NCBI GenBank assembly: GCA_030765605.1
Contig: JAVCCG010000059.1
Coordinates: forward strand, 1-64,000
Source of the DNA: Candidatus Alcyoniella australis
Lineage (GTDB): Bacteria; Lernaellota; Lernaellaia; JAVCCG01; Alcyoniellaceae
Length of the DNA stretch: 64,000 nt
Reading direction: 5' to 3'
Part shown: positions 1-64,000 of the stretch, piece by piece
How positions within the stretch are numbered: position 1 is the first letter of the stretch
Layout: every line of letters begins with the position of its first letter
Notes under the pieces: generated by a model
Seen by the model: only the letters and a program-made list of their open reading frames with translations
What the model was told of the DNA's origin: nothing
Database searches by the model: none
Made by a program: the position numbers and the translations under genes

Positions 1-121
1 CCGGGCGGGGCGGCGAAAGGGACTTTCCCCCCGCGCCCCCCCTTCGGCTTTTTCCCCCCCCCCCCCCCCCCAAGTTCTACTGCCAAATAAAGCAAAAAAG
101 CTCAGAGAGCGACGCGGCGGA
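1..121. other. Low-complexity contig edge
   Basis: G- and C-rich homopolymer tracts, ending in an 18-nt C run at 54-71, followed by about 50 bases of ordinary sequence up to the stop codon of the first gene. No coding signal is visible. The composition differs from every other gap in the window, so an assembly or read-end artefact is more likely than biology. Confidence 0.6.
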
Positions 122-1708
<1,587 letters not shown>

Positions 1709-2212
1709 CTAGCGCTCCTGTTGATCGGTCGGCATGATCAAATATGAAATTAACTTATGTACGATAGCCGTGTGCAGCCATTAAATCAAGATGATTATCC
1801 GTTGAAAAATCAGTATACCGCGCATTGTTCATTACCCCCGGAAACATGATCGAGAATAAGAAAATCTTTTAACCGGGAGTAAGATCCTGATCATTGATTC
1901 GAGCAATGGATCATTGAAAATTGGTTTAGTTATATTGATAAGTGCCCTATCGGAATATCTAACCCAACTCCTGCCGTAAAAAATAATCTTGCTTTTTGCT
2001 TAAGTATCATTTCCAATTACAACACTACCTCAAGCATACTATCATGTATATTAGTTTATATACTTGTTTTTGATAATTATTATGTGTTGACGGCGCATTG
2101 AACTATTTTAAACTCAATCTGCAGCGGGATTGCCTCGCAATGTTGAGTTCAATAATTTATATTCATTCTTGGTCGGATAATGGAACATCGGACAATGCTG
2201 GAGCGTAATCAG
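1709..2212. other. AT-rich intergenic region
   Basis: About 500 bases between divergent genes. It is strikingly AT-rich from about 1735 to 2170 against a G+C-rich background. No ORF, tRNA or recognisable riboswitch was found. A short inverted repeat (AACTCAA / TTGAGTT) lies around 2112-2155, just upstream of the next gene. It probably holds promoters in both directions. Confidence 0.5.
1761..1789 (-). promoter_or_regulatory. Candidate sigma70-type promoter for the diguanylate cyclase
   Basis: On the minus strand TTGATT (1789-1784) and TATCGT (1766-1761) are separated by 17 nt, about 50 nt upstream of the start codon. Motif match only. Confidence 0.45.
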
Positions 2213-3730
2213 ATGGACAAGCAATTGATCGTGATCCTGTTGCTCCTCGCGGCTCTGGTCCTGATTATTCCAGCCTGTGATGAGCCGGCCGATGAGGACG
2301 ATGACGACGACGAGCAGCCGGTGGACGACGATGATGACGATACGGACGACGACGACGAGCAGCAGCAACGGGCGATCTCCCATGGCACGCTCCAGGATAA
2401 AATCCTCGGCTCGTGGGTCGGCCAGATGGCCGGCGTAACCTGGGGCGCGTCAACCGAGTTCCTCTACCCCGGCGTGATCATCCCCGAGAACGAGGTGCCG
2501 CAGTGGAATCCGGGGATGATCAACTACGGATTCATTCAAGACGACGTGTACGTCGAGATCCCGTTCATCGACGTAATGCGCGAGCACGGAGTCACCGCGA
2601 ACTGGTTGCTGTTCGGCGAGGCTTTCCGCGACACGAACTTCCCCCTGGCCCACGCCAACCTGGCGGCGCGCAAGAATCTGCGCAACGGCATCCCGGCCCC
2701 GGACTCGGGCCACTACGCGAACAACGAGCACTGCGACGACATCGACTGGCAGATCGAGTCCGACTTCGTCGGCACGCTTTGTCCGGGTCTGAACAACCAG
2801 GCGATCGAGATCGCCTGGCGCGCGGGCCACGTGATGAACTACGGCGACGGGGTGCTGGGCGGAGTTTTTATGGCCGCGATGCACGCCGAGTCGTTCTTTG
2901 CCCAAGATCTGGCGCAGATCATCGAGGCTGGACGCCAGGCCCTGCCCCCAGGCTCGAAGTATCGCGCCGTAGTCGAAGATATGTTGGATTGGCACGAACA
3001 AGGCCAAACCTGGGAGCAGTCGTGGCAACTGCTGCAGGATAAATGGGGTCACGACGACCGCTGCCCCGATTTCCAAAACCCGATCATGGACGCGCACAAC
3101 ATCGACGCCAAGCTCAACGGCGCCTACGTGCTGCTCGGTCTGCTCTACGGCGAGGGCGATCTGGAACGCTCGATGCTGATCAGCATGCGCTGCGGCCAGG
3201 ACAGCGACTGCAACCCCTCATCCGTGGGCGCGATCATTGGCAACTGGCTGGGCTACGGCGCGATCCCAGATCAATACAAGTCCGGCCTGCGCAGCACCGA
3301 GGTCTTCATGTTCACCGACTACACACTTGACCAGGCGATCGAGGCCAACCTCGAGCTGGCGCGCGAGGTGATGCTCGCCTCGGGATGCACTGTCCAAGGC
3401 GATGGCCAATCCGAGGTCTGGCTGATCCCGCCTGCCGAGCAGACCGTCCCGCCGATCCTCGAGCAGTGGCCGGTCGAATCCAACGCGCCGCCCGCACTCA
3501 GCGCCGCGATTGCTTCCCAGAACGGGCTGCGCGTGACGCTCAAGGCACAGGCCGAGGACGACGACGGCGTGCTGAACTTCCAGTGGTACTTCGGCGACCT
3601 GACCCGTGCGCAGGGCGAGCAGGTTGAGCACGCATACGCTGCGGCGGGAACCTATCAGGCCATTGCCTATGTCACCGATGGCGTGGGCAACACCTCATGG
3701 CAGGCCCTTGAGATCAGCGTCGCGCCCTAA
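2213..3730 (+). CDS. Secreted ADP-ribosylglycohydrolase-family lipoprotein with PKD domain
   Basis: A 505-aa protein. The ATG at 2213 is preferred over one at 2180 because GGAG sits 9 nt before it and the lipoprotein signal then starts properly; the lipobox ends IIPAC with Cys22. An Asp-rich tether follows (about residues 23-50). The main domain (about 58-400) resembles the ADP-ribosylglycohydrolase (DraG/PF03747) fold: an opening DKILGSWVGQMAG, an acidic pair QDD, the segment DDIDW, and the late metal-site motif GQDSDCNPSS. Family members remove ADP-ribose or hydrolyse related N- or O-glycosidic bonds using metal ions. A C-terminal PKD-like Ig fold (about 420-505, with FQWYFGD and TYQAIAYVTD) suggests extracellular adhesion or spacing. 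The substrate is unknown. An outer-surface location is unusual for the family. Confidence 0.82.
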   Translation: MDKQLIVILLLLAALVLIIPACDEPADEDDDDDEQPVDDDDDDTDDDDEQQQRAISHGTLQDKILGSWVGQMAGVTWGASTEFLYPGVIIPENEVPQWNPGMINYGFIQDDVYVEIPFIDVMREHGVTANWLLFGEAFRDTNFPLAHANLAARKNLRNGIPAPDSGHYANNEHCDDIDWQIESDFVGTLCPGLNNQAIEIAWRAGHVMNYGDGVLGGVFMAAMHAESFFAQDLAQIIEAGRQALPPGSKYRAVVEDMLDWHEQGQTWEQSWQLLQDKWGHDDRCPDFQNPIMDAHNIDAKLNGAYVLLGLLYGEGDLERSMLISMRCGQDSDCNPSSVGAIIGNWLGYGAIPDQYKSGLRSTEVFMFTDYTLDQAIEANLELAREVMLASGCTVQGDGQSEVWLIPPAEQTVPPILEQWPVESNAPPALSAAIASQNGLRVTLKAQAEDDDGVLNFQWYFGDLTRAQGEQVEHAYAAAGTYQAIAYVTDGVGNTSWQALEISVAP

Positions 3731-3824
3731 CCACTGATTATTACAGCCATAGCGGGAAATGACGACAGGCGATGCAATGGACTGCCGCCCATGAAGGCCG
3801 CTTGAGACGGCGAAAACCAAGTTT

Positions 3825-5315
3825 TTATCGACGGACCAAGTCCTTTCGGAAAAAGATCTTAACCCTCTGACTACTCATTCTCTTACCCTCAAACTCATGG
3901 ATCGGCCGATACTGGTCATCCACGAATTGCGAGAACTCGCCCTCCCAACGCTCCCTGATGCGCAGGTAGGACGCCGTATCAAGGAGAATGAAATCATATC
4001 CATTAATCGCCGTGACGGTCCTGAAGTCCCGGTGTTTGATGCGCTTTCTGCCGCCATAATGGCTGGCAATCGAGTAAGCTGCCACTATCGAATCCTCTTC
4101 GAGGATAAACCCCTCGATATTCTGAAGAATTTCGAGATCATCCTCAGAGAACGGCGGGTAATGCAATGAGTAATTTTTACTAATCGCCAAGTAAGGATCA
4201 TAAATTGCCGGATAGACCAAGCCGGCAACTAGGTTTCCGACGATCATCAGTCCCAACAGTGCCAATGCCGCCTGGTGTTTATTCCCCTCAAACCTCCTCA
4301 ACCCTTCAACGAGTAACAGTGCAACGGCCGCTATAACAGCAACTTGGTAGTGGCTGACCAACGACTGTTGGGCAAAATACACAGAGAGGCTGTTCATCAC
4401 GACGGTGGGAAGGGCCATCAACAGAATCAACAGCAGGCGTGGCAGTTGTCGGCCGAGCGGCAGCAGGATAAGAAGGGGGAAAAACAGCTGAGGAAGATAG
4501 GCCATCTTATCGGTTGTTTCAAATATCCTTGTCAAAGTGAAAACCGGCCTGATCGCCATGGTCTTCAGAATTTCCCCAATGCTTCCCCCAAACTCTCTAT
4601 ATCGCCAAGCATAGACGCCCCCCTCAGGCGATACCCAGGAATGCTGGTTTTGGAGAAAAGGCATGACAACGTAAACTGCCACGACAAACCAGACAATTGA
4701 TGTCGCCGCCACGATCAACCCTGCCCGACGACTCTCCTTCTGTAAAAGCCAGTAGAGGCTCAGCATGAAAGTGGTCAGGGCAACGTCCTCGCGCACTGAC
4801 AAGGCCGCGATTAAGGCTGCCAGTAACAGCAGCATCTTCTGCCTGCTTTGGAAGACAAAGAGCAATAAAAGAAACGGCAGGCAAAATACCAGGTCATGAA
4901 AGTTCGACAAAGCCAACCCTTGGGTGGCCGGATATACCAGAAAGGAGATGGACAGCAGCAGAGCAAGCCAAGGGTCCTTGAGCCTGATCAGAGCAAACCA
5001 GTAAAAAATCCCGGCCGCCACTGTCACCATGACCACGGTGGCAATCAGTAAAGTCTTGGCGCCGGGCGCCAGCCAGTAAGGGAGGAGAAGGATGTAAAGG
5101 AACGGCGACAAGTGGACGAAGAAATGTCTTCCCTCAATATCATTGGCCTGTTGCTGCCCTTGCAGGCTCATGTACAGAGTCTGCTCGAAAATCGCCAGGT
5201 CGTTCATTGGCGTGTAATGATCGTACCGCCTGCTCATCTCTGCGGAAAAGATGCAGGTGTAGCCGATGCACGCCAACACAAGTATGACAACCGTACAACG
5301 AGTCTTACTTTTCAT
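3825..5315 (-). CDS. DUF2079 family polytopic membrane protein
   Basis: A 496-aa integral membrane protein with about nine to eleven hydrophobic segments. It begins with a signal-anchor-like helix. An early loop carrying YDHYTPMNDLAIFEQTL, and then HFFVHLSPFLY, match the pattern of the DUF2079 family, which is related to GT-C-like membrane glycosyltransferases. The C-terminal ~100 residues are soluble (FILEEDSIVAAYSIASHYGG and onward). Function is not established; a role in lipid-linked sugar transfer is possible. Codon use is less G+C-rich than neighbouring genes, which may hint at separate acquisition. It stands alone between a plus-strand gene and the end of the long minus-strand cluster. 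Confidence 0.75.
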   Translation of the reverse strand: MKSKTRCTVVILVLACIGYTCIFSAEMSRRYDHYTPMNDLAIFEQTLYMSLQGQQQANDIEGRHFFVHLSPFLYILLLPYWLAPGAKTLLIATVVMVTVAAGIFYWFALIRLKDPWLALLLSISFLVYPATQGLALSNFHDLVFCLPFLLLLFVFQSRQKMLLLLAALIAALSVREDVALTTFMLSLYWLLQKESRRAGLIVAATSIVWFVVAVYVVMPFLQNQHSWVSPEGGVYAWRYREFGGSIGEILKTMAIRPVFTLTRIFETTDKMAYLPQLFFPLLILLPLGRQLPRLLLILLMALPTVVMNSLSVYFAQQSLVSHYQVAVIAAVALLLVEGLRRFEGNKHQAALALLGLMIVGNLVAGLVYPAIYDPYLAISKNYSLHYPPFSEDDLEILQNIEGFILEEDSIVAAYSIASHYGGRKRIKHRDFRTVTAINGYDFILLDTASYLRIRERWEGEFSQFVDDQYRPIHEFEGKRMSSQRVKIFFRKDLVRR

Positions 5316-5415
5316 GGTTCCTGAAACACGAATCCAGCCGGTTCACTCATTATGGTTCTGCTGCGGCGCGCAATCGACTCGCAACAACCGCGGATTGCAA
5401 CCCCGAGGCCATGCC

Positions 5416-5432
5416 CCCGGCTCTAAGCCGGG
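5416..5432. repeat. 3'-end hairpin, CCCGGC type
   Basis: Stem CCCGGC / GCCGGG around a 5-nt loop TCTAA. It overlaps the stop codon of the small gene at 5423. It belongs to the hairpin family that also occurs at 32100, 32180 and 47100. Confidence 0.6.
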
Positions 5433-5671
5433 CGGCGCATGCGCAAAAGATAGATGATCGGCACGGGCAGCACCAGCAGCATGCTTAGCAGCGAGAGGTG
5501 CCAGCCGTGTGAGATCAGATTGGTGTCCAGGGCGCGAATCCGATCATCGGGCGCGAGCAGCCCGCAGACGAACAGCCCGAACCAAAAATAGGTATAGAGC
5601 GCCACGTGCAGATGGTACTTTAAAAAACGCCCAATGGAGTTGATTGCGCCCTGCCCTGATTGATCCGCCAA
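5423..5671 (-). CDS. Small two-helix membrane protein
   Basis: An 82-aa protein with two predicted membrane helices (about residues 23-42 and 57-75) joined by a loop with DDRIRALDTN, and a basic tail LRMRRPA. The start is TTG at 5671. A strong GGAGG lies 4 nt upstream and no ATG or GTG fits, which supports translation. It begins 18 nt after the stop of the CruF-like gene and should be co-transcribed with it. Family not recognised. It could be an accessory subunit of the upstream membrane protein or the last gene of the ExbB/ExbD cluster. Confidence 0.6.
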   Translation of the reverse strand: MADQSGQGAINSIGRFLKYHLHVALYTYFWFGLFVCGLLAPDDRIRALDTNLISHGWHLSLLSMLLVLPVPIIYLLRMRRPA

Positions 5672-5689
5672 ACCACCTCCTAGTTCAAA

Positions 5690-6493
5690 CTAGATATTGG
5701 GCACTATCAGCAACAGTGCCAATATCGGGATATCGAGCAACACCAGCGCCCAGAGCACCGCGGTTTTGCGCCACTGGCTCCAGTGATTTTTAAATTCAAC
5801 GTAACGGAACTCGATTGTGAACGTGAAGACGAACACGAACCAGGCGATGAAGTTGATCAGGGGAATGCCCAGCACGCGCGTGGGATAGCGCAGGCCGTGG
5901 GGAAAAAACCCGGCGAAGAAATCGTGGACCGGGTTTTCCGGCGTTGTCAGGAAACGCAGGTTGTCGAAGTTGTACGCGTCGACCACTCCCGGTCCAATGG
6001 AGGTCACGTCCGGCAGGTATGGCACCCAGACCCACCAGTTGTAGACCGTGGCCAGCGGGTCCATCACCACGTCGACCACCAACGCCAGCAGCGCGTCGAT
6101 CAGCGCCAAGCACACCAGGGTCTTGAAGAACGAGCCGCGGAACAGGCGAAAGCGCTCGGTATCGAGTTGTCCGCCGTCGCGCTCGTAGGTCTCGAAGCTG
6201 CGGCGGCCGTAGACGATGCGGTTGGTAACCTCGATGATGATGTAGACCGTGGCGATCCACGACGCGGGATTGGCCACGGGCGTGGCCAGCACGTACCAGT
6301 GGAAACCGGGGTAGACGTAGGCGCCGGAGAGTACGCCGGTCGATTCGCAGCAGGCGGTCATAAAGAATCCGGCCGAGAACTCGCGCAGAGTGCGCGCGGC
6401 TCCGTGGGTCAGCCAGGAATGGATTAGGCAGACGACGAACAGACCGATCAGGCAGACCTCGAAAGCCGCCTTGAAGAATGCCGCCGTATCAAT
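5690..6493 (-). CDS. CruF-like carotenoid biosynthesis membrane protein (start uncertain)
   Basis: A polytopic membrane protein resembling the carotenoid biosynthesis family PF04240 (CruF/bisanhydrobacterioruberin hydratase). Matching features in order are a His-containing first helix (HSWLTHGA), CESTGVLSGAYVYPG, DVVMDPLA followed by NWWVWVP, and LGIPLINFIAWFVF. An ATG exists at 6361, but it would delete the conserved first helix and part of the E..G..SG motif. The frame is open upstream to a stop at 6524-6526. That extension contains no ATG, GTG or TTG; ATT at 6493 or ATC at 6502, downstream of a GGAG, are the only plausible starts. Hence a rare start codon or a sequence error. No other carotenoid genes are nearby, so its role may differ from hydration of a carotenoid. 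Confidence 0.6.
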   Translation of the reverse strand: MDTAAFFKAAFEVCLIGLFVVCLIHSWLTHGAARTLREFSAGFFMTACCESTGVLSGAYVYPGFHWYVLATPVANPASWIATVYIIIEVTNRIVYGRRSFETYERDGGQLDTERFRLFRGSFFKTLVCLALIDALLALVVDVVMDPLATVYNWWVWVPYLPDVTSIGPGVVDAYNFDNLRFLTTPENPVHDFFAGFFPHGLRYPTRVLGIPLINFIAWFVFVFTFTIEFRYVEFKNHWSQWRKTAVLWALVLLDIPILALLLIVPNI

Positions 6494-6532
6494 GCCGAAG
6501 ATCGTCGTACCAAGCTCCGTTGTCTATTTGGG

Positions 6533-8224
6533 CTAGTCGACGACGATCACCAGGCCGTATTTGACCTCCACGTCGAACCCTCCGAGGCTGGTGATTTTGA
6601 GCGAGACGCTGTAGAGGCCCGGATCCTCGTAGATGTAACTCGGGTTCATCTCGTAGCTGGTCTCGCCGTCGCCGAAGTCCCACTCGTACTCGTAGATTTC
6701 GCAGCCGATCATCGTCCAGCTGTCGTCGTAGAACTGGACCTCGAGCGGCGCCGGGCCATGGGTGTCGTAGGCCTCGAAATTGGCCTCGGGCTTGGGACAA
6801 TTGACCACGATGAATCCGGGTTTGCTCACCGAGGCCGTGCCGCCGGCGTTGGACGCGGCGAGCACCACGGCCTTTGGTCCTACGGTCTGGTAGGTGTGGA
6901 CCGGATCGACCACGTCGCGCACGCTGGCCCCGTCGCCGAACATCCACAGCCGATCGGTTACCGGGCAACCCTCGTCGGTCTGCGTGCGGTCGTAGAAACT
7001 CACGGTCAGCGGAGCCGGGCCGGAGTTGACGTCGGTGATGAAGTCCGGCGCGGGCGGCGCACAGGCGGTTTGGATCAAGGCCGACTTGGTCACGCGATAT
7101 TCCAAACCGTCCTCAGTGACCACGGTCAGGGTCACGTCGTATTCGCGGCCGCCGTGAAAAACGTGCACCGGGTTTTGCAGCGTGCTGTTGCCGCCGTCGC
7201 CGAAATCCCAGTACCAGCTGACGATCGGGCAGCGCGGATCGTAGGTCGTCATGTCGGTGAAGTAGACGGTCAGCGGCGAGACTCCCGCGACCTGCGAGGC
7301 CGAGAAGTCCGGCGCGGCCGGACCGCACATCACGTGGATCAGGCTGTTGCGCACCATGGTGTCCGATCCGCCCTCGTTGGTGACGGTCAACGACACGGTG
7401 TAGATCCCCGACTTGGCGAATGCGTGCGTGGGGTCGGAATCAAAGGACAGCTCTTCGCCGTCGCCGAAGTCCCACTCCCAGGTCTCGATCGGGCACTCGG
7501 GATACGGCACGGAGCGATCGAAGAACTGCAACAGCTCGCCGGGCTCGGCAGTCTGGGACTCGGGCTCGAAGTCGGCCTGGGGCACGGGGCATTGCACGAC
7601 AACCGGGCCGGTGACGGTGAACGCGCCGGCCCTGTTGAAGATCGTCAGCGAGACCTCGTACAGGCCCACGTCGCTGTAAATGTGCTCGATGATCTCGTCG
7701 CCGTATTCCTGCTTGCCGTCGCCCCAGATCCAGAGCCGCCCCTGCGGACCGCAGCCGTTTTTAAGTCGGGTCAGGTCGCGAAACTCGACGGTGTGCTCGG
7801 CCGGGCCGTGGACATTGCTGATGTACATCCGCACCTTGGCCGGCTGGCAGCGCTCGCGGTCGTTGACATCGTCGTCGTCATCGTCCCCGCAGCCCGAGCA
7901 GGACATGCCCTCGCCCAAACAGCCGCCGCCCAGCGATTCAAAGCTTAGCGGCGCGGCGTCATCGCTGTCGTCGTCAGGCGCCTGGTCGTTGGGATCCTGG
8001 TCGATGTCCTCCAGGTCGTCCGGGTCGGCCTCGACGATCATCGCGTCGTCGTCATCGTCCTCGTCGTCGTCATCGGCCAGCGGGTCGAACTCGAAGCCCT
8101 CGGACTCGACGATCAACGCGTCTTCCACGAGCAGAGCCGCTTTCTCGTCGCTCGCGGGAACCCAGGCGGAGGCGAGCAGCAGTGCGAGAAGCGACAGCCC
8201 GATCAACAGCTTGATTCTTCGCAT
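6533..8224 (-). CDS. Secreted protein with five PKD domains and Asp-rich tether
   Basis: A 563-aa exported protein with a signal peptide in the first ~25 residues. An acidic linker follows (about 45-95, many consecutive Asp). A Cys/Asp segment (CLGEGMSCSGCGDDDDDD) comes next, and then five tandem PKD (Ig-like) domains fill residues ~130-563. Each repeat shows the family core in the form W-W/F-GDG followed by H-Y/F-G-Y-V-L: WIWGDGKQ, WEWDFGDGEE, WYWDFGDGGN, WMFGDGAS and YEWDFGDGET. PKD arrays occur in surface layers, adhesins and secreted enzymes. No catalytic domain is present, so a structural or binding role is likely. It lies 31 bp downstream of exbD-like and is part of that operon. Confidence 0.88.
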   Translation of the reverse strand: MRRIKLLIGLSLLALLLASAWVPASDEKAALLVEDALIVESEGFEFDPLADDDDEDDDDDAMIVEADPDDLEDIDQDPNDQAPDDDSDDAAPLSFESLGGGCLGEGMSCSGCGDDDDDDVNDRERCQPAKVRMYISNVHGPAEHTVEFRDLTRLKNGCGPQGRLWIWGDGKQEYGDEIIEHIYSDVGLYEVSLTIFNRAGAFTVTGPVVVQCPVPQADFEPESQTAEPGELLQFFDRSVPYPECPIETWEWDFGDGEELSFDSDPTHAFAKSGIYTVSLTVTNEGGSDTMVRNSLIHVMCGPAAPDFSASQVAGVSPLTVYFTDMTTYDPRCPIVSWYWDFGDGGNSTLQNPVHVFHGGREYDVTLTVVTEDGLEYRVTKSALIQTACAPPAPDFITDVNSGPAPLTVSFYDRTQTDEGCPVTDRLWMFGDGASVRDVVDPVHTYQTVGPKAVVLAASNAGGTASVSKPGFIVVNCPKPEANFEAYDTHGPAPLEVQFYDDSWTMIGCEIYEYEWDFGDGETSYEMNPSYIYEDPGLYSVSLKITSLGGFDVEVKYGLVIVVD

Positions 8225-8255
8225 CCTCTGCTCCTTGCGTCCCCGCGCCCTTGCG

Positions 8256-8867
8256 CTATTGCTCCTCGGGCGCGGCGGGCTGGGTCAGCTCGTGTTCGGG
8301 CAGCTGGTCGTAGATATTCTCGTCCCCGCCGGTCTTGTCCACGTAGACCTTCCACTTGACCGAGGGGTCGATCAGCTCGTCCTTGATCAGCTCCTGCACC
8401 GCGATGTTGACCTGGAAGATCGTTCCATAGCGCGCGCGGTGGTCGGCGATCAGCCCCACATGCGGCAATGTAAACCGATGGTCCTGCTTCATCTGGTTGA
8501 TCTCTTCGATCACCTTCTTATAGGCCTGAGCCTCCTCGGTCGGCAGAAAGAGGTCTTTGTTTTTGGCAGGGTCGCAATACTCCTGGTAAGGGACCTCGAG
8601 CTCTTTGGAGTCAAAGCCGCGTAGCACCTCGCGCCTTTCGTGTCCGGCAAGTATCGCCACAGTGGACTTGTCGTCGATGATCAGCGTGATCAGCTCGGGC
8701 TCCTGCTCGTTGATCACCAGCTCGGGGTCTTTGTCGACCTTGGGCGGTACGATCAGGTCCTTCTGGACCTTAAACACGATCAGGGTCTGCGAGATGATGA
8801 AAAAGAACAGCAGGATGAAGATCAAGTCCTGTAGATTAAGATCCTCTTCCTCGATCAATCTGCCCAT
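8256..8867 (-). CDS. ExbD/TolR-family protein
   Basis: A 203-aa inner-membrane protein with a short cytoplasmic N-terminus and one membrane helix (about residues 13-33). The helix contains the Asp of NLQDLIFILLFFFI, equivalent in position to the proton-path Asp of ExbD/TolR. The periplasmic domain holds GLIADHRARYGTIFQVN, matching the C-terminal ExbD pattern. The segment between the helix and that motif is longer than in standard ExbD (about 140 aa in the family), so it may have a specialised contact. It starts 9 bp after the exbB-like gene; together they should form a proton-driven stator. Confidence 0.88.
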   Translation of the reverse strand: MGRLIEEEDLNLQDLIFILLFFFIISQTLIVFKVQKDLIVPPKVDKDPELVINEQEPELITLIIDDKSTVAILAGHERREVLRGFDSKELEVPYQEYCDPAKNKDLFLPTEEAQAYKKVIEEINQMKQDHRFTLPHVGLIADHRARYGTIFQVNIAVQELIKDELIDPSVKWKVYVDKTGGDENIYDQLPEHELTQPAAPEEQ

Positions 8868-8876
8868 GCCGTCCTC

Positions 8877-9662
8877 CTAGGCCCCGCTCTCGTACATCAC
8901 CGCCATGGGAATGCCGTGGATCTCGTCGCTGATGTTGTTCATCTTGGACAACAAATGATGGCGCATGATCGAGCCCATGATGCGAATAACGATGCCGAAG
9001 GCGCTGGTGATGATCGCGATCATCAGTGAGGTCTGAAGTTGGGCGAAAGTATCGGGGGTCATCTGCCCCTCGCTGAGCATCGCCACCGAGGAGACGTGGA
9101 ACGCCTGGATCAGACCCAGCAGTGTGCCGAAAAATCCGACGATCGGGCCCAGGCCGCTGAGCAGGGTGATCATGTTGATGCCGTCGGCGTGGCGGCCGTT
9201 GATGTTCTCGACCTTGACGCGGAAGTACTGCTCGAGCATGAACGGCTGCTTGATCGCGCTGGGCAGCACCGCGCTGATGATCTCGGAGAGGTAGTTGCCG
9301 TAGTGCGTCACCAGGTCGGCGGTCCGCTTGCGGAACGCGTCGATGTCGCCCATTACCGAGGGATCGCGCAGCACCTTGATCAGCTCGTCGCGTTGCTCCG
9401 GATCGTAGTAGCGCGGCCGGGTGAGCTTAAACAGGCTCAGGTAGGCCCAGTCGACGATCATGATGATCACCATCACGTACAGCGCGAAGATCGTCAGCAG
9501 GCCCAGCTTGTGCACGCCGGGCACGATGTACTCGGCGAGGAACGTCGAGTCGAGAATCTGCTGTTTGAACAGGCTGACGATAATCAGCACCGCCACCGAC
9601 ACGGCGATCACCCAAACGTTGAGCTGTTTGATCTTTACCTTTAACTGTTCACTGCGCCTCAT
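8877..9662 (-). CDS. MotA/TolQ/ExbB proton-channel family protein
   Basis: A 261-aa inner-membrane protein with hydrophobic segments at about residues 14-32, 52-74, 160-185 and 200-222. The third carries NMITLLSGLGPIVGFFGTLL and the fourth SLMIAIITSAFGIVIRIMG. These Gly/Thr-rich helices are the signature of the ExbB/TolQ channel. It pairs with the ExbD-like protein encoded next. Its 5' end overlaps the previous gene by 14 bp, so translation is probably coupled. The neighbours (a TonB-like protein, an outer-membrane protein, lipoproteins) suggest it energises a dedicated envelope complex. Confidence 0.92.
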   Translation of the reverse strand: MRRSEQLKVKIKQLNVWVIAVSVAVLIIVSLFKQQILDSTFLAEYIVPGVHKLGLLTIFALYVMVIIMIVDWAYLSLFKLTRPRYYDPEQRDELIKVLRDPSVMGDIDAFRKRTADLVTHYGNYLSEIISAVLPSAIKQPFMLEQYFRVKVENINGRHADGINMITLLSGLGPIVGFFGTLLGLIQAFHVSSVAMLSEGQMTPDTFAQLQTSLMIAIITSAFGIVIRIMGSIMRHHLLSKMNNISDEIHGIPMAVMYESGA

Positions 9663-10683
9663 TCGTCCCTCCGCCGTCCGGCTGTTGTTGATCGTCGACC
9701 GTCCAGAGAGGCTGGTTGGCGATCGCCGGACGCCGCTGGCCGAGCTCGCGCATATTGGGCACCGGGTAAACCGCGATGCCGCTTTCGAGCGTCTCGACCA
9801 TAAAGTGGTTGTTGTTGGGGTTGGTGTGGACCTGGATCGTTGTGCCGTAATCCATCGAGACTCCGCTGGTCAGGCGGTAGGTCCCCGGCGGCAGATAGAG
9901 GTAGAAGCGGTTGCTGCGACGGTGAGTCAGCATGTCGTCGGTGATCACGTAGCGCCGCAGTCCGCGCAACAGGTCGTGCTCGGCCACCAGCAGCTTGTAG
10001 TCCAGATCCTTGCGGCCGGGCTGCTCGGAGCTGACGCGTACGGTGTCGAGGGTTATCGCGTCGATCACGTCCTGGCTCAGCGCCTTGCCGTAGAACGTCA
10101 GGCGGATCGAGGAGGTCGCGCCCCAACTCCCCTTGGAGTCCGAAAGCCACTGCCCCAGCTCGTGGGGCACCCGCGAGCTGTCGTCCTGCACCTTGAGCGA
10201 GAGCACGTCGGGGTAGATCGCCTCGGCGCGCTGAATGTAGTCGTTGGCCGCGGCCTGATAGCCCTCGAAGCCCTTGGCAATGCCCATCAGGGCAAAGGAC
10301 TCGCCGTAGAGCGGGGCCAGCGGACTGGCTACTCCGCCGTCGACCACGTCGGAAATGTTGCCGATGTTCGAGGCGTCCAGCGGATCGGCGCTGTCGGCCT
10401 GCATGTAGAACAGCGGGAACTCGACTTCCTCATAGAGCAGCTCCTCGATCTGTTCGACCAGCAGCCGCTTGGAGCGGTTGTCGCGGGCCACGCGCAGCTG
10501 CTCGATGCAGCGCACCATGTCCGAGAGCACCCACTGCAGCTTGAGAAACATCAGGTCGGGCTCGGCCGGCTGCGGCGCCTCGACCGCCGCGGCCTCGTCC
10601 TGACCCAGGGCCAGCGCGGGCAGCAGCAGTCCCAGGACCAGCAGCAGGCAACACATTTTTTTCAATTTGGACCGGGCGCTCAT
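9649..10683 (-). CDS. Secreted protein of unknown function in the ExbB/ExbD operon
   Basis: A 344-aa exported protein. The start is ATG 10683: it overlaps the preceding stop (ATGA) and gives a classic signal peptide, MSARSKLKKMCCLLLVLGLL, cleaved after ALALG. A longer reading from 10998 lies inside the upstream gene and was discarded. The mature protein is mixed helical in the first half (LQWVLSDMVRCIEQLRVARD). The second half looks beta-rich with a carboxypeptidase-regulatory or TonB-accessory feel (RFYLYLPPGTYRLTSGVS), followed by NNHFMVETLESGIAVYP. No family recognised. Position between the TPR-like protein and ExbB suggests a periplasmic component of the same machine. Confidence 0.75.
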   Translation of the reverse strand: MSARSKLKKMCCLLLVLGLLLPALALGQDEAAAVEAPQPAEPDLMFLKLQWVLSDMVRCIEQLRVARDNRSKRLLVEQIEELLYEEVEFPLFYMQADSADPLDASNIGNISDVVDGGVASPLAPLYGESFALMGIAKGFEGYQAAANDYIQRAEAIYPDVLSLKVQDDSSRVPHELGQWLSDSKGSWGATSSIRLTFYGKALSQDVIDAITLDTVRVSSEQPGRKDLDYKLLVAEHDLLRGLRRYVITDDMLTHRRSNRFYLYLPPGTYRLTSGVSMDYGTTIQVHTNPNNNHFMVETLESGIAVYPVPNMRELGQRRPAIANQPLWTVDDQQQPDGGGTNEAQ

Positions 10684-12140
10684 TGGCTCACCTCCGCCGC
10701 GGCCGGGGCCTCGGAACAGACCGTGCCGTAGCTGCGCTCGATGCTCACCGCCTCGACCGTTTCGCCAAAGCGCAACAGGAACCCGACGTAGGCCGCCTGA
10801 GCCGTGCAGAACGGCTCGTCGTAGCTCGACGGCGGTCGGCCGTTGAACTTGTTTAGCGTGAACTTGAAGGCCCGCGAGGCTGAGGTCAGGCACATCTCGC
10901 GGTACTTGTCGAACATCAGCGGATCGCCCACCGACTGGCTGGCGAGCTTGGAGGCCGCGTCCGCGATGCGCAGCAGATCGTCGGGCTTGCTCTCCCAATC
11001 AAAGCCGATGTCGAACGCGTTTTCGCGCAGGGCGACCACCGCTTGGTAGTCCTCGCGCTCCCAGAGGAAGTAGATCAGGCCCGAGAGGTTGCGGCCGTAA
11101 TGCTTTTGCAACTGGGCGGTCAGGTCGGCGTTGTCCGGCTCGAAGCGGTAGGTGCGGTCCTCGCGCTCGGGCTTCTTGGCGGCAATGCGATCCATGATCA
11201 CCAAACCGTCGGCCGCGTTGTGGAACCCCAGCTTGTAGAACTCGAGTTTCTTGTCCTTGTCCTCGCTTTGGTACAGCGAGCACAAATAGGCGATGCGCTC
11301 GTTGAGCACGGACTTGGCCTTGGGCGTGCGCGCGCGGCTCAGTCCCTCCTTATAGTAGTAGAGGGACTTGTGGAACATCTCCTGGGTCTCATCGTCCTGC
11401 ATGTACTCGCCCTCGCGCCGATCGCCGAGGTACTTGTACATCCCGACCACCGGGTTGCGGTCGAAGTAGGTCGCCACGTACAGGTCGCCCATCCAGCCCG
11501 AGATCGTCTCGAGGTTGGCCTGACGCACCTCGTTCTCGCCCAGCGACGGGTCGATATCGACGAAGCGGTCGGAGAGCATCCGCAGACGCGCCGTGAGCCA
11601 ATAGACCAGGGCCAGGTCCTCCTGCTCCTTGATCATCAGCTCGGTCAGCGACTGCTGATACTGCAGGGCCCAGCTCAGCAGGGTGTCGGACATCACCTGC
11701 GGCGAGAAGCCCTCCTCGGCGTGGCGATTGATCACCGCATCCCACATCTCGTCCGTGCCGCGCCAGATCAAGGCCCGCTTCTCCTCGCGGCTGCTGACCT
11801 CCTCAAGCGCCTCGACCCGCGCCTGCCCCAGGGCAAACGACGTCGAGGGCATGTAGTACAGGTGCAGCGAGCGTTCGAGATCCTCGATCACGCCGGTGAG
11901 GTCTGCGACCGATCCGTTTTCGTCATACAGCTTGGAGCGCGCCTGTCCGCAGTAATAGAGGATGCGGTCGGGATACTCGGTCTGTAGAATCCGCTCGGAT
12001 TCAGCCTCGCACAGCGCAACCAGCCCCTGGTAGTCCTCGGCCATGAACAATGTGCGGCACTGTTCCGCGTCAATCGCCAGGGCCGAGAGCGGCAGTGCGA
12101 GCGACAACGCCGCCAGCGCCAACAGCGCCCGCGTCCTCAT
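10680..12140 (-). CDS. Secreted helical-repeat (TPR-like) protein
   Basis: A 486-aa exported protein with signal peptide MRTRALLALAALSLALPLSA. The rest is almost entirely alpha-helical with spaced Tyr/Ala/Leu pairs typical of degenerate tetratricopeptide repeats (e.g. EQCRTLFMAEDYQGLVALCE, SGLIYFLWEREDYQAVVALR). Several Cys are present (CEAE, YYCGQ, YLCSL, FCTAQ). No catalytic motif is visible. In trans-envelope machines such periplasmic TPR proteins act as scaffolds. It shares a 4-bp stop/start overlap with the next gene, so the two products are probably made in step. Confidence 0.7.
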   Translation of the reverse strand: MRTRALLALAALSLALPLSALAIDAEQCRTLFMAEDYQGLVALCEAESERILQTEYPDRILYYCGQARSKLYDENGSVADLTGVIEDLERSLHLYYMPSTSFALGQARVEALEEVSSREEKRALIWRGTDEMWDAVINRHAEEGFSPQVMSDTLLSWALQYQQSLTELMIKEQEDLALVYWLTARLRMLSDRFVDIDPSLGENEVRQANLETISGWMGDLYVATYFDRNPVVGMYKYLGDRREGEYMQDDETQEMFHKSLYYYKEGLSRARTPKAKSVLNERIAYLCSLYQSEDKDKKLEFYKLGFHNAADGLVIMDRIAAKKPEREDRTYRFEPDNADLTAQLQKHYGRNLSGLIYFLWEREDYQAVVALRENAFDIGFDWESKPDDLLRIADAASKLASQSVGDPLMFDKYREMCLTSASRAFKFTLNKFNGRPPSSYDEPFCTAQAAYVGFLLRFGETVEAVSIERSYGTVCSEAPAAAEVSQ

Positions 12141-12192
12141 CGCCGACTCCCATCAAGGGCCGTTGTGTCCGTTTTAATTTTCGGTATGTGAC

Positions 12193-13185
12193 TCATTCCT
12201 TCTTCCATGCCTCGATAATCTGGTTGTCGGAACATCTGAGTTTATAGCTGCCGGCTAAGACGATCGAACCGGCGAATTTGCCGTAGCAACGCGCGTTGAG
12301 GTGCGCCAGTGGACCGAGGTTACTTACCCGCACCCAGCGTCCGCTGACCGTCTCGTTGGCGCGCGGCGGCGTCTTCTTGCGCGTACTCACCGGCGCCAGC
12401 TCCTCGCCGTCGCCGGTTCCCGAACGTCCGCGGCCCGGGGTGCCGACCTTCAACGGCCCGCCGCCGGCTCCGTCTCCGGGTCCGGTACGGCGCGTGCCGA
12501 TGTTGGACAGGCTCAGCGGCCGCGCGTCGTCGTCGTTGCGATCGGTGTTGCCAAAAGCGCTGGGCAGGTCGGCGACCACGTCGTCGCGCCGCGCCGCGTC
12601 GACCTTGACCCCGGCGCGCTGTTCGTCCTCTCGTCGCTCGATCTCCATCTGCTGACGCAGATCCTCGAGCTGGCGATCCTGCTGATCCTGCAGCCGGTCG
12701 AGCTGTTCGTCGGGAATCGGCTCCGGCGTAGACTCGGGGGTCGGCTCGGGCTCGGGCGGCGGCGGCGTGGGCTCGGGCGGCGGCGGTGGCGGCGGCTTGG
12801 GCAGGTCGATCTCGGGCGGAATCATCGCGATCAACCGCTCGCGGGCATTCTCGGAGAACGGCTCGAAGTTCCAGATCAGCAGCAACAGCAGCGCGGCCAG
12901 ACCCACGTAGGCCAGGTTGCGCGGCCGCGAGGTCCACTCACGCAGCATGGCGCTGATCGCCGTGCTGATGAACGCCAGGTCGCTCTGGCTCTCGGGGCGT
13001 CGCATCTGAACCGCAGCCAGGGACCCGCGCCCCTCGTCCTGGCGCTCGAAAATGAACGCCTCGGCGGTGATGTCCAGGCCGAAGAACAGCTCGGCGACTT
13101 CGCGATCATCCAGATCGAGGCGCGCGCGGTCGAGCCGCTCGGGCGCTGCCGTGTCGTTCTGGGTCTGCGGAGTATCGTCGGTCAT
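12193..13185 (-). CDS. TonB-like inner-membrane protein with cytoplasmic domain
   Basis: A 330-aa protein with a cytoplasmic N-terminal region of about 88 residues, one membrane helix (about 91-106, LAYVGLAALLLLLIW) and then a long Pro-rich periplasmic stretch (PKPPPPPPPEPTPPPPEPEP, about 125-155). A Gln/Arg coiled coil (RLQDQQDRQLEDLRQQ), a Gly-rich linker and a short C-terminal domain with two Cys (NARCYGKF, KLRCSDNQ) follow. Layout resembles TonB or the gliding-machine proteins GltG/GltJ, which likewise have a cytoplasmic module. The C-terminus does not show the usual TonB motif, so the outer-membrane partner may differ. It overlaps the upstream gene by 4 bp and lies in the ExbB/ExbD operon. 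Confidence 0.75.
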   Translation of the reverse strand: MTDDTPQTQNDTAAPERLDRARLDLDDREVAELFFGLDITAEAFIFERQDEGRGSLAAVQMRRPESQSDLAFISTAISAMLREWTSRPRNLAYVGLAALLLLLIWNFEPFSENARERLIAMIPPEIDLPKPPPPPPPEPTPPPPEPEPTPESTPEPIPDEQLDRLQDQQDRQLEDLRQQMEIERREDEQRAGVKVDAARRDDVVADLPSAFGNTDRNDDDARPLSLSNIGTRRTGPGDGAGGGPLKVGTPGRGRSGTGDGEELAPVSTRKKTPPRANETVSGRWVRVSNLGPLAHLNARCYGKFAGSIVLAGSYKLRCSDNQIIEAWKKE

Positions 13186-14042
13186 TCAGGTATTCCTACG
13201 AACTGGTCGAGGAACTTCTCTTGGTGCATGCGGTAGCGGGTCCAGTCAAAGCCAATCACCATCCGGTAGATGCGGTATTCCTCGCCCTCTTGCAGCTTGT
13301 GCGAGCGGCCGCCGAAACAGCTGTTGTAGACCAGCAGCCCGTAGCCCACATAGATCCCCGAGGTGGTCTCCTCGGGATAGGGCGAGAAGAAAATCACGTC
13401 GCCGAAGCGCAGGTCCAGCGGATTTTCAACGCGCTGGGCCACGCGAACGATTGAGCCCTCGACGTCGTCGCCGGCTATCTGCAGCTTGTAGGGCATCTGC
13501 AAGACTTCTTCGAGGAAGTGCCGGTCGGAGCACATGCCGTGGGAGTCCAGCTTGTCGATCAGCCGCGGCGAAATCACCGTGCCCTCCATCGAGCTGACCA
13601 GGTCGCTTGCCGCCAAGTCGGTATCAGGATATTGCAGGTTGCACGGACCCTCGGTGATCTCGAGATCGAGCAGCACCTGACGCCGGCCGTCGAGGTTACG
13701 AAAATTGCGCAGCCCGATCACCTGCACGTCGAATAAGCAGGCCCCCAACCGGTCGCTGATGGTGAAGTTGTCCCACGAGGCGATGGAAAACGGCGTGTAG
13801 ACACCGTTGTCGTTGCGATAGAAATCGACGTTGAGTTTACGCTCGTAATAGCCCAGCGAGCGCGCCAGCAGCTTGTAGCTCGGCGGACTGCTCAGCTTCT
13901 TAGTGGCCAGCACGTCCTCTTGGTCGAGGTTCTTGTTGGCGCAACCCACTGCCAGAGCCAGCGTTGCGATCAAGGTCAACGTCAGGACGATCGAGATCAG
14001 CCGTTGCTTTGCCAATGTCGAGTTGTTGTTGTGGCCAGTCAT
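13182..14042 (-). CDS. Lipoprotein of unknown function
   Basis: A 286-aa protein with a lipobox ending LAVGC at about residue 34 after a 20-residue hydrophobic stretch, so it is a predicted lipoprotein. The mature part has a segment with GACLFDVQVIGLRNF. Near the C-terminus GDVIFFSPYPEETTSGIYVG is followed by GLLVYNS, which resembles the GDLVFF..HVGIY pattern of NlpC/P60 cell-wall peptidases. A Cys in GMCSDRHFLEEVLQMPY stands where the P60 nucleophile region could be, but the usual DCSG and His context is not clear. Function therefore open. Gene order (after the outer-membrane protein, before TonB-like) suggests an envelope-anchored part of the complex. Confidence 0.65.
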   Translation of the reverse strand: MTGHNNNSTLAKQRLISIVLTLTLIATLALAVGCANKNLDQEDVLATKKLSSPPSYKLLARSLGYYERKLNVDFYRNDNGVYTPFSIASWDNFTISDRLGACLFDVQVIGLRNFRNLDGRRQVLLDLEITEGPCNLQYPDTDLAASDLVSSMEGTVISPRLIDKLDSHGMCSDRHFLEEVLQMPYKLQIAGDDVEGSIVRVAQRVENPLDLRFGDVIFFSPYPEETTSGIYVGYGLLVYNSCFGGRSHKLQEGEEYRIYRMVIGFDWTRYRMHQEKFLDQFVGIPE

Positions 14043-14043
14043 C

Positions 14044-14979
14044 TCAGCGTCCCCTCTTGAGCCGGTTCTCGTAGACCGTAACGCCGATGAAGACCCGGGC
14101 CAGCGGGCTGCCCGCGCCGTCGATCAATCCGGCAGCTCCGCCCACGGTCAGCGCCACCGGCGTGAAGTTGCCCAAGAAGTAGCGGTAGGCCACCGCGGCC
14201 TCGCCGTAGCTGGTGTTCTCGTTGGTGAACAGCCCGTCGAGCGGCGAGCGGAAGGCCGTGTCGACCAAGATCGAGCCGTACTGACGCAGGCGGAAGGTCG
14301 CGCCCAGGCTCGTGAGCAGCTCGTCGCCGGTCTCCATCTTGAGCTCGCCGGAGTCCGCGCCGGGGTTGTACACGTAGCCGCTGTTGAGCGCCACGGTCCA
14401 CCAGGTGCGTCCCAGGTCGGCGATCAGCCGCGCGGTCAGGCCGAACTCGCCGTCCGTGGCGAAGCTGTTGTCGCGGGCGTCGACCGGCACGGTCCCGGTG
14501 AGGTTCAGCGCCAGACCGTAGCAGCGGCGGCGGCGATCGAAGAGGATCCCCTTGGCCTCGAAGCGAAGATCCTCGACCAGTGTGGTCGGAATGTCCTCGT
14601 CGTCGAACTCGCTGTTGATGGTGCGATAGGCCACCACCGGCACGGCCACTCCCAGGTTGGCGAAGCGCGTCAGGCCGATCGAGTACAGGGCGTTGACCGC
14701 GACCTGGTTCTCGACCAGCCGCTCCTCGTCGCCGTTGTCGAAGTTGACCTGCAGCGGGTCGATCGAGTCGTCGATGTATCCGCCGTAGTGCATGCCCAGC
14801 CAGGACAGCGATTCCGAGCCGTGGGTGAACAAAATCCCGCTGCCGTCGGCCGCAGGCCGAAAGTAGTGAAAGTTCTTGACGGCGAACCCCTCGGCCGCGG
14901 CGTCGGGAGCTGCGACCAGACTCAGGGCGAGCACGATCAAGATCGCCAGCACCCAGGCGCCTATCGTCTTTTTGTGCAT
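14044..14979 (-). CDS. Outer-membrane beta-barrel-like protein
   Basis: A 311-aa exported protein. ATG 14979 (MHKKTIGAWVLAILIV) is chosen rather than 15018 because it gives a standard signal peptide cleaved after AAAEG. The mature part alternates hydrophobic and polar residues with many aromatic-ended strands (e.g. YSIGLTRFANLGVAVPVVAY, LALNLTGTVPVDARDN, SILVDTAFRSPLDGLF) and ends with a strand-like tail VFIGVTVYENRLKRGR. This resembles the barrel found at the N-terminus of some OmpA-type proteins, but no OmpA peptidoglycan-binding domain follows. A likely outer-membrane pore or anchor for the operon's machine. One base separates it from the lipoprotein gene. Confidence 0.7.
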   Translation of the reverse strand: MHKKTIGAWVLAILIVLALSLVAAPDAAAEGFAVKNFHYFRPAADGSGILFTHGSESLSWLGMHYGGYIDDSIDPLQVNFDNGDEERLVENQVAVNALYSIGLTRFANLGVAVPVVAYRTINSEFDDEDIPTTLVEDLRFEAKGILFDRRRRCYGLALNLTGTVPVDARDNSFATDGEFGLTARLIADLGRTWWTVALNSGYVYNPGADSGELKMETGDELLTSLGATFRLRQYGSILVDTAFRSPLDGLFTNENTSYGEAAVAYRYFLGNFTPVALTVGGAAGLIDGAGSPLARVFIGVTVYENRLKRGR

Positions 14980-15084
14980 TTTAATTCCGTGTGACCTGCT
15001 TAGCACGGTTGTGTCCATTCCTTTCTCAAGCTGCCCGATGGTCCCGCGGCAGCCCGCGGCCGCGCAATCGGCTGAGCAGCCGGC

Positions 15085-16929
15085 TCAACGCCCTTGGCAC
15101 GAGCCGTTACGCTCGCTTGGCTTTCCTATGCTGTGATAAATCAATTTGGGCAACGCCTGCTCGACCCACCAGGGATCGTCGTCCCACTGGAGCTGCCACA
15201 GCAGTTCGGCCGCGCCAAGCGGCTCGATGCTGAAGGTCGCCTCGAAGCCGTCGGACTCGATCCAGAGCACGCGACCGATGAACGGACCCTCGCAGAGGCC
15301 GAAGATCACGTCGCCTGGGGCCACCTCGTCCAGCCGCGGCTCGTCGCTGTAAGAATATGTAACGCTTAGGCGACTGCAATCGATCCCGACCTCGGCGTTG
15401 TCGCCCAGCTCGTGCAGGCCCTCGTGGTCCAGCCAGCACCAGGGGTCCTCGAAGTCGGTCCAACCGTTGCAGTCGTCGTCAATGCCGTTGTAGCAGTTCT
15501 CAAAGCGTCCGGGATTGACCTGCGGGTTCTCGTCGTCGCAGTCGTTCTCGCAGACCATCCAGCCGTCCTCGTCCTCGTCGAGCTCGTCGTCGGGCAGTTC
15601 TCCGTCGCAGTCGTTGTCCTCGCCATCGCAGATCTCGGGCGCACCGGGATATGTATCGGGATTGGTGTCGTCGCAGTCGTCCTCGCACAGCATGTAGTCG
15701 TCGCCGTCCTCGTCGAGCTCCCACGGAGCGACTTCGCCGTCGCAGTCGTTGTCAATGCCGTTGCAGCCCTCGGCCGCGTTGGGATGGATATCGGGGTCCG
15801 TGTCGTCGCAGTCGTCTTCGCAGGCGAGGTAACCGTCGTTGTCCTCGTCGTCCTCGTCGTAGCGCAACTCGCCGTCGCAGTCGTTGTCCTTGCCGTCGCA
15901 GACCTCGTCGGCACCCGGATGGGTGTTCGGATCGCGGTCGTCGCAATCGTCTTCGCAAACCATCCAGCCGTCGATGTCGAAGTCGGCCTCGTCGTCGCCC
16001 GGTGCGCCGTCGCAGTTGTCGTCCTTGCCGTTGCAGGTCTCGGGCGCTCCGGGATAGGCGTCGGGATCGTTGTCGTCGCAGTCGCCCTGGCAGATCATGA
16101 ACCCGTCGTCGTCAAGGTCTTTCTCGGTGGGGTCGACCGCGCCGTCGCAGTCGTTGTCGATCCCGTTGCAGCCCTCGGGCGCGTTGGGATGGACCGTGCG
16201 GTCGCCGTCGTCGCAGTCGCCGTCGCACTGTAGATAGCCGTCGCCATCCGAATCCTGCTCGTCGACCGGGATTGCGCCGTCGCAATCGTTATCCAGGCCG
16301 TCGCACAGCTCCGGAGCGCCGGGGTAAATCGCGGCGTTGTTATCGTCGCAATCGTCGCTGCAACCCAGCACGTTATCGCCGTCCGCGTCCTCCTCGCCGG
16401 CGAGCAGCGTGCCGTCGCAATCGTTGTCCAATCCGTCGCAGACCTCGGTGGCGTCGGGGTGGATCGCCGAGTCGTGGTCATCGCAGTCGCCGTCGCACTG
16501 GTACACGCCGTCGCCGTCCCAGTCCTGCTCCTCGGGATCGACCTCGCCCGAGCAGTTGTTGTCGATTCCGTCGCAGAGCTCGACCGCGCCGGGATAAACA
16601 AAGGCGTTGTCGTCGTTGCAGTCGCCCTCGCAGATCATCAGGCCGTCTTTATCGAAGTCCAGCTCATCGGGCTCAAGCTCGCCCGTGCAGTCGTTGTCCA
16701 GGCCGTCGCAGATCTCATCGGCGCCCGGATGCACCTCGGGCCGCGTGTCGTCGCAGTCGAACCCGCCGCACTCGATGTCGTAATAACCGTCCCCGTCCAG
16801 GTCGCAAGGGTCGGCGCCCCCATCGTCATCGTCGTCCCCGTCGTTGTTGCATCCGATGCAAAGCAACATCAGGCACAACAACAGCGCAATCGGAAAAACC
16901 AGCCTATGTCCGTTGCCGTTCAATTTCAT
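15085..16929 (-). CDS. MopE-like lipoprotein with ten Asp/Cys repeats
   Basis: A 614-aa predicted lipoprotein. ATG 16929 is preferred to 16935 because GGAG lies 6 nt before it but abuts the other. The lipobox ends LLCIGC, followed by a short Asp tether. Residues ~35-510 are ten tandem units of about 46 aa with the plan DxDxDGxxxCxxDCDDxxxxxxPGAxExCDGxDNDCDG, the MopE/PF11617 'putative metal-binding motif'. The spaced Asp residues look like calcium sites and the paired Cys like disulphides. The C-terminal ~100 residues (YSYSDEPRLDEVAPGDVIFG and onward) form a separate beta-rich domain. It is the first gene after a TTGACA promoter and leads the ExbB/ExbD cluster. A surface Ca-dependent structural or adhesive role is inferred. 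Confidence 0.88.
   Translation of the reverse strand: MKLNGNGHRLVFPIALLLCLMLLCIGCNNDGDDDDDGGADPCDLDGDGYYDIECGGFDCDDTRPEVHPGADEICDGLDNDCTGELEPDELDFDKDGLMICEGDCNDDNAFVYPGAVELCDGIDNNCSGEVDPEEQDWDGDGVYQCDGDCDDHDSAIHPDATEVCDGLDNDCDGTLLAGEEDADGDNVLGCSDDCDDNNAAIYPGAPELCDGLDNDCDGAIPVDEQDSDGDGYLQCDGDCDDGDRTVHPNAPEGCNGIDNDCDGAVDPTEKDLDDDGFMICQGDCDDNDPDAYPGAPETCNGKDDNCDGAPGDDEADFDIDGWMVCEDDCDDRDPNTHPGADEVCDGKDNDCDGELRYDEDDEDNDGYLACEDDCDDTDPDIHPNAAEGCNGIDNDCDGEVAPWELDEDGDDYMLCEDDCDDTNPDTYPGAPEICDGEDNDCDGELPDDELDEDEDGWMVCENDCDDENPQVNPGRFENCYNGIDDDCNGWTDFEDPWCWLDHEGLHELGDNAEVGIDCSRLSVTYSYSDEPRLDEVAPGDVIFGLCEGPFIGRVLWIESDGFEATFSIEPLGAAELLWQLQWDDDPWWVEQALPKLIYHSIGKPSERNGSCQGR
15450..16835 (-). repeat. Ten-unit coding tandem repeat (about 140 bp each)
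   Basis: The DNA for the MopE-like units repeats with a period of roughly 138-141 bp, each with a near-constant core encoding CDG-DNDCDG. Units are diverged in synonymous and linker positions, so this is an old protein repeat rather than recent amplification. Confidence 0.85.
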
Positions 16930-16995
16930 CGGCATCTCCGGTAATCAGCGATCCTGGTTTTTTGCTCAAGAAAATTGGGCTGCACCAGAATGTTG

Positions 16996-17024
16996 ATTCT
17001 TAATTGTGCAAAAAACCCTGTCAA
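16996..17024 (-). promoter_or_regulatory. Candidate promoter of the MopE-like / ExbB-ExbD cluster
   Basis: TTGACA (17024-17019), a 17-nt spacer and AAGAAT (17001-16996) on the minus strand, about 70 nt before the MopE-like start. The -35 is a perfect consensus. It sits in the only long gap upstream of the cluster. Confidence 0.6.
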
Positions 17025-17143
17025 GTGCGAATACATTAGTTCGCGGGCATTATCCAATCAAATCAGCCTGCTTACCACGGTCCTGCTCCGGCTCTTGAAC
17101 CGGCGTCCGGGTCGTAGAAACCAAGGCCGGAGGGCCGCACAGC

Positions 17144-20100
17144 TCAGAGGCCGGCCCTCAACATGCGGCAGGTAAAGTGGAAAACGCTGCCCTGGCCCGG
17201 ATTGCTCTCGAGCCAGATGGCGCCGCCCATCAACTGCACCAGTTCGCGAGCGATCGTCAGGCCGATCCCCGTGCCCTCGTATTCGCGGGTCATCGAATCG
17301 TCGACCTGATAAAAGGATTGGAAAATGTATTCGTGCTGGTCCTGCGCGATGCCGATCCCCGTATCGCGCACGCTGAAGTGCAGTTCCTGCTTGCCATCGT
17401 CGACCCCGCCGAGCCGGACCTCGACATCCACCGAACCCCTGGAGGTGAATTTGATCGCGTTGTCCACGAGGTTGTTGAGCACCCGTTCGACGAACAACGG
17501 ATCGCCGTGAACCAGGTGCGGTACGTCCGCGCCGATCGAGCTGCTGAAGTCCAATCCCTTGATCCGCGCCCGCATCTCGAACCCCTTGAACAGTCGATGG
17601 AGCACATTGATCAGTTCGAAGTCGATCGGCTTGGGCTCGATCCTGCCGGCCTCGAAGCTGGCCATGTCGAGCACCCGTTCGGTCATATCCAGCAGGGTCT
17701 CGCCGTTAATTTTGATCTGATCCAGATATTTTTGCCGATCCTCGGCCGGCATCGCGGGCATCATCGCCAGCAGCGAGCTGAAGCCGATGATCGCGTTGAG
17801 CGGAGTGCGGAACTCGTGGCTCATGTTGCCCAGGAAACGCCCCTTGAGCAGTTCGGCCTCCTGCGCTTTGCGCAACGAATTTTGCAGCTCCTGCCCGGCC
17901 CGTTTGAGCTTCGTAATGTCGTGGGAGAAAATCGCCACCCTGCCGACCGCGCCGTGCGCGTCCATCACCGGATAGAAGGTGTTTTCGAACGTGCCGCAAG
18001 GGCCGTTTTCCTCGATGACCTGCGGTTCGCCGCTCGAGAGCGCCTTGTTCACCATTTTGCGTCTGCCCTTTGCGACCTCGCCGTGCAACAGTTCGTATAG
18101 CGATAAACCGGCTAGCTCCTCGCCGGGATGCTCCACGTGGGCGGCAAAGACCTTGTTGTGGGCGATGATCCGACCGTCGGCGTCGATCAACAGCGCCTGC
18201 TCGGAGGTGGCGTTGATCAGCGTCCGAGCGATCTGTTCACTCTGCCTAAGTTCATCGGAAACCCGCCTGCGCTCGCTGATGTCGCGGGTCATTCCCAGCA
18301 CGCCCACCGGCTCGCCCAGAGCGTTGCGCAGGAAAGTATTGCGCGACTCGATCCACACGTGGTTGCCGTCGCTCTTGATCGCCTCGGCCTCGATTACCGT
18401 CGGCTCGCCGATCCGCCTCTGGCCGCCGCGCTCCCGCTCCATCTCCGCACGCTGCTTCTCCATTACGAATTCGAAGGATTCGGCGGTCAGCAGATCGGCC
18501 ATCGAGATCTCTATCGCCTCCTCGGGCGTGTAGCCGACCAGCTTGCTGATCGAGGGGCTGACGTAGGTAAATTTAAGGTCCAAATTGGTGGTCCAAATCA
18601 CGTCGGTCACGTTGTCGGCAAGCAAACGGTAGCGTTTCTCGCTGGCGCGGATTGATTGCTCGGCGTTTTTAAGTACCGTGACGTCGCGCGCCACAGCCTG
18701 GAATCCCTTGATGCGGCCTTCGACCATCGTCAGCTGTACGTTCTGGCCGATCCACATCTCGCGTCCGTCCTTGGTCAGGATCGGGAATTCGTAGTAGGTC
18801 GTGGAAATGCGCTTGCGTAACTGTCGCCGGTAGAATTGGTCGGTCTGCTTGCGCGCATCGGACCGCACCAGGTCGAGGTAGTTCTTGCCGATCAGCTCGT
18901 CCAGGGCGTAGCCGGTCAGGCGCTCGGAAACCTTGTTGACGTAGGTGAAGCGGCCCCACTCGTCGGTCTGGTAGATGATGTCCTGTAGGCTCTCGACCAG
19001 TCCGCGGTAGCGGTCCTCGCTCTCGCGCAGGGCCTCCTCGGTCCGGCGGCGGTCGGTGACGTCGATCAGTTGCGCGATATATCCCCCCTCGAACGCTGAA
19101 ATGCGCAGGTCGACCAGCTTAGTCGATCCGTCTCGGCAGGCGATGTTGCATTCGACCCGCTCTTTGCTGCCGCCCTCGAGCAGCTGCTGAACCTTGCCGA
19201 CCACCCAATTGCGGTAGGCCTCGTCCGGGTAGAGCTTGGCGTTCCAATCCTCGACGTCGACGAGCTCCTCGCACTTATAGCCAGTGAGCTCGCAATGGGC
19301 CGGGTTGCAGGAGATGACTCTGCCGTCCTGGGCCGCCACAACCGTGGGGATCGGGCTTTGCGAGACCGCAGCCACCAGCTGCTCCTCTTGCTGCCGCCGC
19401 TCGGTGACGTCCTCGGTATGGACCATCACCATATCCGGCGGCACCTTGGCGTAGATTACCGACAGCCGCCGGGTCAGTCCGGTCGATTTATAGGTATATT
19501 CCATCTCGCGCTTGATCGTACGGTTCTGGGCGAGGCAGGCGTGCATCTCCCGCACCAGCTCGGGCAGATCCTCGTAGAGCTTGTCGGCGGTGATTCCGAT
19601 GTACTCGGCGATCTTGCCCTGCGTCGCCTCACGGGCGGCCTCGTTGAAGTCGGTCAGCACGAACTCATCGCCGGCCCAGCGCCAGGTGAAGGTGGGCAGG
19701 GGCAGCGAATTGTAGATCCGCCGCATCCGCTGTTCGTTGAGCCGCAGCTGTTCCCGGGCCTGTTTCTGCTCGGTGATGTCGCGCACCGTGGCCTGCACCA
19801 CTTTACCGTCGCGTAGCGTCAGCGCGGTCAACCAGACCTCGGCGTCGAAAATCTCGCCGTTTTTTCGCTGGTGGGTCCACTCGAACTTGGCCTGTCCTTT
19901 TTCCCGGGCCTGCTCGATGTACAAGTTGGCCGCGGTCAACGAATCACGGCCGTCCGGCTGCCTGGGCGGCGAGATCTGCCAGGGAAGCAGCCCGATGAAC
20001 TGCTGTTTGTCCTCGAATTCGAACATCGCCAGCGTCGCCGGATTGGCGTCGATGAACTCGGCCCGGCTCAGCAGCATGATCGCGTCGCTGGAATACTTGA

Positions 20101-21658
20101 AAAGTGCGCGGTAGCGCTCCTCGCTTTCGCTCAACTCCTGCTGTGCCCGCTGTTGTTCGGTGACGTCGCGGGCGTTAATCACCAGCCCGCGCACCTGCGG
20201 GTTGTCGAGCATGTTTTGCAGCCGGCCGTCGAGGTGAATCGTCGAGCCATCCTTGTGGATGAAGCTCAGCTGCACGGGACTCTGGGCTCCGGGCGTCTCA
20301 AGCAACCCCTCAAAAATTTTGATCGCCCGCGGCAGATCGTCGGGGTGCATGAAATCGAATACCTTGAGCCCGACCAGCTCCGCCGGCTCGTAGCCGGTGA
20401 TGCGCTTGATCGACGCGCTCTCAAAACGGATTGTGCCGTCGGCGTCGATGATCGTGATCAGGTCGGAGATATTCTCGATCAGCGTGCGGAAGTAATCCTC
20501 GCTGCGACGCATCCCCTCCTCGGCCCGCCTACGTTCGGTGATGTCGCGCGTTACGCCGAGCAGGCCCACCGGCATGCCCTGATCGTCGAGCAGGAAACTG
20601 ACCTTGAGCTCGACCCAGACCGTGCCGCCGTTCCGGCACAACTGTTCCAGCTCGAGCACCCGCGAGATGAACGGCTCAACCCCTTTTTCCATGACCCTTT
20701 CCAGGGCCTCTTCCAACGCGTCGAGCGCGATGCGCTTGGATCCGGGCGTGAAGCGTTCGTCAAGGGTCTGCTCCAGAGCCTGCTCCACCGGGAACCCGCG
20801 CAGCTGCTCCACCGACGGGCTGATGTAGGTTATGTTCAGATCGAGGTCCGAGGTCCAGATCACGTCCCGCACGTTGAGCGCCAACAACCGATACAGCTCC
20901 TCGGTCTCCTTTAAGGTGGCGCGCACGCGCTTATGCTCGCTGACGTCGGTGACTCCGATCAGCATCGTGGGCCGTTGCTGACCGGGGATGATGCTGCCGG
21001 TCAGCTCCACTGGAAAACGCGAGCCGTCGGCATGCACGGCCACGGTCTCGAACAAGCCCATCTCGCGCTCGCCGGACATGTAGCGCTCGTAAGCCTCGAG
21101 CATCCGCGGCGCATCTTCAGTATCGATGTAGTCGTCGAAGAACGAACCGATCATCTGTTCCTGGGAATGGCCGATCATCTTGGCCAACTCGGTATTGGCG
21201 TAGACGATTTTGCGGTCGCGTAAAAAACAGACGCCGTATGTCGACGACTCGGCCAAAGTAGTGTAGGCGCTGTCGGCGAATCCCAGTTCGAGTTCGATCC
21301 CTTTGCGTTTGCTGATGTCCCGCGCCAGGCTGATTATCGTGCCGGACTCGTCCCCGTCGTGATCGATGAGGATCAAAGACCAGTCGACCCAGATCTCGAC
21401 CCCGGCCTTTGACGCGTGCAGAGCATCGCCGCGCCAGCCGCCCTGAGACTTGACCGTCGCGAGAATCTCCTGCAGGGACGGCGAGCCGTCCTTGAGCGAG
21501 ATCAGCTCGAACAGCAATTTTCCTCGGGCCCGGTCAGCGGGTATTTGATAGATGCGATGGGCGGCGGCGTTCCAACCGATTACGCGCAGGTCGGCATCAA
21601 CTGTTGCAGCCGCATCATCGAGCAGCTCCAATGCCTGGATAACCGACGCATCGTTCAC
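17144..21658 (-). CDS. Soluble sensor histidine kinase with ten PAS domains
   Basis: A 1504-aa protein starting with GTG. Ten PAS domains are readable, beginning near residues 10, 127, 250, 382, 506, 635, 762, 885, 1012 and 1140 (e.g. LIENISDLITIIDADGTIRF, LADNVTDVIWTTNLDLKFTY), most followed by a PAC-type segment with G-RDITERR. A HisKA domain follows, with phospho-acceptor His1281 in SHEFRTPLNAIIGF, then a HATPase_c domain with the N-box (NLVDNAIKFT), DTGIGI and GTGIGL. No membrane segment, receiver or Hpt domain is present, so it should act on a separate response regulator, none of which is encoded in this window. PAS domains may bind haem, flavin or small ligands; cues unknown. Confidence 0.95.
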   Translation of the reverse strand: MNDASVIQALELLDDAAATVDADLRVIGWNAAAHRIYQIPADRARGKLLFELISLKDGSPSLQEILATVKSQGGWRGDALHASKAGVEIWVDWSLILIDHDGDESGTIISLARDISKRKGIELELGFADSAYTTLAESSTYGVCFLRDRKIVYANTELAKMIGHSQEQMIGSFFDDYIDTEDAPRMLEAYERYMSGEREMGLFETVAVHADGSRFPVELTGSIIPGQQRPTMLIGVTDVSEHKRVRATLKETEELYRLLALNVRDVIWTSDLDLNITYISPSVEQLRGFPVEQALEQTLDERFTPGSKRIALDALEEALERVMEKGVEPFISRVLELEQLCRNGGTVWVELKVSFLLDDQGMPVGLLGVTRDITERRRAEEGMRRSEDYFRTLIENISDLITIIDADGTIRFESASIKRITGYEPAELVGLKVFDFMHPDDLPRAIKIFEGLLETPGAQSPVQLSFIHKDGSTIHLDGRLQNMLDNPQVRGLVINARDVTEQQRAQQELSESEERYRALFKYSSDAIMLLSRAEFIDANPATLAMFEFEDKQQFIGLLPWQISPPRQPDGRDSLTAANLYIEQAREKGQAKFEWTHQRKNGEIFDAEVWLTALTLRDGKVVQATVRDITEQKQAREQLRLNEQRMRRIYNSLPLPTFTWRWAGDEFVLTDFNEAAREATQGKIAEYIGITADKLYEDLPELVREMHACLAQNRTIKREMEYTYKSTGLTRRLSVIYAKVPPDMVMVHTEDVTERRQQEEQLVAAVSQSPIPTVVAAQDGRVISCNPAHCELTGYKCEELVDVEDWNAKLYPDEAYRNWVVGKVQQLLEGGSKERVECNIACRDGSTKLVDLRISAFEGGYIAQLIDVTDRRRTEEALRESEDRYRGLVESLQDIIYQTDEWGRFTYVNKVSERLTGYALDELIGKNYLDLVRSDARKQTDQFYRRQLRKRISTTYYEFPILTKDGREMWIGQNVQLTMVEGRIKGFQAVARDVTVLKNAEQSIRASEKRYRLLADNVTDVIWTTNLDLKFTYVSPSISKLVGYTPEEAIEISMADLLTAESFEFVMEKQRAEMERERGGQRRIGEPTVIEAEAIKSDGNHVWIESRNTFLRNALGEPVGVLGMTRDISERRRVSDELRQSEQIARTLINATSEQALLIDADGRIIAHNKVFAAHVEHPGEELAGLSLYELLHGEVAKGRRKMVNKALSSGEPQVIEENGPCGTFENTFYPVMDAHGAVGRVAIFSHDITKLKRAGQELQNSLRKAQEAELLKGRFLGNMSHEFRTPLNAIIGFSSLLAMMPAMPAEDRQKYLDQIKINGETLLDMTERVLDMASFEAGRIEPKPIDFELINVLHRLFKGFEMRARIKGLDFSSSIGADVPHLVHGDPLFVERVLNNLVDNAIKFTSRGSVDVEVRLGGVDDGKQELHFSVRDTGIGIAQDQHEYIFQSFYQVDDSMTREYEGTGIGLTIARELVQLMGGAIWLESNPGQGSVFHFTCRMLRAGL

Positions 21659-22079
21659 CCCTGACAGCCCCCCGCAAGTAAAGTTTTACTTTTAATATTA
21701 ACCATTTCTATCAGTATTTATTTTTAATTATCCGCCAGTTGCGCACGGAAATCAAGATCACGGCGTTTTGCCCGTTTGAAGCTTCCGGGACTGAGTGAGG
21801 TAATAAATAATGTTGGATAACATTATTTGGTAAGCTTCCGCCCGTCCACGCATAGGAGAGCGTGGCAAGGTTTCAGACTCTTGATCTTTACCTTCCCCTT
21901 CCCAATCTTCCATCGCGGAAAGCATCGTTGAACTAAGAGCATGGTACGCTCGCGTGTTTTGTGCCAGCTCCAAGCTACCGCGTGTTTTGCGCTGCAAACA
22001 CGGCTGTTGATTGACAGTTCTTCGAGCGCTATTGCACAATCAATCGGCTACATCGCAACTTTTCAGTGCAGGGGAAAAA
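21659..22079. other. Intergenic region between divergent genes
   Basis: About 420 bases, AT-rich near 21680-21735. One open frame on the minus strand (21758-22039) has no coding character and is not accepted. No tRNA or riboswitch fold was seen. It holds the candidate promoter at 22011. Confidence 0.5.
22011..22040 (+). promoter_or_regulatory. Candidate promoter of the dockerin lipoprotein gene
   Basis: TTGACA (22011-22016), an 18-nt spacer and CACAAT (22035-22040), giving a 5' leader of about 33 nt before the ATG at 22080. Motif match only. Confidence 0.5.
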
Positions 22080-24362
22080 ATGCTTGATTGGCGTAGGGCC
22101 CGGGTCTTCCTAGCGGCGATGCTCGTCGTATCGCTGCTGTTCGCCGGATGCGCGTCGGACAACGACGATGACGACGATGATCTGAACGATGACGACGACG
22201 CAGATGACGACGATCTGGACGACGACGATTCACACGACGGCCCGGCCAACGACCCGGCCTCCACGATCTTCCCCAACCCCCAGGCGCGGGCCGATGCCTT
22301 TGGGCTGTTCTACCGCGAGCGCAGCCTGCGCGCGCTGCTGGCGCTCAACCGCTTCGGCCTGTCCGGCGACGCGGTGTTCGCCGAGGCCAATGGCAAGAAC
22401 TACTACGCCAAGGACGGCGACGCGTACGAGGTCGTGCCCGGACCCAACGACAACAACCCGTTCGGCATGATCACCTACACCACCTGGGAGCTTTACCAAT
22501 CGCTAGGCGGCCGCGAGCTGGAACTGACATTGATCCGGCTATTCGAGGGGCTGCTGTTCGCCGAGCAGGTCTCGGGCCATTGGGGCCTGACCAACCGCGA
22601 GGCGCTGCCGGGCTGGACGCGGGTGATGGACGGCGTCAACGACGAGGTGCTGCGCACGCGCAACGGCGAAGATTTCGACACACCGGTCCCCTACCCGGCG
22701 GCGCTCGAGCAAGAGGTGCTCGACACGTTCTTCGAGGGCGTGCACTTCACCTATCGTGAGAATCCCGAGGAGTACTACTTCAACTTCAAGCCGATCAACG
22801 AGTTCACGTCGTTCGCCCACAAGTTCGTGTTCCACGAGCTGCCGATGTTCCTACGCGCCTCCGACTGCTGCTCATCGTTGATGAAGACCCCCGAGGGCTA
22901 TTTGTGGGAGGGGGCGTTTTGGGGCAACCACAACTCGCGCGACAACTTCACCGACTACGCCATGGGCTATCTGGCGGCGATGGAGGCGGTGAACACGCCC
23001 GGGCTGCCCGACGATCTGGCCCAGGCCGCTCAACACGCGCTGGACGCAGGCACGCGCACCTGCAATCGGATCGTCGAGGCCGGGATGGTCCAGCTCACCG
23101 TGGACGAGCACCACGACTACGACTTCCTGATCCCCGGCGGATTCAACCGTCCCGACGGCCATCGCGAGATCGAGTGGCAGGACCTGGGCTCGCTGGCCTC
23201 GTGCACGATGGTCTTCACCGCCCAGGCGATCAGCGGCAACGGCCTGAGCCACCCGGTGCCCCCGCTGCCGATGCCCGGCGACCCGGTCTCCCAGGCGCTG
23301 CAGCATCTGTTCAATCTGCTCGGTATTCCGGCCCTGGCGCCGATTCCCGAGTGCGTGACCGTGGACGACGCGTTCATCGGCTTCACCTGGAAGGGGCTGC
23401 TCGAGGCCGAGGTGCTGGGCATGCCCTGGTACGAATTCGCCGAGCTGATCTCGCTGATCAATCCCGAGCTTTTGACCGACCTGATCGGCTCCACGGCCGA
23501 CGACTTTCAGGAGCTGATGCTCGGCGCGGTCTGCCTGTGCTACTTCTCGCAGATCTCGGGCGACGAAAAGCTCTACCTGCAATCGCGCGACACCCTGGCC
23601 CACCTGGTCGAGGTGACCTACATCCTCACCGACCTGGTCTACGGCGTTAAATCCAATGCGGAGCTCGACCAGCGCGTGGTCGCTGCAATGGGTCAAAAGG
23701 CGGCGGACGAGAAATACTCGCGCGCCGAGGAGCTGTACTACCTGGCCACACTCTGGGGCCGGATGTTCAACATCGACACCGACTTTGAACACCTCGGCGG
23801 CTTTGCCATCGCCAATTCGCGCATCGCCTCGGTCGAGGCGCACCTGAGCTACGGCGACACCGCGCCCAAACCGCTGATGACCGACCAACAGATGTGGGAC
23901 ACGATGCTCGATTCCGAGACCGGCTACCTGTGGAACCGGGAGCCCTGGATACAGGAGCGCTACCTCGAGCGCTTCGGCTACACCGTGCCCGTGCGCCGCG
24001 CTGGCGAGGGCTACGAGGCGATCGGCATCGACGGCCAGTGGCAGGCCACTGAAAACGACCGTCATCGTTGGTTCGGCCCGGGCAAGCTGTGGTACGAGGC
24101 GCCGCTGTGCGCAATGGACGTCAACCACACACTGGACTGCTACTGGGCGGCCCTGGGCTGTGCACCGGCCGACCTGGACAACAGCGGAACCGCGGACGGA
24201 GACGACTTGATTCTGTTCGAGGCGGCCTGGGCCCAGTACGGCAACGGCGCGCAGTGCTCGTCATCCAACGACTGGTGCGATCACGCGGACCTCGATCAAA
24301 ACGGCGTGCTCGACGCCGACGACCAGGGCTATATCCAGGCCGCCCAGGGCTGCGTCAGGTAG
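22080..24362 (+). CDS. Asp-tethered lipoprotein with C-terminal dockerin-like repeats
   Basis: A 760-aa protein. ATG 22080 follows AGGGG by 5 nt and begins the signal MLDWRRARVFLAAML, with lipobox LLFAGC; an earlier in-frame start at 22011 overlaps the promoter. After the Cys comes a run of about 35 residues that are mostly Asp. A large helical region (about 60-690) is unrecognised; it contains WEGAFWGNHNSRDNFTDYAMGYLAAMEA-like Trp/Gly/Tyr-rich stretches split by helices, reminiscent of alpha/alpha-barrel proteins. The C-terminal ~65 residues hold two calcium-loop repeats, ADLDNSGTADGDDLILFEAA and ADLDQNGVLDADDQGYIQAA, the pattern of type I dockerins. No cohesin is encoded nearby. Its 3' end overlaps the convergent nitroreductase gene by 8 bp. 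Confidence 0.8.
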   Translation: MLDWRRARVFLAAMLVVSLLFAGCASDNDDDDDDLNDDDDADDDDLDDDDSHDGPANDPASTIFPNPQARADAFGLFYRERSLRALLALNRFGLSGDAVFAEANGKNYYAKDGDAYEVVPGPNDNNPFGMITYTTWELYQSLGGRELELTLIRLFEGLLFAEQVSGHWGLTNREALPGWTRVMDGVNDEVLRTRNGEDFDTPVPYPAALEQEVLDTFFEGVHFTYRENPEEYYFNFKPINEFTSFAHKFVFHELPMFLRASDCCSSLMKTPEGYLWEGAFWGNHNSRDNFTDYAMGYLAAMEAVNTPGLPDDLAQAAQHALDAGTRTCNRIVEAGMVQLTVDEHHDYDFLIPGGFNRPDGHREIEWQDLGSLASCTMVFTAQAISGNGLSHPVPPLPMPGDPVSQALQHLFNLLGIPALAPIPECVTVDDAFIGFTWKGLLEAEVLGMPWYEFAELISLINPELLTDLIGSTADDFQELMLGAVCLCYFSQISGDEKLYLQSRDTLAHLVEVTYILTDLVYGVKSNAELDQRVVAAMGQKAADEKYSRAEELYYLATLWGRMFNIDTDFEHLGGFAIANSRIASVEAHLSYGDTAPKPLMTDQQMWDTMLDSETGYLWNREPWIQERYLERFGYTVPVRRAGEGYEAIGIDGQWQATENDRHRWFGPGKLWYEAPLCAMDVNHTLDCYWAALGCAPADLDNSGTADGDDLILFEAAWAQYGNGAQCSSSNDWCDHADLDQNGVLDADDQGYIQAAQGCVR

Positions 24363-25110
24363 AGCAAAGCGCCTTTTCAACAAGCGTCGTGGCCTTGCGG
24401 CGCATTCGCGGACCCTGCGTCGGATCCAAGCGTACATCCCGCTCCAACCTCTCTTGCGGTTGCAGCATCATCTGCTCGACCCCGACTCTGCGCGGACTGA
24501 AACCGTTGACCTTCGCGTCTTGCTTGGGATAGCCAAACGAGATGGCGCAGGCCAGCAGCATGTAGTCCGGCACGTCGAAACAGCTACGCACCAAGTCGGG
24601 ATACGCGGCCAGCGAGGTCTGGGCCACGCTGCCCAGGCCGTGGCTGTGGGCCGCGAGCATAAAGGTCTGCATCCAAATTCCCAGGTCCAATGCGGCGTAG
24701 GCGCCCAGCTCGCGGTCGCTGAACAGGAACAACACTGCCGGTGCGTCGAACCCGCGGTAGTTGTGCAAAAACTGCCGCTGCCGCGACTCGTGGTCTTCGC
24801 GTCCGATTCCCAGGGTTTTGTACAGGCCGAAACCCGCCTCGCGCTGACGTTGGCTGTAGCGCTCCGGGTAGCGGATCGACCACGGGATCTCGTGGGCGTT
24901 GGGCTCGCTTTGCGCCGAGCGCACCAGCTGCACGCGCAGAGCGTCCCAGGTCTCGCCCGTGGCCAGCGCCAGGCGGTAGGGCTGGATGTTGCAGGCGCTG
25001 GGGGCTTGCAGCGAAATCTCGATGATCCGCTCGATCAGTTCAGGCTGGACTTGGCGTGGATCAAAGGCGCGCACACTGCTGCGGCTGCGGATCGCATCGA
25101 GTGTTTTCAT
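24355..25110 (-). CDS. Nitroreductase-family flavoprotein
   Basis: A 251-aa protein of the FMN-dependent nitroreductase fold (PF00881). The N-terminus reads AIRSRSSVRAFDPRQVQPEL, the FMN-phosphate-binding SVR motif. It is followed by APSACNIQPYRLAL, and late in the protein LAAHSHGLGSVAQTSLAAYP and SFGYPKQDAKVNGFSPRR. It should reduce nitro- or quinone-type substrates with NAD(P)H, in the cytosol; physiological substrate unknown. The ATG at 25110 is preceded by GGGAGA. An intrinsic terminator lies just upstream (25146-25179), which suggests attenuation control or separation from an upstream small transcript. Confidence 0.9.
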   Translation of the reverse strand: MKTLDAIRSRSSVRAFDPRQVQPELIERIIEISLQAPSACNIQPYRLALATGETWDALRVQLVRSAQSEPNAHEIPWSIRYPERYSQRQREAGFGLYKTLGIGREDHESRQRQFLHNYRGFDAPAVLFLFSDRELGAYAALDLGIWMQTFMLAAHSHGLGSVAQTSLAAYPDLVRSCFDVPDYMLLACAISFGYPKQDAKVNGFSPRRVGVEQMMLQPQERLERDVRLDPTQGPRMRRKATTLVEKALCST

Positions 25111-25145
25111 TTTGAATCTCCCTTATCTCTATCCTGCGATCGGAC

Positions 25146-25179
25146 AAAAAAAAGCCCGCCGGCTGTCTGCCGGCGGGCT
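25146..25179 (-). terminator. Strong intrinsic terminator upstream of the nitroreductase gene
   Basis: On the minus strand an 11-bp perfect stem (AGCCCGCCGGC with GCCGGCGGGCT) around a 5-nt loop is followed by eight T. It lies 36 bp before the nitroreductase start and 28 nt after the short ORF at 25208-25297, the layout expected of a transcription attenuator. Confidence 0.88.
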
Positions 25180-25345
25180 GTACGTGCAATTGCTTTATCA
25201 GTGCGAACTACACGGACCCGCCTCCCGAGGCGATAATAATGATCGCGCTTGGGGGGCCGAACTTATCGGCCGAGGTGGTGATCCGGGTTGTTCTCATTGA
25301 TTTCCTTCAAATCACGAACGGTTTTTCCGTCCTTTTGATATTCGT
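25180..25345 (-). ncRNA. Structured leader RNA of unknown class
   Basis: Downstream of a TTGACA box the minus-strand transcript could fold into several short hairpins before the terminator: ACGG/CCGT around A5 (about 25316-25331), GGCCGA/TCGGCC around a 5-nt loop (about 25256-25273), GCGAT/ATCGC (about 25230-25248) and CGCC/GGCG (about 25218-25232). It also spans the short ORF 25208-25297. It matches no riboswitch I know. It may be an attenuator leader of the nitroreductase gene or an independent small RNA. Confidence 0.4.
25208..25297 (-). CDS. Possible leader peptide, 29 aa
   Basis: A short ORF with an AAGGA-type ribosome site 5 nt upstream of its ATG, encoding a peptide with the segments TTRITT and IIII. 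The repeats of Thr and Ile are reminiscent of amino-acid-operon attenuator peptides, but the downstream gene is a nitroreductase, so the resemblance may be chance. A second small ORF in another frame (25263-25361, 32 aa, MTQRVNEYQKDGKTVRDLK...) has protein-like composition, but its start lies within 5 nt of the -35 box, so it could not be made from this promoter. Confidence 0.3.
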   Translation of the reverse strand: MRTTRITTSADKFGPPSAIIIIASGGGSV

Positions 25346-25371
25346 TAACACGCTGCGTCATAAACTGTCAA
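25343..25371 (-). promoter_or_regulatory. Candidate promoter for the leader RNA
   Basis: Perfect -35 TTGACA (25371-25366). The best -10 at 17 nt spacing is TTAACG (25348-25343), which is weak. Supports transcription toward the nitroreductase gene. Confidence 0.4.
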
Positions 25372-25489
25372 GCGGCTTGTCGGACATTCACGGCCCCGCT
25401 CCGATCAAGTTCCCTATGAGTCAGCTCATACCGTCGCTTGGCCGCGAAATTGATAATGGCGATCGAAAACAACCCGGCGCGAGGCGCAG

Positions 25490-26344
25490 ATGACAAAGTT
25501 AATATCGCAACACTACCTGCTGTTGACCGGCTTGGTGCTGATCGTTGCGCTTGTAGCGGCGGCCTTTGCCGGAATCGAGGATCAACGGCCGCAAGGGCTG
25601 AACCTGGAACACGAGGCAACTATGGACTCACAGGCCAATTCGCGGGGCTCGGCGGAACTTCCGCCCATCGACCAATCGCGACCGCAGAACACTCAGATCG
25701 CCACCTTCGCCCTCGGCTGATTTTGGGGACCCGACTCCCGGTTCGGGAGTGAGGCAGGCGTAATCAGCACGCGGGTGGGCTATGCCGGCGGCTCCAAGGC
25801 CGATCCGACGTATCGCAGCCTGGGCGATCATACCGAGTCGATCCAGATCGAGTTCGACCCACAGCGCATCAGCTTTGACGAGCTGTTGCAGATCTTCTGG
25901 TCGATGCACAATCCAACCAGCCGCTCGTGGTTTACTCAGTACAAGACGATTCTGTTCGTACAAAACGACGAGCAGTTCGCCGCGGCCCAACGTTCCAAGG
26001 CCGCGCTGGAGGAGGCTCTGGGCCACAAGGTACGCACCGAAATTCGCCAGCTCGATCGCTTTTATCAGGCCGAGGATTATCACCAGAAATACAAGCTGCA
26101 ACAGGACAGCGCGTTGATGGGTCAGATCAGCGACAAGTACCAGACCGTTCAGCAGTTCGTCGACTCGACCTTGGCTGCGCGACTCAACGGCTACGTGGGC
26201 GGCAACGGTTCGACCGTAACCGCGCAGCGCGAGATCGAGCTCTACGACCTATCTCCGGCAGCCCGTGCGCGGCTCGAGTCGATCTTGGGAATGCAGATCG
26301 CGCCGCAGCCCAACGTCTGTCCGGTAAGCGGCGTGGGCCACTAA
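25490..26344 (+). CDS. msrA: Methionine sulfoxide reductase A, selenocysteine-containing, membrane-anchored
   Basis: Reduces the S form of methionine sulfoxide. Read through the in-frame TGA at 25718-25720, the frame gives 284 aa. Residues 1-76 contain a membrane or signal helix (about 9-28) and end ATFALG; after the TGA the frame continues FWGPDSRFGSEAGVISTRVG then YAGG. The family motif is ATFAGGCFWGP-, so TGA sits exactly at the catalytic Cys, making Sec77. Later family motifs are intact: DPTYRSLGDHTESIQIEFDP, FWSMHNPTS and DSTLAARLNGYVGG. A Cys in NVCPVSG near the C-terminus may resolve the selenenyl intermediate. A bacterial SECIS-like hairpin follows the TGA. The ATG has GAGG 5 nt upstream. 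The N-terminal helix implies action outside the cytoplasm. A nonsense mutation is the alternative, but perfect frame conservation on both sides argues against it. Confidence 0.9.
25718..25754 (+). promoter_or_regulatory. Bacterial SECIS-like element after the Sec codon
   Basis: The UGA (25718-25720) is followed by a perfect 7-bp hairpin: ACTCCCG (25734-25740), loop GTT, CGGGAGT (25744-25750). Counting the U of UGA as 1, the apical GU is at 24-25; in E. coli fdhF it is at 23-24. The GGU apical loop and spacing match what SelB recognises in known bacterial SECIS elements. Confidence 0.8.
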
Positions 26345-26347
26345 CGC

Positions 26348-27538
26348 CTAACCCTGGGCGTCGAGCTCGCGGCAGACCGCGCAGCCCAGGTTCGCGGTCT
26401 TGGCTACCAGCGCGTAGTCGACTCCGTCGGGCGTATCGGCCATCTCGTGGTAGTTCGGCGGCATGCCCTGCTCGTCCAATGCGATCAGGCACAGCGCCTG
26501 ATGGCCGTGCTGCACGGGCACTGCCGAGTCGGTGCCGGCCATCAGCGAGACCAGCTCCAACTCGCCGTACCCCTCGCGCCTGGCCACGTGGCGCGCCAGA
26601 CCGTTAAGCTCCGATCGGTAGTACAGCGTGCCGAGCAAGCCCTCGCTGGTTACGGCCCGCAGCTCGCCGCCGCCCACTGACTCGAGGTTGATAAAGTAGG
26701 TCGGTCGCGCTGCGATCATCTCGCGCTGTTGGCGCATGAACGCCCGCATGCCCAGCAACCCGGCCTCCTCCGCGCCCGTGGCCGCCACGTAGACGTTGCA
26801 GTTTTTGGGCATCGCGCTGCCCAACTCGCGGGCCGCCAGCAGCATCGCGGCCACTCCCGAGGCGTTGTCGATGGCGCCGGGCACGTAGGGCGATAGCGAC
26901 CACTGCACGCAGACCAACATCGTCAGTCCGCAGGCCGCGGCAGCCGCGCCCTGGATCGCGTCGGGCAGCCAGCCCGAGGCGTTGAACAGCCGCATCAGCA
27001 CCATTGCCAATCCAGCGCCGAGCATGATCGTCGGGATGTACAGCGGTCCGTGCGGACGACTGTTTTGGGCGTTGAGCTTGGCGAACAACCGCTTGACCCG
27101 TGGGTGAAACATCAACCCGGATTGTGCCGCGTCGATGTGCGCGCTGAGCACCAGGTTGATCGTGGGGTTCTCGACCTCGCGCGCGCCGACCACGTTGCGC
27201 GAGCTCCCCGAACTCAGCAGTCGCGTCAACAGATCCGAGCGGTAGTCGTTGAGCTTGAGCACCAGCAGCAGCGCCGCGCCGCCGATCAACAGCCCGATCA
27301 GCGGATATTCAAACCCCAGCAGCAGGCCGACCAAACCCAGGGCGAACACACCGATCGCCAAGGACCCGAAACGCGCCGGCGCGCGAAACTCGTGTTCGCT
27401 GACCTCGTAGCCCAGGGCGTCCAGTTCATCCGCAACCAGCTTGGCCGCTTCGCGCTCGCCGCGCAGGGTCGCGCCGCGCCGCGGAATCCTCGCCAGCGAC
27501 TCGACGATCCGGCGGACGTATTGCTCGGGCTTGATCAT
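26348..27538 (-). CDS. Membrane-associated M28-family metallopeptidase
   Basis: A 396-aa zinc aminopeptidase-like protein. M28 ligands are readable in order: His and Asp in SAHIDA (about residue 130) and the Asp of GAIDNASGVAAML. The catalytic/ligand Glu pair is in TGAEEAGLLG, the Asp/Ser region in MAGTDSAVPVQHG, and the late His in PNYHEMADTPD. Two hydrophobic stretches (about 62-95 and 165-205) interrupt the fold, so the enzyme appears tied to the inner membrane. It probably trims N-terminal residues of peptides; substrate unknown. It converges with msrA with 3 bp between stops, and is followed (in reverse) by the LolA-like gene 16 bp upstream. Confidence 0.88.
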   Translation of the reverse strand: MIKPEQYVRRIVESLARIPRRGATLRGEREAAKLVADELDALGYEVSEHEFRAPARFGSLAIGVFALGLVGLLLGFEYPLIGLLIGGAALLLVLKLNDYRSDLLTRLLSSGSSRNVVGAREVENPTINLVLSAHIDAAQSGLMFHPRVKRLFAKLNAQNSRPHGPLYIPTIMLGAGLAMVLMRLFNASGWLPDAIQGAAAAACGLTMLVCVQWSLSPYVPGAIDNASGVAAMLLAARELGSAMPKNCNVYVAATGAEEAGLLGMRAFMRQQREMIAARPTYFINLESVGGGELRAVTSEGLLGTLYYRSELNGLARHVARREGYGELELVSLMAGTDSAVPVQHGHQALCLIALDEQGMPPNYHEMADTPDGVDYALVAKTANLGCAVCRELDAQG

Positions 27539-27554
27539 CTTTGACCTCGGTCTA

Positions 27555-28307
27555 TCAATCGAATAGCTCGTCGGACAAACCCAAGTCCAGGCGATAGTCG
27601 CTAAACACGTTGCGCGTAAAAGTCTTGCGCTTCATCAGCACCATTTTAACCACGCCCTCGATGGTCATCTGCGAGGGCAGCCAGACGTCGGGCCGCACCT
27701 GGCTGAAGTCCATCGAGAACTTCATCCGATTGGTCTGCACCAGACGGTTGATCACCTCGCCCTCGATCCTGCGCAGCATGCAAGTATCCGGGTCGAGGAA
27801 CAGCCGTCCCTGTTGCAGCTCGGTCTTTTTAGGTTGCAGACTGCGAAACTTCAAGACTTCGAATTGCTCGCCCGCGCGCGTCTTGATCCCCGGCGCCTCG
27901 TAGGCGAACTGCTGCTCGGCCCCAATCCGGAACAGCTCCAGATCGCCCACCGACAGGCTGTTGTCCAGACCGAGGCGCTCGAAAATGAAGTCCTTCTTCT
28001 GCGCTGGTTCGTCGTTCATCGTGCCCGAGATAAAGACCTCGCGCCGCATATTCGGCGGCTTGAAGTAGACGCGCTTGACCAACACGTTGTGCCGCTCCAG
28101 CTCGCCGTTAAGGTGCCAGACCTTACGATCGGAGGTCATGGTGCACTGGTAGTCGGAGTACGCGGCCTGATTGCGCTGCCACTGCTGCCGCGCGCATTGG
28201 AACAACGTCGAGGCGTCGGCCGCCTGCAGCGGTTCGGCCATCGACCATAAGATAATGGCCGCTGCCAGGCACAGTACGCTCAGGGCTAATATCGACCTGC
28301 TGCTCAT
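27555..28307 (-). CDS. LolA/outer-membrane lipoprotein-sorting-like protein
   Basis: A 250-aa exported protein; ATG 28307 is used because GGAGGA lies 5 nt before it and the signal peptide MSSRSILALSVLCLAAAIIL then starts cleanly. The mature part reads as a half-open beta-barrel like that of LolA and related periplasmic lipid-binding proteins: YSDYQCTMTSDRKVW, VYFKPPNMRREVFISG, GRLFLDPDTCMLRRIEGEVI and FSQVRPDVWLPSQMTIEGVV. It may bind lipids or lipoproteins or be a relative such as DUF1571. It precedes the M28 peptidase in a probable two-gene unit and is divergent from the CoA-transferase gene. Confidence 0.65.
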   Translation of the reverse strand: MSSRSILALSVLCLAAAIILWSMAEPLQAADASTLFQCARQQWQRNQAAYSDYQCTMTSDRKVWHLNGELERHNVLVKRVYFKPPNMRREVFISGTMNDEPAQKKDFIFERLGLDNSLSVGDLELFRIGAEQQFAYEAPGIKTRAGEQFEVLKFRSLQPKKTELQQGRLFLDPDTCMLRRIEGEVINRLVQTNRMKFSMDFSQVRPDVWLPSQMTIEGVVKMVLMKRKTFTRNVFSDYRLDLGLSDELFD

Positions 28308-28499
28308 CCATTTCCTCCGAACGTCGATGAATGCCACAGGCTACCCTTCGGCCGCCGACCGGGGCAAGTTTGAAACCCGCTGTGCAAAACCGTACCAATC
28401 GGTTATCATCTATTCGATCTTCAGGGTCACCCGCCCTTGAGCCCATTCATCCGCATTCCACCGGCAATCGTCGCGCTGTTTTCAGTAGGAGGTGCGAGG

Positions 28500-30206
28500 A
28501 TGAACCTGTTTGATAAGGCAAAAATTCTGGTGCACATCGCCAGGTGGCGCGCCACCTGGAGCAGACGCGATCTGAACTACGTGCCCAAGAAGCTTAAGCA
28601 GCAGAATCCCAAGTTCGTCAACGCCTGGGAAGCGGTAAAGATGATCCCGGACGACGCCTGCTGCTTCTCCTCGGGCATGGCGGGCAACACCCGCTGCTCG
28701 GTCTTTTTCTACGGCATTCGCGAGCTCAATGAGCTGACCGGCCATCCGCGGAATTTGACCTGGATTACCGTCGGCGCCCAGGGCAGCCGCGGCCGCGTAC
28801 CCGGAACCCTCGAGGAGCTGGACAAACCGGGACTGGTCACACAGTTCATCGGCGGCCACGTCGAGACTGTTAAGACCCTCCTGCGGCTGGCCGACAAAGG
28901 GCAGATCGAGATCCACACCATGCCCCAGGGCGTGCAGTCCTATCTGGTGGAGAACCAAGGTAAGGGCGTGTACCACGTGGACAGCGACACCGGCGTGGGC
29001 ACGTTCATCGATCCGCGCGTGGGCACCGGCACCGCGATTTTGCCCGGCACCACCGATCGTTGCTACGTCGAACCGCACGGCGACAAGCTGCGCTACACCA
29101 TGCCCAAGATCGACGTGGCGATGTTTACCGCGACCTACGCCGATTCCGAGGGCAACCTTTACAACAAGTACGCGCCGATGGTCACCGAGTCGTACGACTC
29201 GGCCCTGGCCGCCCGCCGCAACGGCGGACTGGTGCTGGCCGCCGTGTCGGACATCATCGAAAAAGACGAGCAGAATATTTTTTTACGCGCCGATCAGGTC
29301 GACGCGATCATCGTCAATCCCTACAACGAGCAGACCGGCTCGGTCCCCCAGCGCCGCTATTGGCCGATGTTCACCGTCGAACACAAGGTCGACTTCCAGG
29401 AGGCGGTGGAGACGCTCAAGTTCGCCAACGGCGTGCTGAAGATCACGCCGGTGCGCAACGATGTGGACAACGCCTTGGCCCGGGTCGGCGCCACGATGTT
29501 CACCGGGCTGACCAAGCCCGGCGAATACGTCAACCTCGGAGTCGGACTGCCCGAGGAGGTCTGCCGCTACGTGTACGAGGGCGGGCTGGTGCAGCAAATC
29601 CACCTGATTGTCGAGACCGGCGTGGTCGGCGGACTATCGGCCCCGGGGATCTTCTTCGGCGCGGCGATCAACCCCGAGCAAATTATGAACTCGTCCAAGG
29701 TCTTCCACCTCTGCGACGACAAGCTCGACCTGACGATCCTCGGCCTGCTCGAGGCGGATTCCGATGGGAACGTCAACGTCTCGCGCCGCGGCGAAGGCGC
29801 AATCAACTACGTAGGCCCGGGCGGGTTCCCCGACCTGACCCGCGCGGCCAATAAAGTGCTGTTCGTCGGAACCTGGATGGCCCACGCCCAAATGGAAATC
29901 AGCGAGGGCAAGCTCAAGATCGTCAAACCCGGCGAGCACAAGTTCAAACAGCACGTCAGCGAAGTCACGTTCAACGGCAAACAGATGCTGGCCAAGGGCA
30001 AACAGATTTTCTACGTCACCAACGTCGGCGTGTTCCAGCTCACGCAGCAGGGCATGACCCTGATACAGCTGATGCCCGGCGTGGACGTCCAGCGCGACAT
30101 CCTCGATTCCTGCACGATGAAGGTGATCATCCCGCCGGGCGAGATCCCGCTGATCAGCAACGAGATCGTCACCGGCCAAGGGTTCAAGCTCGCCTGGCAG
30201 GATTGA
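28500..30206 (+). CDS. Acyl-CoA:carboxylate CoA-transferase (COG4670-like)
   Basis: A 568-aa single-chain CoA-transferase carrying both alpha and beta halves. ATG 28500 has AGGAGGT 6 nt upstream, so the longer frame from 28437 is rejected. The alpha half includes SSGMAGN and GTFIDPRVGTGTAILPG. The beta half has NLGVGLPEEV and the catalytic Glu at about residue 372 in LIVETGVVGG, the residue that forms the glutamyl-CoA thioester in family I enzymes such as propionate CoA-transferase. Also GADYSDNPN-like loops replaced by LEADSDGNVNVSR. It should move CoA between short acids, cytosolic. An ADP-forming acyl-CoA synthetase is encoded 4 kb downstream, consistent with organic-acid metabolism. Confidence 0.83.
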   Translation: MNLFDKAKILVHIARWRATWSRRDLNYVPKKLKQQNPKFVNAWEAVKMIPDDACCFSSGMAGNTRCSVFFYGIRELNELTGHPRNLTWITVGAQGSRGRVPGTLEELDKPGLVTQFIGGHVETVKTLLRLADKGQIEIHTMPQGVQSYLVENQGKGVYHVDSDTGVGTFIDPRVGTGTAILPGTTDRCYVEPHGDKLRYTMPKIDVAMFTATYADSEGNLYNKYAPMVTESYDSALAARRNGGLVLAAVSDIIEKDEQNIFLRADQVDAIIVNPYNEQTGSVPQRRYWPMFTVEHKVDFQEAVETLKFANGVLKITPVRNDVDNALARVGATMFTGLTKPGEYVNLGVGLPEEVCRYVYEGGLVQQIHLIVETGVVGGLSAPGIFFGAAINPEQIMNSSKVFHLCDDKLDLTILGLLEADSDGNVNVSRRGEGAINYVGPGGFPDLTRAANKVLFVGTWMAHAQMEISEGKLKIVKPGEHKFKQHVSEVTFNGKQMLAKGKQIFYVTNVGVFQLTQQGMTLIQLMPGVDVQRDILDSCTMKVIIPPGEIPLISNEIVTGQGFKLAWQD

Positions 30207-30223
30207 TAACAGAGATTCGATTC

Positions 30224-30279
30224 CGGCACGTCGTGCCGCAGCCGACACAAACGTCGTTCGCACCGGCTTGGCCCGGTGC
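30224..30279. repeat. Two 3'-end hairpins after the CoA-transferase gene
   Basis: CGGCAC-GTC-GTGCCG (30224-30238) and GCACCGG-CTTGGC-CCGGTGC (30260-30279), within 75 bp of the stop codon. No T-run. They may be weak terminators or relatives of the window's hairpin family. Confidence 0.45.
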
Positions 30280-30379
30280 GGCGTGCCGCTCCAAAACACC
30301 ACACCACCTCCCTACCTTTCTCTGGCAACCATCGGCGCGACAGGCTAACATTTGGCATTATCATCCGGAGGGTTTTGTG

Positions 30380-31903
30380 ATGGATCGCAGAAGCTTCATC
30401 GTTAAGGGCGCAGCGGCCACGGCCGCGCTGGGTTCGCTTTCGCTCGTGGGCTGCGCCAAGCCCGCGCCGGTGCACGTGTTCCGGCCGCAATCGAACGAGC
30501 TGCTGGCGTTGGTCAACTGCCGGGTGATCGACGTCGAGGCCGGAGCGATCGTGCCCGATCGAGTGCTGCTGGTGCGCAACGGTCTGATCGAAGCGCTGGT
30601 CGATCCCTACGATGAACGCATTGCCACGGCGCGTCCGCTTGACTGCGGCGGATGCTACGCGATCCCCGGCCTGATCAACGCCCATTGCCACATCACCCAG
30701 CCGGGCATCGCCCACTTCAGCGTCTGGCAGACCTCCAAGGTGATGGAGCAGATCGAGCGTAATTACACCGACAGCCTGGCCTGGGGCGTGACCACGGTGC
30801 GCGACATGGGTTCGCTGCCCAAGGTGATGGCGCGCGACAAAATCAAGATCGACACCGACGAGCTGGCCGGCCCGCGAATTCTGACACCGATCGGGTTCCT
30901 CGCCGTGCCCGGCGGGTACCCCGACTTTGCCGAGAAGCTGCCGTGGATGGTGCGTGCGATGGTCGGACGGCCCTCGTTGTTGGCCAGCGATGCTGCCCAG
31001 GCGCGAGACCTGGTCAAGCGTTACCACGACCTGGGCGCGGACCTGATCAAAATCGCATTGGACCATCGTTCGCTGATGTGGGGGCACGGCGACCTCAACG
31101 TGTTCAGCGATGCGCAACTCGAGGCGATCCGCGACGAGTCGCTAAAACTCGGCCTGCCGCTGGCCGCGCATCACCTCTACGCCCAGGGCATGGAACGCGG
31201 CGTGCAATTCAGCGTCGATTCGCTGGAGCACGTGGCGGGCGACGTGGAGCTCAGCGACAAGCAGGTGGCACTGCTTGCCGAGTCGAAAGTTCCGTTCGTA
31301 CCCACAGCCAGCGCCGGGATCAACAACGCCTACCGTTCGCAGGGCGATCCGTTCTCGGACGAGGAGGAGCTGCTCGACTTGCTGGCATGGCGCGACGAGC
31401 GCGTGCTGCCCGAGATCCCGCGCCACTGTGTGCCCAAGGTCGCGCAGCTGGTGGGCGATACGGTGGAGTACTATTCCAGCGAGGGCTACCGCGATCCCAA
31501 GCGCGAACTGCCCAGCTCGTTCAACCCACAAATTTACACGCGCCTGGTGGTCAACGGTGCGCGCAACCTGCGTCGGCTGTTCCGCGCGGGCGCGACCATC
31601 GGCGTGGGCAACGACTCGGGGATTCCGCTGACCTTCCCCGGCGCACTGCACCACGAGGTCGAGCTGCTTTGTAAAAACGGCATGCCGCCCTCCATCGCCC
31701 TGCGTGCGGCCACGGCGGTCAACGCCCGCATCTGCGGGATTGATAATCGTTGCGGCACCCTCGAGCCGGGCAAGTACGCCGACGTGGTGCTGCTCAAGCA
31801 CGACCCGCTGGAAAACGCGGACGCGCTTAGCTCGGTCCAGGCGGTTTTCAAGGGCGGCAACCTGACCCACCTCGCCCCGGGCCTCGACCTGCAGCTGGGG
31901 TAA
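30380..31903 (+). CDS. Tat-exported amidohydrolase lipoprotein
   Basis: A 507-aa metal-dependent hydrolase. ATG 30380 follows a GGAGGG and opens MDRRSFIVKGAA, a Tat-type signal (RRxFxK), with a lipobox LSLVGC about residue 28; it is thus a folded lipoprotein moved across the inner membrane. Amidohydrolase motifs in order: N-terminal composite domain RVIDVEAGAIVPDRVLLVRNG, metal HxH in INAHCHI, a candidate carbamylated Lys in DLIKIALDH, His of LAAHHLYAQG, the His of DSLEHVAG, and the catalytic Asp in GVGNDSGIPL. It ends TLEPGKYADVVLLKHDPL. Likely splits a C-N bond such as a dipeptide or imide; substrate unknown. Single gene. Confidence 0.9.
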   Translation: MDRRSFIVKGAAATAALGSLSLVGCAKPAPVHVFRPQSNELLALVNCRVIDVEAGAIVPDRVLLVRNGLIEALVDPYDERIATARPLDCGGCYAIPGLINAHCHITQPGIAHFSVWQTSKVMEQIERNYTDSLAWGVTTVRDMGSLPKVMARDKIKIDTDELAGPRILTPIGFLAVPGGYPDFAEKLPWMVRAMVGRPSLLASDAAQARDLVKRYHDLGADLIKIALDHRSLMWGHGDLNVFSDAQLEAIRDESLKLGLPLAAHHLYAQGMERGVQFSVDSLEHVAGDVELSDKQVALLAESKVPFVPTASAGINNAYRSQGDPFSDEEELLDLLAWRDERVLPEIPRHCVPKVAQLVGDTVEYYSSEGYRDPKRELPSSFNPQIYTRLVVNGARNLRRLFRAGATIGVGNDSGIPLTFPGALHHEVELLCKNGMPPSIALRAATAVNARICGIDNRCGTLEPGKYADVVLLKHDPLENADALSSVQAVFKGGNLTHLAPGLDLQLG

Positions 31904-31953
31904 TCCGGGTTGGGATGGGAAAGATTGTGAAGACAATATTTGAGTAAACGCGG

Positions 31954-31972
31954 GGGCACCTTTGAGGTGCCC
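31954..31972. repeat. 3'-end hairpin, GGCACC type
   Basis: GGGCACC / GGTGCCC around loop TTTGA, 51 bp after the amidohydrolase stop. It has the same stem as at 38924 and 32166. Confidence 0.6.
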
Positions 31973-32099
31973 GCATGGCACGCGAGCGGACCCTGGTTGT
32001 TATGCAACGCGCCACGCCGCGACCGCTGATTGATGATCGTAGTAAACAGATTGTCTCGATGCACAAAGGGTCTTTGAGACCGCGCTGAGCGAGCTGTCG

Positions 32100-32116
32100 C
32101 CCGGCTTCGAGCCGGG
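32100..32116. repeat. Hairpin, CCCGGC type
   Basis: CCCGGC / GCCGGG around loop TTCGA. Member of the intergenic hairpin family. Confidence 0.6.
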
Positions 32117-32165
32117 GGCGGGGTGGCACATTGGATTACGACCAGCGTACTACGCGAGTTTTGCT

Positions 32166-32196
32166 GCACCTCTAAGGTGCCCGGCTCAAAGCCGGG
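32166..32196. repeat. Tandem pair of hairpins, both types
   Basis: GCACC-TCTAA-GGTGC (32166-32180) runs directly into CCCGGC-TCAAA-GCCGGG (32180-32196). The adjacency of both stem types shows they belong to one repeat system. Confidence 0.65.
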
Positions 32197-32234
32197 CGTT
32201 GACGAAGGATCGGGAATCTTTCAGGCTAGGCTCA

Positions 32235-33905
32235 ATGCGTTTACTTGGTCGCTCCCTCGGACGCCGCAGTGTGGCGTTGCTCGGCGTGCTGCTGTTGCTG
32301 ACATGCTGCGGGCTCTGGTCCTGGCTCAACTGGCAGTGGTCCAAGCTCGACCAGTTCCCCCTGCCGCCGGAGGAGGACTGCGCCAAGTACGTATTCAACG
32401 CCCACGACATTGCGGCCGAGCTGCTGCTGAACCAGCGACCGCTGGAGTTCCGGCAGCTGATCCACGCCTGGCGCAAATACCCGGTGCTCTCCTGGAACGT
32501 CTACGCCCTGCTGCCTGCGGCGCTGGTCACGGCCAAGGGGCCGGATCGACCCTCCGAGGTGCTGGCGATGGCGCCGTTTCTGGTGCTGCTGGTGTTGGGG
32601 GCCGCGGCCCTGGGCTGGGTCACGTTCGGCCCGGCCGAGGGGGTGCTCGCCGGGCTGATTGCGTTGTGCATCCCCGGGGTAATCGGGTTTTCGCGCGTTA
32701 CGCATCTCGAGGTTCCGGCAATGGCGATCGCCGCCTGGATCCCCGCCGTGGCCTGGGCCGCGCGACGTCCGGGCAACTGGATGGGGGCCGCACTGCTTGG
32801 CCTATTGGCCGCCGCCGGGCTGTTCGTGCGCTACGAGTTCCCGATCTACGCCGTGCCCGCGCTTTTCGGCCCGGCGTTGTATTGGTTGTTGGCGCTGCGG
32901 CCCGGACGCGTCGAGGACACTCGCGGTCCGCTGCTGCGCGGCATGCTGCTCTCGCTGATGGCGGCCGGAATCGCGTTCGCCGTTGTAGCTCGGCTGTGGC
33001 TCGACGAGCTGCCGCGCGGCGCGTTGGAGATGATCAAGTACGGCTGGCGTTACGGCCCGGTGTTCTCGGAGTACAGCATTCGTCCCGAGTTCATCGGCCG
33101 CAAGCTGCTGATCGTGCCCAGCGAGCTGTACAACGTGTTTCTCGAGCCGACCCTGAGCAAGCTGGCGCTGCTGGGATTGGCGATTGCCTGGTTCAGACCC
33201 GGGGGCGACCGTCGAGCTGTGGCTCACGTGGCGCTGACCGCCCTGTCCGGCTTTGCGATGTTCAGCTACCTGGAGAATAAGGAGGCCCGTCGGCTGCTGC
33301 TGCTGGTCCCCGCGCTCTCGGTGCTGATCGCCGTGGGGCTCAACACACTGCGCCTGCGGCTGGGGTCGCTAAAGCCGCTGGCCACCCTGGCGATCTGCCT
33401 GCTGCTGGCCAACGTCGGCTGGCGCTGTTTTGAGCTGAGCTTCATCCCTCAGGCGGGCGAAGGTCGGCGGTTCCAGCTGGAAAAGGACGTGCCCAGTGTT
33501 CCGCGATCCGACCGGCCGGAGGTCACGAACGCGGCGGCGGCGCTGCTGAAATACGGCGACTGGCCCGCCCACTCGCGGGTCGGCGTGTTTGAGAGCGTGA
33601 ACGTGCCGTTTTTACAGATACGAATGCGCACGCTCTACCGCGGGATGGACGTGTTCAGCGTGTTCCTCGACGAGCAGGCCGAGCAACCCGACGGCCAGCT
33701 GGCCGACCTGGTCGACCAGCGCCCCGAGCTGATGCTCGGGCCGGAGCGCGAGGTCTGCGGGCCGCAGACCAGGCGGACGATCTTTAGCAATATCGAGCCC
33801 GGCCGGCTCGACGAGCTGTGCGCGGCCCTGCCCCAATACCGCGCGGTCAACACCACCCACGACCGCGACGGCAAGCTGCTTTACGTGCTGCGGCGCGTGG
33901 ATTGA
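32235..33905 (+). CDS. Polytopic membrane protein, GT-C glycosyltransferase-like
   Basis: A 556-aa membrane protein (ATG 32235; a TTG at 32199 lies in the hairpin repeat and is less likely). An N-terminal helix (about 13-35) is followed by an acidic first loop PPEEDCAKYVFNAHD, then about nine more hydrophobic segments and a soluble C-terminal part of ~140 residues. The order of one helix, an acidic loop, GFSRVTHLEVPAMAIAAW and multiple helices resembles ArnT/PMT-type GT-C enzymes, which use lipid-linked sugars. The catalytic DE/DD motif is not certain (EED at about residue 45). Function unproven. Confidence 0.6.
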   Translation: MRLLGRSLGRRSVALLGVLLLLTCCGLWSWLNWQWSKLDQFPLPPEEDCAKYVFNAHDIAAELLLNQRPLEFRQLIHAWRKYPVLSWNVYALLPAALVTAKGPDRPSEVLAMAPFLVLLVLGAAALGWVTFGPAEGVLAGLIALCIPGVIGFSRVTHLEVPAMAIAAWIPAVAWAARRPGNWMGAALLGLLAAAGLFVRYEFPIYAVPALFGPALYWLLALRPGRVEDTRGPLLRGMLLSLMAAGIAFAVVARLWLDELPRGALEMIKYGWRYGPVFSEYSIRPEFIGRKLLIVPSELYNVFLEPTLSKLALLGLAIAWFRPGGDRRAVAHVALTALSGFAMFSYLENKEARRLLLLVPALSVLIAVGLNTLRLRLGSLKPLATLAICLLLANVGWRCFELSFIPQAGEGRRFQLEKDVPSVPRSDRPEVTNAAAALLKYGDWPAHSRVGVFESVNVPFLQIRMRTLYRGMDVFSVFLDEQAEQPDGQLADLVDQRPELMLGPEREVCGPQTRRTIFSNIEPGRLDELCAALPQYRAVNTTHDRDGKLLYVLRRVD

Positions 33906-33966
33906 CGCCCTGGACGATCCGTAAAGCTTCTGCTAATCTTCGCGCGCATTTGAGAGGAATCAAACC

Positions 33967-35448
33967 ATGAGCGCCCAGACTAAACAACACGTGAATCAAC
34001 TCGACTATTTTTTCAAGCCCCGTTCGGTGGCGGTGGTCGGAGCCTCCTCACAGATCATCAAGTGGGGCTCGTTCCTGATGGTCAACATGGTCCATGGCGG
34101 ATATCAGGGCGAGATCTACCCGGTCAATCCCAAAGAGAGCGAGATCATCGGGCGCCGCTGCTACGCCAGCCTGCTCGATATCGAGGGGCCGGTCGACCTG
34201 GTGCTGATCACGGTGCCGGCCAAGGCGGTCGGCGCGGTAATCGAGGACTGCATCGCCAAGGGCGTTCCGGCGGTGGTGATGATCACCTCGGGGTTCTCCG
34301 AGACCGGCGACGAAGGGACCGGCCTGGAGCAGCGGCTGATGCAACGCGCGCGCGAGGGCGGAATCCGGGTCATCGGGCCGAACACCATGGGCATCCTCTC
34401 GACCGAGGTCAAGCTTTACACCAGCGGCGCGCCGGTCTTCCCCAAGAACGGCGGAATCAGCATGATCAGCCAGAGCGGCAACCTGGGCACCCAGATGATG
34501 GCGTTCGCCGAGGAGCAGGGTCTGGGGATCAACAAGTTCATCGGCACGGGCAACGAGGGCGACGTCGATACCTGCGAGCTGCTGGACTACCTGGCCGACG
34601 ATCCGAGCACCAGCGTGATCATCATGTATATGGAGGGGATCGACGAGGGCCGGCGCTTCCTGGCTTCGGCCAAACGCGCGGCGTCGATCAAACCGGTGAT
34701 CGTGCTCAAGGCCGGACGCACCCGCGCGGGCCAGACCGCGGCATCGAGCCATACCGGCGCGATGAGCGGCTCCAGCGAGGTGTTCCGGGCGGTGGTGCGC
34801 CAGGCGGGCCTGGTCGAGGCGCGCAGCCCCAGCGAGATGATCGACCTGGCCTGCGCCTTTGCCTACCTGCCGCTTCCCAGCGGCGACGGCGTGGGCGTAA
34901 TCACCCTCGGCGGCGGCTGGGGCGTGGTCACCGCCGACGAGTGTGTGGAAACCGGCCTGCGCCTGCCAGAGCTTCCCGACGAACTGATCGCCCAGATGGA
35001 CGCGCTGCTCCCGCCGTACTGGAGCCGCTCCAACCCGATCGACCTGGTGGGCAAGCTCGACCTCGAGGTGTTCACCACCGCGATGCGCGGCATGGCAAAG
35101 TCCGGCGGCTTCTCCTCGATGATCGTGCTCGGCGTGGTCGGCACCGACCTGATCGTCGACCGCTCGGTCAAGCTCGGTGCAAAATACAGCCCGCAGATCG
35201 ACGAGCAAATGGCCGAGTTCATCAGCCAGGACATGGCCAATCGCGAGTTCGTGTTTCTCAACGACGCCTACAAACTGACCAAGCGCACCGGGATTCCGAT
35301 CATTCCGGTCAGCCTTTCCGGCGGCGCGACCAAGGCCTACACCATCGAAAACGGCGGCAAGGTAGTGGTCTTCACCACCCCGGAAAAGGCCGTGCTGGCC
35401 ATTGCCAAACTTTACGAGTATGCACGTTTCAGGGCCCGCAGACAGTAG
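33967..35448 (+). CDS. ADP-forming acyl-CoA synthetase, alpha (CoA-binding) subunit
   Basis: A 493-aa protein of the acetate-CoA ligase (ADP-forming) / succinyl-CoA synthetase-like family. The CoA-binding Rossmann domain begins FKPRSVAVVGASSQIIKWG. The ligase CoA domain includes MISQSGNLGTQMM and IGTGNEGDVDTCELLDYLA. The phospho-acceptor His is about residue 262 in AASSHTGAMSGS. It should interconvert acyl-CoA, ADP and Pi with acid, CoA and ATP, giving energy by substrate-level phosphorylation. The ATP-grasp beta part is absent both from this chain and from the neighbours, so the partner must be elsewhere. The next gene overlaps its 3' end by 29 bp. Confidence 0.88.
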   Translation: MSAQTKQHVNQLDYFFKPRSVAVVGASSQIIKWGSFLMVNMVHGGYQGEIYPVNPKESEIIGRRCYASLLDIEGPVDLVLITVPAKAVGAVIEDCIAKGVPAVVMITSGFSETGDEGTGLEQRLMQRAREGGIRVIGPNTMGILSTEVKLYTSGAPVFPKNGGISMISQSGNLGTQMMAFAEEQGLGINKFIGTGNEGDVDTCELLDYLADDPSTSVIIMYMEGIDEGRRFLASAKRAASIKPVIVLKAGRTRAGQTAASSHTGAMSGSSEVFRAVVRQAGLVEARSPSEMIDLACAFAYLPLPSGDGVGVITLGGGWGVVTADECVETGLRLPELPDELIAQMDALLPPYWSRSNPIDLVGKLDLEVFTTAMRGMAKSGGFSSMIVLGVVGTDLIVDRSVKLGAKYSPQIDEQMAEFISQDMANREFVFLNDAYKLTKRTGIPIIPVSLSGGATKAYTIENGGKVVVFTTPEKAVLAIAKLYEYARFRARRQ

Positions 35449-36142
35449 ATTAATCCTGGTCGGCCTGGTCCACCTCGATCCCGAGGGCTTTCGCAGGCTC
35501 GGCGATCTGCTGGCGCGAATCCAGCCCGACGCGGTGACGGTCGAGGCCAGCCGCCACGGCCTGGACTTTCGCGTCAGCAACGGCCAGGGAATGCTCAACG
35601 AGGTCGGCCGCACCATCAACAAGCTGGCCGTGGTCCCGGACGCCGTAGCGGGCAGCGACGAGCAGGCCGCGACAATCACGCGAATGCTCGGCCACGGCGC
35701 CATCGAGTCGATCCGCCGTCAAATGCGCATCCCCTTTGAGGTGCGCGCGGTGCGCGACTACTGCCGTCGCATCGGCGCGAACTGGGAGCCGATCGACAGC
35801 GACGAGCACAGCCGGCGCGAGACCGCGAACTGGAGCGAGCTGACCTGCCCCGCGAACATCGCGCGCCTGCTCCAGACCGAACATTACAACCTGGCCGACG
35901 CCGTGCGGCAGCAGACCAAGCTGGCACTGTCAGCCCTTAACGGCGAGAGCACTGCGGGCGAACCCCCGCCGGACCTGTTCCAGCGCGACCGACTGATGGC
36001 CGCGCGTATCGGCGAGCTGCTGGCCTCGGGTCCGGGTCGCATAACGCATATCGGCGGCTGGCGCCACATCATCCCCGGTGAGCCGGACAACCTGCTGGGG
36101 CTGCTCGCGGTACTCAATCCGCGGATAATTATGCTCGCGTAA
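35420..36142 (+). CDS. TraB/PrgY-like protein
   Basis: A 240-aa soluble protein. ATG 35420 is used; an earlier TTG at 35402 is less likely. The N-terminus, RLILVGLVHLDPEGFRRLGD followed by IQPDAVTVEASRHGL, matches the opening of the TraB/PrgY/TIKI hydrolase-like fold (LVGTxHx... PDxVxVE). A later segment RDRLMAARIGELLASGPGR and a His/Gly end ITHIGGWRHI fit the family layout of (M/R)xxRxxxM/I and a late GxxH. No membrane helix, so unlike PrgY. Peptidase-like activity is proposed for the family but not shown here. Translationally overlaps the acyl-CoA synthetase gene. Confidence 0.5.
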   Translation: MHVSGPADSRLILVGLVHLDPEGFRRLGDLLARIQPDAVTVEASRHGLDFRVSNGQGMLNEVGRTINKLAVVPDAVAGSDEQAATITRMLGHGAIESIRRQMRIPFEVRAVRDYCRRIGANWEPIDSDEHSRRETANWSELTCPANIARLLQTEHYNLADAVRQQTKLALSALNGESTAGEPPPDLFQRDRLMAARIGELLASGPGRITHIGGWRHIIPGEPDNLLGLLAVLNPRIIMLA

Positions 36143-36304
36143 TATTTGGGGTTGTATTTTATTCTTTAAATGTGGTACATAACGCGCCTTCCCTGCATGC
36201 CACACCTTGGAGTATCCATCAAGCTGTCTGTACGTTAGGGAATCGAGGCCGACCATAGTGGGCGGCGTATGTGAAGGCGGGCACTGGACCCCGCCACTTA
36301 TGAC

Positions 36305-36327
36305 GTGCCTTTCAAAGAAGAAGGCAC
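36305..36327 (+). promoter_or_regulatory. Hairpin in the 5' leader of the RRM gene
   Basis: GTGCCTT (36305-36311) can pair with AAGGCAC (36321-36327), ending just before the AGAGGAAA ribosome site of the RNA-binding-protein gene. Its position would allow control of translation, for example by temperature or self-binding. Confidence 0.35.
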
Positions 36328-36349
36328 AAGAGGAAAGTGAGACAAGAGA

Positions 36350-36658
36350 ATGGCGAAGAAACTGTATGCTGGTGGACTAAGCTGGAATACGACCGACGAG
36401 TCGTTGCGCGACGCGTTCGCATCGCACGGCGAAGTAACCGACGCCGTGGTCATCAAGGACCGCGACTCGGGACGCTCCCGTGGATTCGGCTTTGTAACGA
36501 TGGCCGACGACGACAGCGCAAAGTCGGCTGTCTCCGCACTCAACGGCACCTCCCTGGACGGTCGCACGATTCAGGTGAGCGAAGCGCGTGAGAAGAGCCC
36601 GCGTAACGACCGCGATGGCGGCGGCGGCGGCGGCGGCGGCGGACGCAACCGCTGGTAG
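36350..36658 (+). CDS. Glycine-rich RRM RNA-binding protein
   Basis: A 102-aa protein of one RNA recognition motif and a short basic Gly-rich tail. RNP2 is KLYAGGL (residues 4-10) and RNP1 is RGFGFVTM (about 44-51), with the aromatic residues used for RNA stacking present. It ends in nine Gly followed by RNRW. Single-RRM proteins of this type occur in cyanobacteria and deltaproteobacteria and several are cold-induced; whether that holds here is inference. It has a long untranslated leader with a hairpin and its own terminator, so it is monocistronic. Confidence 0.95.
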   Translation: MAKKLYAGGLSWNTTDESLRDAFASHGEVTDAVVIKDRDSGRSRGFGFVTMADDDSAKSAVSALNGTSLDGRTIQVSEAREKSPRNDRDGGGGGGGGGRNRW

Positions 36659-36719
36659 TATGATCTACCACCGCATCCGCAGACTTTGCGGAGCGGTATG
36701 AATAGAGATCGAAAATGAC

Positions 36720-36750
36720 CCGGGGACGGACCTTCCGTTCCCGGTTTTTT
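36720..36750 (+). terminator. Intrinsic terminator of the RRM gene
   Basis: An 11-bp stem (CCGGGGACGGA with TCCGTTCCCGG, one G-U pair), loop CCT, followed by TTTTTT. 62 bp after the stop codon. Confidence 0.92.
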
Positions 36751-36863
36751 ATTTGGCTCCGTTCGGCCGCGGCGAGAACACCCTTTGAAACCTGCGCTAT
36801 GCGGATATAATGCCTCGACGTCACCAGCGTCTTCCGACCGAATCAATAGACGAGGAACAGCCG

Positions 36864-38924
36864 ATGTATCGCTTGCCGTCGATGATGACCATCATTTGCA
36901 TTGCCCTGGCGCTGATCACAGCCAACGCTGCGCCCGCTTTTGCCAAGCAGCCGCCGACCGCGCTGGACGAGTACGTGGTCACGGCCGAACGCAGCCCCGC
37001 GGACCTGTCGCGCACCGCACGCGCAATGTCGATCGTCAGCTCGAAGATGATCGACGACCGCGTATCGCGCAGCGTGCCCGAGGCTCTGCGTTCCCAGGCC
37101 GGAATCCTGGTGCAGCGCACCAACCAGGGCGGCGGCGCGCCGTTCATCCGCGGCCTGGCGGGCAACCAGGTGTTGCTGCTGGTCGACGGCGTGCGCGTCA
37201 ACAACTCGACATTCCGCGGCGGGCCCAACCAATATCTGAACACCATCGACCCGCTGTTCATCGAGCGCATCGAGGTCGTGCGCGGTCCGGGCTCGGTGCT
37301 CTACGGCACCGACGCGCTGGGCGGCACGATCAACGTGATCACCAAGCGCCGCCACGACTTCAGTAAGCGCCTGGGTCTCAATTCCCGCGCCATGGTGCGC
37401 GCCACTTCGGCCGAGCGCGAGCAGACCGCCAACCTCAACCTCTCGGGCAACGTACGCACAGTGCTGGGCATCACCGCCTCGGGCTCGTTCCGCCAGTTCG
37501 ACGACGTCGATCCCGGCGGCACCCAGCCGCTGCAGGCGCCCGCGGCCTACGAGGAACAGGACTTCGCGGGCAACGTCGATTTGCACTTTGGCGAGCACTT
37601 CTCCTGGCAGCTCTCGGCGCAGAACGCCAACCTCGACGAGGTGCCCAACTACGACCCGGACAACATCAAAAACGTGTTCGAGCCCCAGCGCCGCAGCCTG
37701 TTTTATACCAAGCTGATCAGCCACGGTGCGCTGACCTTCCTGGACCACGCCGAGCTGTTCGCCTCGTACCAAACCCAGCTCGAGGGACGGCAGAAGATCA
37801 AGGCCGACACGCCCGATCTCGAGACGCGCGATCTGGACCAGGTCGATACCCTGGGCGGCGGATTGCAACTCGAGACGCCCATCGGTCGCTGGGTGCGATT
37901 GATATACGGCGGCGAGGTCTACAACGACGAGATCTCGTCGCAGCGCAAGATCCATCAGGGCGCGACCCAGGCCGAGGCCGCGCCGCAGTTCCCCGATGGC
38001 TCCTCGTTTCTAAACGCCGCCGGATACCTCGAACTGCGGGTGACACCGGTCGACTGGCTCAAGCTCGTGCCCGGCATGCGCTACAGCTATTTCCAACCCG
38101 CTTGCGAGATCGACGACCCGGAACTGGGCAAGGTGGCGATCGACGATCCGATCGACGATCTAACCTGGTCGGCGCACGCAATGTTCATTCCGGCACAGGG
38201 GCACGGGATCATCCTCGGCGCGTCGCGCGGCTTCCGCGTGCCCAGCATCGACGACCTGACCAAGCTGGGCAGCGAAGACGGGCGCTACGACGTGCCCAAT
38301 CCCGACTTGGAACCCGAGACCATGATCCAGTATGAGCTGGGCTACCGGCTGAGCGGCGCGCGCGGCAGGCTCTCGCTGTTCGGTTTCTACTCGCAGATCG
38401 AGGATCTGATCGCGCGTAAGCCCGCGACCTATCAGGGTCAGGAGTACATCGGCGATGACCGCGTCAACCGCAACGAGAACGTCGGCGAGTCGTACATCTA
38501 CGGCGGCGAGTTCGCGGCCAACGCCGAAATGATGCGCGACTTCCTCTTCGGCGGCGCAAGCGTCTCCTATACCTACGGCCAGAACGATACCGACGATGAA
38601 CCGATGCGTCGCATTCCGCCGCTGATGGGCTCGGGATATTTACGGCTGAACTTCAGCGAACAGCACGCCTGGTTTGAGACCGCGATCGATTGGTCGGCCA
38701 AGCAGGACCGGCTGAGCGCGGGCGACGAATCCGACTCGCGCATCGGTCCGAAGGGCACCGAGGGGTTCAGCGTGTTCCACCTGCGCTCGGGCTATAACCC
38801 GAGCAAGCACATCGAGCTGCGGGCCGCCATTGAGAACGTGTTCGACGAGCCGTACAAATATCACGGCTCGGGCCTGCTCGAGCCCGGACGCAACTTCAAA
38901 GGGTCGGTGGCTTTCAAGTTTTAG
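36864..38924 (+). CDS. TonB-dependent outer-membrane receptor
   Basis: A 686-aa receptor. ATG 36864 follows GAGGA by 7 nt and opens a signal peptide MYRLPSMMTIICIALALITA, cut after AFA. A TonB-box-like DEYVVTAER sits at the mature N-terminus. The plug domain is clear: SVPEALRSQAGILVQR, PFIRGLAGNQVLLLVDGVRV, IERIEVVRGPGSVLYGTDAL and GGTINVITKR. The barrel fills the rest and ends GLLEPGRNFKGSVAFKF with a terminal Phe. The substrate is not evident; similarity to BtuB/haem/siderophore-type receptors is general. The ExbB/ExbD/TonB-like genes at 8-13 kb could energise it but lack the usual TonB C-terminus. Confidence 0.93.
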   Translation: MYRLPSMMTIICIALALITANAAPAFAKQPPTALDEYVVTAERSPADLSRTARAMSIVSSKMIDDRVSRSVPEALRSQAGILVQRTNQGGGAPFIRGLAGNQVLLLVDGVRVNNSTFRGGPNQYLNTIDPLFIERIEVVRGPGSVLYGTDALGGTINVITKRRHDFSKRLGLNSRAMVRATSAEREQTANLNLSGNVRTVLGITASGSFRQFDDVDPGGTQPLQAPAAYEEQDFAGNVDLHFGEHFSWQLSAQNANLDEVPNYDPDNIKNVFEPQRRSLFYTKLISHGALTFLDHAELFASYQTQLEGRQKIKADTPDLETRDLDQVDTLGGGLQLETPIGRWVRLIYGGEVYNDEISSQRKIHQGATQAEAAPQFPDGSSFLNAAGYLELRVTPVDWLKLVPGMRYSYFQPACEIDDPELGKVAIDDPIDDLTWSAHAMFIPAQGHGIILGASRGFRVPSIDDLTKLGSEDGRYDVPNPDLEPETMIQYELGYRLSGARGRLSLFGFYSQIEDLIARKPATYQGQEYIGDDRVNRNENVGESYIYGGEFAANAEMMRDFLFGGASVSYTYGQNDTDDEPMRRIPPLMGSGYLRLNFSEQHAWFETAIDWSAKQDRLSAGDESDSRIGPKGTEGFSVFHLRSGYNPSKHIELRAAIENVFDEPYKYHGSGLLEPGRNFKGSVAFKF

Positions 38925-38940
38925 GCACCTTTGCGGTGCC
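38924..38940. repeat. 3'-end hairpin, GGCACC type
   Basis: GGCACC / GGTGCC around loop TTTGC, starting on the last base of the receptor stop codon. Confidence 0.6.
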
Positions 38941-38959
38941 CCAGGCGAGCCCTACACAC

Positions 38960-38981
38960 AAAGATCGATTTATCGATCTTT
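38960..38981. terminator. Bidirectional hairpin between convergent genes
   Basis: AAAGATCGAT / ATCGATCTTT perfect palindrome with a 2-nt centre, between the receptor gene and the NIL-ferredoxin gene. A on one side and T on the other make it a plausible two-way terminator, though the T-tract is short. Confidence 0.5.
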
Positions 38982-38998
38982 ACCCCCGCCCCACCCCG

Positions 38999-39439
38999 TC
39001 AGGCGTTGACGGCGAACTCGACATAGTTGTTGGCCACGCTCATTGCCCGCGGCCCACAGCCGGTAAGGCACAGCTCGCATCCCACACAATCCTCGGGATG
39101 GTAGACGATCTTCATCGTCTTGCGGTCGTCGATGCGCAGGGCCGCCGAGGGGCAGAATGTGACGCAGGCGCCGCACTGCGTACACTTGTGCTCGTCGTAG
39201 GCGATCTCCTGTTCGATCCCCTCCACGCGCACGCCCTGGGACGTGAGGAACTCCATCGCCTCCTCGTACTTGTGCTGCTCGCCCCAGAACTCGAGGATAA
39301 TCAATCCCACCTGGCGCGGCAGAATCTTGGCCTTGAGGATCGAAAACGTCAGGTCGAACTTGCGGCTGAGCTCGCAGACCACAGGCCGCTGCAGGTTAGC
39401 CTTGTTGACCTTGAGCACTTTGATCTTGTGAATCTCCAT
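38999..39439 (-). CDS. NIL domain / 2x[4Fe-4S] ferredoxin (homocysteine-forming cluster)
   Basis: A 146-aa protein with an N-terminal NIL domain (about 1-75), a small fold also found on methionine ABC transporters. Two [4Fe-4S] motifs follow: CTQCGACVTFCP (about 86-97) and CVGCELCLTGC (about 118-128). In methanogens and sulfate reducers this protein works with DUF39 to insert sulfide into aspartate semialdehyde, making homocysteine; the ferredoxin is thought to supply electrons. It is the last gene of the SAM-riboswitch operon, 3 bp after UPF0280. Cytosolic. Confidence 0.9.
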   Translation of the reverse strand: MEIHKIKVLKVNKANLQRPVVCELSRKFDLTFSILKAKILPRQVGLIILEFWGEQHKYEEAMEFLTSQGVRVEGIEQEIAYDEHKCTQCGACVTFCPSAALRIDDRKTMKIVYHPEDCVGCELCLTGCGPRAMSVANNYVEFAVNA

Positions 39440-39442
39440 CGA

Positions 39443-40180
39443 TCACTCCCCTTGAAGATGCGTCAGCTCGATTTCGCCCAACGCACCGATCTTGTCGTTG
39501 ATAATCACCAGCGCACCGCGCACGCCCTCGAGCCCCACGATCTTGTGTAGCGCCGCGTCAACCTCGCCTGCGTCGCCCACCATGTTGCCCAGTGCCGTGG
39601 CGCAGGCGTCGGCCAGGGCCGCGTCGTCGGCCACTACGCAGGCCGCGTCGGTCGCTCCTTGCGACAGGCTGTGCCCCACGCTGGCCGAAGATGTGGCTAC
39701 GCCCGCGGGCAGGCGCGAGGCCTCAATCTTCAGTCCGATTTTGCCCGACAGCGTAGAGCCGCCGGCGAACACGCCGACGCTGAGTTCGCAATCGGCCGCA
39801 AGGTACAGATCGCCGCCGTTCTCCACGATCACCACAGCGCAGTCCTGCGCCAAACGCTCGCCCACGGACTGGGCGATCGACCCGGCCACTGCTGCCATCG
39901 GCCCGGTGCCGGACTGCTCCGCGGCGTGGATCATCCGACGAACCGTGGGCGGCGCAAAGGGAACCGGCGGCAACGGCGCCAGCGATTGGGCGAACTTCGA
40001 ATCGCGCTCGATGGCCGACTGCACCTCGTCACGCGCCTTGAGCAACGCCTCCAGCGCCTCGCGCTCCATGGGCCGCGAGGCGATCACCAGCAGGTCGGAC
40101 TCGCCCGCGTGCAACTCAAAGCGTTGCAGCGCACCCAGGTCGGCCTCGAGCTCGTGGCGATAGACGCGCGGCTGGTACAT
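39443..40180 (-). CDS. UPF0280 family protein (ApbE-like)
   Basis: A 245-aa protein of UPF0280/COG2122, related to the ApbE flavin-transferase fold. Motifs include ESDLLVIASRP, SGTGPMAAVAGSIAQSVGER, VIVENGGDLYLAAD and AGVATSSASVGHSLSQGATD, the conserved core of the family. It lies between DUF39 (TGATG overlap upstream) and NIL-ferredoxin, the arrangement seen in anaerobes that make homocysteine from aspartate semialdehyde and sulfide. Its exact chemical role in that step is not settled. Confidence 0.9.
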   Translation of the reverse strand: MYQPRVYRHELEADLGALQRFELHAGESDLLVIASRPMEREALEALLKARDEVQSAIERDSKFAQSLAPLPPVPFAPPTVRRMIHAAEQSGTGPMAAVAGSIAQSVGERLAQDCAVVIVENGGDLYLAADCELSVGVFAGGSTLSGKIGLKIEASRLPAGVATSSASVGHSLSQGATDAACVVADDAALADACATALGNMVGDAGEVDAALHKIVGLEGVRGALVIINDKIGALGEIELTHLQGE

Positions 40181-41340
40181 CAGCGCGGCAGAAGCTGTTG
40201 AGCCTCGCCCAGGGTGAAGTTACCCGTGGCGATCCAGTCCTTGAGCAGCGCCGCGATCTCGCGCGCCTTGGGACGCGAGGACATGCTTGCCGTGGGGACC
40301 GTCTTTTCGCGGAACTCGACCTGGCCCGAGTACAGCTCGGCGTAGCTGACCTCGGCCAGGTCTTTGGCCTGACCGTTGGGATAGTCCTCGGAGTAGTCGA
40401 CGATCTGCGTCAGCAGCTCGCTGTCCGTGGCCGCAGCCTGGCCGCAGATCGCCTGGTCGATGATCGGGATCGGAATTCCCACGCCCATGGTCATCGACAC
40501 GCCGTAGCCCAACAGGCTGGTCGGCCGCAGCCAATCGGCGCTCATCCCCTTGAGGTCGCCTTGCAGCGCCAATGTTCCGGCGCCGTTCTTGGGCGCCCCT
40601 CCGGCCGTGCGCTCGACCTGCGGGTTGTGCTGGGTGCCGTGGCCCACGACCCAGCCCACGCCGCCGCCGAGGAAGATCTTGGTTCCCAGGCCGATGGTGC
40701 GGTATTCCGGATCCTTGAGCATCGGGCTCAGTGCTCCGGCGCTGGAGAAGTTGATATTGCCCGCGTCGGGCTTGAGGATCCCCATGTAGGTGTAGATCGT
40801 TTTGGCGCTGAGGTTCACTGCCGCCGGGTAGTTCTGGTAGCAGTTGCGCGGGTTGTACAGCCAGGCGTTGGGCAGCTGATCGAGGGTCAACTCCTTGATC
40901 AGGCTGCGGCCGGGGTAGCAATCGGTGCCGTACGATACGGCCCGCAACGTGACCTTTTTGCCGGTTAGCAGGTCGTGGATCACGTGGGCGCCGCCGTACT
41001 CGAAACGTCCGGGGAAGACCTTGTTGGTCGGGTCGTCCTCGGCCAGCTCGGTGGCGCCGATGAATACGTCGACCGCAGCGATTCCGGCGTAGGCCGGCAC
41101 GTCGTTGAGCCAGGCCTTGGAGGCGCGCAGCCGCGGAGTGGCGTGGCCGAAGTTGATGAACGCGCCGCTGGAACACATCGGTCCGAAGGTGCCGGTGGTC
41201 ACTACGTCCACCCGGCGCGCGGTCTTCTCCAGCCCGTCCTCTTCGACTGCCGCGGCCAGCTCCTCGGCTGTGAGCACCACCACGTCGCCCGTTGCGATGC
41301 GCTCGTTGATCTGCTTGATCGTTCGCAGTTGTTCGCTCAT
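40180..41340 (-). CDS. DUF39 homocysteine-biosynthesis protein
   Basis: A 386-aa member of COG1900/DUF39 (HcyBio). Typical segments are TGTFGPMCSSGAFINFGH with Cys56, GGAHVIHDLLTGKKVTL, SYGTDCYPGR, INFSSAGALSPMLKDPEYRT and IFLGGGVGWVVGHGTQHNP. The family takes part in direct sulfur insertion into aspartate semialdehyde to form homocysteine, bypassing O-acylhomoserine; conserved Cys residues are thought to carry sulfur. The usual C-terminal CBS pair of archaeal versions is absent; the chain stops after the core. Controlled by the SAM-I riboswitch upstream, which fits a methionine-supply role. First gene of the three-gene operon. Confidence 0.92.
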   Translation of the reverse strand: MSEQLRTIKQINERIATGDVVVLTAEELAAAVEEDGLEKTARRVDVVTTGTFGPMCSSGAFINFGHATPRLRASKAWLNDVPAYAGIAAVDVFIGATELAEDDPTNKVFPGRFEYGGAHVIHDLLTGKKVTLRAVSYGTDCYPGRSLIKELTLDQLPNAWLYNPRNCYQNYPAAVNLSAKTIYTYMGILKPDAGNINFSSAGALSPMLKDPEYRTIGLGTKIFLGGGVGWVVGHGTQHNPQVERTAGGAPKNGAGTLALQGDLKGMSADWLRPTSLLGYGVSMTMGVGIPIPIIDQAICGQAAATDSELLTQIVDYSEDYPNGQAKDLAEVSYAELYSGQVEFREKTVPTASMSSRPKAREIAALLKDWIATGNFTLGEAQQLLPR

Positions 41341-41390
41341 CTGCCGACCACCTCCCTAGCCCGCGTCATCGATCAATGTTCCGGGCCACG

Positions 41391-41420
41391 AAAAATCCCC
41401 TTCCCAAAAGCAGGAAGGGG
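41391..41420 (-). terminator. Riboswitch-controlled intrinsic terminator
   Basis: On the minus strand CCCCTTCC (41420-41413) pairs with GGAAGGGG (41404-41397), followed by A and five T. It lies between the SAM-I aptamer and the DUF39 start codon, as an expression platform that ends transcription when SAM is bound. Confidence 0.88.
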
Positions 41421-41444
41421 ACGCGTCTGATCGCTTGCCCCAAC

Positions 41445-41552
41445 CTTATCTCCCGGGATAAACCCCGTTGGAATTAGCACCAGCGCGGAACGCGGTCGCC
41501 CCGCCGGTTGCTGCGGCTTCGAAGGGCCAATCCCTCCACCGCTCTTGATAAG
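41445..41552 (-). promoter_or_regulatory. SAM-I (S-box) riboswitch
   Basis: A 108-nt aptamer. P1 is CTTATC (41552-41547) with GATAAG (41450-41445). S-box core elements follow in order on the minus strand: AGAGCGGTGGAGGGA, TTGGCCC, CGAAGCC, GCAACC, and GGTGCTAATTCC for the P3/P4 region. These agree with the SAM-I consensus almost base for base. Binding of S-adenosylmethionine should allow the downstream terminator to form and shut off the homocysteine operon. Confidence 0.96.
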
Positions 41553-41567
41553 ACCAGATACCGGCAC

Positions 41568-41597
41568 ACCCTAAAGCCGGGTCGGGAGGATTGTCAA
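41568..41597 (-). promoter_or_regulatory. Promoter of the homocysteine operon
   Basis: Perfect -35 TTGACA (41597-41592), then TAGGGT (41573-41568) at 18 nt. The predicted start would fall about 8 nt before the riboswitch P1 stem. Confidence 0.55.
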
Positions 41598-41666
41598 GGA
41601 CTGCACTCACGGTTTGCCGCACCATCGCACGCGTGATAAACAGACCGAAACGAAAGAGGAAAGCAA

Positions 41667-43064
41667 TTGGAACCGCCCGCAACGCCCGCGCTCGGAACGC
41701 GCCGCAGGCTGCTGTATTCCAGCGGCGAGCTGGGCCTGACCCTCACGCCCGCGGTGGTCGGCGGGTGGCTGATCTACTTCTATACCGGCGGCGAAAATCC
41801 CTCGCGGGCTCTGGTCACCACCGCGGCGCTGGGGCTGATCGTTTTCCTGTCGCGCATCGGCGAGGTCGTCTCCAATCCGCTGATCGGTTTTTATTCAGAC
41901 CGAATTCGCACTCCCTGGGGCCGCCGCGTGCCGTTCATCGCACTGGGCGCTCCGCTGCTAAGCCTGTTCTTCGTACTGCTGTGGTTCCCGCCGCACGACC
42001 ATCCGAGTTGGACCAACTCGATCTTCCTGGGCCTGGTGCTAAGCTGCTACTGGGTGGCGCATGTAGCGGTGACCGCGCCCTACTTAAGCCTGATGCCCGA
42101 GATCGTGCGCAACGCGGACGAGCGCGTAAAGACCTCGATCTGGATGGGCTACTTCGACATCCTGGGCATGGTGCTCGCCGGGGTAGGCGCCGGCCTGCTG
42201 ATTCAGCACGGCTCGGCCGGGATCGAGCTGGGGCCGCTGCGTTTGGCCGACGGCTACAAGCTCACCGGTTTGGTCGCCGGGCTGATCAGCCTCGCGGCGC
42301 TGATCGTCGCGGTGCGCTCGGTGCGCGAGAGTCCGCACGGCCCGAGCAAGGAAGTGGGCTACAGCCTGTGGCGCTCCATGGCCCAATGCTTCCGCAATCG
42401 CGGATTTACGCCGTACATCCTCGCGGCCTCGTTCTTCCGCATCGGCGTTGACACCACCGTGGCGGTGATCCCGTTTCTGGTAGTGCGCGTGGCGGGCTAC
42501 AGCGCGGGGACCGCGGGCGCGTTGCAGGCGATGATCATTCTGGGCGCGGCCGCGCAGTTTCCGCTGGTGCGCAGACTGGCCTCGCGCTTTGGTAAAAAGG
42601 CGTTGTACTGCACGGGCCTGCTAGGGTTCGGATTGCTGCTGCCGCTGATCTACTTCAGCGGCAGCAACCCGTTCCTCGGACGCGCCGTGGCCGGACTGCT
42701 CGCGGCCCTGGGCTCCGGGCCGCTGTCCCGCGGCGAGATAACGCTGATCCACTTTACGCTGGTCTTCGCCTGTTGCACGTTCTTCATTTCGACGTTCTTC
42801 GTGCTGCCGCGTGCGATCTTCGCCGAGGTGATCGACCACGACGAGAGCCTCACCGGCCTGCGACGCGAGGCGATCTACTACGGCATCGAGGGCATGAGCC
42901 ATCGGCTGGCCGCGGCGCTGACTCCGTTGATCTACACCCAGCTGATGGCCGGACTGGGTCAGACCAGCGCAAACCCGACGGGGATATTGCTCTCATTCCC
43001 CGTGGCAGGGCTGGCGCTGTTCGTCGGATTTGTTATCTTCTTGTTCTATCCGTTTCGCAGTTGA
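41667..43064 (+). CDS. MFS transporter, GPH (MFS_2) type
   Basis: A 465-aa permease with about twelve membrane helices. The start is TTG at 41667 with AGAGGA 6 nt before; no ATG fits. GPH-family features are an early YSSGELGLTLTPAVVGGWLI, the loop SNPLIGFYSDRIRTPWGRRVPF (cation/sugar symporter pattern D-R-x(3-5)-G-R-R) split across helix 2-3, and PYLSLMPEIVRNADERV. Such carriers import glycosides or related solutes with H+ or Na+. It is the first gene of a three-gene unit with a ceramidase-like and an alkaline-phosphatase-like protein, suggesting uptake or turnover of an amphipathic substrate. Confidence 0.87.
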   Translation: MEPPATPALGTRRRLLYSSGELGLTLTPAVVGGWLIYFYTGGENPSRALVTTAALGLIVFLSRIGEVVSNPLIGFYSDRIRTPWGRRVPFIALGAPLLSLFFVLLWFPPHDHPSWTNSIFLGLVLSCYWVAHVAVTAPYLSLMPEIVRNADERVKTSIWMGYFDILGMVLAGVGAGLLIQHGSAGIELGPLRLADGYKLTGLVAGLISLAALIVAVRSVRESPHGPSKEVGYSLWRSMAQCFRNRGFTPYILAASFFRIGVDTTVAVIPFLVVRVAGYSAGTAGALQAMIILGAAAQFPLVRRLASRFGKKALYCTGLLGFGLLLPLIYFSGSNPFLGRAVAGLLAALGSGPLSRGEITLIHFTLVFACCTFFISTFFVLPRAIFAEVIDHDESLTGLRREAIYYGIEGMSHRLAAALTPLIYTQLMAGLGQTSANPTGILLSFPVAGLALFVGFVIFLFYPFRS

Positions 43065-43078
43065 GGACTGGTAGGAAT

Positions 43079-44284
43079 ATGGCAAAGCGCAAAGATGAAT
43101 TCAGGGCCGGCGCGGCTGCGGTCAGGATTACGCCCACCGATCTGGGGAAATGCTACCTGGCGGGGTTCGCGCCCAACCGCATCTGCCGCGGGGTGCTCGA
43201 TCCGCTCTGGGCGCGGGCGCTTTACATCAGCGACGGCAGCACCGAGCTGGCGCTGGTGGCCTGCGACCTGATCGGCCTGAGCTGGCAGTTCGTGCAACAG
43301 ATCCGCTCGCGGATCAGCGGCATCGACCAGCACAACGTGTTGATCCACTGCACACACACGCACTCCGGGCCGGACACCATGGGATTGTGGGGCAAGGCCC
43401 TGGGCGAGCTGCCGCTGGTCTCGGGCATCGACCCGCAGTACATGGATTCGCTGTTCGACGAGATCGCCTTTGCCGTAAACAAAGCGCGGATCAACGCCCG
43501 ACCGGCAGTCGCCTACACTGCGGTCGATCGCACGGATCGCGCCGGATGGGTCGAGAACATCCGCGAACCGAATCTGATCGACGAGCAGATGACGTTGCTG
43601 CGGCTCGACGACCTCGCCGGCCGGACGATCGCCACGCTGGTCAACTTCGGCTGTCATCCCGAGACGCTGTGGGATCGCAACCACCTGCTCTCGCCGGACT
43701 ACCCCGCGCAACTGCTGACGACCGTCGAGTCGGCCCTGGGCGGAGTGGGGCTGTTCGTCTCCGGCGCCCTGGGCGGAATGGTCACCCCGGCGCTGACCGA
43801 AGACACGTCCCAGGCGCGCAGACGCGAGTTCACGGTCGAGCTGGGCACACACCTGGGACAGTGCGCGGTGGACGCGCTGCAAAAGGCGCGCAAGGTCGAC
43901 GCGCCGTCGATCGACTACCGCCGCGCGGAGCTGCTGCTGCCGTTTGAGAACAAGCTGCTGGCCTTCATGAGCAACATGGGCGTGCTCGGCGAGCGCAGGC
44001 CCGAGGGGGGACGGCTGCGTACCGAGGTCGCCGCGATCCGCCTGGGACCGCTGGGCGCAATCACCATGCCCGGCGAAACCCTGCCCGCGGTGGGGCTCGC
44101 GGCCAAGGAGCTGCTCGACTGTAAGCACAAGATGCTGTTCTCGCTTTGCAACGACGAGCTGGGCTACATCCTTCCCGAGTCGGACTTCGGCAACGGGCTC
44201 TACGAATACGAGAGCAAGATGAGCGTGGGGCCGCACACTGCGCCCGAGCTGCTTGGCGCACTGGCCAGTCTGATCGCAGACTAA
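43079..44284 (+). CDS. Neutral/alkaline ceramidase-like (PF04734) protein
   Basis: A 401-aa protein. The start is ATG 43079 (MAKRKDEFRAG), 15 bp after the transporter stop; longer readings enter the transporter. It matches the N-terminal catalytic region of neutral ceramidases: GAAAVRITPTDLGKCYLAGF, LWARALYISDGSTELALVAC, the zinc motif HCTHTHSGPDTMG, VNFGCHPETLWDRN for the next His, SPDYPAQL, and a late GETLPAVG. No signal peptide, and it lacks the long C-terminal domain of true ceramidases (about 650 aa or more). Bacterial short relatives hydrolyse amide or other bonds in unknown substrates. Function unproven. Confidence 0.8.
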   Translation: MAKRKDEFRAGAAAVRITPTDLGKCYLAGFAPNRICRGVLDPLWARALYISDGSTELALVACDLIGLSWQFVQQIRSRISGIDQHNVLIHCTHTHSGPDTMGLWGKALGELPLVSGIDPQYMDSLFDEIAFAVNKARINARPAVAYTAVDRTDRAGWVENIREPNLIDEQMTLLRLDDLAGRTIATLVNFGCHPETLWDRNHLLSPDYPAQLLTTVESALGGVGLFVSGALGGMVTPALTEDTSQARRREFTVELGTHLGQCAVDALQKARKVDAPSIDYRRAELLLPFENKLLAFMSNMGVLGERRPEGGRLRTEVAAIRLGPLGAITMPGETLPAVGLAAKELLDCKHKMLFSLCNDELGYILPESDFGNGLYEYESKMSVGPHTAPELLGALASLIAD

Positions 44285-44293
44285 ACCCCGCCC

Positions 44294-45904
44294 ATGGTCG
44301 AATCGCAGAATCAGCCTTCCGAGTCAAAGAAACTCAAGGTAATAAACCGCAAGCGTCTGCTGCTCTACCTGTGCGCGGCCGTGCTCCTGGGACTGCTCGC
44401 CTATACCCTGTTGGGCCCTGGGCGCTGGTGGCCGCCCGAGGATCACCCGGTGCGTATCGACATGGCGGGCCACTTCCTCTCTCCCGATCAGCTCGCAGGG
44501 CTCGACGCGTACTTCACGCGCGAGATCCCCAACCCGCCGCTACGGCCGATCGAGTTCGGCCCCGACCAGCAGCGCGTGCTGATGCTCGGCCTCAAAGGCA
44601 GCGACTGGCGGCTGCTCGCGCCCCAGGTGCGCGAGGGCAAGCTGCCGAACATGGAACGCATGCTGGCGGCGGGTGCCGCGGGCAACCTGCGATCAACGCT
44701 CAACGTGGTCGACCTCTCGGTCTGGGTTTCGGCAATGAGCGGACTGCCGCGGCCCGACGGGCATTACGTGGACTGGCCCGGCCCGCACATCTGGCAGATG
44801 GCCGCGCAGGGCGGCAAGCGCGTGGCGCCGCTGGCGCACCTCTCGTTCGGCGGCACGCCCTTTGAGCCCGACCGGCTGATCGAACGCCGCATCGAAGTGC
44901 CGCTGAGCGGTCCGCCGGAGTTCATGCAAGCCTATCAGCGTTGCTACGATGAACTGATCGACGTGCAACCCAAGGACTACCCGATCTTGGCCTGTCTCAG
45001 CCGCGTGCTGCCCTACGACTTGATGGCCGTGGTCTTCCGCTCGGTGCACAACGCGGCGGACGAGGCGCTCTACGACTGGGTCGATTTCCGCGCACCGCGC
45101 GAGCTACGGCCGTTCGGCGCGAACATCGTCTGGGAGATGGACGACGAGCCGCTGACCCAAGCGCAAGTCGCCTTTGACCTCCGACTGGGCGAGATAATCG
45201 ACAATCTCGATCCGGGGACCAACCTGTTGATCTGCTCCAGCCGCGGATTCCGCTTCGACGGCCAACACTGGGTCGAGGTGCGCTTCTCCCGCATAGTGCC
45301 CGACGCCCTGGGGATCGATGCGGCCCAGCTGCAGGAAGACGAGCTGACCGTACGCGCGGGACTGGGCCGCGTCTCCGCACGGATACGCTGGACCTGGATG
45401 CCGCTGACCTGGACCGACGTCGACGGCCGACAGCGGCGGGTACTGGTGCGCACCAAGTACATCGCGCTGAGCGGAACCCGCATGGCGTCCAAGGTCTGGT
45501 TCAACTCGATCGAGGATCGCCTGGCTCAGGAGCTCGGCCCGCTCTCGCAGCAAGTCGAGGTCATGCGCTGGGGTCCGCGTACGGCCTGGATCATGCCGCG
45601 CGAAGAGCGGCTGCTCGAGATCATCGCCGACTCGCGCAGCGCCGAGCGGATGGAAAACCCGTTCATGGTGACGATCAACGCCGGCGGTCAGCAGCCCGGC
45701 GCCCATGGCGTATTCCTGGCCATGGGCCCGGCGATCGAACCCGGAGCGCGGCTGCGCGACGACGCCAAGGTCGAGGATATCGCACCGACGATCCTCTACC
45801 TGCTGGGCCTACCCATCCCCCGGCAAATCAGCGGCCGCGTGCTGACCGAGGTAATCCGGCCCGAGACGTTGGCAGCGCGGCCGCCGCTGAGGGTCGGCGA
45901 TTAA
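44294..45904 (+). CDS. Membrane-anchored alkaline-phosphatase-superfamily protein, probably inactive
   Basis: A 536-aa protein with one N-terminal membrane helix (about 22-41) and a large extracytoplasmic domain. The fold is that of type I phosphodiesterase/phosphatases: VLMLGLKGSDWRLLAPQ, LPNMERMLAAGAAGNLRSTL, then NVVDLSVWVSAMSGLP, and near the end GAHGVFLAMGPAI and IAPTILYLLGLP. But key metal ligands look lost: family GLDG is GLKG here, and the usual SDHGF is ICSSRGF. The late His of AHGVF remains. It is therefore likely a binding or structural pseudoenzyme. Third gene of the transporter/ceramidase-like operon, 9 bp after its neighbour. Confidence 0.75.
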   Translation: MVESQNQPSESKKLKVINRKRLLLYLCAAVLLGLLAYTLLGPGRWWPPEDHPVRIDMAGHFLSPDQLAGLDAYFTREIPNPPLRPIEFGPDQQRVLMLGLKGSDWRLLAPQVREGKLPNMERMLAAGAAGNLRSTLNVVDLSVWVSAMSGLPRPDGHYVDWPGPHIWQMAAQGGKRVAPLAHLSFGGTPFEPDRLIERRIEVPLSGPPEFMQAYQRCYDELIDVQPKDYPILACLSRVLPYDLMAVVFRSVHNAADEALYDWVDFRAPRELRPFGANIVWEMDDEPLTQAQVAFDLRLGEIIDNLDPGTNLLICSSRGFRFDGQHWVEVRFSRIVPDALGIDAAQLQEDELTVRAGLGRVSARIRWTWMPLTWTDVDGRQRRVLVRTKYIALSGTRMASKVWFNSIEDRLAQELGPLSQQVEVMRWGPRTAWIMPREERLLEIIADSRSAERMENPFMVTINAGGQQPGAHGVFLAMGPAIEPGARLRDDAKVEDIAPTILYLLGLPIPRQISGRVLTEVIRPETLAARPPLRVGD

Positions 45905-46026
45905 TCCGCAGATCGAGCCTTGCCAAGAGTGCTGGAACGAATAAGCTATTTACAGCTAAGCAATTCTGATAAAGATAAAAAAGATCTCACGTCCCGGGCG
46001 ACTCTCGCCGGACAGGAGGGTCCACG

Positions 46027-47097
46027 ATGAACAGAAGCATTATTTACGTGCTGTTGACGCTGGTCGCGTTGGCCACGGCTCAGATCGTCTCGGCTGCAGA
46101 ACTGGGGCCCGAGGAGATCTACTTCCTCGAAGGCGATAAGTTCCTCGATCAAGGGCAATACGACCAAGCGATCGACAGTCTCGATAAGGCGATCGCGCTC
46201 AACCCGCATTACTTCATCGCGTTCCAGGCTCGCGGCAGCGCCTACTATGCCAAGGGACAGTATCAGCTTGCGGCCGCCGACTTCAGCAGAGCGATCGAGA
46301 TCGTGCCCTCCGACGCTGCCAACTACGCCTTTCGCGGCTACGCCTATTACGACCTGCAGCAGTACGACAAAGCGATCGCCGACTTTAACAAGGCGCAGCA
46401 ACTGGGCGAGACCGACGCCGCGCTGCTCGTGGCACGCGGCGGCGCGCACTACACCCAAGGCGCGCACGAGGTCGCGGTGAACGATTACAGCGACGCGCTG
46501 AGCATCGATCCGAACAACGTCCAGGCAATCAACGCCCGCGCACAAACCTACCTCGAGATGGGAAGCTTCGAGCCGGCCGCCGCCGACTTCGGCAAACAGA
46601 TCGCCATGCGACCGGTGGATCCGACCGGATACGTCGGCCGGGGAACGGCCTGGTTCGAGCTGGGACGCTTTGAGCAGTCCGCAGCAGACTTCTCCAAGGC
46701 GATCGAGCTGGCACCGAACGATCGTTCGAACTACGTCTTACGCGCCGCAGCCTATTTGGCGCAAGAGAAGTTCGCCTTGGCCGAGGCCGACCTGGACCAT
46801 GCTCTGTCGCTTGAGGCCGACGACGCCGAGGTATGCAACATGCGCGGCACGGCACGCTACTACCAAGAGAAAAAGGAGCAGGCCCTGGCCGATTTCGAGC
46901 GGGCGCTGACCCTCGACCCGGACAATGCCGACGCCCTTTGGAACAAGGCCCAGATTTGCGACGAGCTGGAGCGCGGCGACGAGGCGCTTCAGGCTTATCG
47001 CGATTTCATCAAGTCCGCGCCTCAGGATTCGGCGTACCTGGCCTCCATTGATCAGGCCAAGACGCGCGTCGCCGAGCTGGAGCAAGGCAAGGAGTAA
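46027..47097 (+). CDS. Secreted TPR protein
   Basis: A 356-aa exported protein. A GGAGGG precedes the ATG and the signal peptide MNRSIIYVLLTLVALATAQI is cleaved after SAA. The mature part is eight to nine tetratricopeptide repeats of 34 aa, each with the form A-G-Y-A-DF-KAI-L-P (e.g. QYDQAIDSLDKAIALNPHYF, QYQLAAADFSRAIEIVPSDA, KEQALADFERALTLDPDNAD). It should act as a periplasmic scaffold for protein complexes. It is a stand-alone gene followed at once by a 3'-end hairpin. Confidence 0.92.
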   Translation: MNRSIIYVLLTLVALATAQIVSAAELGPEEIYFLEGDKFLDQGQYDQAIDSLDKAIALNPHYFIAFQARGSAYYAKGQYQLAAADFSRAIEIVPSDAANYAFRGYAYYDLQQYDKAIADFNKAQQLGETDAALLVARGGAHYTQGAHEVAVNDYSDALSIDPNNVQAINARAQTYLEMGSFEPAAADFGKQIAMRPVDPTGYVGRGTAWFELGRFEQSAADFSKAIELAPNDRSNYVLRAAAYLAQEKFALAEADLDHALSLEADDAEVCNMRGTARYYQEKKEQALADFERALTLDPDNADALWNKAQICDELERGDEALQAYRDFIKSAPQDSAYLASIDQAKTRVAELEQGKE

Positions 47098-47099
47098 AA

Positions 47100-47114
47100 C
47101 CGGCTTTGAGCCGG
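47100..47114. repeat. 3'-end hairpin, CCGGC type
   Basis: CCGGC / GCCGG around loop TTTGA, 2 bp after the TPR-gene stop codon. Confidence 0.6.
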
Positions 47115-47233
47115 CACAATACTCGCGCAGTATGCCTGTCTTAATGTAACGACCCTCTCCGCAACGCGAAGAACATCGTAGGGCAGCGTGCAAGGTTCGC
47201 TAGCGTGTCATGCTGCGGCTCGAAGCCACACCA

Positions 47234-49042
47234 CTACTCCGTGCCGCTGATGGCCGCCTCCAGGTCGAGCAGGGCCTGCATCGCCTGTTCGGCGCGCTCA
47301 GTCGCGTTGCTCCGCAACTGTTCGATGCCCGCCGCCTTATCAAAGGGCAATGAGAACTGGGCGTAGTGTTTGATCTTGGGCTCGGTGCCCGAGGGGCGCA
47401 CGGTGATGCGGTCGGACAGATCCTCGCTCAGGTGGAAGGTCAGCACGTCGCCGCTGTCCCAATCCGGGTGGGACTCGACCCTGCCGCCGCTGAACTTGCG
47501 CAGCAGCGTCTGGCGGTCGGTCACTGCATGGACCGGCATCGCGCCGAGCTGTGTGGGCGGATCGTTGCGCAACGCGTCCATGATGCGTCGCATCTTCAGC
47601 GAGCCCTGGGCGCCCTCAAGGAAAATCGAGCGTTGCAGCTCGACAAACACGCCGTGCTGTCGCATCAGCTCGTCGAGTTGATCGACCAGCCCCCGACCAC
47701 GGGCTTGCAGGTGCGCGGCGCACTGGGCCAGCAGCAGTGCTGCGATCACCGCGTCCTTGTCGCGTACGAAGTCGCCCATCAGGTAGCCCAGGCTCTCCTC
47801 AAAGCCGAAGATAAAACGCGAACTGTCGTCCAGGCTGCCGATGGTCCGACCGATCCACTTGAAACCGACCAGCAAATGGTCGATCACCTCCAGGCCGTAA
47901 CCCTGGGCAATGCGCTTGACCAGATCGGTGGAAACCAGAGTCTCGATCACCACTCCGTCGGGCCTTAACGCGCCTTGCTCGCTGAGGCGGTCGAGCACGA
48001 ACCAGCACAGCAGCGCGCCGACCTGGTTGCCTTTGAGAAATACCCATTGGCCGTGATGTTTGACCGCTACGCCCAGCCGGTCGGCGTCAGGGTCCGAAGC
48101 CATGACCAGCGCCGCGCCGATGCGATCGGCCTGTTCCACCGCCAAGCCCATCGACGCGGTCTCCTCGGGATTGGGCTTGCCGCCGGGCACGCTGCTGAAC
48201 ATCGGATCGGGCACTGCCTGACGTTCGACCAAATGCAGGCCACCAAAGCCCAGTCGCTCGAGGGCCGGGACCACGGCCACCGCGCCCGCGCCGTGCAGCG
48301 GCGTATACACGAAATCGAGATCGCGCTCGTCGCACAGGTTCAGGCCGCAGACGCGATCGAGGTAGGCCTGGTCGATCTGGCTGCCCACGATCCGCACTAA
48401 TCCGGCCGTGATCGCCTGCTGCAACGGCATGCGTTCGATCTGCCGCACTGCACTGACGCACTGGATGATCCCATTATCGTCCGGCGGCACAACCTGGCCG
48501 CCGTCCGCGCCGTAGGCCTTGAAACCGTTGTCGCTCGGCGGATTGTGGCTGGCGGTGATCACCACTCCGGCCGCGGCCCGCAGCTCGCGCACGGCGAAGC
48601 TCAGCTCGGGCGTGGGCCGAAAAGAATCGAACAGGTAGGTTCTAATTTTGTGGGCCGCGAGCACCTCGGCGGTCAGCTCGGAATAGAGTCGGCTGTTGCG
48701 GCGAGTGTCGCAGGCCACGACCACCCCCTGCTCCCGCACCTGCTCGCCCTTGCTCAGCAGGTAGTCGGCCAGCCCGGCCGCGGACTCGCCGATGGTGCGC
48801 TCGTTGATCCGGTTGGGCCCCACGCCCTCAGTGCCGCGGCGGCCGCCGGTGCCGAACGGAATCTGTATGTAGAAGCAGTCATCGAGCTCGGTCCACTCGC
48901 CGCTCTGGATCAACTGTTCGATCTGCGGCCTGTACTGCTCGTACTCGGGCTGCTCGAGCCATAGTTTCAAATTTTCCAGCGTGCTCGCCAGCAACTCACC
49001 GCGCTCCTGCGCCCCAGTCGCCTGTTGCAGAAAATCGCTCAT
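47234..49042 (-). CDS. Phosphoglucomutase/phosphomannomutase
   Basis: A 602-aa alpha-D-phosphohexomutase that moves phosphate between C1 and C6 of a hexose. The phosphoserine is Ser165 in ITASHNPPSDNGFKAYG. The Mg loop is DPDADRLGVAV, the sugar loop is GFEESLGYLMG, and the phosphate-binding end is RPSGTEPKIKHY. A long N-terminal lead of ~40 residues is typical for the PgmB/Pgm-2 type group (550-600 aa). It supplies sugar-1-phosphates for glycogen or cell-envelope sugars. Last gene of the 16-kb operon, 8 bp after the HAD gene. Confidence 0.95.
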   Translation of the reverse strand: MSDFLQQATGAQERGELLASTLENLKLWLEQPEYEQYRPQIEQLIQSGEWTELDDCFYIQIPFGTGGRRGTEGVGPNRINERTIGESAAGLADYLLSKGEQVREQGVVVACDTRRNSRLYSELTAEVLAAHKIRTYLFDSFRPTPELSFAVRELRAAAGVVITASHNPPSDNGFKAYGADGGQVVPPDDNGIIQCVSAVRQIERMPLQQAITAGLVRIVGSQIDQAYLDRVCGLNLCDERDLDFVYTPLHGAGAVAVVPALERLGFGGLHLVERQAVPDPMFSSVPGGKPNPEETASMGLAVEQADRIGAALVMASDPDADRLGVAVKHHGQWVFLKGNQVGALLCWFVLDRLSEQGALRPDGVVIETLVSTDLVKRIAQGYGLEVIDHLLVGFKWIGRTIGSLDDSSRFIFGFEESLGYLMGDFVRDKDAVIAALLLAQCAAHLQARGRGLVDQLDELMRQHGVFVELQRSIFLEGAQGSLKMRRIMDALRNDPPTQLGAMPVHAVTDRQTLLRKFSGGRVESHPDWDSGDVLTFHLSEDLSDRITVRPSGTEPKIKHYAQFSLPFDKAAGIEQLRSNATERAEQAMQALLDLEAAISGTE

Positions 49043-49050
49043 GAGTATTC

Positions 49051-49755
49051 CTAACCGATGATCGTGGCAATCGCGCGTTGCACGTCGCCAAAATCATCCA
49101 GCGCCGCGTCGGCCCCTGCCGCGATCAGCTGCGCCGCGCTGTAGCTGCCCGTGGCCACTCCCACCACGCGCATGCCGTGGGCCTTGCCGCAGTCCACATC
49201 GCGCGGCGTGTCGCCGACGATCACCACACGGGGTCCCAGGCCGATGCTGCGCCCCAGCGCTCGCTCGGCGCGCTGCACCGCCAGCGGCGGCAGGTTCTCG
49301 CGCACCTCGTGGTCCGAGCCGAAGGCGCCGAAATCGAAGTAACGGTTGAGCTCGAAACGCGCGAGCTTGATCCGCGCCGTGCGCTCGTAGTTACCCGTAA
49401 CCAGCCCCAGCGCCACCGCGGGCAACGCTGCGAGCTCGTCGAGCAACGCGGGCAAGCCGGGCATCAGCAACGCCTGTTCGCTGCGCGGCATCTCATACGC
49501 CAGGTGCTCGTAATAGCGATCGCGCAGCCGGCAAAGCGTCGCGGCCTCGTCCGGCCCGAGTTCCACATTGTGCAACGCGGCCATCTCGCGGAACAGCATC
49601 GGGTCGACCTTGCCGTCGGGATGGATTCCCTCGAAGGCGTTCTCCACGCCGTAGACATCGTGAAACGCCTGGGCCATGCCGCGCATCCCGGCCCCGCCGG
49701 AGAGCATCAGCGTGGCGTCGAGGTCGAACAGCAGCAGCCGAAAATTGTCACTCAT
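49051..49755 (-). CDS. HAD-superfamily hydrolase (phosphatase-like)
   Basis: A 234-aa protein with HAD motif I LLLFDLDATLML. The nucleophile and acid Asp are both present, but the usual G of DxDGT is A. Motif II is LGLVTGNYE and motif IV VIVGDTPRDVDCGKAHGMRV. The helical cap inserted after motif I is of the phosphoglycolate-phosphatase-like C1 kind. It likely removes phosphate from a small metabolite; the neighbouring phosphohexomutase suggests sugar phosphates, but this is only context. It overlaps trkH by 4 bp. Confidence 0.88.
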   Translation of the reverse strand: MSDNFRLLLFDLDATLMLSGGAGMRGMAQAFHDVYGVENAFEGIHPDGKVDPMLFREMAALHNVELGPDEAATLCRLRDRYYEHLAYEMPRSEQALLMPGLPALLDELAALPAVALGLVTGNYERTARIKLARFELNRYFDFGAFGSDHEVRENLPPLAVQRAERALGRSIGLGPRVVIVGDTPRDVDCGKAHGMRVVGVATGSYSAAQLIAAGADAALDDFGDVQRAIATIIG

Positions 49756-51227
49756 ACGTAGCGTCTCCAGGTCGCGGGGACCAGCAGGATCAGGATCGTG
49801 TAGATCTCAAGGCGGCCCAGCAACATCAACGCGATCAGCAGCCACTTGGCAGCGGAGGGCATCCAGGCGTAGTTCTGCCCCGGACCCACCAGGCCCAAAC
49901 CCGGGCCGATGTTGCCGATGCTCGCCACCGCGGCCGAGATCGTGGTCATCGCGGCGGACGTCTCGCCCTGCAGATGCGGCTCGAGCATTATCCCCAGCAG
50001 CACGGTGGAGACCACGAACAGCGCGACGTAGAGGAAGAAGAAATTCCACACTCCGCGCATCGTCTCGCGGGGCACTGCGCGCCGGCCGAACTTGACCGGG
50101 TTGACCGCCCGCGGGTGCAGCAGTTGAAACAGCTCCTGGTAGGCGTGCTTGGTCAGCAGGATGAACCGCGCGACCTTCATGCCGCCGGCGGTGCTGCCCG
50201 CGCTGCCGCCGACGAACATCAGGAACAGCAGGAACACCTGCAGGAAGCTCGGCCAGGTGCCGAAGTCTGCGGTGGAAAATCCGGTGGTGGAGAGGATCGT
50301 CGGCACCTGGAACACGGCCAGGCGAAAGCTCTGGGCCACCGAGATCGTAGTGGTCAACCACAGTCCGGCCCAGATGAAAATCACGGCCAGCGCAAAGATC
50401 GCCAAATAGACCCGCAGCTCGGTATCGCGCAACACGCGGCGAAACTTGCCCTTGAGCATCAGGTAGTGCAGCGCGAAGTTGATCCCGGCAAGAACCATGA
50501 ACACGCTGACCACGTACTGGATGAACGGCCCGTAGTCACCGATGCTGCCGTTGCGCGTGGAGAAGCCGCCGGTGGCCATGGTGGCAAAGGCGTGACAGAT
50601 CGCCTCGAACAGGTTCATGCCGCCGAGCATCAGCAGTCCGGCCTCGAGCACCGTCAGCAGCGCGTAGACGCCCCACAACGCCTTGGCGGTCTGGGCGATG
50701 CGCGGAGTGAGTTTATCGGCGCTGGGTCCGGGAACCTCGGCGCGATAGAGCTGCATCCCGCCGATGCCCAGCAGCGGCAGGATCGTGATCGAGAGCACGA
50801 TGATCCCCATCCCGCCCAGCCAGTGGGTCAGCGCGCGCCAGAAGAGAATCGCATGATCGACGGTCTCGACGTCGGTGAGGATGCTCGCCCCGGTGGTGGT
50901 GAACCCCGAGGCGCACTCGAACACCGCGTCGGTCCAGCTGGTCATCGCACCGCTGAGGTAAAACGGCAGCGCGCCGAGCAGGCAGGCCAGCACCCAGGCG
51001 AAGGCCACCAGCGCGATGCCGTCGCGCTGAGCGATCTCCTTGGGCGCGGAGCGCAGCGGCAAAATCAACACCGCGCCGAGCACCACGGCGATCCCCGCGC
51101 TGAGCGCAAAGCTCAGGGCGCTGTCCAGCTCGCCGTAGATCAGCCCGACAACCATCGGCGCGAGCATGCAGCAGCCGAGGATCACGGCGAATGCTCCGAG
51201 CGTCCGCAGTACGACCCTGATGTGCAT
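49752..51227 (-). CDS. trkH: Trk-type potassium uptake protein TrkH
   Basis: A 491-aa K+ channel-like transporter with the fourfold pore-loop plan. The four filter segments are readable: [36 protein letters not shown] and [10 protein letters not shown], each centred on the filter Gly. The first half also has [20 protein letters not shown] and the central HALRRVL-like linker is [15 protein letters not shown]. It works with the cytosolic TrkA, encoded immediately upstream with 2 bp between, which gates it through NAD(H)/ATP binding. Confidence 0.95.
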
Positions 51228-51229
51228 GA

Positions 51230-52594
51230 TTAGAAGTAATCTAGTTTAACGGTGAACAGCTTCTCGATGCGCGGGATCATCCGCTTGCGGGCGAAGATCA
51301 CCACCCGGTCGCCGGCCTCGATCACGGTGCCGCCCTGGGGGATGATCGCCTGATTGCCGCGCACCAGTCCGCCGACGATCGAGCCTGCGGGAAAGTTCAT
51401 TTTGGACAGCGGCCGACCGACGATGTCGCTGGTCTCCAGCGCCTTGAACTCGAGCACCTCGGTGTTCTCGGTCAGCGGCGTGTCGCTGATCACGCTGCCG
51501 CGGCGGATGAACTGCAGGATGCGGTTGACCGCCAGCAGCCGCTTGCTGATCACGTTGTCGATGCCGATCACCGGCACCACGTTGATGTAGGCCGAGCGTT
51601 CGAGCATCGCGATCACCTTGGGCACGCCGATGCGTTTGGCCAGCAACCCGGCGATCACGTTCTCCTCGTCGTCCTCGCCCAGGGCGACGAAGGCGTCGAC
51701 ATCGTCGATGTTCTCGTCGTAGAGCAGGTCCGGATCGAGCACGTCACCTTGCAAAATCACCGATTGGTTGAGCTGTTGAGCCAGCCAGGTGCAGCGCTCG
51801 TAGTTGCGCTCGAGCAGCTTGACCTTCATCCCCGTGGCCTCGCACAGCTGGGCGAGCAAGAAACCCTCCTGTCCGCCGCCGCTGATGAACACCCGGCGGC
51901 AGGGCTGCGCGGGCTTGCCGAACAGGCTGAGGATCTCCTGCACCCGGTCGGGGGTGGTCGAGATCCAAACGAAGTCTCCGGACTCCAGCGTGGTGTCGCC
52001 GCGGGGGATTAAAAGCTCGTCGCCGCGCTCGACCGCCGCCACCAGCGCGCCGTTGCTCGGCTGCAGCGAGGACAGGTGCTGCAGCTCCTGCCCGGTGAGC
52101 TTGCAGCCCGAGGGGACGTTGAACCCCACCAGCCGCAGCTTGCCCTCGGCGAAGTCGTAGATCGCCTTGGCCGCGGGGATCAGCAACAGCTTGTGCAGGT
52201 ATTCGGCACTCTCGCGCTCGGGGTTGATCGCCAGATCGATCCCCAGGTGATCGCGGTCGAGCACCGAGGTCAGGTTGTAGTATTCCAGGTTGCGCACGCG
52301 GGCGATCTTGACCGAGGACGGGCTGTCGGCCTGGGCGATCAGGCAGGCGATCATGTTGGTCTCGTCCGAGGCGGTGACCGCGATGACCATCTCGGCCTCG
52401 GCGATGCCGGCCTCTTTGAGCAGCGCCGGCGACGAGCCCGAGCCGCACAGCACCTGGACGTCGAAGCTCTCCTGGGCGCGCCGCACCCGTTCGGGATCGA
52501 CGTCGATCAGCACCACATCTTTTTTCTCGTGTTCGACCAGCTGCTCGGCGATGTGGAATCCGACCTCGCCGCCGCCGATGATGATCACTCTCAT
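51230..52594 (-). CDS. trkA: Trk potassium channel regulator TrkA
   Basis: A 454-aa cytosolic protein with two RCK_N/RCK_C units. The first Rossmann motif is IIIGGGEVGFHIAEQL (residues 3-18). The second, VFISGGGQEGFLLAQL, starts near residue 232. Each is followed by a TrkA_C domain (e.g. PSGCKLTGQELQHL, NFPAGSIVGGLVRG). It binds nucleotide and opens or closes TrkH. Full length for the two-repeat form (about 450-460 aa). It overlaps the M17-N gene by 4 bp. Confidence 0.95.
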   Translation of the reverse strand: MRVIIIGGGEVGFHIAEQLVEHEKKDVVLIDVDPERVRRAQESFDVQVLCGSGSSPALLKEAGIAEAEMVIAVTASDETNMIACLIAQADSPSSVKIARVRNLEYYNLTSVLDRDHLGIDLAINPERESAEYLHKLLLIPAAKAIYDFAEGKLRLVGFNVPSGCKLTGQELQHLSSLQPSNGALVAAVERGDELLIPRGDTTLESGDFVWISTTPDRVQEILSLFGKPAQPCRRVFISGGGQEGFLLAQLCEATGMKVKLLERNYERCTWLAQQLNQSVILQGDVLDPDLLYDENIDDVDAFVALGEDDEENVIAGLLAKRIGVPKVIAMLERSAYINVVPVIGIDNVISKRLLAVNRILQFIRRGSVISDTPLTENTEVLEFKALETSDIVGRPLSKMNFPAGSIVGGLVRGNQAIIPQGGTVIEAGDRVVIFARKRMIPRIEKLFTVKLDYF

Positions 52595-53124
52595 GGAGCA
52601 TCCCTCATCGCCCGGCTGTGCTTATTGAGCACCGCCCCGACCTCGCGCAGCCGGTGTCTGCCGGCGACGATCGTCACGCTGACGTCTTCCAGACGTGTCT
52701 TGCGCTGGCGGTACTTGAACATCACTTCCTCGATCAGCCGCTCGGTGGCCATGGTGTACTCCAGGCCGGCCAACCCGACGCCGGGCAGCGGTAGGGCGAA
52801 TTCGTAGATGTTCATCTTGACCAGCGACTGCATCATGTAGCCCAGCACCTTGCAGTAGACCTCGAAGTCGTACTCCTTGAGCGGGCCCAGGCCGACTATT
52901 ATCACCTTGCTTGGACCGATCCGGCCCTCGGAGGGGAAAAGCAGCGTCTCAAAACGCTCGGCCGAGAAACGTTTTGCCATTACCAAGCGGCTTAAACGGC
53001 CGCAGATCCGCCAGTCGATCAGGCCCGAGCTGCCCTTGAGCGGGCGCTCCTCGCTAAACGCGCTGAGCACTACCGTTTCGACGTCCAGAGCGTCGATCGG
53101 ATCCGCGGTCACCCGGAAATCCAT
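52591..53124 (-). CDS. Stand-alone M17 leucyl-aminopeptidase N-terminal (macro-like) domain protein
   Basis: A 177-aa protein that resembles only the N-terminal domain of M17 aminopeptidases (PF02789): LDVETVVLSAFSEERPLKGS, FETLLFPSEGRIGPSKVIIV and GLGPLKEYDF. The rest of the domain is readable through KYRQRKTRLEDVSVTIVAG, but the catalytic metal domain is missing and no second ORF supplies it. In full enzymes this domain takes part in hexamer assembly and, in E. coli PepA, DNA binding. It may be a macro-type ligand-binding protein. Sits between nusB and trkA in the operon. Confidence 0.8.
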   Translation of the reverse strand: MDFRVTADPIDALDVETVVLSAFSEERPLKGSSGLIDWRICGRLSRLVMAKRFSAERFETLLFPSEGRIGPSKVIIVGLGPLKEYDFEVYCKVLGYMMQSLVKMNIYEFALPLPGVGLAGLEYTMATERLIEEVMFKYRQRKTRLEDVSVTIVAGRHRLREVGAVLNKHSRAMRDAP

Positions 53125-53128
53125 CGGC

Positions 53129-53554
53129 CTACCTGTTCCCCTTGTCCGGCCGCACGTGCTCTTTGGCGATGCGGTCCAGAATGCCGTTGACGAACGCGCC
53201 GGAGTCCTCGGTGCCGAACTTTTTGCCCAGTTCCACGGCCTCGTTCAGTGTGACGTTGCGCGGCACGTCGGGCACGTGCAGCAGCTCGAACACCGCCAGC
53301 CGCAGGATGTTGCGGTCCACCGTCGACATCCGCTCCAGGGTCCAGTTCTCGGAGGTCCCGGCGATCAGCAGGTCGAGCTCGCTACGGCGTTGCACGACTC
53401 CGCGCACCACGGAGCTGGCAAAGGTCATCAGCTCGGTGGGCACGCTGTGCGAGCGCCAGAACAGCTCGATCTGCTCCTCTGAATCGGAGTTGTTGTAGTC
53501 CAGCTGGTAAAGCAGCTGTAAGGCGCATTCGCGTGCCCGATGGCGGTTACCCAT
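53129..53554 (-). CDS. nusB: Transcription antitermination factor NusB
   Basis: A 141-aa all-helical protein of standard length. It starts MGNRHRARECALQLLYQLDY (the Arg-rich RNA-binding N-terminus) and contains IAGTSENWTLERMSTVDRNI and the conserved NEAVELGKKFGTEDSGAFVN with GILDRIA. It binds boxA RNA with NusE (S10) for rRNA antitermination. Placed directly after ribH, a very common bacterial order. Confidence 0.97.
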   Translation of the reverse strand: MGNRHRARECALQLLYQLDYNNSDSEEQIELFWRSHSVPTELMTFASSVVRGVVQRRSELDLLIAGTSENWTLERMSTVDRNILRLAVFELLHVPDVPRNVTLNEAVELGKKFGTEDSGAFVNGILDRIAKEHVRPDKGNR

Positions 53555-53569
53555 GGTTGTCGGTCCAAG

Positions 53570-54034
53570 CTATAGCGAGCGTATCAGGTTGGCAGTCTCA
53601 ACCGCCGACAACGCGGCGTCGTAACCCTTGTTGCCGGCCTTGGAGCCGGCGCGTTCAATGGCCTGCTCGATCGTGTCGCAGGTCAGAATGCCGAAGGCCA
53701 CCGGCACCTCGTGGTTGAGCGTGAGCTGGCCCAAGCCCTTGCTGACCTCGGCCGCCACGTAGTCGAAGTGCGGCGTGCCGCCGCGAATCACCGCGCCCAG
53801 ACAGATCACCGCGTTGAAACGCCCGGTGTCGGCCAGCCGTCGGGCCATTCCCGGGATCTCGAACGAGCCGGGCACCTTGACCACGGTAACATCGTCGTCG
53901 GCCGCGCCGTGGCGCAGCAGGGCGTCGAGGGCCCCCTCGAGCAGCCGCTCGGTGATGAACGAGTTGAAGCGGCTGACAATGATGCCGAACTTCAGCCCCT
54001 TGGCGTCGATCTTTCCCTCTATCGTCCTGGGCAT
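53570..54034 (-). CDS. ribH: 6,7-dimethyl-8-ribityllumazine synthase
   Basis: A 154-aa enzyme that joins 3,4-dihydroxybutanone phosphate and the ribityl-aminouracil to form lumazine. ATG 54034 has GGAGGGG just upstream and gives the standard length; 54058 is rejected. Motifs: [54 protein letters not shown] and the catalytic-loop end [19 protein letters not shown]. Forms icosahedral or pentameric shells in the family. Part of the ribD-ribE-ribBA-ribH run. Confidence 0.97.
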
Positions 54035-54068
54035 GGTCCCCTCCAATGCCCGGCCCACACGGCCGGCC

Positions 54069-55274
54069 TCAGACTTTCTTTAGAATGTGCCCCATTTTAT
54101 CACGCTTGGTGCGCAGGTAGTCCACGTTGCTCTCCGTGGGCGTGATCTCGATCGAAACACGCTCGACCACTTCCAGGCCGTAGCCGTGGACGCCGACGAT
54201 CTTGCGCGGGTTGTTGGTCAGCAGCCGCACCTTGCGCAGCCCCAGCTCGACCATGATCTGCGCGCCGATGCCGTAGTCGCGCAAATCGGGCTTGAACCCG
54301 AGCTCGACGTTGGCCTCCACCGTGTCCAGCCCCTCGTCCTGCAGGTGGTAGGCAGCGATCTTGTTGGCCAGTCCGATGCCGCGCCCCTCCTGGAACATGT
54401 AGAGCAACACTCCGCTGCCCTCGGCGTCGATCTGGCGCATGGCCGCGTGCAGCTGGTTGCCGCAGTCGCAACGGCTGGAGCCCAATACGTCGCCGGTGAG
54501 GCACATCGAGTGTACCCGCACCAGCATCGAGCGCTCCGGATCGATCTCGCCCTTGACCAACGCCACGTGCTCGGCGCCGTCGATCTGCGAACGGTAGGCT
54601 ATGACTTCCCAGGCCCCGGCAAAGCTCGTGGGCAGGTGCGCCTGGGCTACCCGCTCCACGTGCCGCTCGTTGCGCATCCGGTACTCGATCAGGTCGGCGA
54701 TCGAGACGATCGGCAGATCGTGCTCCTCGGCCACCAGCTCCAGATCGGCCATGCGGGCCATGGTGCCGTCGTCCTTCATCACCTCGCAGATCACCCCCGC
54801 CGGGGTCAATCCGGCCAGGCGCGCCAAGTCGACCGAACCCTCGGTCTGGCCGGTGCGCACCAGCACACCGCCGGGCTTGGCCACGATCGGGAAAACGTGC
54901 CCCGGGCTGACCAGGTCGTCGGGCGTGGCCTCCGCGGCCATCGCGGCCTCGATCGTGCGCGAGCGGTCGTAGGCCGAGATGCCGGTGGTCACGCCGGTGC
55001 GGGCCTCGACGCTCACCGTGAAGTTGGTGGTGAAACGGCTGCGGTTGTCCTGGACCATCGCCCGCAGGTTGAGCTGCTCGGCCCGTTGCTCGTCGATGGT
55101 CAGGCAGATCAGTCCGCGGCCGTGTTTGGCCATGAAGTTGATCGCCTCGGGGGTGACCTTGTCGGCGGCCATGGTCAAGTCGCCCTCGTTCTCGCGGTCC
55201 TCGTCGTCGACGAGGATCACCATCCGACCCTCGCGGATGCGCTCGATGGCGATTTCAATGCTGGCAAACGGCAT
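54069..55274 (-). CDS. ribBA: Bifunctional DHBP synthase / GTP cyclohydrolase II
   Basis: A 401-aa fusion that supplies both riboflavin precursors. The N-terminal RibB half (about 1-200) has [17 protein letters not shown] and [16 protein letters not shown] for substrate and Mg. The C-terminal RibA half (about 205-401) has [20 protein letters not shown] with zinc Cys residues, then [17 protein letters not shown] and [17 protein letters not shown]. Both active sites look intact. Standard length. Confidence 0.97.
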
Positions 55275-55286
55275 GCGTGCCCTTCT

Positions 55287-55937
55287 TTATTTGAGGAACC
55301 CGGCCTCGGCCAGGCTCGTCATAGTGATCTTGCCCGGCTCCCCGCCTTGGCGCAGGGCCAGGAAGCGCTCGATATATTTGGCTATCAGGTCCGTTTCCAC
55401 GTTCACATCGTCGCCCGGTTCCAGATTTACAAGGCAAGTGGACTGGGCTGTATGCGGAATCAGCCCCACACTGAAACCCTGCTCGTCCACTGCGTTGACG
55501 GTCAGGCTCACCCCGTCAACCGCCACCGAGCCCTTTTCCACCAGATATGGCGCAAGCTCGGCTGAAACTTGCACGGAGACTACAATAAATGCGCTGGACT
55601 TGTCCACGCGCCGCACCACTCCCCGGCCGTCCACGTGCCCCTGGACAAAGTGGCCGCCGAGGCGGTCCGTGGCGAGCAGCGCCCGCTCGAGGTTGACCTC
55701 CCGGCCAATATTGAATTTGCCCAGGGTCGTGCGCTCCAGAGTCTCGGGCGAGACCTCGACGAAAAACACGTCGTTCTCGGTGCGGACCACGGTCTGGCAA
55801 ACGCCGTTGATGCTGATCGATTCGCCGATCTCGAAGCTGTGCACGGGCAGCGAGCTGCGCACTCCCAGCAGCAGCATCTTGCCGCTGCGCTGGGCCCTGA
55901 CCACCGCTCCGCGATCCTGAATCAAGCCGGTGAACAT
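55287..55937 (-). CDS. ribE: Riboflavin synthase alpha chain
   Basis: A 216-aa enzyme that dismutates two lumazines to riboflavin. It has two tandem lumazine-binding beta-barrels: the first starts [13 protein letters not shown] with [12 protein letters not shown], the second starts around residue 98 ([12 protein letters not shown]) with [15 protein letters not shown]. The C-terminal helix used for trimer formation is present. Separated by 4 bp from ribD. Confidence 0.97.
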
Positions 55938-55941
55938 CGCG

Positions 55942-57066
55942 CTACTCCCTTTGCGAACGGTCGGCGATCAGCCCGCTGAGGTGCAGGTTGTCGCCCAGCC
56001 GACGCTGTTTGACATCGCGCAGCCTGAAGGCCTGCGACAGCTCGGCCACGCCTTGGCCGCCCACGGCCGTGGGAGCCCCCTGGCCGCCGATAATCAGCGG
56101 TGCGATCACAAAATGCACCCTGTCGATCAGGCCGGACTCGAGGCAAGAATAGTGGATCGTCGATCCGCCCTCAACCAGTACCGAGCAGATCCCGTCCGAG
56201 CCCAGGGCGCGGAACAAGTAGCGCAGATCGACCCGGCCTCGGCCGTCGTCCGGGCAGCGCAACACGCGCGCGCCGCGCTCGCCCAGGCGCGCGGCCTTAT
56301 CTTCGTCAGCCGCGTCCAGACAGGCCACCAGCGTATGGGACGGCAGCTTGGGGTCCAGCAGCTTTGCGTCCAGGGGAATGCGCAGCCGCGAATCGACCAC
56401 CACCCGCAACGGCGAGACCGCTCCGCGCAGGCGGCAGGTCAGCTCCGGGTCGTCGGCCAACAGCGTACCGATGCCCACCAGCACCGCGTCGCAACGCCGT
56501 CGCAGGCCGTGGGCCATGCGCCGCGCGCGCTCGTTGCTGATCCAGCGACTGCTGCCGGTGCGCGTGGCGATCTTGCCGTCGAGGCTCGTCGCGGCCTTGA
56601 GCACGCCAAAGGGCATGCCGCTGACAACGTGTTTTGAAAATGCCTCGTTGAGCTCCAGGCATTGAGCCTCGAGCACGTTGCGCGCTACCTCGATGCCGGC
56701 GGCCTCCAGCGCGTCGAATCCGCAGCCGCCGACCAGCGGGTTGGGATCGCGCATCCCGGCCACCACCCGTCGTATTCCGCTCTGGATGATCAGCTCAGTA
56801 CACGGCGGGGTGCGGCCCTGATGGCAGCACGGCTCGAGGTTGACCACGACGGTTGCGCCGCGCGCCAGTTCCCCGGCGCGCTCCAATGCCATGCGCTCGG
56901 CGTGGGGCTCGCCGGCTCGGCGGTGATAGCCCTGGGCCACGATCTTGCCATCGCGCACGACAAGCGCGCCGACCAACGGGTTGGGTGAGACCGTGCCCTC
57001 GCCCCGGCGCGCCAGGCTCAGGGCCCGGCGCATCCAGCGGCAATCGGCTTCGTCAATTCGGGACAT
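55942..57066 (-). CDS. ribD: Riboflavin deaminase/reductase
   Basis: A 374-aa two-domain enzyme for the second and third pathway steps. The N-terminal zinc deaminase has PHAERMALERAG and EPCCHQGRTPPCTE. The C-terminal reductase begins around residue 150 with GMPFGVLKAATSLDGKIATR and includes SRWISNERARRMAHGLRRRC and EGGSTIHYSCLESGLID. No FMN riboswitch precedes it; control would be through the operon promoter. Confidence 0.97.
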   Translation of the reverse strand: MSRIDEADCRWMRRALSLARRGEGTVSPNPLVGALVVRDGKIVAQGYHRRAGEPHAERMALERAGELARGATVVVNLEPCCHQGRTPPCTELIIQSGIRRVVAGMRDPNPLVGGCGFDALEAAGIEVARNVLEAQCLELNEAFSKHVVSGMPFGVLKAATSLDGKIATRTGSSRWISNERARRMAHGLRRRCDAVLVGIGTLLADDPELTCRLRGAVSPLRVVVDSRLRIPLDAKLLDPKLPSHTLVACLDAADEDKAARLGERGARVLRCPDDGRGRVDLRYLFRALGSDGICSVLVEGGSTIHYSCLESGLIDRVHFVIAPLIIGGQGAPTAVGGQGVAELSQAFRLRDVKQRRLGDNLHLSGLIADRSQRE

Positions 57067-57076
57067 TTGCGCAGCC

Positions 57077-57559
57077 TCAGGACCCGGCCTTGTCCGAGCC
57101 GCGGCCGCCCTCGCCCAACAGTCCGCGGATCTCCTCCATGAACTCGTTGACGTCCTGGAAGTCGCGGTAGACCGAGGCGAAGCGCACGTAGGCCACCTTG
57201 TCCAGCTCGGCCAGGCGCTGCATCACCAGTTCGCCGATGGCCTGCGAGTCGATCTCGCGCTCGCCCAGATCCTGGAAGTGCTGCTCCACTCTGTCGGCCA
57301 GTCCTTCCATCTCTTCGATGCTCACCGGCCGTTTCTCACAGGCCCGGCGCACGCCGGAGAGCAGCTTCTTGCGGTCAAAGGCCTGGCGCGTGCCGTCCTT
57401 TTTAATTACCAGCGGCAGCACCTCTTCGACCCGCTCGTAGGTGGTAAAGCGCCGCAGGCACTTGTCGCACTCGCGGCGGCGACGCACCACGTTGCCGTCC
57501 CGGCGGTAGCGAGAGTCGAGCACCTTGTTGTCCATGCTTCCGCAGTAAGGGCACCTCAT
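57077..57559 (-). CDS. nrdR: Transcriptional repressor NrdR
   Basis: A 160-aa zinc-ribbon/ATP-cone repressor of ribonucleotide reductase genes. The zinc ribbon is [17 protein letters not shown] with the second pair in CDKC (about 31-34). The ATP-cone runs about 46-136 with [20 protein letters not shown] and [13 protein letters not shown]. Its start overlaps the deaminase gene by 4 bp. Its position before ribD is common in bacteria. Confidence 0.97.
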
Positions 57560-58035
57560 GCGTCCTCCTTTTGGGCCACGGCCGACGGCTGGTAGCGCAG
57601 TAGCTCGATCCCGCTTTGCTGCAACATCTGCGCGGACAGCTCGTCAGCGTACTGCGCCTCGTAAACAATGCGCTGGATCCCGGCGTTGATAATCATCTTG
57701 GCGCAAATCACGCAGGGGAAGGTGTTGCAGTACAGCGTGGCACCTTTGATGCTCGTGCCGTGGTACGCGGCCTGGATGATCGCATTTTGCTCGGCGTGCA
57801 ACCCACGGCACAGCTCGTGGCGCTGGCCCGAGGGGACGTTCTGCCGCTGGCGTTCGCACCCGGTCTCCGCGCAGTGCGGCAGCCCTTTGGGCGCGCCGTT
57901 GTAGCCTGTGGCCAGAATGTTGCGATCCTTGACGATCACCGCTCCGACCTTGCGCCGCAGGCAGGTCGAGCGTTTGGACGCCAAGTGCGAGAACTCGATG
58001 AAGTAGGTATCCCAGTCGGGTCTGGATTCGCTCAC
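57556..58035 (-). CDS. dCMP deaminase-family protein (ComEB-like)
   Basis: A 159-aa cytidine/deoxycytidylate deaminase-like enzyme. Zinc ligands: the His and catalytic Glu in [13 protein letters not shown] and the Cys pair in [16 protein letters not shown]. The opening [20 protein letters not shown] is typical, and an extra Cys/His region ([11 protein letters not shown]) marks the ComEB/dCMP deaminase type. It makes dUMP for thymidylate synthesis, which fits the nearby nrdR. Overlaps rpiB by 4 bp. Confidence 0.93.
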
Positions 58036-58481
58036 TCGCGGTCCTCCCGGTCCAGGGCCATGATTTTTTCGACCCGGCGCGCGTGGCGTCCGCCCTCAAA
58101 GGGCTGCTCTAAAAAAGCCTCGACGATCGCCCGGGCCAATCCCGGGCCGACCACCCGTTCGCCCATGCACAGCACGTTGGCGTCGTTGTGCGCGCGGCTC
58201 ATCCGCGCCATGTACGGGTCGGTGCACAACGCGGCGCGCACGCCGGCGACGCGGTTGGCCGTAATGCTCATGCCGATGCCGGTGCCGCAGACCAAAATCC
58301 CGTGCTCGCATTCGCCGTTGGCCACGACCTGCGCCAGCCGCACCGCGAAATCGGGATAGTCAACAGACTCCGGCGAGTCGGTTCCCAGGTCCAGCGCCTC
58401 GTGCCCGGCCGCTGAGAGCCATTGCAGCACCTGCTTTTTAAGGCCGTATCCGCCGTGATCAACAGCAACCGCGATCTTCAT
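58032..58481 (-). CDS. rpiB: Ribose-5-phosphate isomerase B
   Basis: A 149-aa enzyme interconverting ribose-5- and ribulose-5-phosphate. ATG 58481 follows GGAG by 7 nt; the TTG codon just before it is not needed. Motifs: [35 protein letters not shown], and the active Cys in [20 protein letters not shown]. Ribulose-5-phosphate feeds RibB in the same operon. Confidence 0.96.
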
Positions 58482-58505
58482 CAACTCGTCTCCTCATAGC
58501 CCGAA

Positions 58506-60359
58506 TTACTGCCGAAGCTTCCAACGGCGATGGGTCCACAGCCACTGCTCGGGATAGCGCCGCACCAGATCCTCGATCAGCGCGTTGATCGCCCGCGTAT
58601 TGCGCCGCACGTCGCGCTGCGCATCGTCACTGCGCTCCAGTTCGAGCGGATCGAGCAACACCACCCGGTGTTGATCCTCGTCGTGCCACACGCCGTAGCC
58701 CGGAATGATCAGCGCGTTTTGCTGCGCGGCCAGGCGCGCCGGAAAATCAAGCGTGCTCACCGCGCGACCGAAGAGGTCGACGAAGATCCCCTGTCCGCTT
58801 GGCATGTTCTGGTCGACCACCGCCACTGCCATCTCGCCCTCGTGCAGCCGTTGGACCACTTGGGTCTCCGAATCACGACCAGGGATCCAGGCCACCGCGT
58901 TGTCGCGACGGATCTGCACCATTCGCTCGTTGAGCAACGGCTGGCCGATGCTCCGGGCGACCAGGCTGATTTTATACCCGCGCTGGGCCAGCGCATACAG
59001 CGCCAGCTCCCAATCGCCCAAGTGCAGACCGACCAGGATCACCGGACGGCCCGAATCGCGGGCCGCGTCCAAATGCTCGAGCCCCTCGAAAATCACCCGC
59101 TGCTCGAAGAATGTCGCGTCGAGCATTGGCGCGCGAAGGTAGAGCATGATGTTGCGCGCGCTGATCTGCATGCTGCGCTTGAGGATCGCCGCGCACTGCG
59201 CGCGCGTCAGCTCGTCGCCTCGGGCCCACAGCAGGTTGCTCATCCCGATCCGCCGCTGTTCGCGCAGCAGGCAATGGCCCAGCAATCCCAGGCGGTCGGC
59301 GCTGTGCGTCGCGCCCTGCCAGGTTTTGGACCAGGCCCAGGCCTCGGCCAACCGCAGACCCGGCCGCAACGCCAGTCGCTCCAAGGCCCACTGCCCGGCA
59401 CTGCGCTTGCGGCTTTGCGCCGCCGTCTTGTACAGCCGCGGCCGTTCGTCCGAAGGACGGGTTTTCCAGCGGCGGTGCATCCAGACCCACTCGGTGGGGT
59501 GTTCGACGATGTTGCGCTCGATCGCCGCGGTGTGCAGCGCGGTGTTGGCGCGCACGTCGGCCTCGGCCACGCCGCTGCGGATCAGCCTAAACGGCTCGCC
59601 GATGGTCACGCACACGTCGCCGCGCTCGTCGCGGGTGGCAAAGGCGGGCAGCACCGGAGTCTTGAACTTGAGCGCCAGTTTGGCCGCTGCGCTGGGCGTC
59701 CAGGCGCTACGGCCGAAGAACGGGACGAAGGTCCCCGGGACTTTGGTGTCCTGATCGATCAGCAGCCCAAGCACCTCGTTGTTCCTGAGCACGCGCAGCA
59801 GCTGCTTGGTGCCTGAGATGTCGCCGCGCTGCAGTACGCGCAGACCGCGGCTCTCGCGCCACTGGTTTAGCCGCTGGTTGATCCGCTCATCGTACAGCCC
59901 GCGCGCCACCACGTGCAGCGGATAGCCGTGCTCGGCAGCGCCCGCGGCGGTCGCCTCCCAGTTGCAGCTGTGCGAGGTGATGATGATCGCACCGCACCCG
60001 AGGTCCAGGGCGCGGTCGAGATTCTCCAGACCTTTAAAATGTACGTGATCCAGCAGCTGGACGCCCGGCGCGTCGAACGCCAACAGCTCGAACATCGAGC
60101 GCCCGAGCTCGGCGAACGATTCGCGGCCAATGGCAACGCGCTCAGCCTCGGTGGTCGAGCTGCCGAAGGCGATCCGCAGGTGTTTGAGCGCCAGACGCCG
60201 ATCGCCGCGCACCACGCCGAACGCCAAGCGGCCCAGAATCGCTCCCAAGCGTCTGGCGCCGGGCACGCTGAGGCGTCGGCCCAGGCCGGTGAGCAGCCCG
60301 AACCCGAGAAACAGCGCGTTGTTCTTGATCCGTTTGACGTAACGGCGGGACGCCGCCAT
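58506..60359 (-). CDS. Tandem-fused lipid A biosynthesis acyltransferase (two LpxL/LpxM domains)
   Basis: A 617-aa protein of two complete LpxL/HtrB-type acyltransferase domains. ATG 60359 is chosen because GAGGA lies 4-5 nt upstream and it overlaps the preceding stop as TGATG. Domain 1 (about 1-300) has the catalytic His-Glu motif THSCNWEATAAG-like (TSHSCNWE) and ends HPTEWVWMHRRWKTRP. Domain 2 (about 330-617) has GLHLGDWELALYALA and ends YPEQWLWTHRRWKLRQ. Single-domain members are about 300 aa, so this is a head-to-tail fusion that may add both secondary acyl chains to lipid A. It directly follows an atypical ACP gene, which may be its donor or helper. Confidence 0.93.
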   Translation of the reverse strand: MAASRRYVKRIKNNALFLGFGLLTGLGRRLSVPGARRLGAILGRLAFGVVRGDRRLALKHLRIAFGSSTTEAERVAIGRESFAELGRSMFELLAFDAPGVQLLDHVHFKGLENLDRALDLGCGAIIITSHSCNWEATAAGAAEHGYPLHVVARGLYDERINQRLNQWRESRGLRVLQRGDISGTKQLLRVLRNNEVLGLLIDQDTKVPGTFVPFFGRSAWTPSAAAKLALKFKTPVLPAFATRDERGDVCVTIGEPFRLIRSGVAEADVRANTALHTAAIERNIVEHPTEWVWMHRRWKTRPSDERPRLYKTAAQSRKRSAGQWALERLALRPGLRLAEAWAWSKTWQGATHSADRLGLLGHCLLREQRRIGMSNLLWARGDELTRAQCAAILKRSMQISARNIMLYLRAPMLDATFFEQRVIFEGLEHLDAARDSGRPVILVGLHLGDWELALYALAQRGYKISLVARSIGQPLLNERMVQIRRDNAVAWIPGRDSETQVVQRLHEGEMAVAVVDQNMPSGQGIFVDLFGRAVSTLDFPARLAAQQNALIIPGYGVWHDEDQHRVVLLDPLELERSDDAQRDVRRNTRAINALIEDLVRRYPEQWLWTHRRWKLRQ

Positions 60360-60598
60360 CAATCCTCTTCGATCCGCTCGTTCACGGTCTGAATTACGTC
60401 GGCGAGCGTCTCCCAACCCTCGACTTCGTCCTCGGCAATTTCGACTTCGAATTCCTCGGACAGCAGCTCGGCGAGCACTTCCAGGTCGTAGGGGTCGGCA
60501 CCAAAATCATCGGCCAAAAAAGCGCCGTCCACTACTTCGTCGTCGTCCAATTCGAGGTGCTCGGCAACCAGTTCCCGAATGCGAACCTCGATGCTCAT
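60359..60598 (-). CDS. Acyl-carrier-protein-like protein lacking the phosphopantetheine Ser
   Basis: A 79-aa acidic helical protein with the ACP fold (IRELVAEHLELDDDEV, LAELLSEEFEVEIAEDEV). The invariant GADSLD that carries the 4'-phosphopantetheine Ser reads GADPYD here: Pro36 sits in the place of the Ser (codon CCC at about 60491-60493). It therefore cannot be charged in the usual way. It may be a structural partner of the acyltransferase it overlaps, or a degenerated ACP. It lies 9 bp downstream of a normal acpP. Confidence 0.85.
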   Translation of the reverse strand: MSIEVRIRELVAEHLELDDDEVVDGAFLADDFGADPYDLEVLAELLSEEFEVEIAEDEVEGWETLADVIQTVNERIEED

Positions 60599-60607
60599 GG
60601 GCGGCTC

Positions 60608-60859
60608 CTAATTACTTTTGAATTTATCGATGAGGTAGTCGATCACGTCCTGAACCACGCTGACCTTCTCGGCGGCCTCATCGGGGATCTCACCGATGTC
60701 GAACTCGTCCTCGATGGCCATGATCAGCTCGACCACGTCCAGGGAGTCCGCACCGAGGTCCTTGATGAACTCGGCATCGTTGCGAATCTGGTCTGCGTCT
60801 ATCTCAAGTTGCTTGGCAATCAGCTTCTTAACCTGTAGCTCGATCTCGACTGTATTCAT
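60608..60859 (-). CDS. acpP: Acyl carrier protein
   Basis: An 83-aa ACP. ATG 60859 has GGGGAGGAG just upstream; longer readings into fabG are rejected. The phosphopantetheine site is Ser39 in [19 protein letters not shown], followed by [19 protein letters not shown]. It carries growing acyl chains for fabD/fabG and for lipid A. Standard length and acidity. Confidence 0.97.
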
Positions 60860-60882
60860 GGCTCCTCCCCTTGCCTCCTGAT

Positions 60883-61626
60883 TCAGAATCGCATGGACAT
60901 TCCGCCGTCCACGCGCAGTACCTGACCCGTGATGTACGCGGCCTGCTCCGAGGCCAAAAACTCGACTGCCGCGGCCACATCTTCGGGTCGCCCCGGCCGC
61001 CCCAACGGGACCTGCTTCAACGCGGCGAGCCTGGTCGTCTCGTCCAGATCCGCGGTCATCGCGGTCTGGATCCAACCCGGCGCCACGGCGTTGACCGTGA
61101 TCCCACGACCGGCCAGTTCCCTGGCCAGCGACAGCGTCAGCCCGATCAGCCCCGCCTTGCTCGCGGCGTAGGCGCTCTGACCGGCGTTGCCCGCCAGTCC
61201 GACCACGCTGCTGACGTTAACGATCCGGCCGCCGTGCTGTCTGATCATCAGCCGCGCCGCCTGTTGGGAGCACAAGTAGGCGCCCCGCAGGTTGACCGCC
61301 AACACCCGGTCGAAATCATCGACCTTCTGCAATGCGATCATCTGGTCGCGGCTGATCCCCGCGTTGTTCACCAGAACGTCGAGCCCCTTGGACTCGCTCT
61401 TGATCCTGGTAAACGCTTTCTTTACTCCATCGGGGTCCGAAACGTCAAACTTAATCAACTCGGCTCGCGCGCCGCGCTGTTTGACACGTTGCGCCGTGTC
61501 CGACGCCCCGACCTCGTCGCTGTGATAATTGATCCAGACCGTACCCTCAGGCTCGGCCAGGCGTGCGGCGCAGGCCGCCCCGATCCCCTTGGATGCGCCG
61601 GTGACCAGTACGGAGCGACCGGCCAT
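60883..61626 (-). CDS. fabG: 3-oxoacyl-ACP reductase
   Basis: A 247-aa short-chain dehydrogenase. Cofactor motif [20 protein letters not shown] in [11 protein letters not shown], the catalytic Ser and Tyr-x3-Lys in [20 protein letters not shown], and [13 protein letters not shown]. It ends [14 protein letters not shown], as in FabG. It reduces 3-ketoacyl-ACP with NADPH. TGATG-type overlap with fabD upstream. Confidence 0.96.
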
Positions 61627-62570
61627 CAGGCCAGCGCCTCGATCACCGCCGGCAGGTCTTCGGGCCGCTCGAAGCTCAACACCGGCAGTTCGTCGCTGAT
61701 GCGCCTAAGCAGCTTGGTCAACACGCTGCCCGCGCCCAGCTCGATCGCCAGGTCCGCGCCGTGGTCGATCATCTGCCGCACCGAGTCCTCCCACAACACC
61801 GGGGAGACGATCTGCGCCACCAACAGCTCGGCCATCCGCTCGGGCGATTGGTGCGGCGCGGCCTCGACGTTGCTGTATACAGGAAACTGAGGATCGGTAA
61901 ATGCCACCCGCTGGAAAAACGGCCGCAGGCCGTCGGCCGCGGGCTGCATCAGCGGGCAGTGGAACGGCGCGGAAACCGGCAGCTTGACCGCACGGCGTGC
62001 GCCCGCCGCCCGAAGCTCGGGCAGCGCCTCTTGCAGATCGCGTTCCAGACCGGAGATCACCACCTGGCCGCCGCCGTTGAAGTTCGCCGGCCAGACCCGG
62101 CCGCCGCGGCGGCGGATGTCGCGCAATACCTGATCGATCACCTTGGCGTCGAGACCGATCAGCGCGTACATCGAGCCCAGGCCCTCGGGAACCGCGTTTT
62201 GCATCAGACGCCCGCGCTCGCGCACGATCCGCGCCGCGTCCTCAAGCTCGAGCGCTCCGGCGACCACCAGCGCCGCGTACTCGCCCACCGAGTGACCGGC
62301 GGAGCAGCACGGCTGGATCGGTACGCGCTGTTTAAGGTAGGTCCAGGCGGCGACGCCCATTGCCAGCAGGCACGGCTGCAAGTTCGGCGTACTGCGCAGT
62401 TCGTCCTCGGGTCCATCGAAGCACAGCCGATGCAGCTCGACTCCCGAGGCCCATTCGACGCGTTCGAAGATCGAGCGGACCTGCTCGTCTTCCTCGCACA
62501 GAGCTCGGCCCATGCCGATCCACTGCGACCCCTGACCGGGGAACAGCAGCGCGACTCGGGCCACGGCCAA
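61626..62570 (-). CDS. fabD: Malonyl-CoA:ACP transacylase
   Basis: A 314-aa enzyme that loads malonate onto ACP. The opening is LFPGQGSQWIGMGRALCEED, the nucleophile Ser94 lies in SAGHSVGEYAAL, the carboxylate-binding Arg in IVRERGRLMQNA, and the catalytic His in SAPFHCPLMQPA. It starts 3 bp after rpmF, so the plsX and fabH genes that often lie between are missing here. Confidence 0.96.
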   Translation of the reverse strand: MAVARVALLFPGQGSQWIGMGRALCEEDEQVRSIFERVEWASGVELHRLCFDGPEDELRSTPNLQPCLLAMGVAAWTYLKQRVPIQPCCSAGHSVGEYAALVVAGALELEDAARIVRERGRLMQNAVPEGLGSMYALIGLDAKVIDQVLRDIRRRGGRVWPANFNGGGQVVISGLERDLQEALPELRAAGARRAVKLPVSAPFHCPLMQPAADGLRPFFQRVAFTDPQFPVYSNVEAAPHQSPERMAELLVAQIVSPVLWEDSVRQMIDHGADLAIELGAGSVLTKLLRRISDELPVLSFERPEDLPAVIEALA

Positions 62571-62573
62571 GGA

Positions 62574-62756
62574 CTATTCCTCCTCGGCCTCGATTACCTG
62601 GCGTCCCTTGTACATGCCGCAATGAGGACAGGCATGGTGCGGCTGTGCGGGCTCGCCGCATTCGGGGCAGAGCATCGTGGTCGGCTCGGCGATCTTCTGA
62701 TGCGTGCGGCGTTTGTCCCGGCGCGCCTTGGAAACTTTGCGCTTGGGAACTGGCAT
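62574..62756 (-). CDS. rpmF: Ribosomal protein bL32
   Basis: A 60-aa protein of usual length. It opens MPVPKRKVSKARRDKRRTHQ and has the zinc-binding Cys pairs CPECGEPAQPHHACPHCG. Placed just after the DUF177 gene, the normal order. Confidence 0.98.
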   Translation of the reverse strand: MPVPKRKVSKARRDKRRTHQKIAEPTTMLCPECGEPAQPHHACPHCGMYKGRQVIEAEEE

Positions 62757-62758
62757 GA

Positions 62759-63250
62759 TTACTCCTGACGGGCCTTAGGGCCTATTGAGCAGCCGCATGG
62801 GCCGCGATTAAGGTCGGCGCCGCACCTCGCGCAGAGGCCGCGGCAATCATTGCTACACAACAGCACCGAAGGCAAATTGAGATCAATCGCCTCGGCCATC
62901 GGCGCTGCCAAATCGACCTGTCCGCTGCCGTCCACCGGCAGCGTCTCAAGGTCGTCCGCTATCAACTCACGGACGTCCGAGGCGATCCATCTGCAGGGCA
63001 CCTGCGCTCGAACGTCGATCGGTCCCAGACACCTGGAACACACGGCGGTGAACTCCAGCTCGATCCGGCCCTGGATCACCGCTCCCTGGCTGGTCAAATA
63101 GCCGCGCCCCTGGAAACAGCCGTCGCGCACCTGTTCGACATCGGGGTGGCCGCGCCTGATACACGCGGCCAGCCAGTCGGCGCACAGCTCGATCCGCAGG
63201 GGTCGCGGGGTTTGGGCAAGTTGACGCAGTGAAATCTTCTTAGGTTGCAT
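62759..63250 (-). CDS. DUF177 (YceD-like) protein
   Basis: A 163-aa protein of the DUF177/YceD family, which accompanies rpmF in most bacteria and is linked to 23S rRNA or ribosome maturation. Family traits are VCSRCLGPIDVRAQVPC in the middle and the C-terminal CSNDCRGLCARCGADLNRGPCGC, a Cys-rich ending likely to hold zinc. First gene of the long operon, 2 bp before rpmF. Confidence 0.93.
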   Translation of the reverse strand: MQPKKISLRQLAQTPRPLRIELCADWLAACIRRGHPDVEQVRDGCFQGRGYLTSQGAVIQGRIELEFTAVCSRCLGPIDVRAQVPCRWIASDVRELIADDLETLPVDGSGQVDLAAPMAEAIDLNLPSVLLCSNDCRGLCARCGADLNRGPCGCSIGPKARQE

Positions 63251-63280
63251 GCCCTTGCCGCCTCGACCAGTGCAGGCGTT

Positions 63281-63308
63281 AATATAGTTTTTTCAAAGGT
63301 CAAGTCAA
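63281..63308 (-). promoter_or_regulatory. Promoter of the ~16-kb rpmF-fab-rib-trk operon
   Basis: TTGACT (63308-63303), 16-nt spacer, TATATT (63286-63281), about 30 nt before the DUF177 start. It is the only clear promoter in 16 kb of same-strand genes with gaps of 0-35 bp. Confidence 0.65.
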
Positions 63309-63368
63309 GAGTCAGCCCAGATTATTCATCAGCGGGCAACCGCCACGCTGCGCTTGACAGAGTATACA

Positions 63369-63386
63369 CGGCACGCTAGCGTGCCG
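63369..63386. repeat. Perfect 18-bp palindrome before the TauE/SafE gene
   Basis: CGGCACGC / GCGTGCCG with TA at the centre, 4 bp before the ATG at 63391 and 10 bp after a TTGACA box (63354-63359). It could be an operator or a hairpin that masks the ribosome site. Confidence 0.5.
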
Positions 63387-63390
63387 CCCG

Positions 63391-64000
63391 ATGCTGCCCG
63401 AGCCGATTTTCATAGGATTGCTACTGCTCACCAGCGCCTTTGCCGGATTCGCCGGCGGCCTGCTCGGCGTGGGCGGCGGACTAATCAATGTCCCCGTTAT
63501 CACATATGTTTTAATGCAATTCGGTCTGGACGTGAACAGTGCGGTCCAGGTTGCGATCGGCACCAGTCTGACCGTAATAATCTTTACCGGCAGCTCCTCG
63601 TCCATCACCTATGCGCTCAAGGGGCACACCGACCTACGCGTTGTGGCCGCATTGGCCCCGGCCGGAGCCGCGGCCGCCCTGGCGGTCTCGCTGTTGGCAA
63701 TCAACCTGCACGGCGGACTGATCGCGCGGCTGTTCGGCGTATTCGGCCTGCTGGTCGCCTGGCGAATGTTCAGCGGCGAGCCGCGTTGGATCAAGGCGCG
63801 CAACTGGAACAGAGGCGGATTCGCGTTCATCGGAGCCCTGTCCGGCGCAATCTCCGCGTTGTTCGGTGTAGGCGGCGGCGTGGTCGCAGTGCCGATGCAG
63901 GAGCTCGTGATGAGGATCGACGCCCATCGCGCTCATGCCAATTCCTGCGTGCTGGTGACGATGCTGGCCCTGATCGGAGCCCTGGTGCGGCTTTGCAGCG
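63391..64000 (+). CDS. TauE/SafE family permease (partial, runs off the window)
   Basis: The first 203 codons of an open frame with no stop before the window end. The protein opens MLPEPIFIGLLLLTSAFAGF and contains the family's two Gly-rich motifs, AGGLLGVGGGLINVPVI at the start of repeat 1 and SALFGVGGGVVAVPM at the start of repeat 2. About six membrane helices are visible. Family members move sulfite, sulfoacetate or other organosulfur anions; the substrate is not clear. Divergent from the DUF177 operon. Confidence 0.9.
   Translation, partial: MLPEPIFIGLLLLTSAFAGFAGGLLGVGGGLINVPVITYVLMQFGLDVNSAVQVAIGTSLTVIIFTGSSSSITYALKGHTDLRVVAALAPAGAAAALAVSLLAINLHGGLIARLFGVFGLLVAWRMFSGEPRWIKARNWNRGGFAFIGALSGAISALFGVGGGVVAVPMQELVMRIDAHRAHANSCVLVTMLALIGALVRLCS

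What the first reader, a model, noticed from the sequence alone, without database searches (positions are those of the whole stretch)
25490..26344. Selenocysteine-containing, membrane-anchored MsrA that standard gene calling would split
The frame upstream of TGA 25718-25720 ends ATFALG and the frame after it begins FWGPDSRF...VGYAGG, with no shift. The MsrA active site is G-G-C-F-W-G, so TGA replaces exactly the catalytic Cys codon. All other MsrA motifs persist. Sec-MsrA is known in a few bacteria and algae, but this one has an N-terminal membrane helix, implying methionine repair outside the cytoplasm.
Basis: partly seen in the sequence, partly recalled or inferred. Interest (0 to 1): 0.92.

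Follow-up and report, generated by a model that had tools for sequence, protein, structure and literature searches.

The report
Exported selenocysteine methionine-sulfoxide repair enzyme
This gene encodes a protein-repair enzyme (MsrA) that carries selenocysteine, read from an internal TGA, in place of its catalytic cysteine; it belongs to a known selenoprotein subfamily, but it and many relatives in other phyla carry an export signal, so selenium-based methionine repair probably also works outside the cytoplasm.

Summary
The in-frame TGA at 25718-25720 sits exactly at the catalytic position of a full-length MsrA (ORF 25490-26344). It encodes selenocysteine rather than a stop. The genome has tRNA-Sec, SelA, SelB and SelD (SelD itself has an in-frame TGA at its Sec site). 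Seventeen related genes have TGA at the same codon. A 7-bp hairpin with a GUU loop 21 nt past the TGA is conserved in the TGA genes, with compensatory changes, and is absent from Cys homologues. The closest known protein is Clostridium oremlandii Sec-MsrA, whose fold and extra C-terminal helical domain it shares. So Sec-MsrA itself is known. What I did not find described is the exported form. The window protein has an N-terminal signal segment, as do 14 other Sec homologues spread over at least four phyla; a few are cytosolic, and one genome has both kinds. Whether the segment stays as an anchor or is cleaved (AFA|G) is open. Twelve of the 15 exported Sec forms have an extra Cys outside the transmembrane segment; C. 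oremlandii MsrA has none. I propose recycling through that Cys by a CcdA/thioredoxin-type relay, which the genome encodes. That step is inference.

The parts
25490..26344 (+). msrA selenoprotein gene, 284 aa with Sec at residue 77 (TGA read as Sec)
25481..25484 (+). GAGG ribosome-binding site, 5 nt before ATG 25490
   Evidence: sequence
25490..25570 (+). N-terminal export signal or membrane anchor, residues 1-27 (MTKLISQHYLLLTGLVLIVALVAAAFA|G)
   Evidence: hydrophobicity and null; AlphaFold helix 2-27; similar segments in relatives
25571..25699 (+). flexible linker, residues 28-70, low confidence in the model over 32-48, containing the conserved PPID stretch
25718..25720 (+). TGA codon for selenocysteine 77, the catalytic residue of GUFWG
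25734..25750 (+). bacterial SECIS-type hairpin ACUCCCG-GUU-CGGGAGU; loop at 25741-25743
25700..26107 (+). MsrA catalytic domain (PF01625), residues 71-206
26108..26284 (+). C-terminal helical domain characteristic of C. oremlandii-type Sec-MsrA (helices within 207-265; PF20939 matches 226-250, just below its cut-off)
26318..26320 (+). Cys277 in a flexible C-terminal tail (NVCPVSGVGH), proposed resolving residue
   Evidence: sequence; low pLDDT 271-282
25622..25624 (+). internal ATG (Met45) with GAGG 5 nt upstream: possible second start for a cytosolic form, not supported statistically

Best explanation
This is a C. oremlandii-type selenocysteine MsrA that is exported. SelB and tRNA-Sec decode TGA 25718-25720 as Sec with the help of the hairpin just downstream. 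The N-terminal signal carries the protein across the inner membrane, either as a tethered or as a processed soluble enzyme, where Sec77 reduces methionine-S-sulfoxide in envelope proteins. The resulting selenenic acid is most likely resolved by Cys277 on the flexible tail, and the bond re-reduced by an extracytoplasmic thioredoxin-type protein fed by CcdA. Shown: reading frame, Sec machinery, hairpin conservation, predicted fold, signal segment, presence of CcdA genes. Inferred: actual Sec incorporation in this organism, side of the membrane, role of Cys277, electron donor. The confidence given is for an exported Sec-MsrA; for the Cys277/CcdA recycling step alone I would put about 0.4.
For: Machinery: tRNA-Sec 76.1 bits, confirmed by ARAGORN with anticodon TCA; SelA 580 bits; full-length SelB 356 bits; SelD 386 bits with its own in-frame TGA in HGAGUACK. 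TGA at the same codon in 17 other genes of this subtype read in full. Hairpin: columns 18/32, 20/30, 21/29 and 22/28 are paired in 17-18 of 18 TGA genes; in 18 Cys genes columns 18/32 pair in 0, 19/31 in 1, 20/30 in 3, 23/27 in 3. The glycine codon in the 3' stem is GGG in 18/18 TGA genes and 3/18 Cys genes. Five compensatory cells in three pairs, a number none of 500 shuffles reach. Loop begins 21 nt after the TGA with G first, within the 16-37 nt model. Fold: best PDB hits by sequence and structure are C. oremlandii MsrA (5.9e-55; TM-score 0.90 on the target). Export: hydrophobic N-terminus in the window, L029, L049, L077, L078, L080-L084 and L089-L093, and in Cys homologue L048 of the same class. 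Genome G063 holds one exported and one apparently cytosolic copy (L080, L079). CcdA-thioredoxin-like fusion L088 and CcdA L087 in the own genome; no clear stand-alone glutaredoxin, only one 25.8-bit match inside a 406-aa frame.
Against: The hairpin region alone does not fold better than shuffles (z -0.15), so the RNA evidence rests on comparison. The outermost hairpin pair is not conserved and some sequences (L082, L083, L093) keep only part of the stem. Cys277 lies in a low-confidence tail and extra cysteines are in different places in different homologues; L082, L083 and L093 have none outside the hydrophobic segment. No thioredoxin or CcdA gene is adjacent. No dedicated signal-peptide predictor was available. 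Draft assembly (157 contigs); no reads examined.
Confidence: 0.86

Rival explanations
1. The TGA is a genuine stop or a disabling mutation (or sequencing error) in a Cys-type msrA, so the locus is a pseudogene.
For: The nearest homologue in the same class (L048) uses Cys; the assembly is fragmented.
Against: Full Sec machinery; TGA at the identical codon in 17 other genes from many genomes, with a hairpin conserved only in the TGA genes; no other MsrA in the genome; intact frame on both sides of the TGA.
Confidence: 0.03
2. The true start is the internal Met45, so the enzyme is an ordinary cytosolic Sec-MsrA and the hydrophobic stretch is untranslated.
For: Met45 has a GAGG 5 nt upstream and lies where cytosolic homologues start, 25-32 codons before Sec.
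Against: ATG 25490 has an equally good GAGG and spacing; the hydrophobicity is reached by 0.5% of open segments and by none of 7,963 open shuffles; similar N-terminal segments in 14 other Sec homologues and in L048, several with strong ribosome-binding sites and no internal ATG preceded by one (L089-L091).
Confidence: 0.08
3. Dual targeting: both starts are used, giving an exported and a cytosolic Sec-MsrA from the only msrA gene.
For: Only one MsrA in the genome; internal ATG with Shine-Dalgarno in the window, L081, L082, L084 and L093.
Against: 5 of 16 exported genes against 3.4 expected from synonymous-codon shuffling, P = 0.18.
Confidence: 0.15
4. Exported Sec-MsrA as in the best explanation, but recycled as a 1-Sec enzyme by glutaredoxin or another monothiol route as in C. 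oremlandii, Cys277 being incidental.
For: C. oremlandii MsrA has no Cys and is reduced by glutaredoxin (PMC4333827); exported L082, L083 and L093 have no extra Cys outside the hydrophobic segment.
Against: Twelve of 15 exported Sec homologues have an extra Cys outside the transmembrane segment, often in a short C-[AP]-x-[PS] context in a flexible end or linker; no clear glutaredoxin in the genome.
Confidence: 0.3

Closest known systems
Clostridium (Alkaliphilus) oremlandii selenoprotein MsrA, CoMsrA (PDB 4lwj, 4lwk, 4lwl, 4lwm, 4u66; PMC4333827, PMC4479559)
   Same: Sec at the catalytic position of GUFWG, shared catalytic fold and extra C-terminal helical domain, 46% identity in the structural alignment
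   Different: CoMsrA is 209 aa, its catalytic domain starts at residue 1 (no room for an export signal), and it has no Cys at all; the window protein has a 27-residue export segment, a linker and Cys277
Exported Cys-type MsrA/MsrAB with CcdA and extracellular thioredoxins (Streptococcus pneumoniae SpMsrAB2/Etrx, PMC3914529; Haemophilus influenzae periplasmic MsrAB, PMC9404787)
   Same: Methionine sulfoxide repair outside the cytoplasm, with electrons from CcdA-type proteins (proposed here)
   Different: Those use Cys and are MsrA-MsrB fusions, without the helical domain (last two points from general knowledge of the family)
MsrPQ of Gram-negative envelopes
   Same: Envelope methionine sulfoxide repair (PMC6316033)
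   Different: Unrelated enzyme fed by the respiratory chain; a molybdenum enzyme, from general knowledge
Sec-MsrA listed in genome and metagenome surveys (e.g. Syntrophobacter fumaroxidans, PMC1794560; marine GOS set, PMC2398784)
   Same: MsrA with Sec at the catalytic position
   Different: I found no statement on a signal peptide for MsrA in those papers

Membership tests
Bacterial selenoprotein MsrA | MsrA catalytic domain | tested here: met
   PF01625 3.8e-41, TIGR00401 above cut-off
Bacterial selenoprotein MsrA | in-frame TGA at the catalytic residue of GxFWG | tested here: met
   U77; TGA in 18 aligned genes of this subtype including the window
Bacterial selenoprotein MsrA | Sec decoding genes in the same genome (selA, selB, selC, selD) | tested here: met
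Bacterial selenoprotein MsrA | SECIS-type hairpin with G in the first two loop positions, 16-37 nt from the TGA | tested here: met
   loop GUU starting 21 nt after the TGA; comparative support; single-sequence energy not significant
Bacterial selenoprotein MsrA | Sec physically present in the protein | not testable with these tools
   needs labelling or mass spectrometry
CoMsrA-type MsrA with helical domain | C-terminal helical domain (PF20939) | tested here: met
   Pfam 22.9 bits, just under the 23.7 cut-off, but the AlphaFold model aligns over 202 columns to full-length CoMsrA, TM 0.90 on the target
1-Cys (1-Sec) type MsrA as CoMsrA | no further Cys; recycled by glutaredoxin | tested here: not met
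   Cys277 present; no clear glutaredoxin in the genome. So it belongs to the structural subfamily but is not filed as 1-Sec type; recycling itself was not testable
Exported protein | N-terminal signal: basic start, hydrophobic core, AxA | tested here: met
   MTKLISQHY-LLLTGLVLIVALVAAAFA|G. No signal-peptide predictor was available
Membrane-anchored protein | signal segment retained, not cleaved | not testable with these tools
   AFA|G would allow cleavage; needs a fusion or N-terminal sequencing

The most novel reading that the evidence does not exclude
An envelope branch of selenocysteine MsrA exists across several little-studied phyla. In it the 1-Sec enzyme is replaced by an exported Sec/Cys enzyme with an export signal and a short, movable Cys-bearing peptide (C-terminal tail in the window, L049, L077, L078 and L084; N-terminal linker in L081 and L089-L092; loop near the active site in L029 and L080) recycled by CcdA-type relays.
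Probability: 0.4. Interest if true: 0.6.

Novelty: new variant of a known kind. Interest (0 to 1): 0.45.

Why it matters
Standard gene callers would cut this gene at the TGA, so exported selenoenzymes for protein repair are easily missed. If envelope Sec-MsrA is confirmed, these bacteria spend selenium on repairing proteins outside the cytoplasm. It would also give a natural series (1-Sec cytosolic, Sec/Cys exported, Cys exported) for testing how a selenoenzyme changes its electron donor when it changes compartment.

Tried and rejected
Single-sequence RNA folding of the SECIS region: z -0.15, no support by itself; comparative evidence used instead. Rfam scan of the window: only a SAM riboswitch, no SECIS hit. 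Dual-start hypothesis: P = 0.18 against synonymous-codon shuffles, left as a minor rival. Extra Cys in exported versus cytosolic Sec forms: 12/15 against 1/4 (L022, L023 and CoMsrA without, L079 with), about P = 0.07 worked out by hand, and the genes are related, so treated as a pattern only. Tree: exported and cytosolic labels intermingle (6 changes by parsimony, 2 forced by well-supported branches), so direction and number of gains or losses cannot be told. The original CoMsrA selenoproteome papers are not in the library.

Full report
Observation. With TGA read as selenocysteine, the frame 25490-26344 gives one 284-residue protein with U77 in ATFALG-U-FWGPDSRFG. Pfam PMSR (3.8e-41) and TIGR00401 (above its cut-off) cover the region across the TGA. 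A weaker match to PF20939, 'selenoprotein MsrA, helical domain', lies at residues 226-250 (22.9 bits against a cut-off of 23.7). It is the only MsrA-family gene found in the own genome, 98% complete.

Is the TGA selenocysteine? The genome holds a canonical tRNA-Sec (76.1 bits; ARAGORN, anticodon TCA), SelA, full-length SelB and SelD, whose own frame has TGA in HGAGUACK. Other places match the tRNA-Sec model below its cut-off, as happens in control genomes too, and are not taken as tRNA-Sec. Searches with the protein brought in 17 further genes of the same subtype with TGA at exactly this codon (read), plus L046, which has TGA there but a broken frame. They also brought in Cys homologues in Halorubrum/Haloplanus, a Thermoplasmata MAG (L024), G273 (L085) and G002, which is of the same class (L048).

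The hairpin. Fourteen bases after the TGA the RNA can form ACUCCCG-GUU-CGGGAGU (25734-25750), the loop starting 21 nt after the TGA with G first. This fits the published bacterial SECIS model (G in the first two loop positions, 16-37 nt; PMC13188914). Among 18 TGA genes the pairs at columns 18/32, 20/30, 21/29 and 22/28 form in 17, 18, 18 and 18. In 18 Cys genes the corresponding counts are 0, 3, 13 and 16, and pairs 19/31 and 23/27 form in 1 and 3. The glycine codon in the 3' arm is GGG in 18/18 TGA genes and 3/18 Cys genes, although GGT, GGC and GGA code the same residue. L079 and L080 have C-G turned into G-C, and L080 also U-A into A-U. Over the 17 distinct rows, 5 cells in 3 pairs are compensatory, a number none of 500 shuffles reached, and sliding the partner by one to three columns lowers pairing from 87% to at most 58%. 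The sequence alone does not fold better than shuffled versions, so the case is comparative. The Cys set is dominated by halophilic archaea, so its members are not independent controls.

Fold and family. By sequence the best PDB hits are C. oremlandii MsrA (5.9e-55). An AlphaFold model built on 21 relatives (mean pLDDT 87.8) matches the same entries over about 202 columns, TM-score 0.90 normalised by the target, helical domain included. C. oremlandii MsrA is a 209-residue 1-Sec enzyme without Cys, reduced by glutaredoxin, and its helical domain is needed for activity (PMC4333827). The general 'Sec-MsrA' part of the finding is therefore known, and it is listed in surveys (PMC1794560, PMC2398784, PMC13188914).

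Export. Residues 1-27 form a strongly hydrophobic segment with a basic start and an AFA|G site. Only 0.5% of open 44-codon stretches in the window come close to it (mean of at least 2.57), and none of 7,963 open shuffles do. Its ATG has GAGG 5 nt upstream. Similar segments precede the linker in L049, L077, L078 and L080 (phylum of G022), L081 and L089-L092 (phylum of G257), L083 and L093 (phylum of G249), L082, L084, L029 (lipoprotein-like FVGC), and in the Cys homologue L048 of the same class. The searches place own, G022, G257 and G249 in four different phyla. L022 and L023 (Desulfobacterales/Desulfobulbaceae) have no such segment, L079 apparently none; G063 has both an exported (L080) and an apparently cytosolic (L079) copy. 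L049 lacks an ATG before its segment; a GTG start at locus position 1369 was assumed. Many segments end in AxA, so cleavage is as likely as anchoring.

How it works. Chemistry at Sec77 follows from the family: attack on methionine-S-sulfoxide, selenenic acid, reduction. The additional Cys277 sits in a flexible tail (NVCPVSGVGH). L077, L078, L049 and L084 also have a Cys near the C-terminus, L081 and L089-L092 a Cys in the linker (VACALP, SCPVP and similar), L029 and L080 a Cys in the HN/RN-x-C loop; L082, L083 and L093 have none outside the hydrophobic segment. I infer that Cys277 resolves the selenenic acid. The genome encodes a CcdA-type membrane domain fused to a thioredoxin-like (AhpC/TSA, Redoxin) domain (L088) and a second CcdA (L087) next to a small protein with a signal-like N-terminus. 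It has no clear stand-alone glutaredoxin. A CcdA/thioredoxin relay as for exported Cys-type MsrAB (PMC3914529) is the most likely electron source, but nothing adjacent to the gene supports it: the neighbours are a nitroreductase and an M28 peptidase on the other strand.

Novelty. Sec-MsrA is known; exported MsrA is known. In the papers and searches I could use I found no description of exported Sec-MsrA. The library is open-access only, so this is not proof of absence. I rate it a new variant of a known kind.

Noticed in passing
window 41443-41554 (-): SAM riboswitch (86.3 bits) in front of a 386-aa gene on the same strand (40180-41340), which I take from memory to resemble the homocysteine-biosynthesis HcyBio family.
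   Followed up: partly
L018 (own genome C133): SelD is itself a selenoprotein with in-frame TGA (HGAGUACK).
   Followed up: partly
L046: Second msrA copy of the same subtype in Desulfobacterales LH_M18 with TGA but an apparent frameshift in the catalytic domain: decaying gene or assembly error.
   Followed up: no
L025-L042 except L029 (Halorubrum, Haloplanus): Haloarchaea carry Cys versions of this MsrA subtype, some with two copies per genome, suggesting transfer between bacteria and archaea.
   Followed up: no
L048: Exported homologue in the same class has GCFWC, a second Cys three residues after the catalytic Cys.
   Followed up: partly
window 15085-16935 (-) and 22011-24362 (+): Large predicted lipoproteins with Asp-rich runs after the lipobox Cys; a gene of the same kind lies beside L048.
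   Followed up: no
L088 1453-2559: CcdA membrane domain fused to a thioredoxin-like (AhpC/TSA, Redoxin) domain.
   Followed up: partly

What the first reader, a model, noticed from the sequence alone, without database searches (positions are those of the whole stretch)
40180..41597. SAM-I riboswitch and terminator over the DUF39 homocysteine operon
A textbook S-box aptamer with attenuator lies before DUF39, UPF0280 and NIL-ferredoxin. This ties the little-studied sulfide-insertion route directly to SAM feedback and supports a role for UPF0280 in the same pathway.
Basis: partly seen in the sequence, partly recalled or inferred. Interest (0 to 1): 0.7.

Follow-up and report, generated by a model that had tools for sequence, protein, structure and literature searches.

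The report
SAM riboswitch controls homocysteine-making operon
A standard SAM-sensing RNA switch sits in front of three genes that make homocysteine directly from sulfide, so this bacterium probably shuts off that unusual route when SAM is plentiful; the parts are known, and the genome shows no recognisable enzyme for the next step to methionine.

Summary
A SAM-I aptamer lies at 41554-41443(-) (RF00162, 86.3 bits, cut-off 44.4), followed by a 12-bp terminator and then a tight operon: DUF39/HcyBio, UPF0280/COG2122, NIL-ferredoxin (41340-38999). A relative in another family has the same switch, terminator and operon; nine of the 80 closest DUF39 loci elsewhere (eight Bacillota, one Syntrophaceae) carry SAM-I directly upstream. 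The genome has one DUF39 and no detectable MetA, MetX or full-length MetB/MetY-type enzyme, the only one of seven phylum genomes without the last. SAM repression of the sulfide-insertion route is the best reading; SAM binding is untested.

Corrections: (1) the COG2122 requirement is already shown genetically in Desulfovibrio; (2) this UPF0280 has Ala where 13 of 13 aligned relatives have Cys; (3) neither MetH nor MetE was detected, so the step to methionine is unexplained here; (4) archaeal L-ASST carries a CBS domain reported to sense SAM, absent here, so the RNA is the only SAM sensor identified. No paper linking SAM-I to DUF39 was found in the open-licence library. Real, modestly interesting, new member of a known kind.

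The parts
41443..41554 (-). SAM-I (S-box) riboswitch aptamer
   Evidence: RF00162, 86.3 bits, full-length model match
41395..41422 (-). intrinsic terminator hairpin; the T-rich tail follows at 41394-41385
   Evidence: 12-bp stem + T-rich tail; same element at the same place in G006
41412..41446 (-). predicted antiterminator: AGG (41446-41444) and GGGG (41441-41438) pair with CCU (41414-41412) and CCCC (41420-41417), taking bases from the 3' strand of P1 (41450-41443) and from the 5' half of the terminator
   Evidence: Folding of partial transcripts and forced-helix energies; computed, not probed
40180..41340 (-). DUF39 / HcyBio (L-aspartate-semialdehyde sulfurtransferase type), 386 aa, no C-terminal CBS extension
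   Evidence: PF01837 480 bits, residues 20-377; Cys56 and Cys141 invariant in 82 sequences; only PF01837 copy in the genome
39443..40180 (-). UPF0280 / COG2122 protein, 245 aa; start codon overlaps the DUF39 stop (TGATG); Ala162 (codon 39697-39695) where relatives have Cys
38999..39439 (-). NIL-domain ferredoxin with two 4Fe-4S motifs, 146 aa, starts 3 nt after the UPF0280 stop
   Evidence: PF09383 NIL and Fer4; eight Cys invariant in 17 sequences

Best explanation
A transcription-attenuating SAM-I riboswitch gives SAM feedback control over a three-gene operon for direct homocysteine synthesis. When SAM is scarce, bases at the 3' side of P1 pair with the 5' half of the terminator and RNA polymerase reads through. 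DUF39 (Cys56 the likely essential cysteine) then puts sulfur onto aspartate semialdehyde, NIL-ferredoxin supplies electrons, and UPF0280 helps sulfur delivery. When SAM is plentiful, the aptamer holds P1, the terminator forms and the operon is off. Shown here: aptamer, terminator, gene families, operon layout, recurrence in other genomes, and absence of detectable MetA, MetX and MetB/MetY-type enzymes. Inferred: SAM binding, the switching itself, the chemistry (from characterised relatives), and that the homocysteine is used for methionine.
For: Full-length RF00162 match. Terminator in place, repeated in G006 with the same operon order. Free transcripts ending in the terminator's 5' half favour the antiterminator over P1 (ensemble -66.8 against -63.5 kcal/mol), while full-length RNA favours P1 plus terminator (-78.2 against -73.0). 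SAM-I directly upstream of DUF39 in nine further genomes, eight of them Bacillota with DUF39, NIL-ferredoxin and UPF0280 clustered. The window's genome lacks MetA, MetX and any full-length PF01053 enzyme, whereas all six other phylum genomes have a full-length PF01053 enzyme. DUF39, NIL/ferredoxin and COG2122 are genetically required for homocysteine in D. vulgaris (PMC5764234).
Against: No MetH (PF02574, PF02607) or MetE-type (PF01717) methionine synthase was detected in this genome, though all six relatives have PF02574. The UPF0280 lacks the conserved Cys. The assembly is in 157 contigs and 98% complete, so absences are not proof. In G006 the energy difference between antiterminator and P1 is under 1 kcal/mol. 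No SAM-binding or expression data exist.
Confidence: 0.84

Rival explanations
1. The switch senses SAM, but the operon's product is not mainly for methionine in this organism: the COG1900 chemistry makes another thiol, or homocysteine for another use, and methionine is imported.
For: No recognised methionine synthase in the genome. COG1900 proteins can serve other aldehyde-to-thiol reactions, such as CoM synthesis (PMC12068725).
Against: The DUF39 matches HcyBio over its full length and only weakly the CoM-type TIGR03287 (123 bits against a 364 cut-off). A SAM switch fits methionine supply. The missing synthase may be unassembled or of an unrecognised type.
Confidence: 0.09
2. The aptamer is functional but acts mainly by another route, for example translation or mRNA stability rather than attenuation.
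For: A translational layout appears to exist at the other SAM-I site in this genome, where a Shine-Dalgarno-like sequence overlaps P1.
Against: A strong terminator follows this aptamer, and the DUF39 ribosome site lies beyond it, about 50 nt from the terminator.
Confidence: 0.04
3. The RNA is a relic that no longer switches, and the operon is expressed constitutively.
For: No functional data; the antiterminator is short, with a 2x2 U-U internal loop.
Against: The aptamer scores far above cut-off with its core intact, and aptamer plus terminator are kept in G006, whose DUF39 is only 57% identical.
Confidence: 0.03

Closest known systems
SAM-I (S-box) riboswitch with transcription attenuator, RF00162
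   Same: Aptamer, core sequence, and terminator directly downstream; sits over a sulfur amino-acid gene
   Different: Target is the DUF39 sulfide-insertion operon rather than the classical methionine genes or metK; no such target was named in the papers searched
L-aspartate semialdehyde sulfurtransferase (MA1821-MA1822) of Methanosarcina acetivorans
   Same: DUF39/COG1900 protein plus NIL-ferredoxin partner; two conserved cysteines
   Different: The archaeal COG1900 subunit has a C-terminal CBS domain reported to allow allosteric control by SAM (PMC12068725); the window protein lacks it and has a SAM riboswitch over the operon instead
DUF39 / NIL-ferredoxin / COG2122 set of Desulfovibrio vulgaris Miyazaki F (DvMF_1464, DvMF_0262, DvMF_0044)
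   Same: The same three protein families, each required for methionine-independent growth (PMC5764234)
   Different: The locus tags show the three genes are scattered there; here they form one operon under a SAM-I switch

Membership tests
SAM-I riboswitch (RF00162) | Covariance-model match above gathering score over the whole aptamer | tested here: met
   86.3 against 44.4 bits, model positions 1-108
SAM-I riboswitch (RF00162) | Expression platform downstream (terminator with competing antiterminator) | tested here: met
   Terminator; antiterminator supported by energy calculations only
SAM-I riboswitch (RF00162) | Specific SAM binding and SAM-dependent termination | not testable with these tools
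   Needs in-line probing or in vitro transcription
L-aspartate semialdehyde sulfurtransferase (DUF39/HcyBio, COG1900a) | Full-length HcyBio domain | tested here: met
   PF01837 480 bits, profile 1-349
L-aspartate semialdehyde sulfurtransferase (DUF39/HcyBio, COG1900a) | Two near-universal cysteines (Cys54, essential, and Cys131 in MA1821) | tested here: inconclusive
   Cys56 and Cys141 are invariant in 82 sequences, but MA1821 itself was not aligned here
L-aspartate semialdehyde sulfurtransferase (DUF39/HcyBio, COG1900a) | NIL/ferredoxin partner | tested here: met
   PF09383 + Fer4, eight cluster cysteines, same operon
UPF0280 / COG2122 | Sequence family membership | tested here: met
   PRK04334.1-3 E 4e-74, though 249 against a 271-bit cut-off; 2O34 E 3e-34
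UPF0280 / COG2122 | Cysteine of the CTSS/CGSS motif, conserved in the relatives aligned here (whether it is required for function was not established) | tested here: not met
   Ala162 in the window; Cys in 12 of 12 locus homologues and in 2O34

The most novel reading that the evidence does not exclude
This lineage replaced both the acylhomoserine steps and the known methionine synthases: homocysteine comes only from a SAM-I-controlled DUF39 operon whose UPF0280 works without its conserved cysteine, and an unrecognised enzyme completes methionine. SAM sensing of the route would sit in the RNA in these bacteria and in a CBS domain in archaea.
Probability: 0.25. Interest if true: 0.62.

Novelty: new member of a known kind. 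Interest (0 to 1): 0.42.

Why it matters
DUF39 was a domain of unknown function until recently and its regulation in bacteria is little described. A recurring SAM-I switch over the whole operon independently places all three genes in SAM/methionine supply, gives a simple transcriptional read-out for testing the pathway, and contrasts RNA-level SAM feedback in bacteria with reported protein-level (CBS) feedback in archaea. The missing methionine synthase and the cysteine-less UPF0280 in this genome are concrete, testable gaps.

Tried and rejected
DUF39 by tblastn in plasmids: no match. A regular-expression scan for SAM-I in the DUF39 loci found only one of the nine true sites, so it was discarded in favour of cmscan. 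The PF01053 hits in the window's genome were rejected as MetB/MetY: all are 20-35 bits over about 70-190 positions, against 454-530 bits for the best hit of each relative. A recent transfer of the operon from Bacillota was considered because identity to a Bacillota DUF39 (65%) exceeds that to G006 (57%); the tree pairs window with G006 at only SH-aLRT 88 with two long branches, so ancestry is left open. Mutual exclusion of CBS domain and riboswitch could not be tested: none of the 81 homologues extends far past the domain (tail at most 29 aa). The compact SAM-I variant was sought in viral contigs by pattern and one copy in plasmids by similarity: nothing.

Full report
OBSERVATION. cmscan of the whole window gives a single Rfam match, the SAM-I aptamer RF00162 at 41554-41443 on the minus strand, full length, 86.3 bits (cut-off 44.4), E 4.7e-19. 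The core motifs are intact in the printed alignment. A 12-bp terminator stem with a T-rich tail follows at 41422-41395. The ATG of DUF39 is at 41340, preceded by GGGAGG (sequence). Folding the 181-nt leader gives -81.5 kcal/mol, z -2.6 against dinucleotide shuffles.

GENES. DUF39 (40180-41340) matches PF01837 HcyBio over the whole profile with 480 bits; the third gene has NIL and 4Fe-4S domains. The middle gene matches the UPF0280/PRK04334 family, E 4e-74, slightly under the NCBIfam cut-off, and the solved structure 2O34. Stop and start of genes 1 and 2 overlap (TGATG) and genes 2 and 3 are 3 nt apart, so one transcript is expected.

MECHANISM. Folding growing transcripts and forcing alternative helices gives the usual S-box logic. 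RNA that ends in the 5' half of the terminator prefers the antiterminator (ensemble -66.8 kcal/mol) over intact P1 (-63.5); once the whole terminator is made, P1 plus terminator (-78.2) beats the antiterminator (-73.0). SAM holding P1 should therefore give termination. These are calculations on unliganded RNA without tertiary contacts. In G006 the preference for the antiterminator is under 1 kcal/mol.

CONSERVATION. Only seven genomes of this phylum are held. G006, in a different family of the same class, has the same aptamer (80.6 bits), terminator, and DUF39-UPF0280-NIL/ferredoxin order, with DUF39 57% identical. Of the 80 closest DUF39 loci in the named genome collection, nine have SAM-I directly upstream: L018, L019, L054, L072, L078, L081, L085 and L095 (all Bacillota) and L027 (Syntrophaceae). 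All 80 were covered: 50 genomes and the other 30 loci; two of them have under 150 nt of upstream sequence. A tenth is possible: the genome of L029, sister of L027 in the tree, has a canonical SAM-I with terminator at a contig end (L107). In the eight Bacillota, DUF39, NIL/ferredoxin and UPF0280 are clustered. On the tree the SAM-I label is strongly clustered and needs three changes.

PATHWAY CONTEXT. The window's genome (98% complete, 157 contigs) has one DUF39, no MetX and no MetA. PF01053 gives only 20-35-bit partial hits there, whereas each of the other six phylum genomes has at least one full-length enzyme at 454-530 bits. So no acylhomoserine route is detectable. G006 has DUF39 and also a PF01053 enzyme. 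Unexpectedly, the window's genome has no PF02574 or PF02607 domain (MetH) and no PF01717 (MetE), although all six relatives have PF02574. Chance absence from a 98%-complete assembly is possible for one gene; otherwise the last step is done by an enzyme these families do not recognise, or methionine is imported.

UPF0280. That role is already documented: in D. vulgaris Miyazaki F the COG2122 mutant is rescued by methionine and its fitness profile correlates with DUF39 at r = 0.98 (PMC5764234). In the window protein, residue 162 is Ala (codon GCC, 39697-39695) where all 12 aligned homologues have Cys, and the 2O34 protein also has Cys there. The cited paper reports a proposal that COG2122 helps form the DUF39 persulfide; if this cysteine carried sulfur for that, the window copy could not do so in the same way. 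The importance of this particular cysteine is my inference.

COMPARISON WITH KNOWN SYSTEMS. In M. acetivorans the DUF39/COG1900 subunit has a CBS domain reported to bring allosteric regulation by SAM, and the NIL domain is reported to bind methionine (PMC12068725). The window protein ends nine residues after the HcyBio domain, and the 81 homologues have tails of at most 29 residues, so no CBS domain fits. NIL is retained. SAM feedback here thus appears to sit in the RNA leader. Searches of the open-licence literature combining DUF39, COG1900, HcyBio or MA1821 with riboswitch, and the sulfide route with SAM riboswitch, found no paper that names this target; two riboswitch and methionine regulon surveys were searched by keyword and do not name COG1900 (PMC4239095; PMC3766115). 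Subscription papers and regulon databases were not available, so priority is not established.

VERDICT. Observation confirmed; SAM feedback on the DUF39 route well supported by sequence; UPF0280 claim not new and here weakened; completion to methionine unresolved.

Noticed in passing
G000:C128:1697-1786(-) = L003; and G005:C7:95261-95353(+) = L015 1501-1593: Two compact SAM-I elements (55.9 and 50.3 bits) in genomes of different families, with P4 almost absent, very alike (for example GAACGATGGAGG-CACCATGAAC), with a Shine-Dalgarno-like GGAGG overlapping the 3' strand of P1, standing before unrelated genes: an orphan 157-aa ORF in G000 and a serine resolvase (PF00239) in G005, where an AbiEi/AbiEii pair lies upstream on the other strand. 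Looks like translational SAM control, or a mobile RNA leader, over non-methionine genes. Free-RNA folding is not better than shuffles.
   Followed up: partly
window 39695-39697 (UPF0280 residue 162): A cysteine conserved in 13 of 13 aligned COG2122 relatives is Ala here.
   Followed up: yes
G000 whole genome: No MetH (PF02574, PF02607) or MetE (PF01717) family member, although all six relatives in the phylum have PF02574.
   Followed up: partly
L109, L118, L119, L120 (Desulfobacterales-type genomes): Lower-scoring SAM-I aptamers (53-63 bits) precede met-type genes: PLP sulfhydrylase-like (L109, L119), a MetE-like ORF (L118), MetK-like (L120), while DUF39 in the same genomes has no SAM-I. Gene names are read from the translations by eye.
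   Followed up: no
window 41667-43064(+): Divergent MFS_2 sugar-type transporter starting about 110 nt from the aptamer's 5' end; no evidence that it shares regulation.
   Followed up: no
PMC11124144 (Oleidesulfovibrio alaskensis G20): Its single SAM-I riboswitch is reported upstream of a hypothetical protein; it could be compared with the compact variant above.
   Followed up: no
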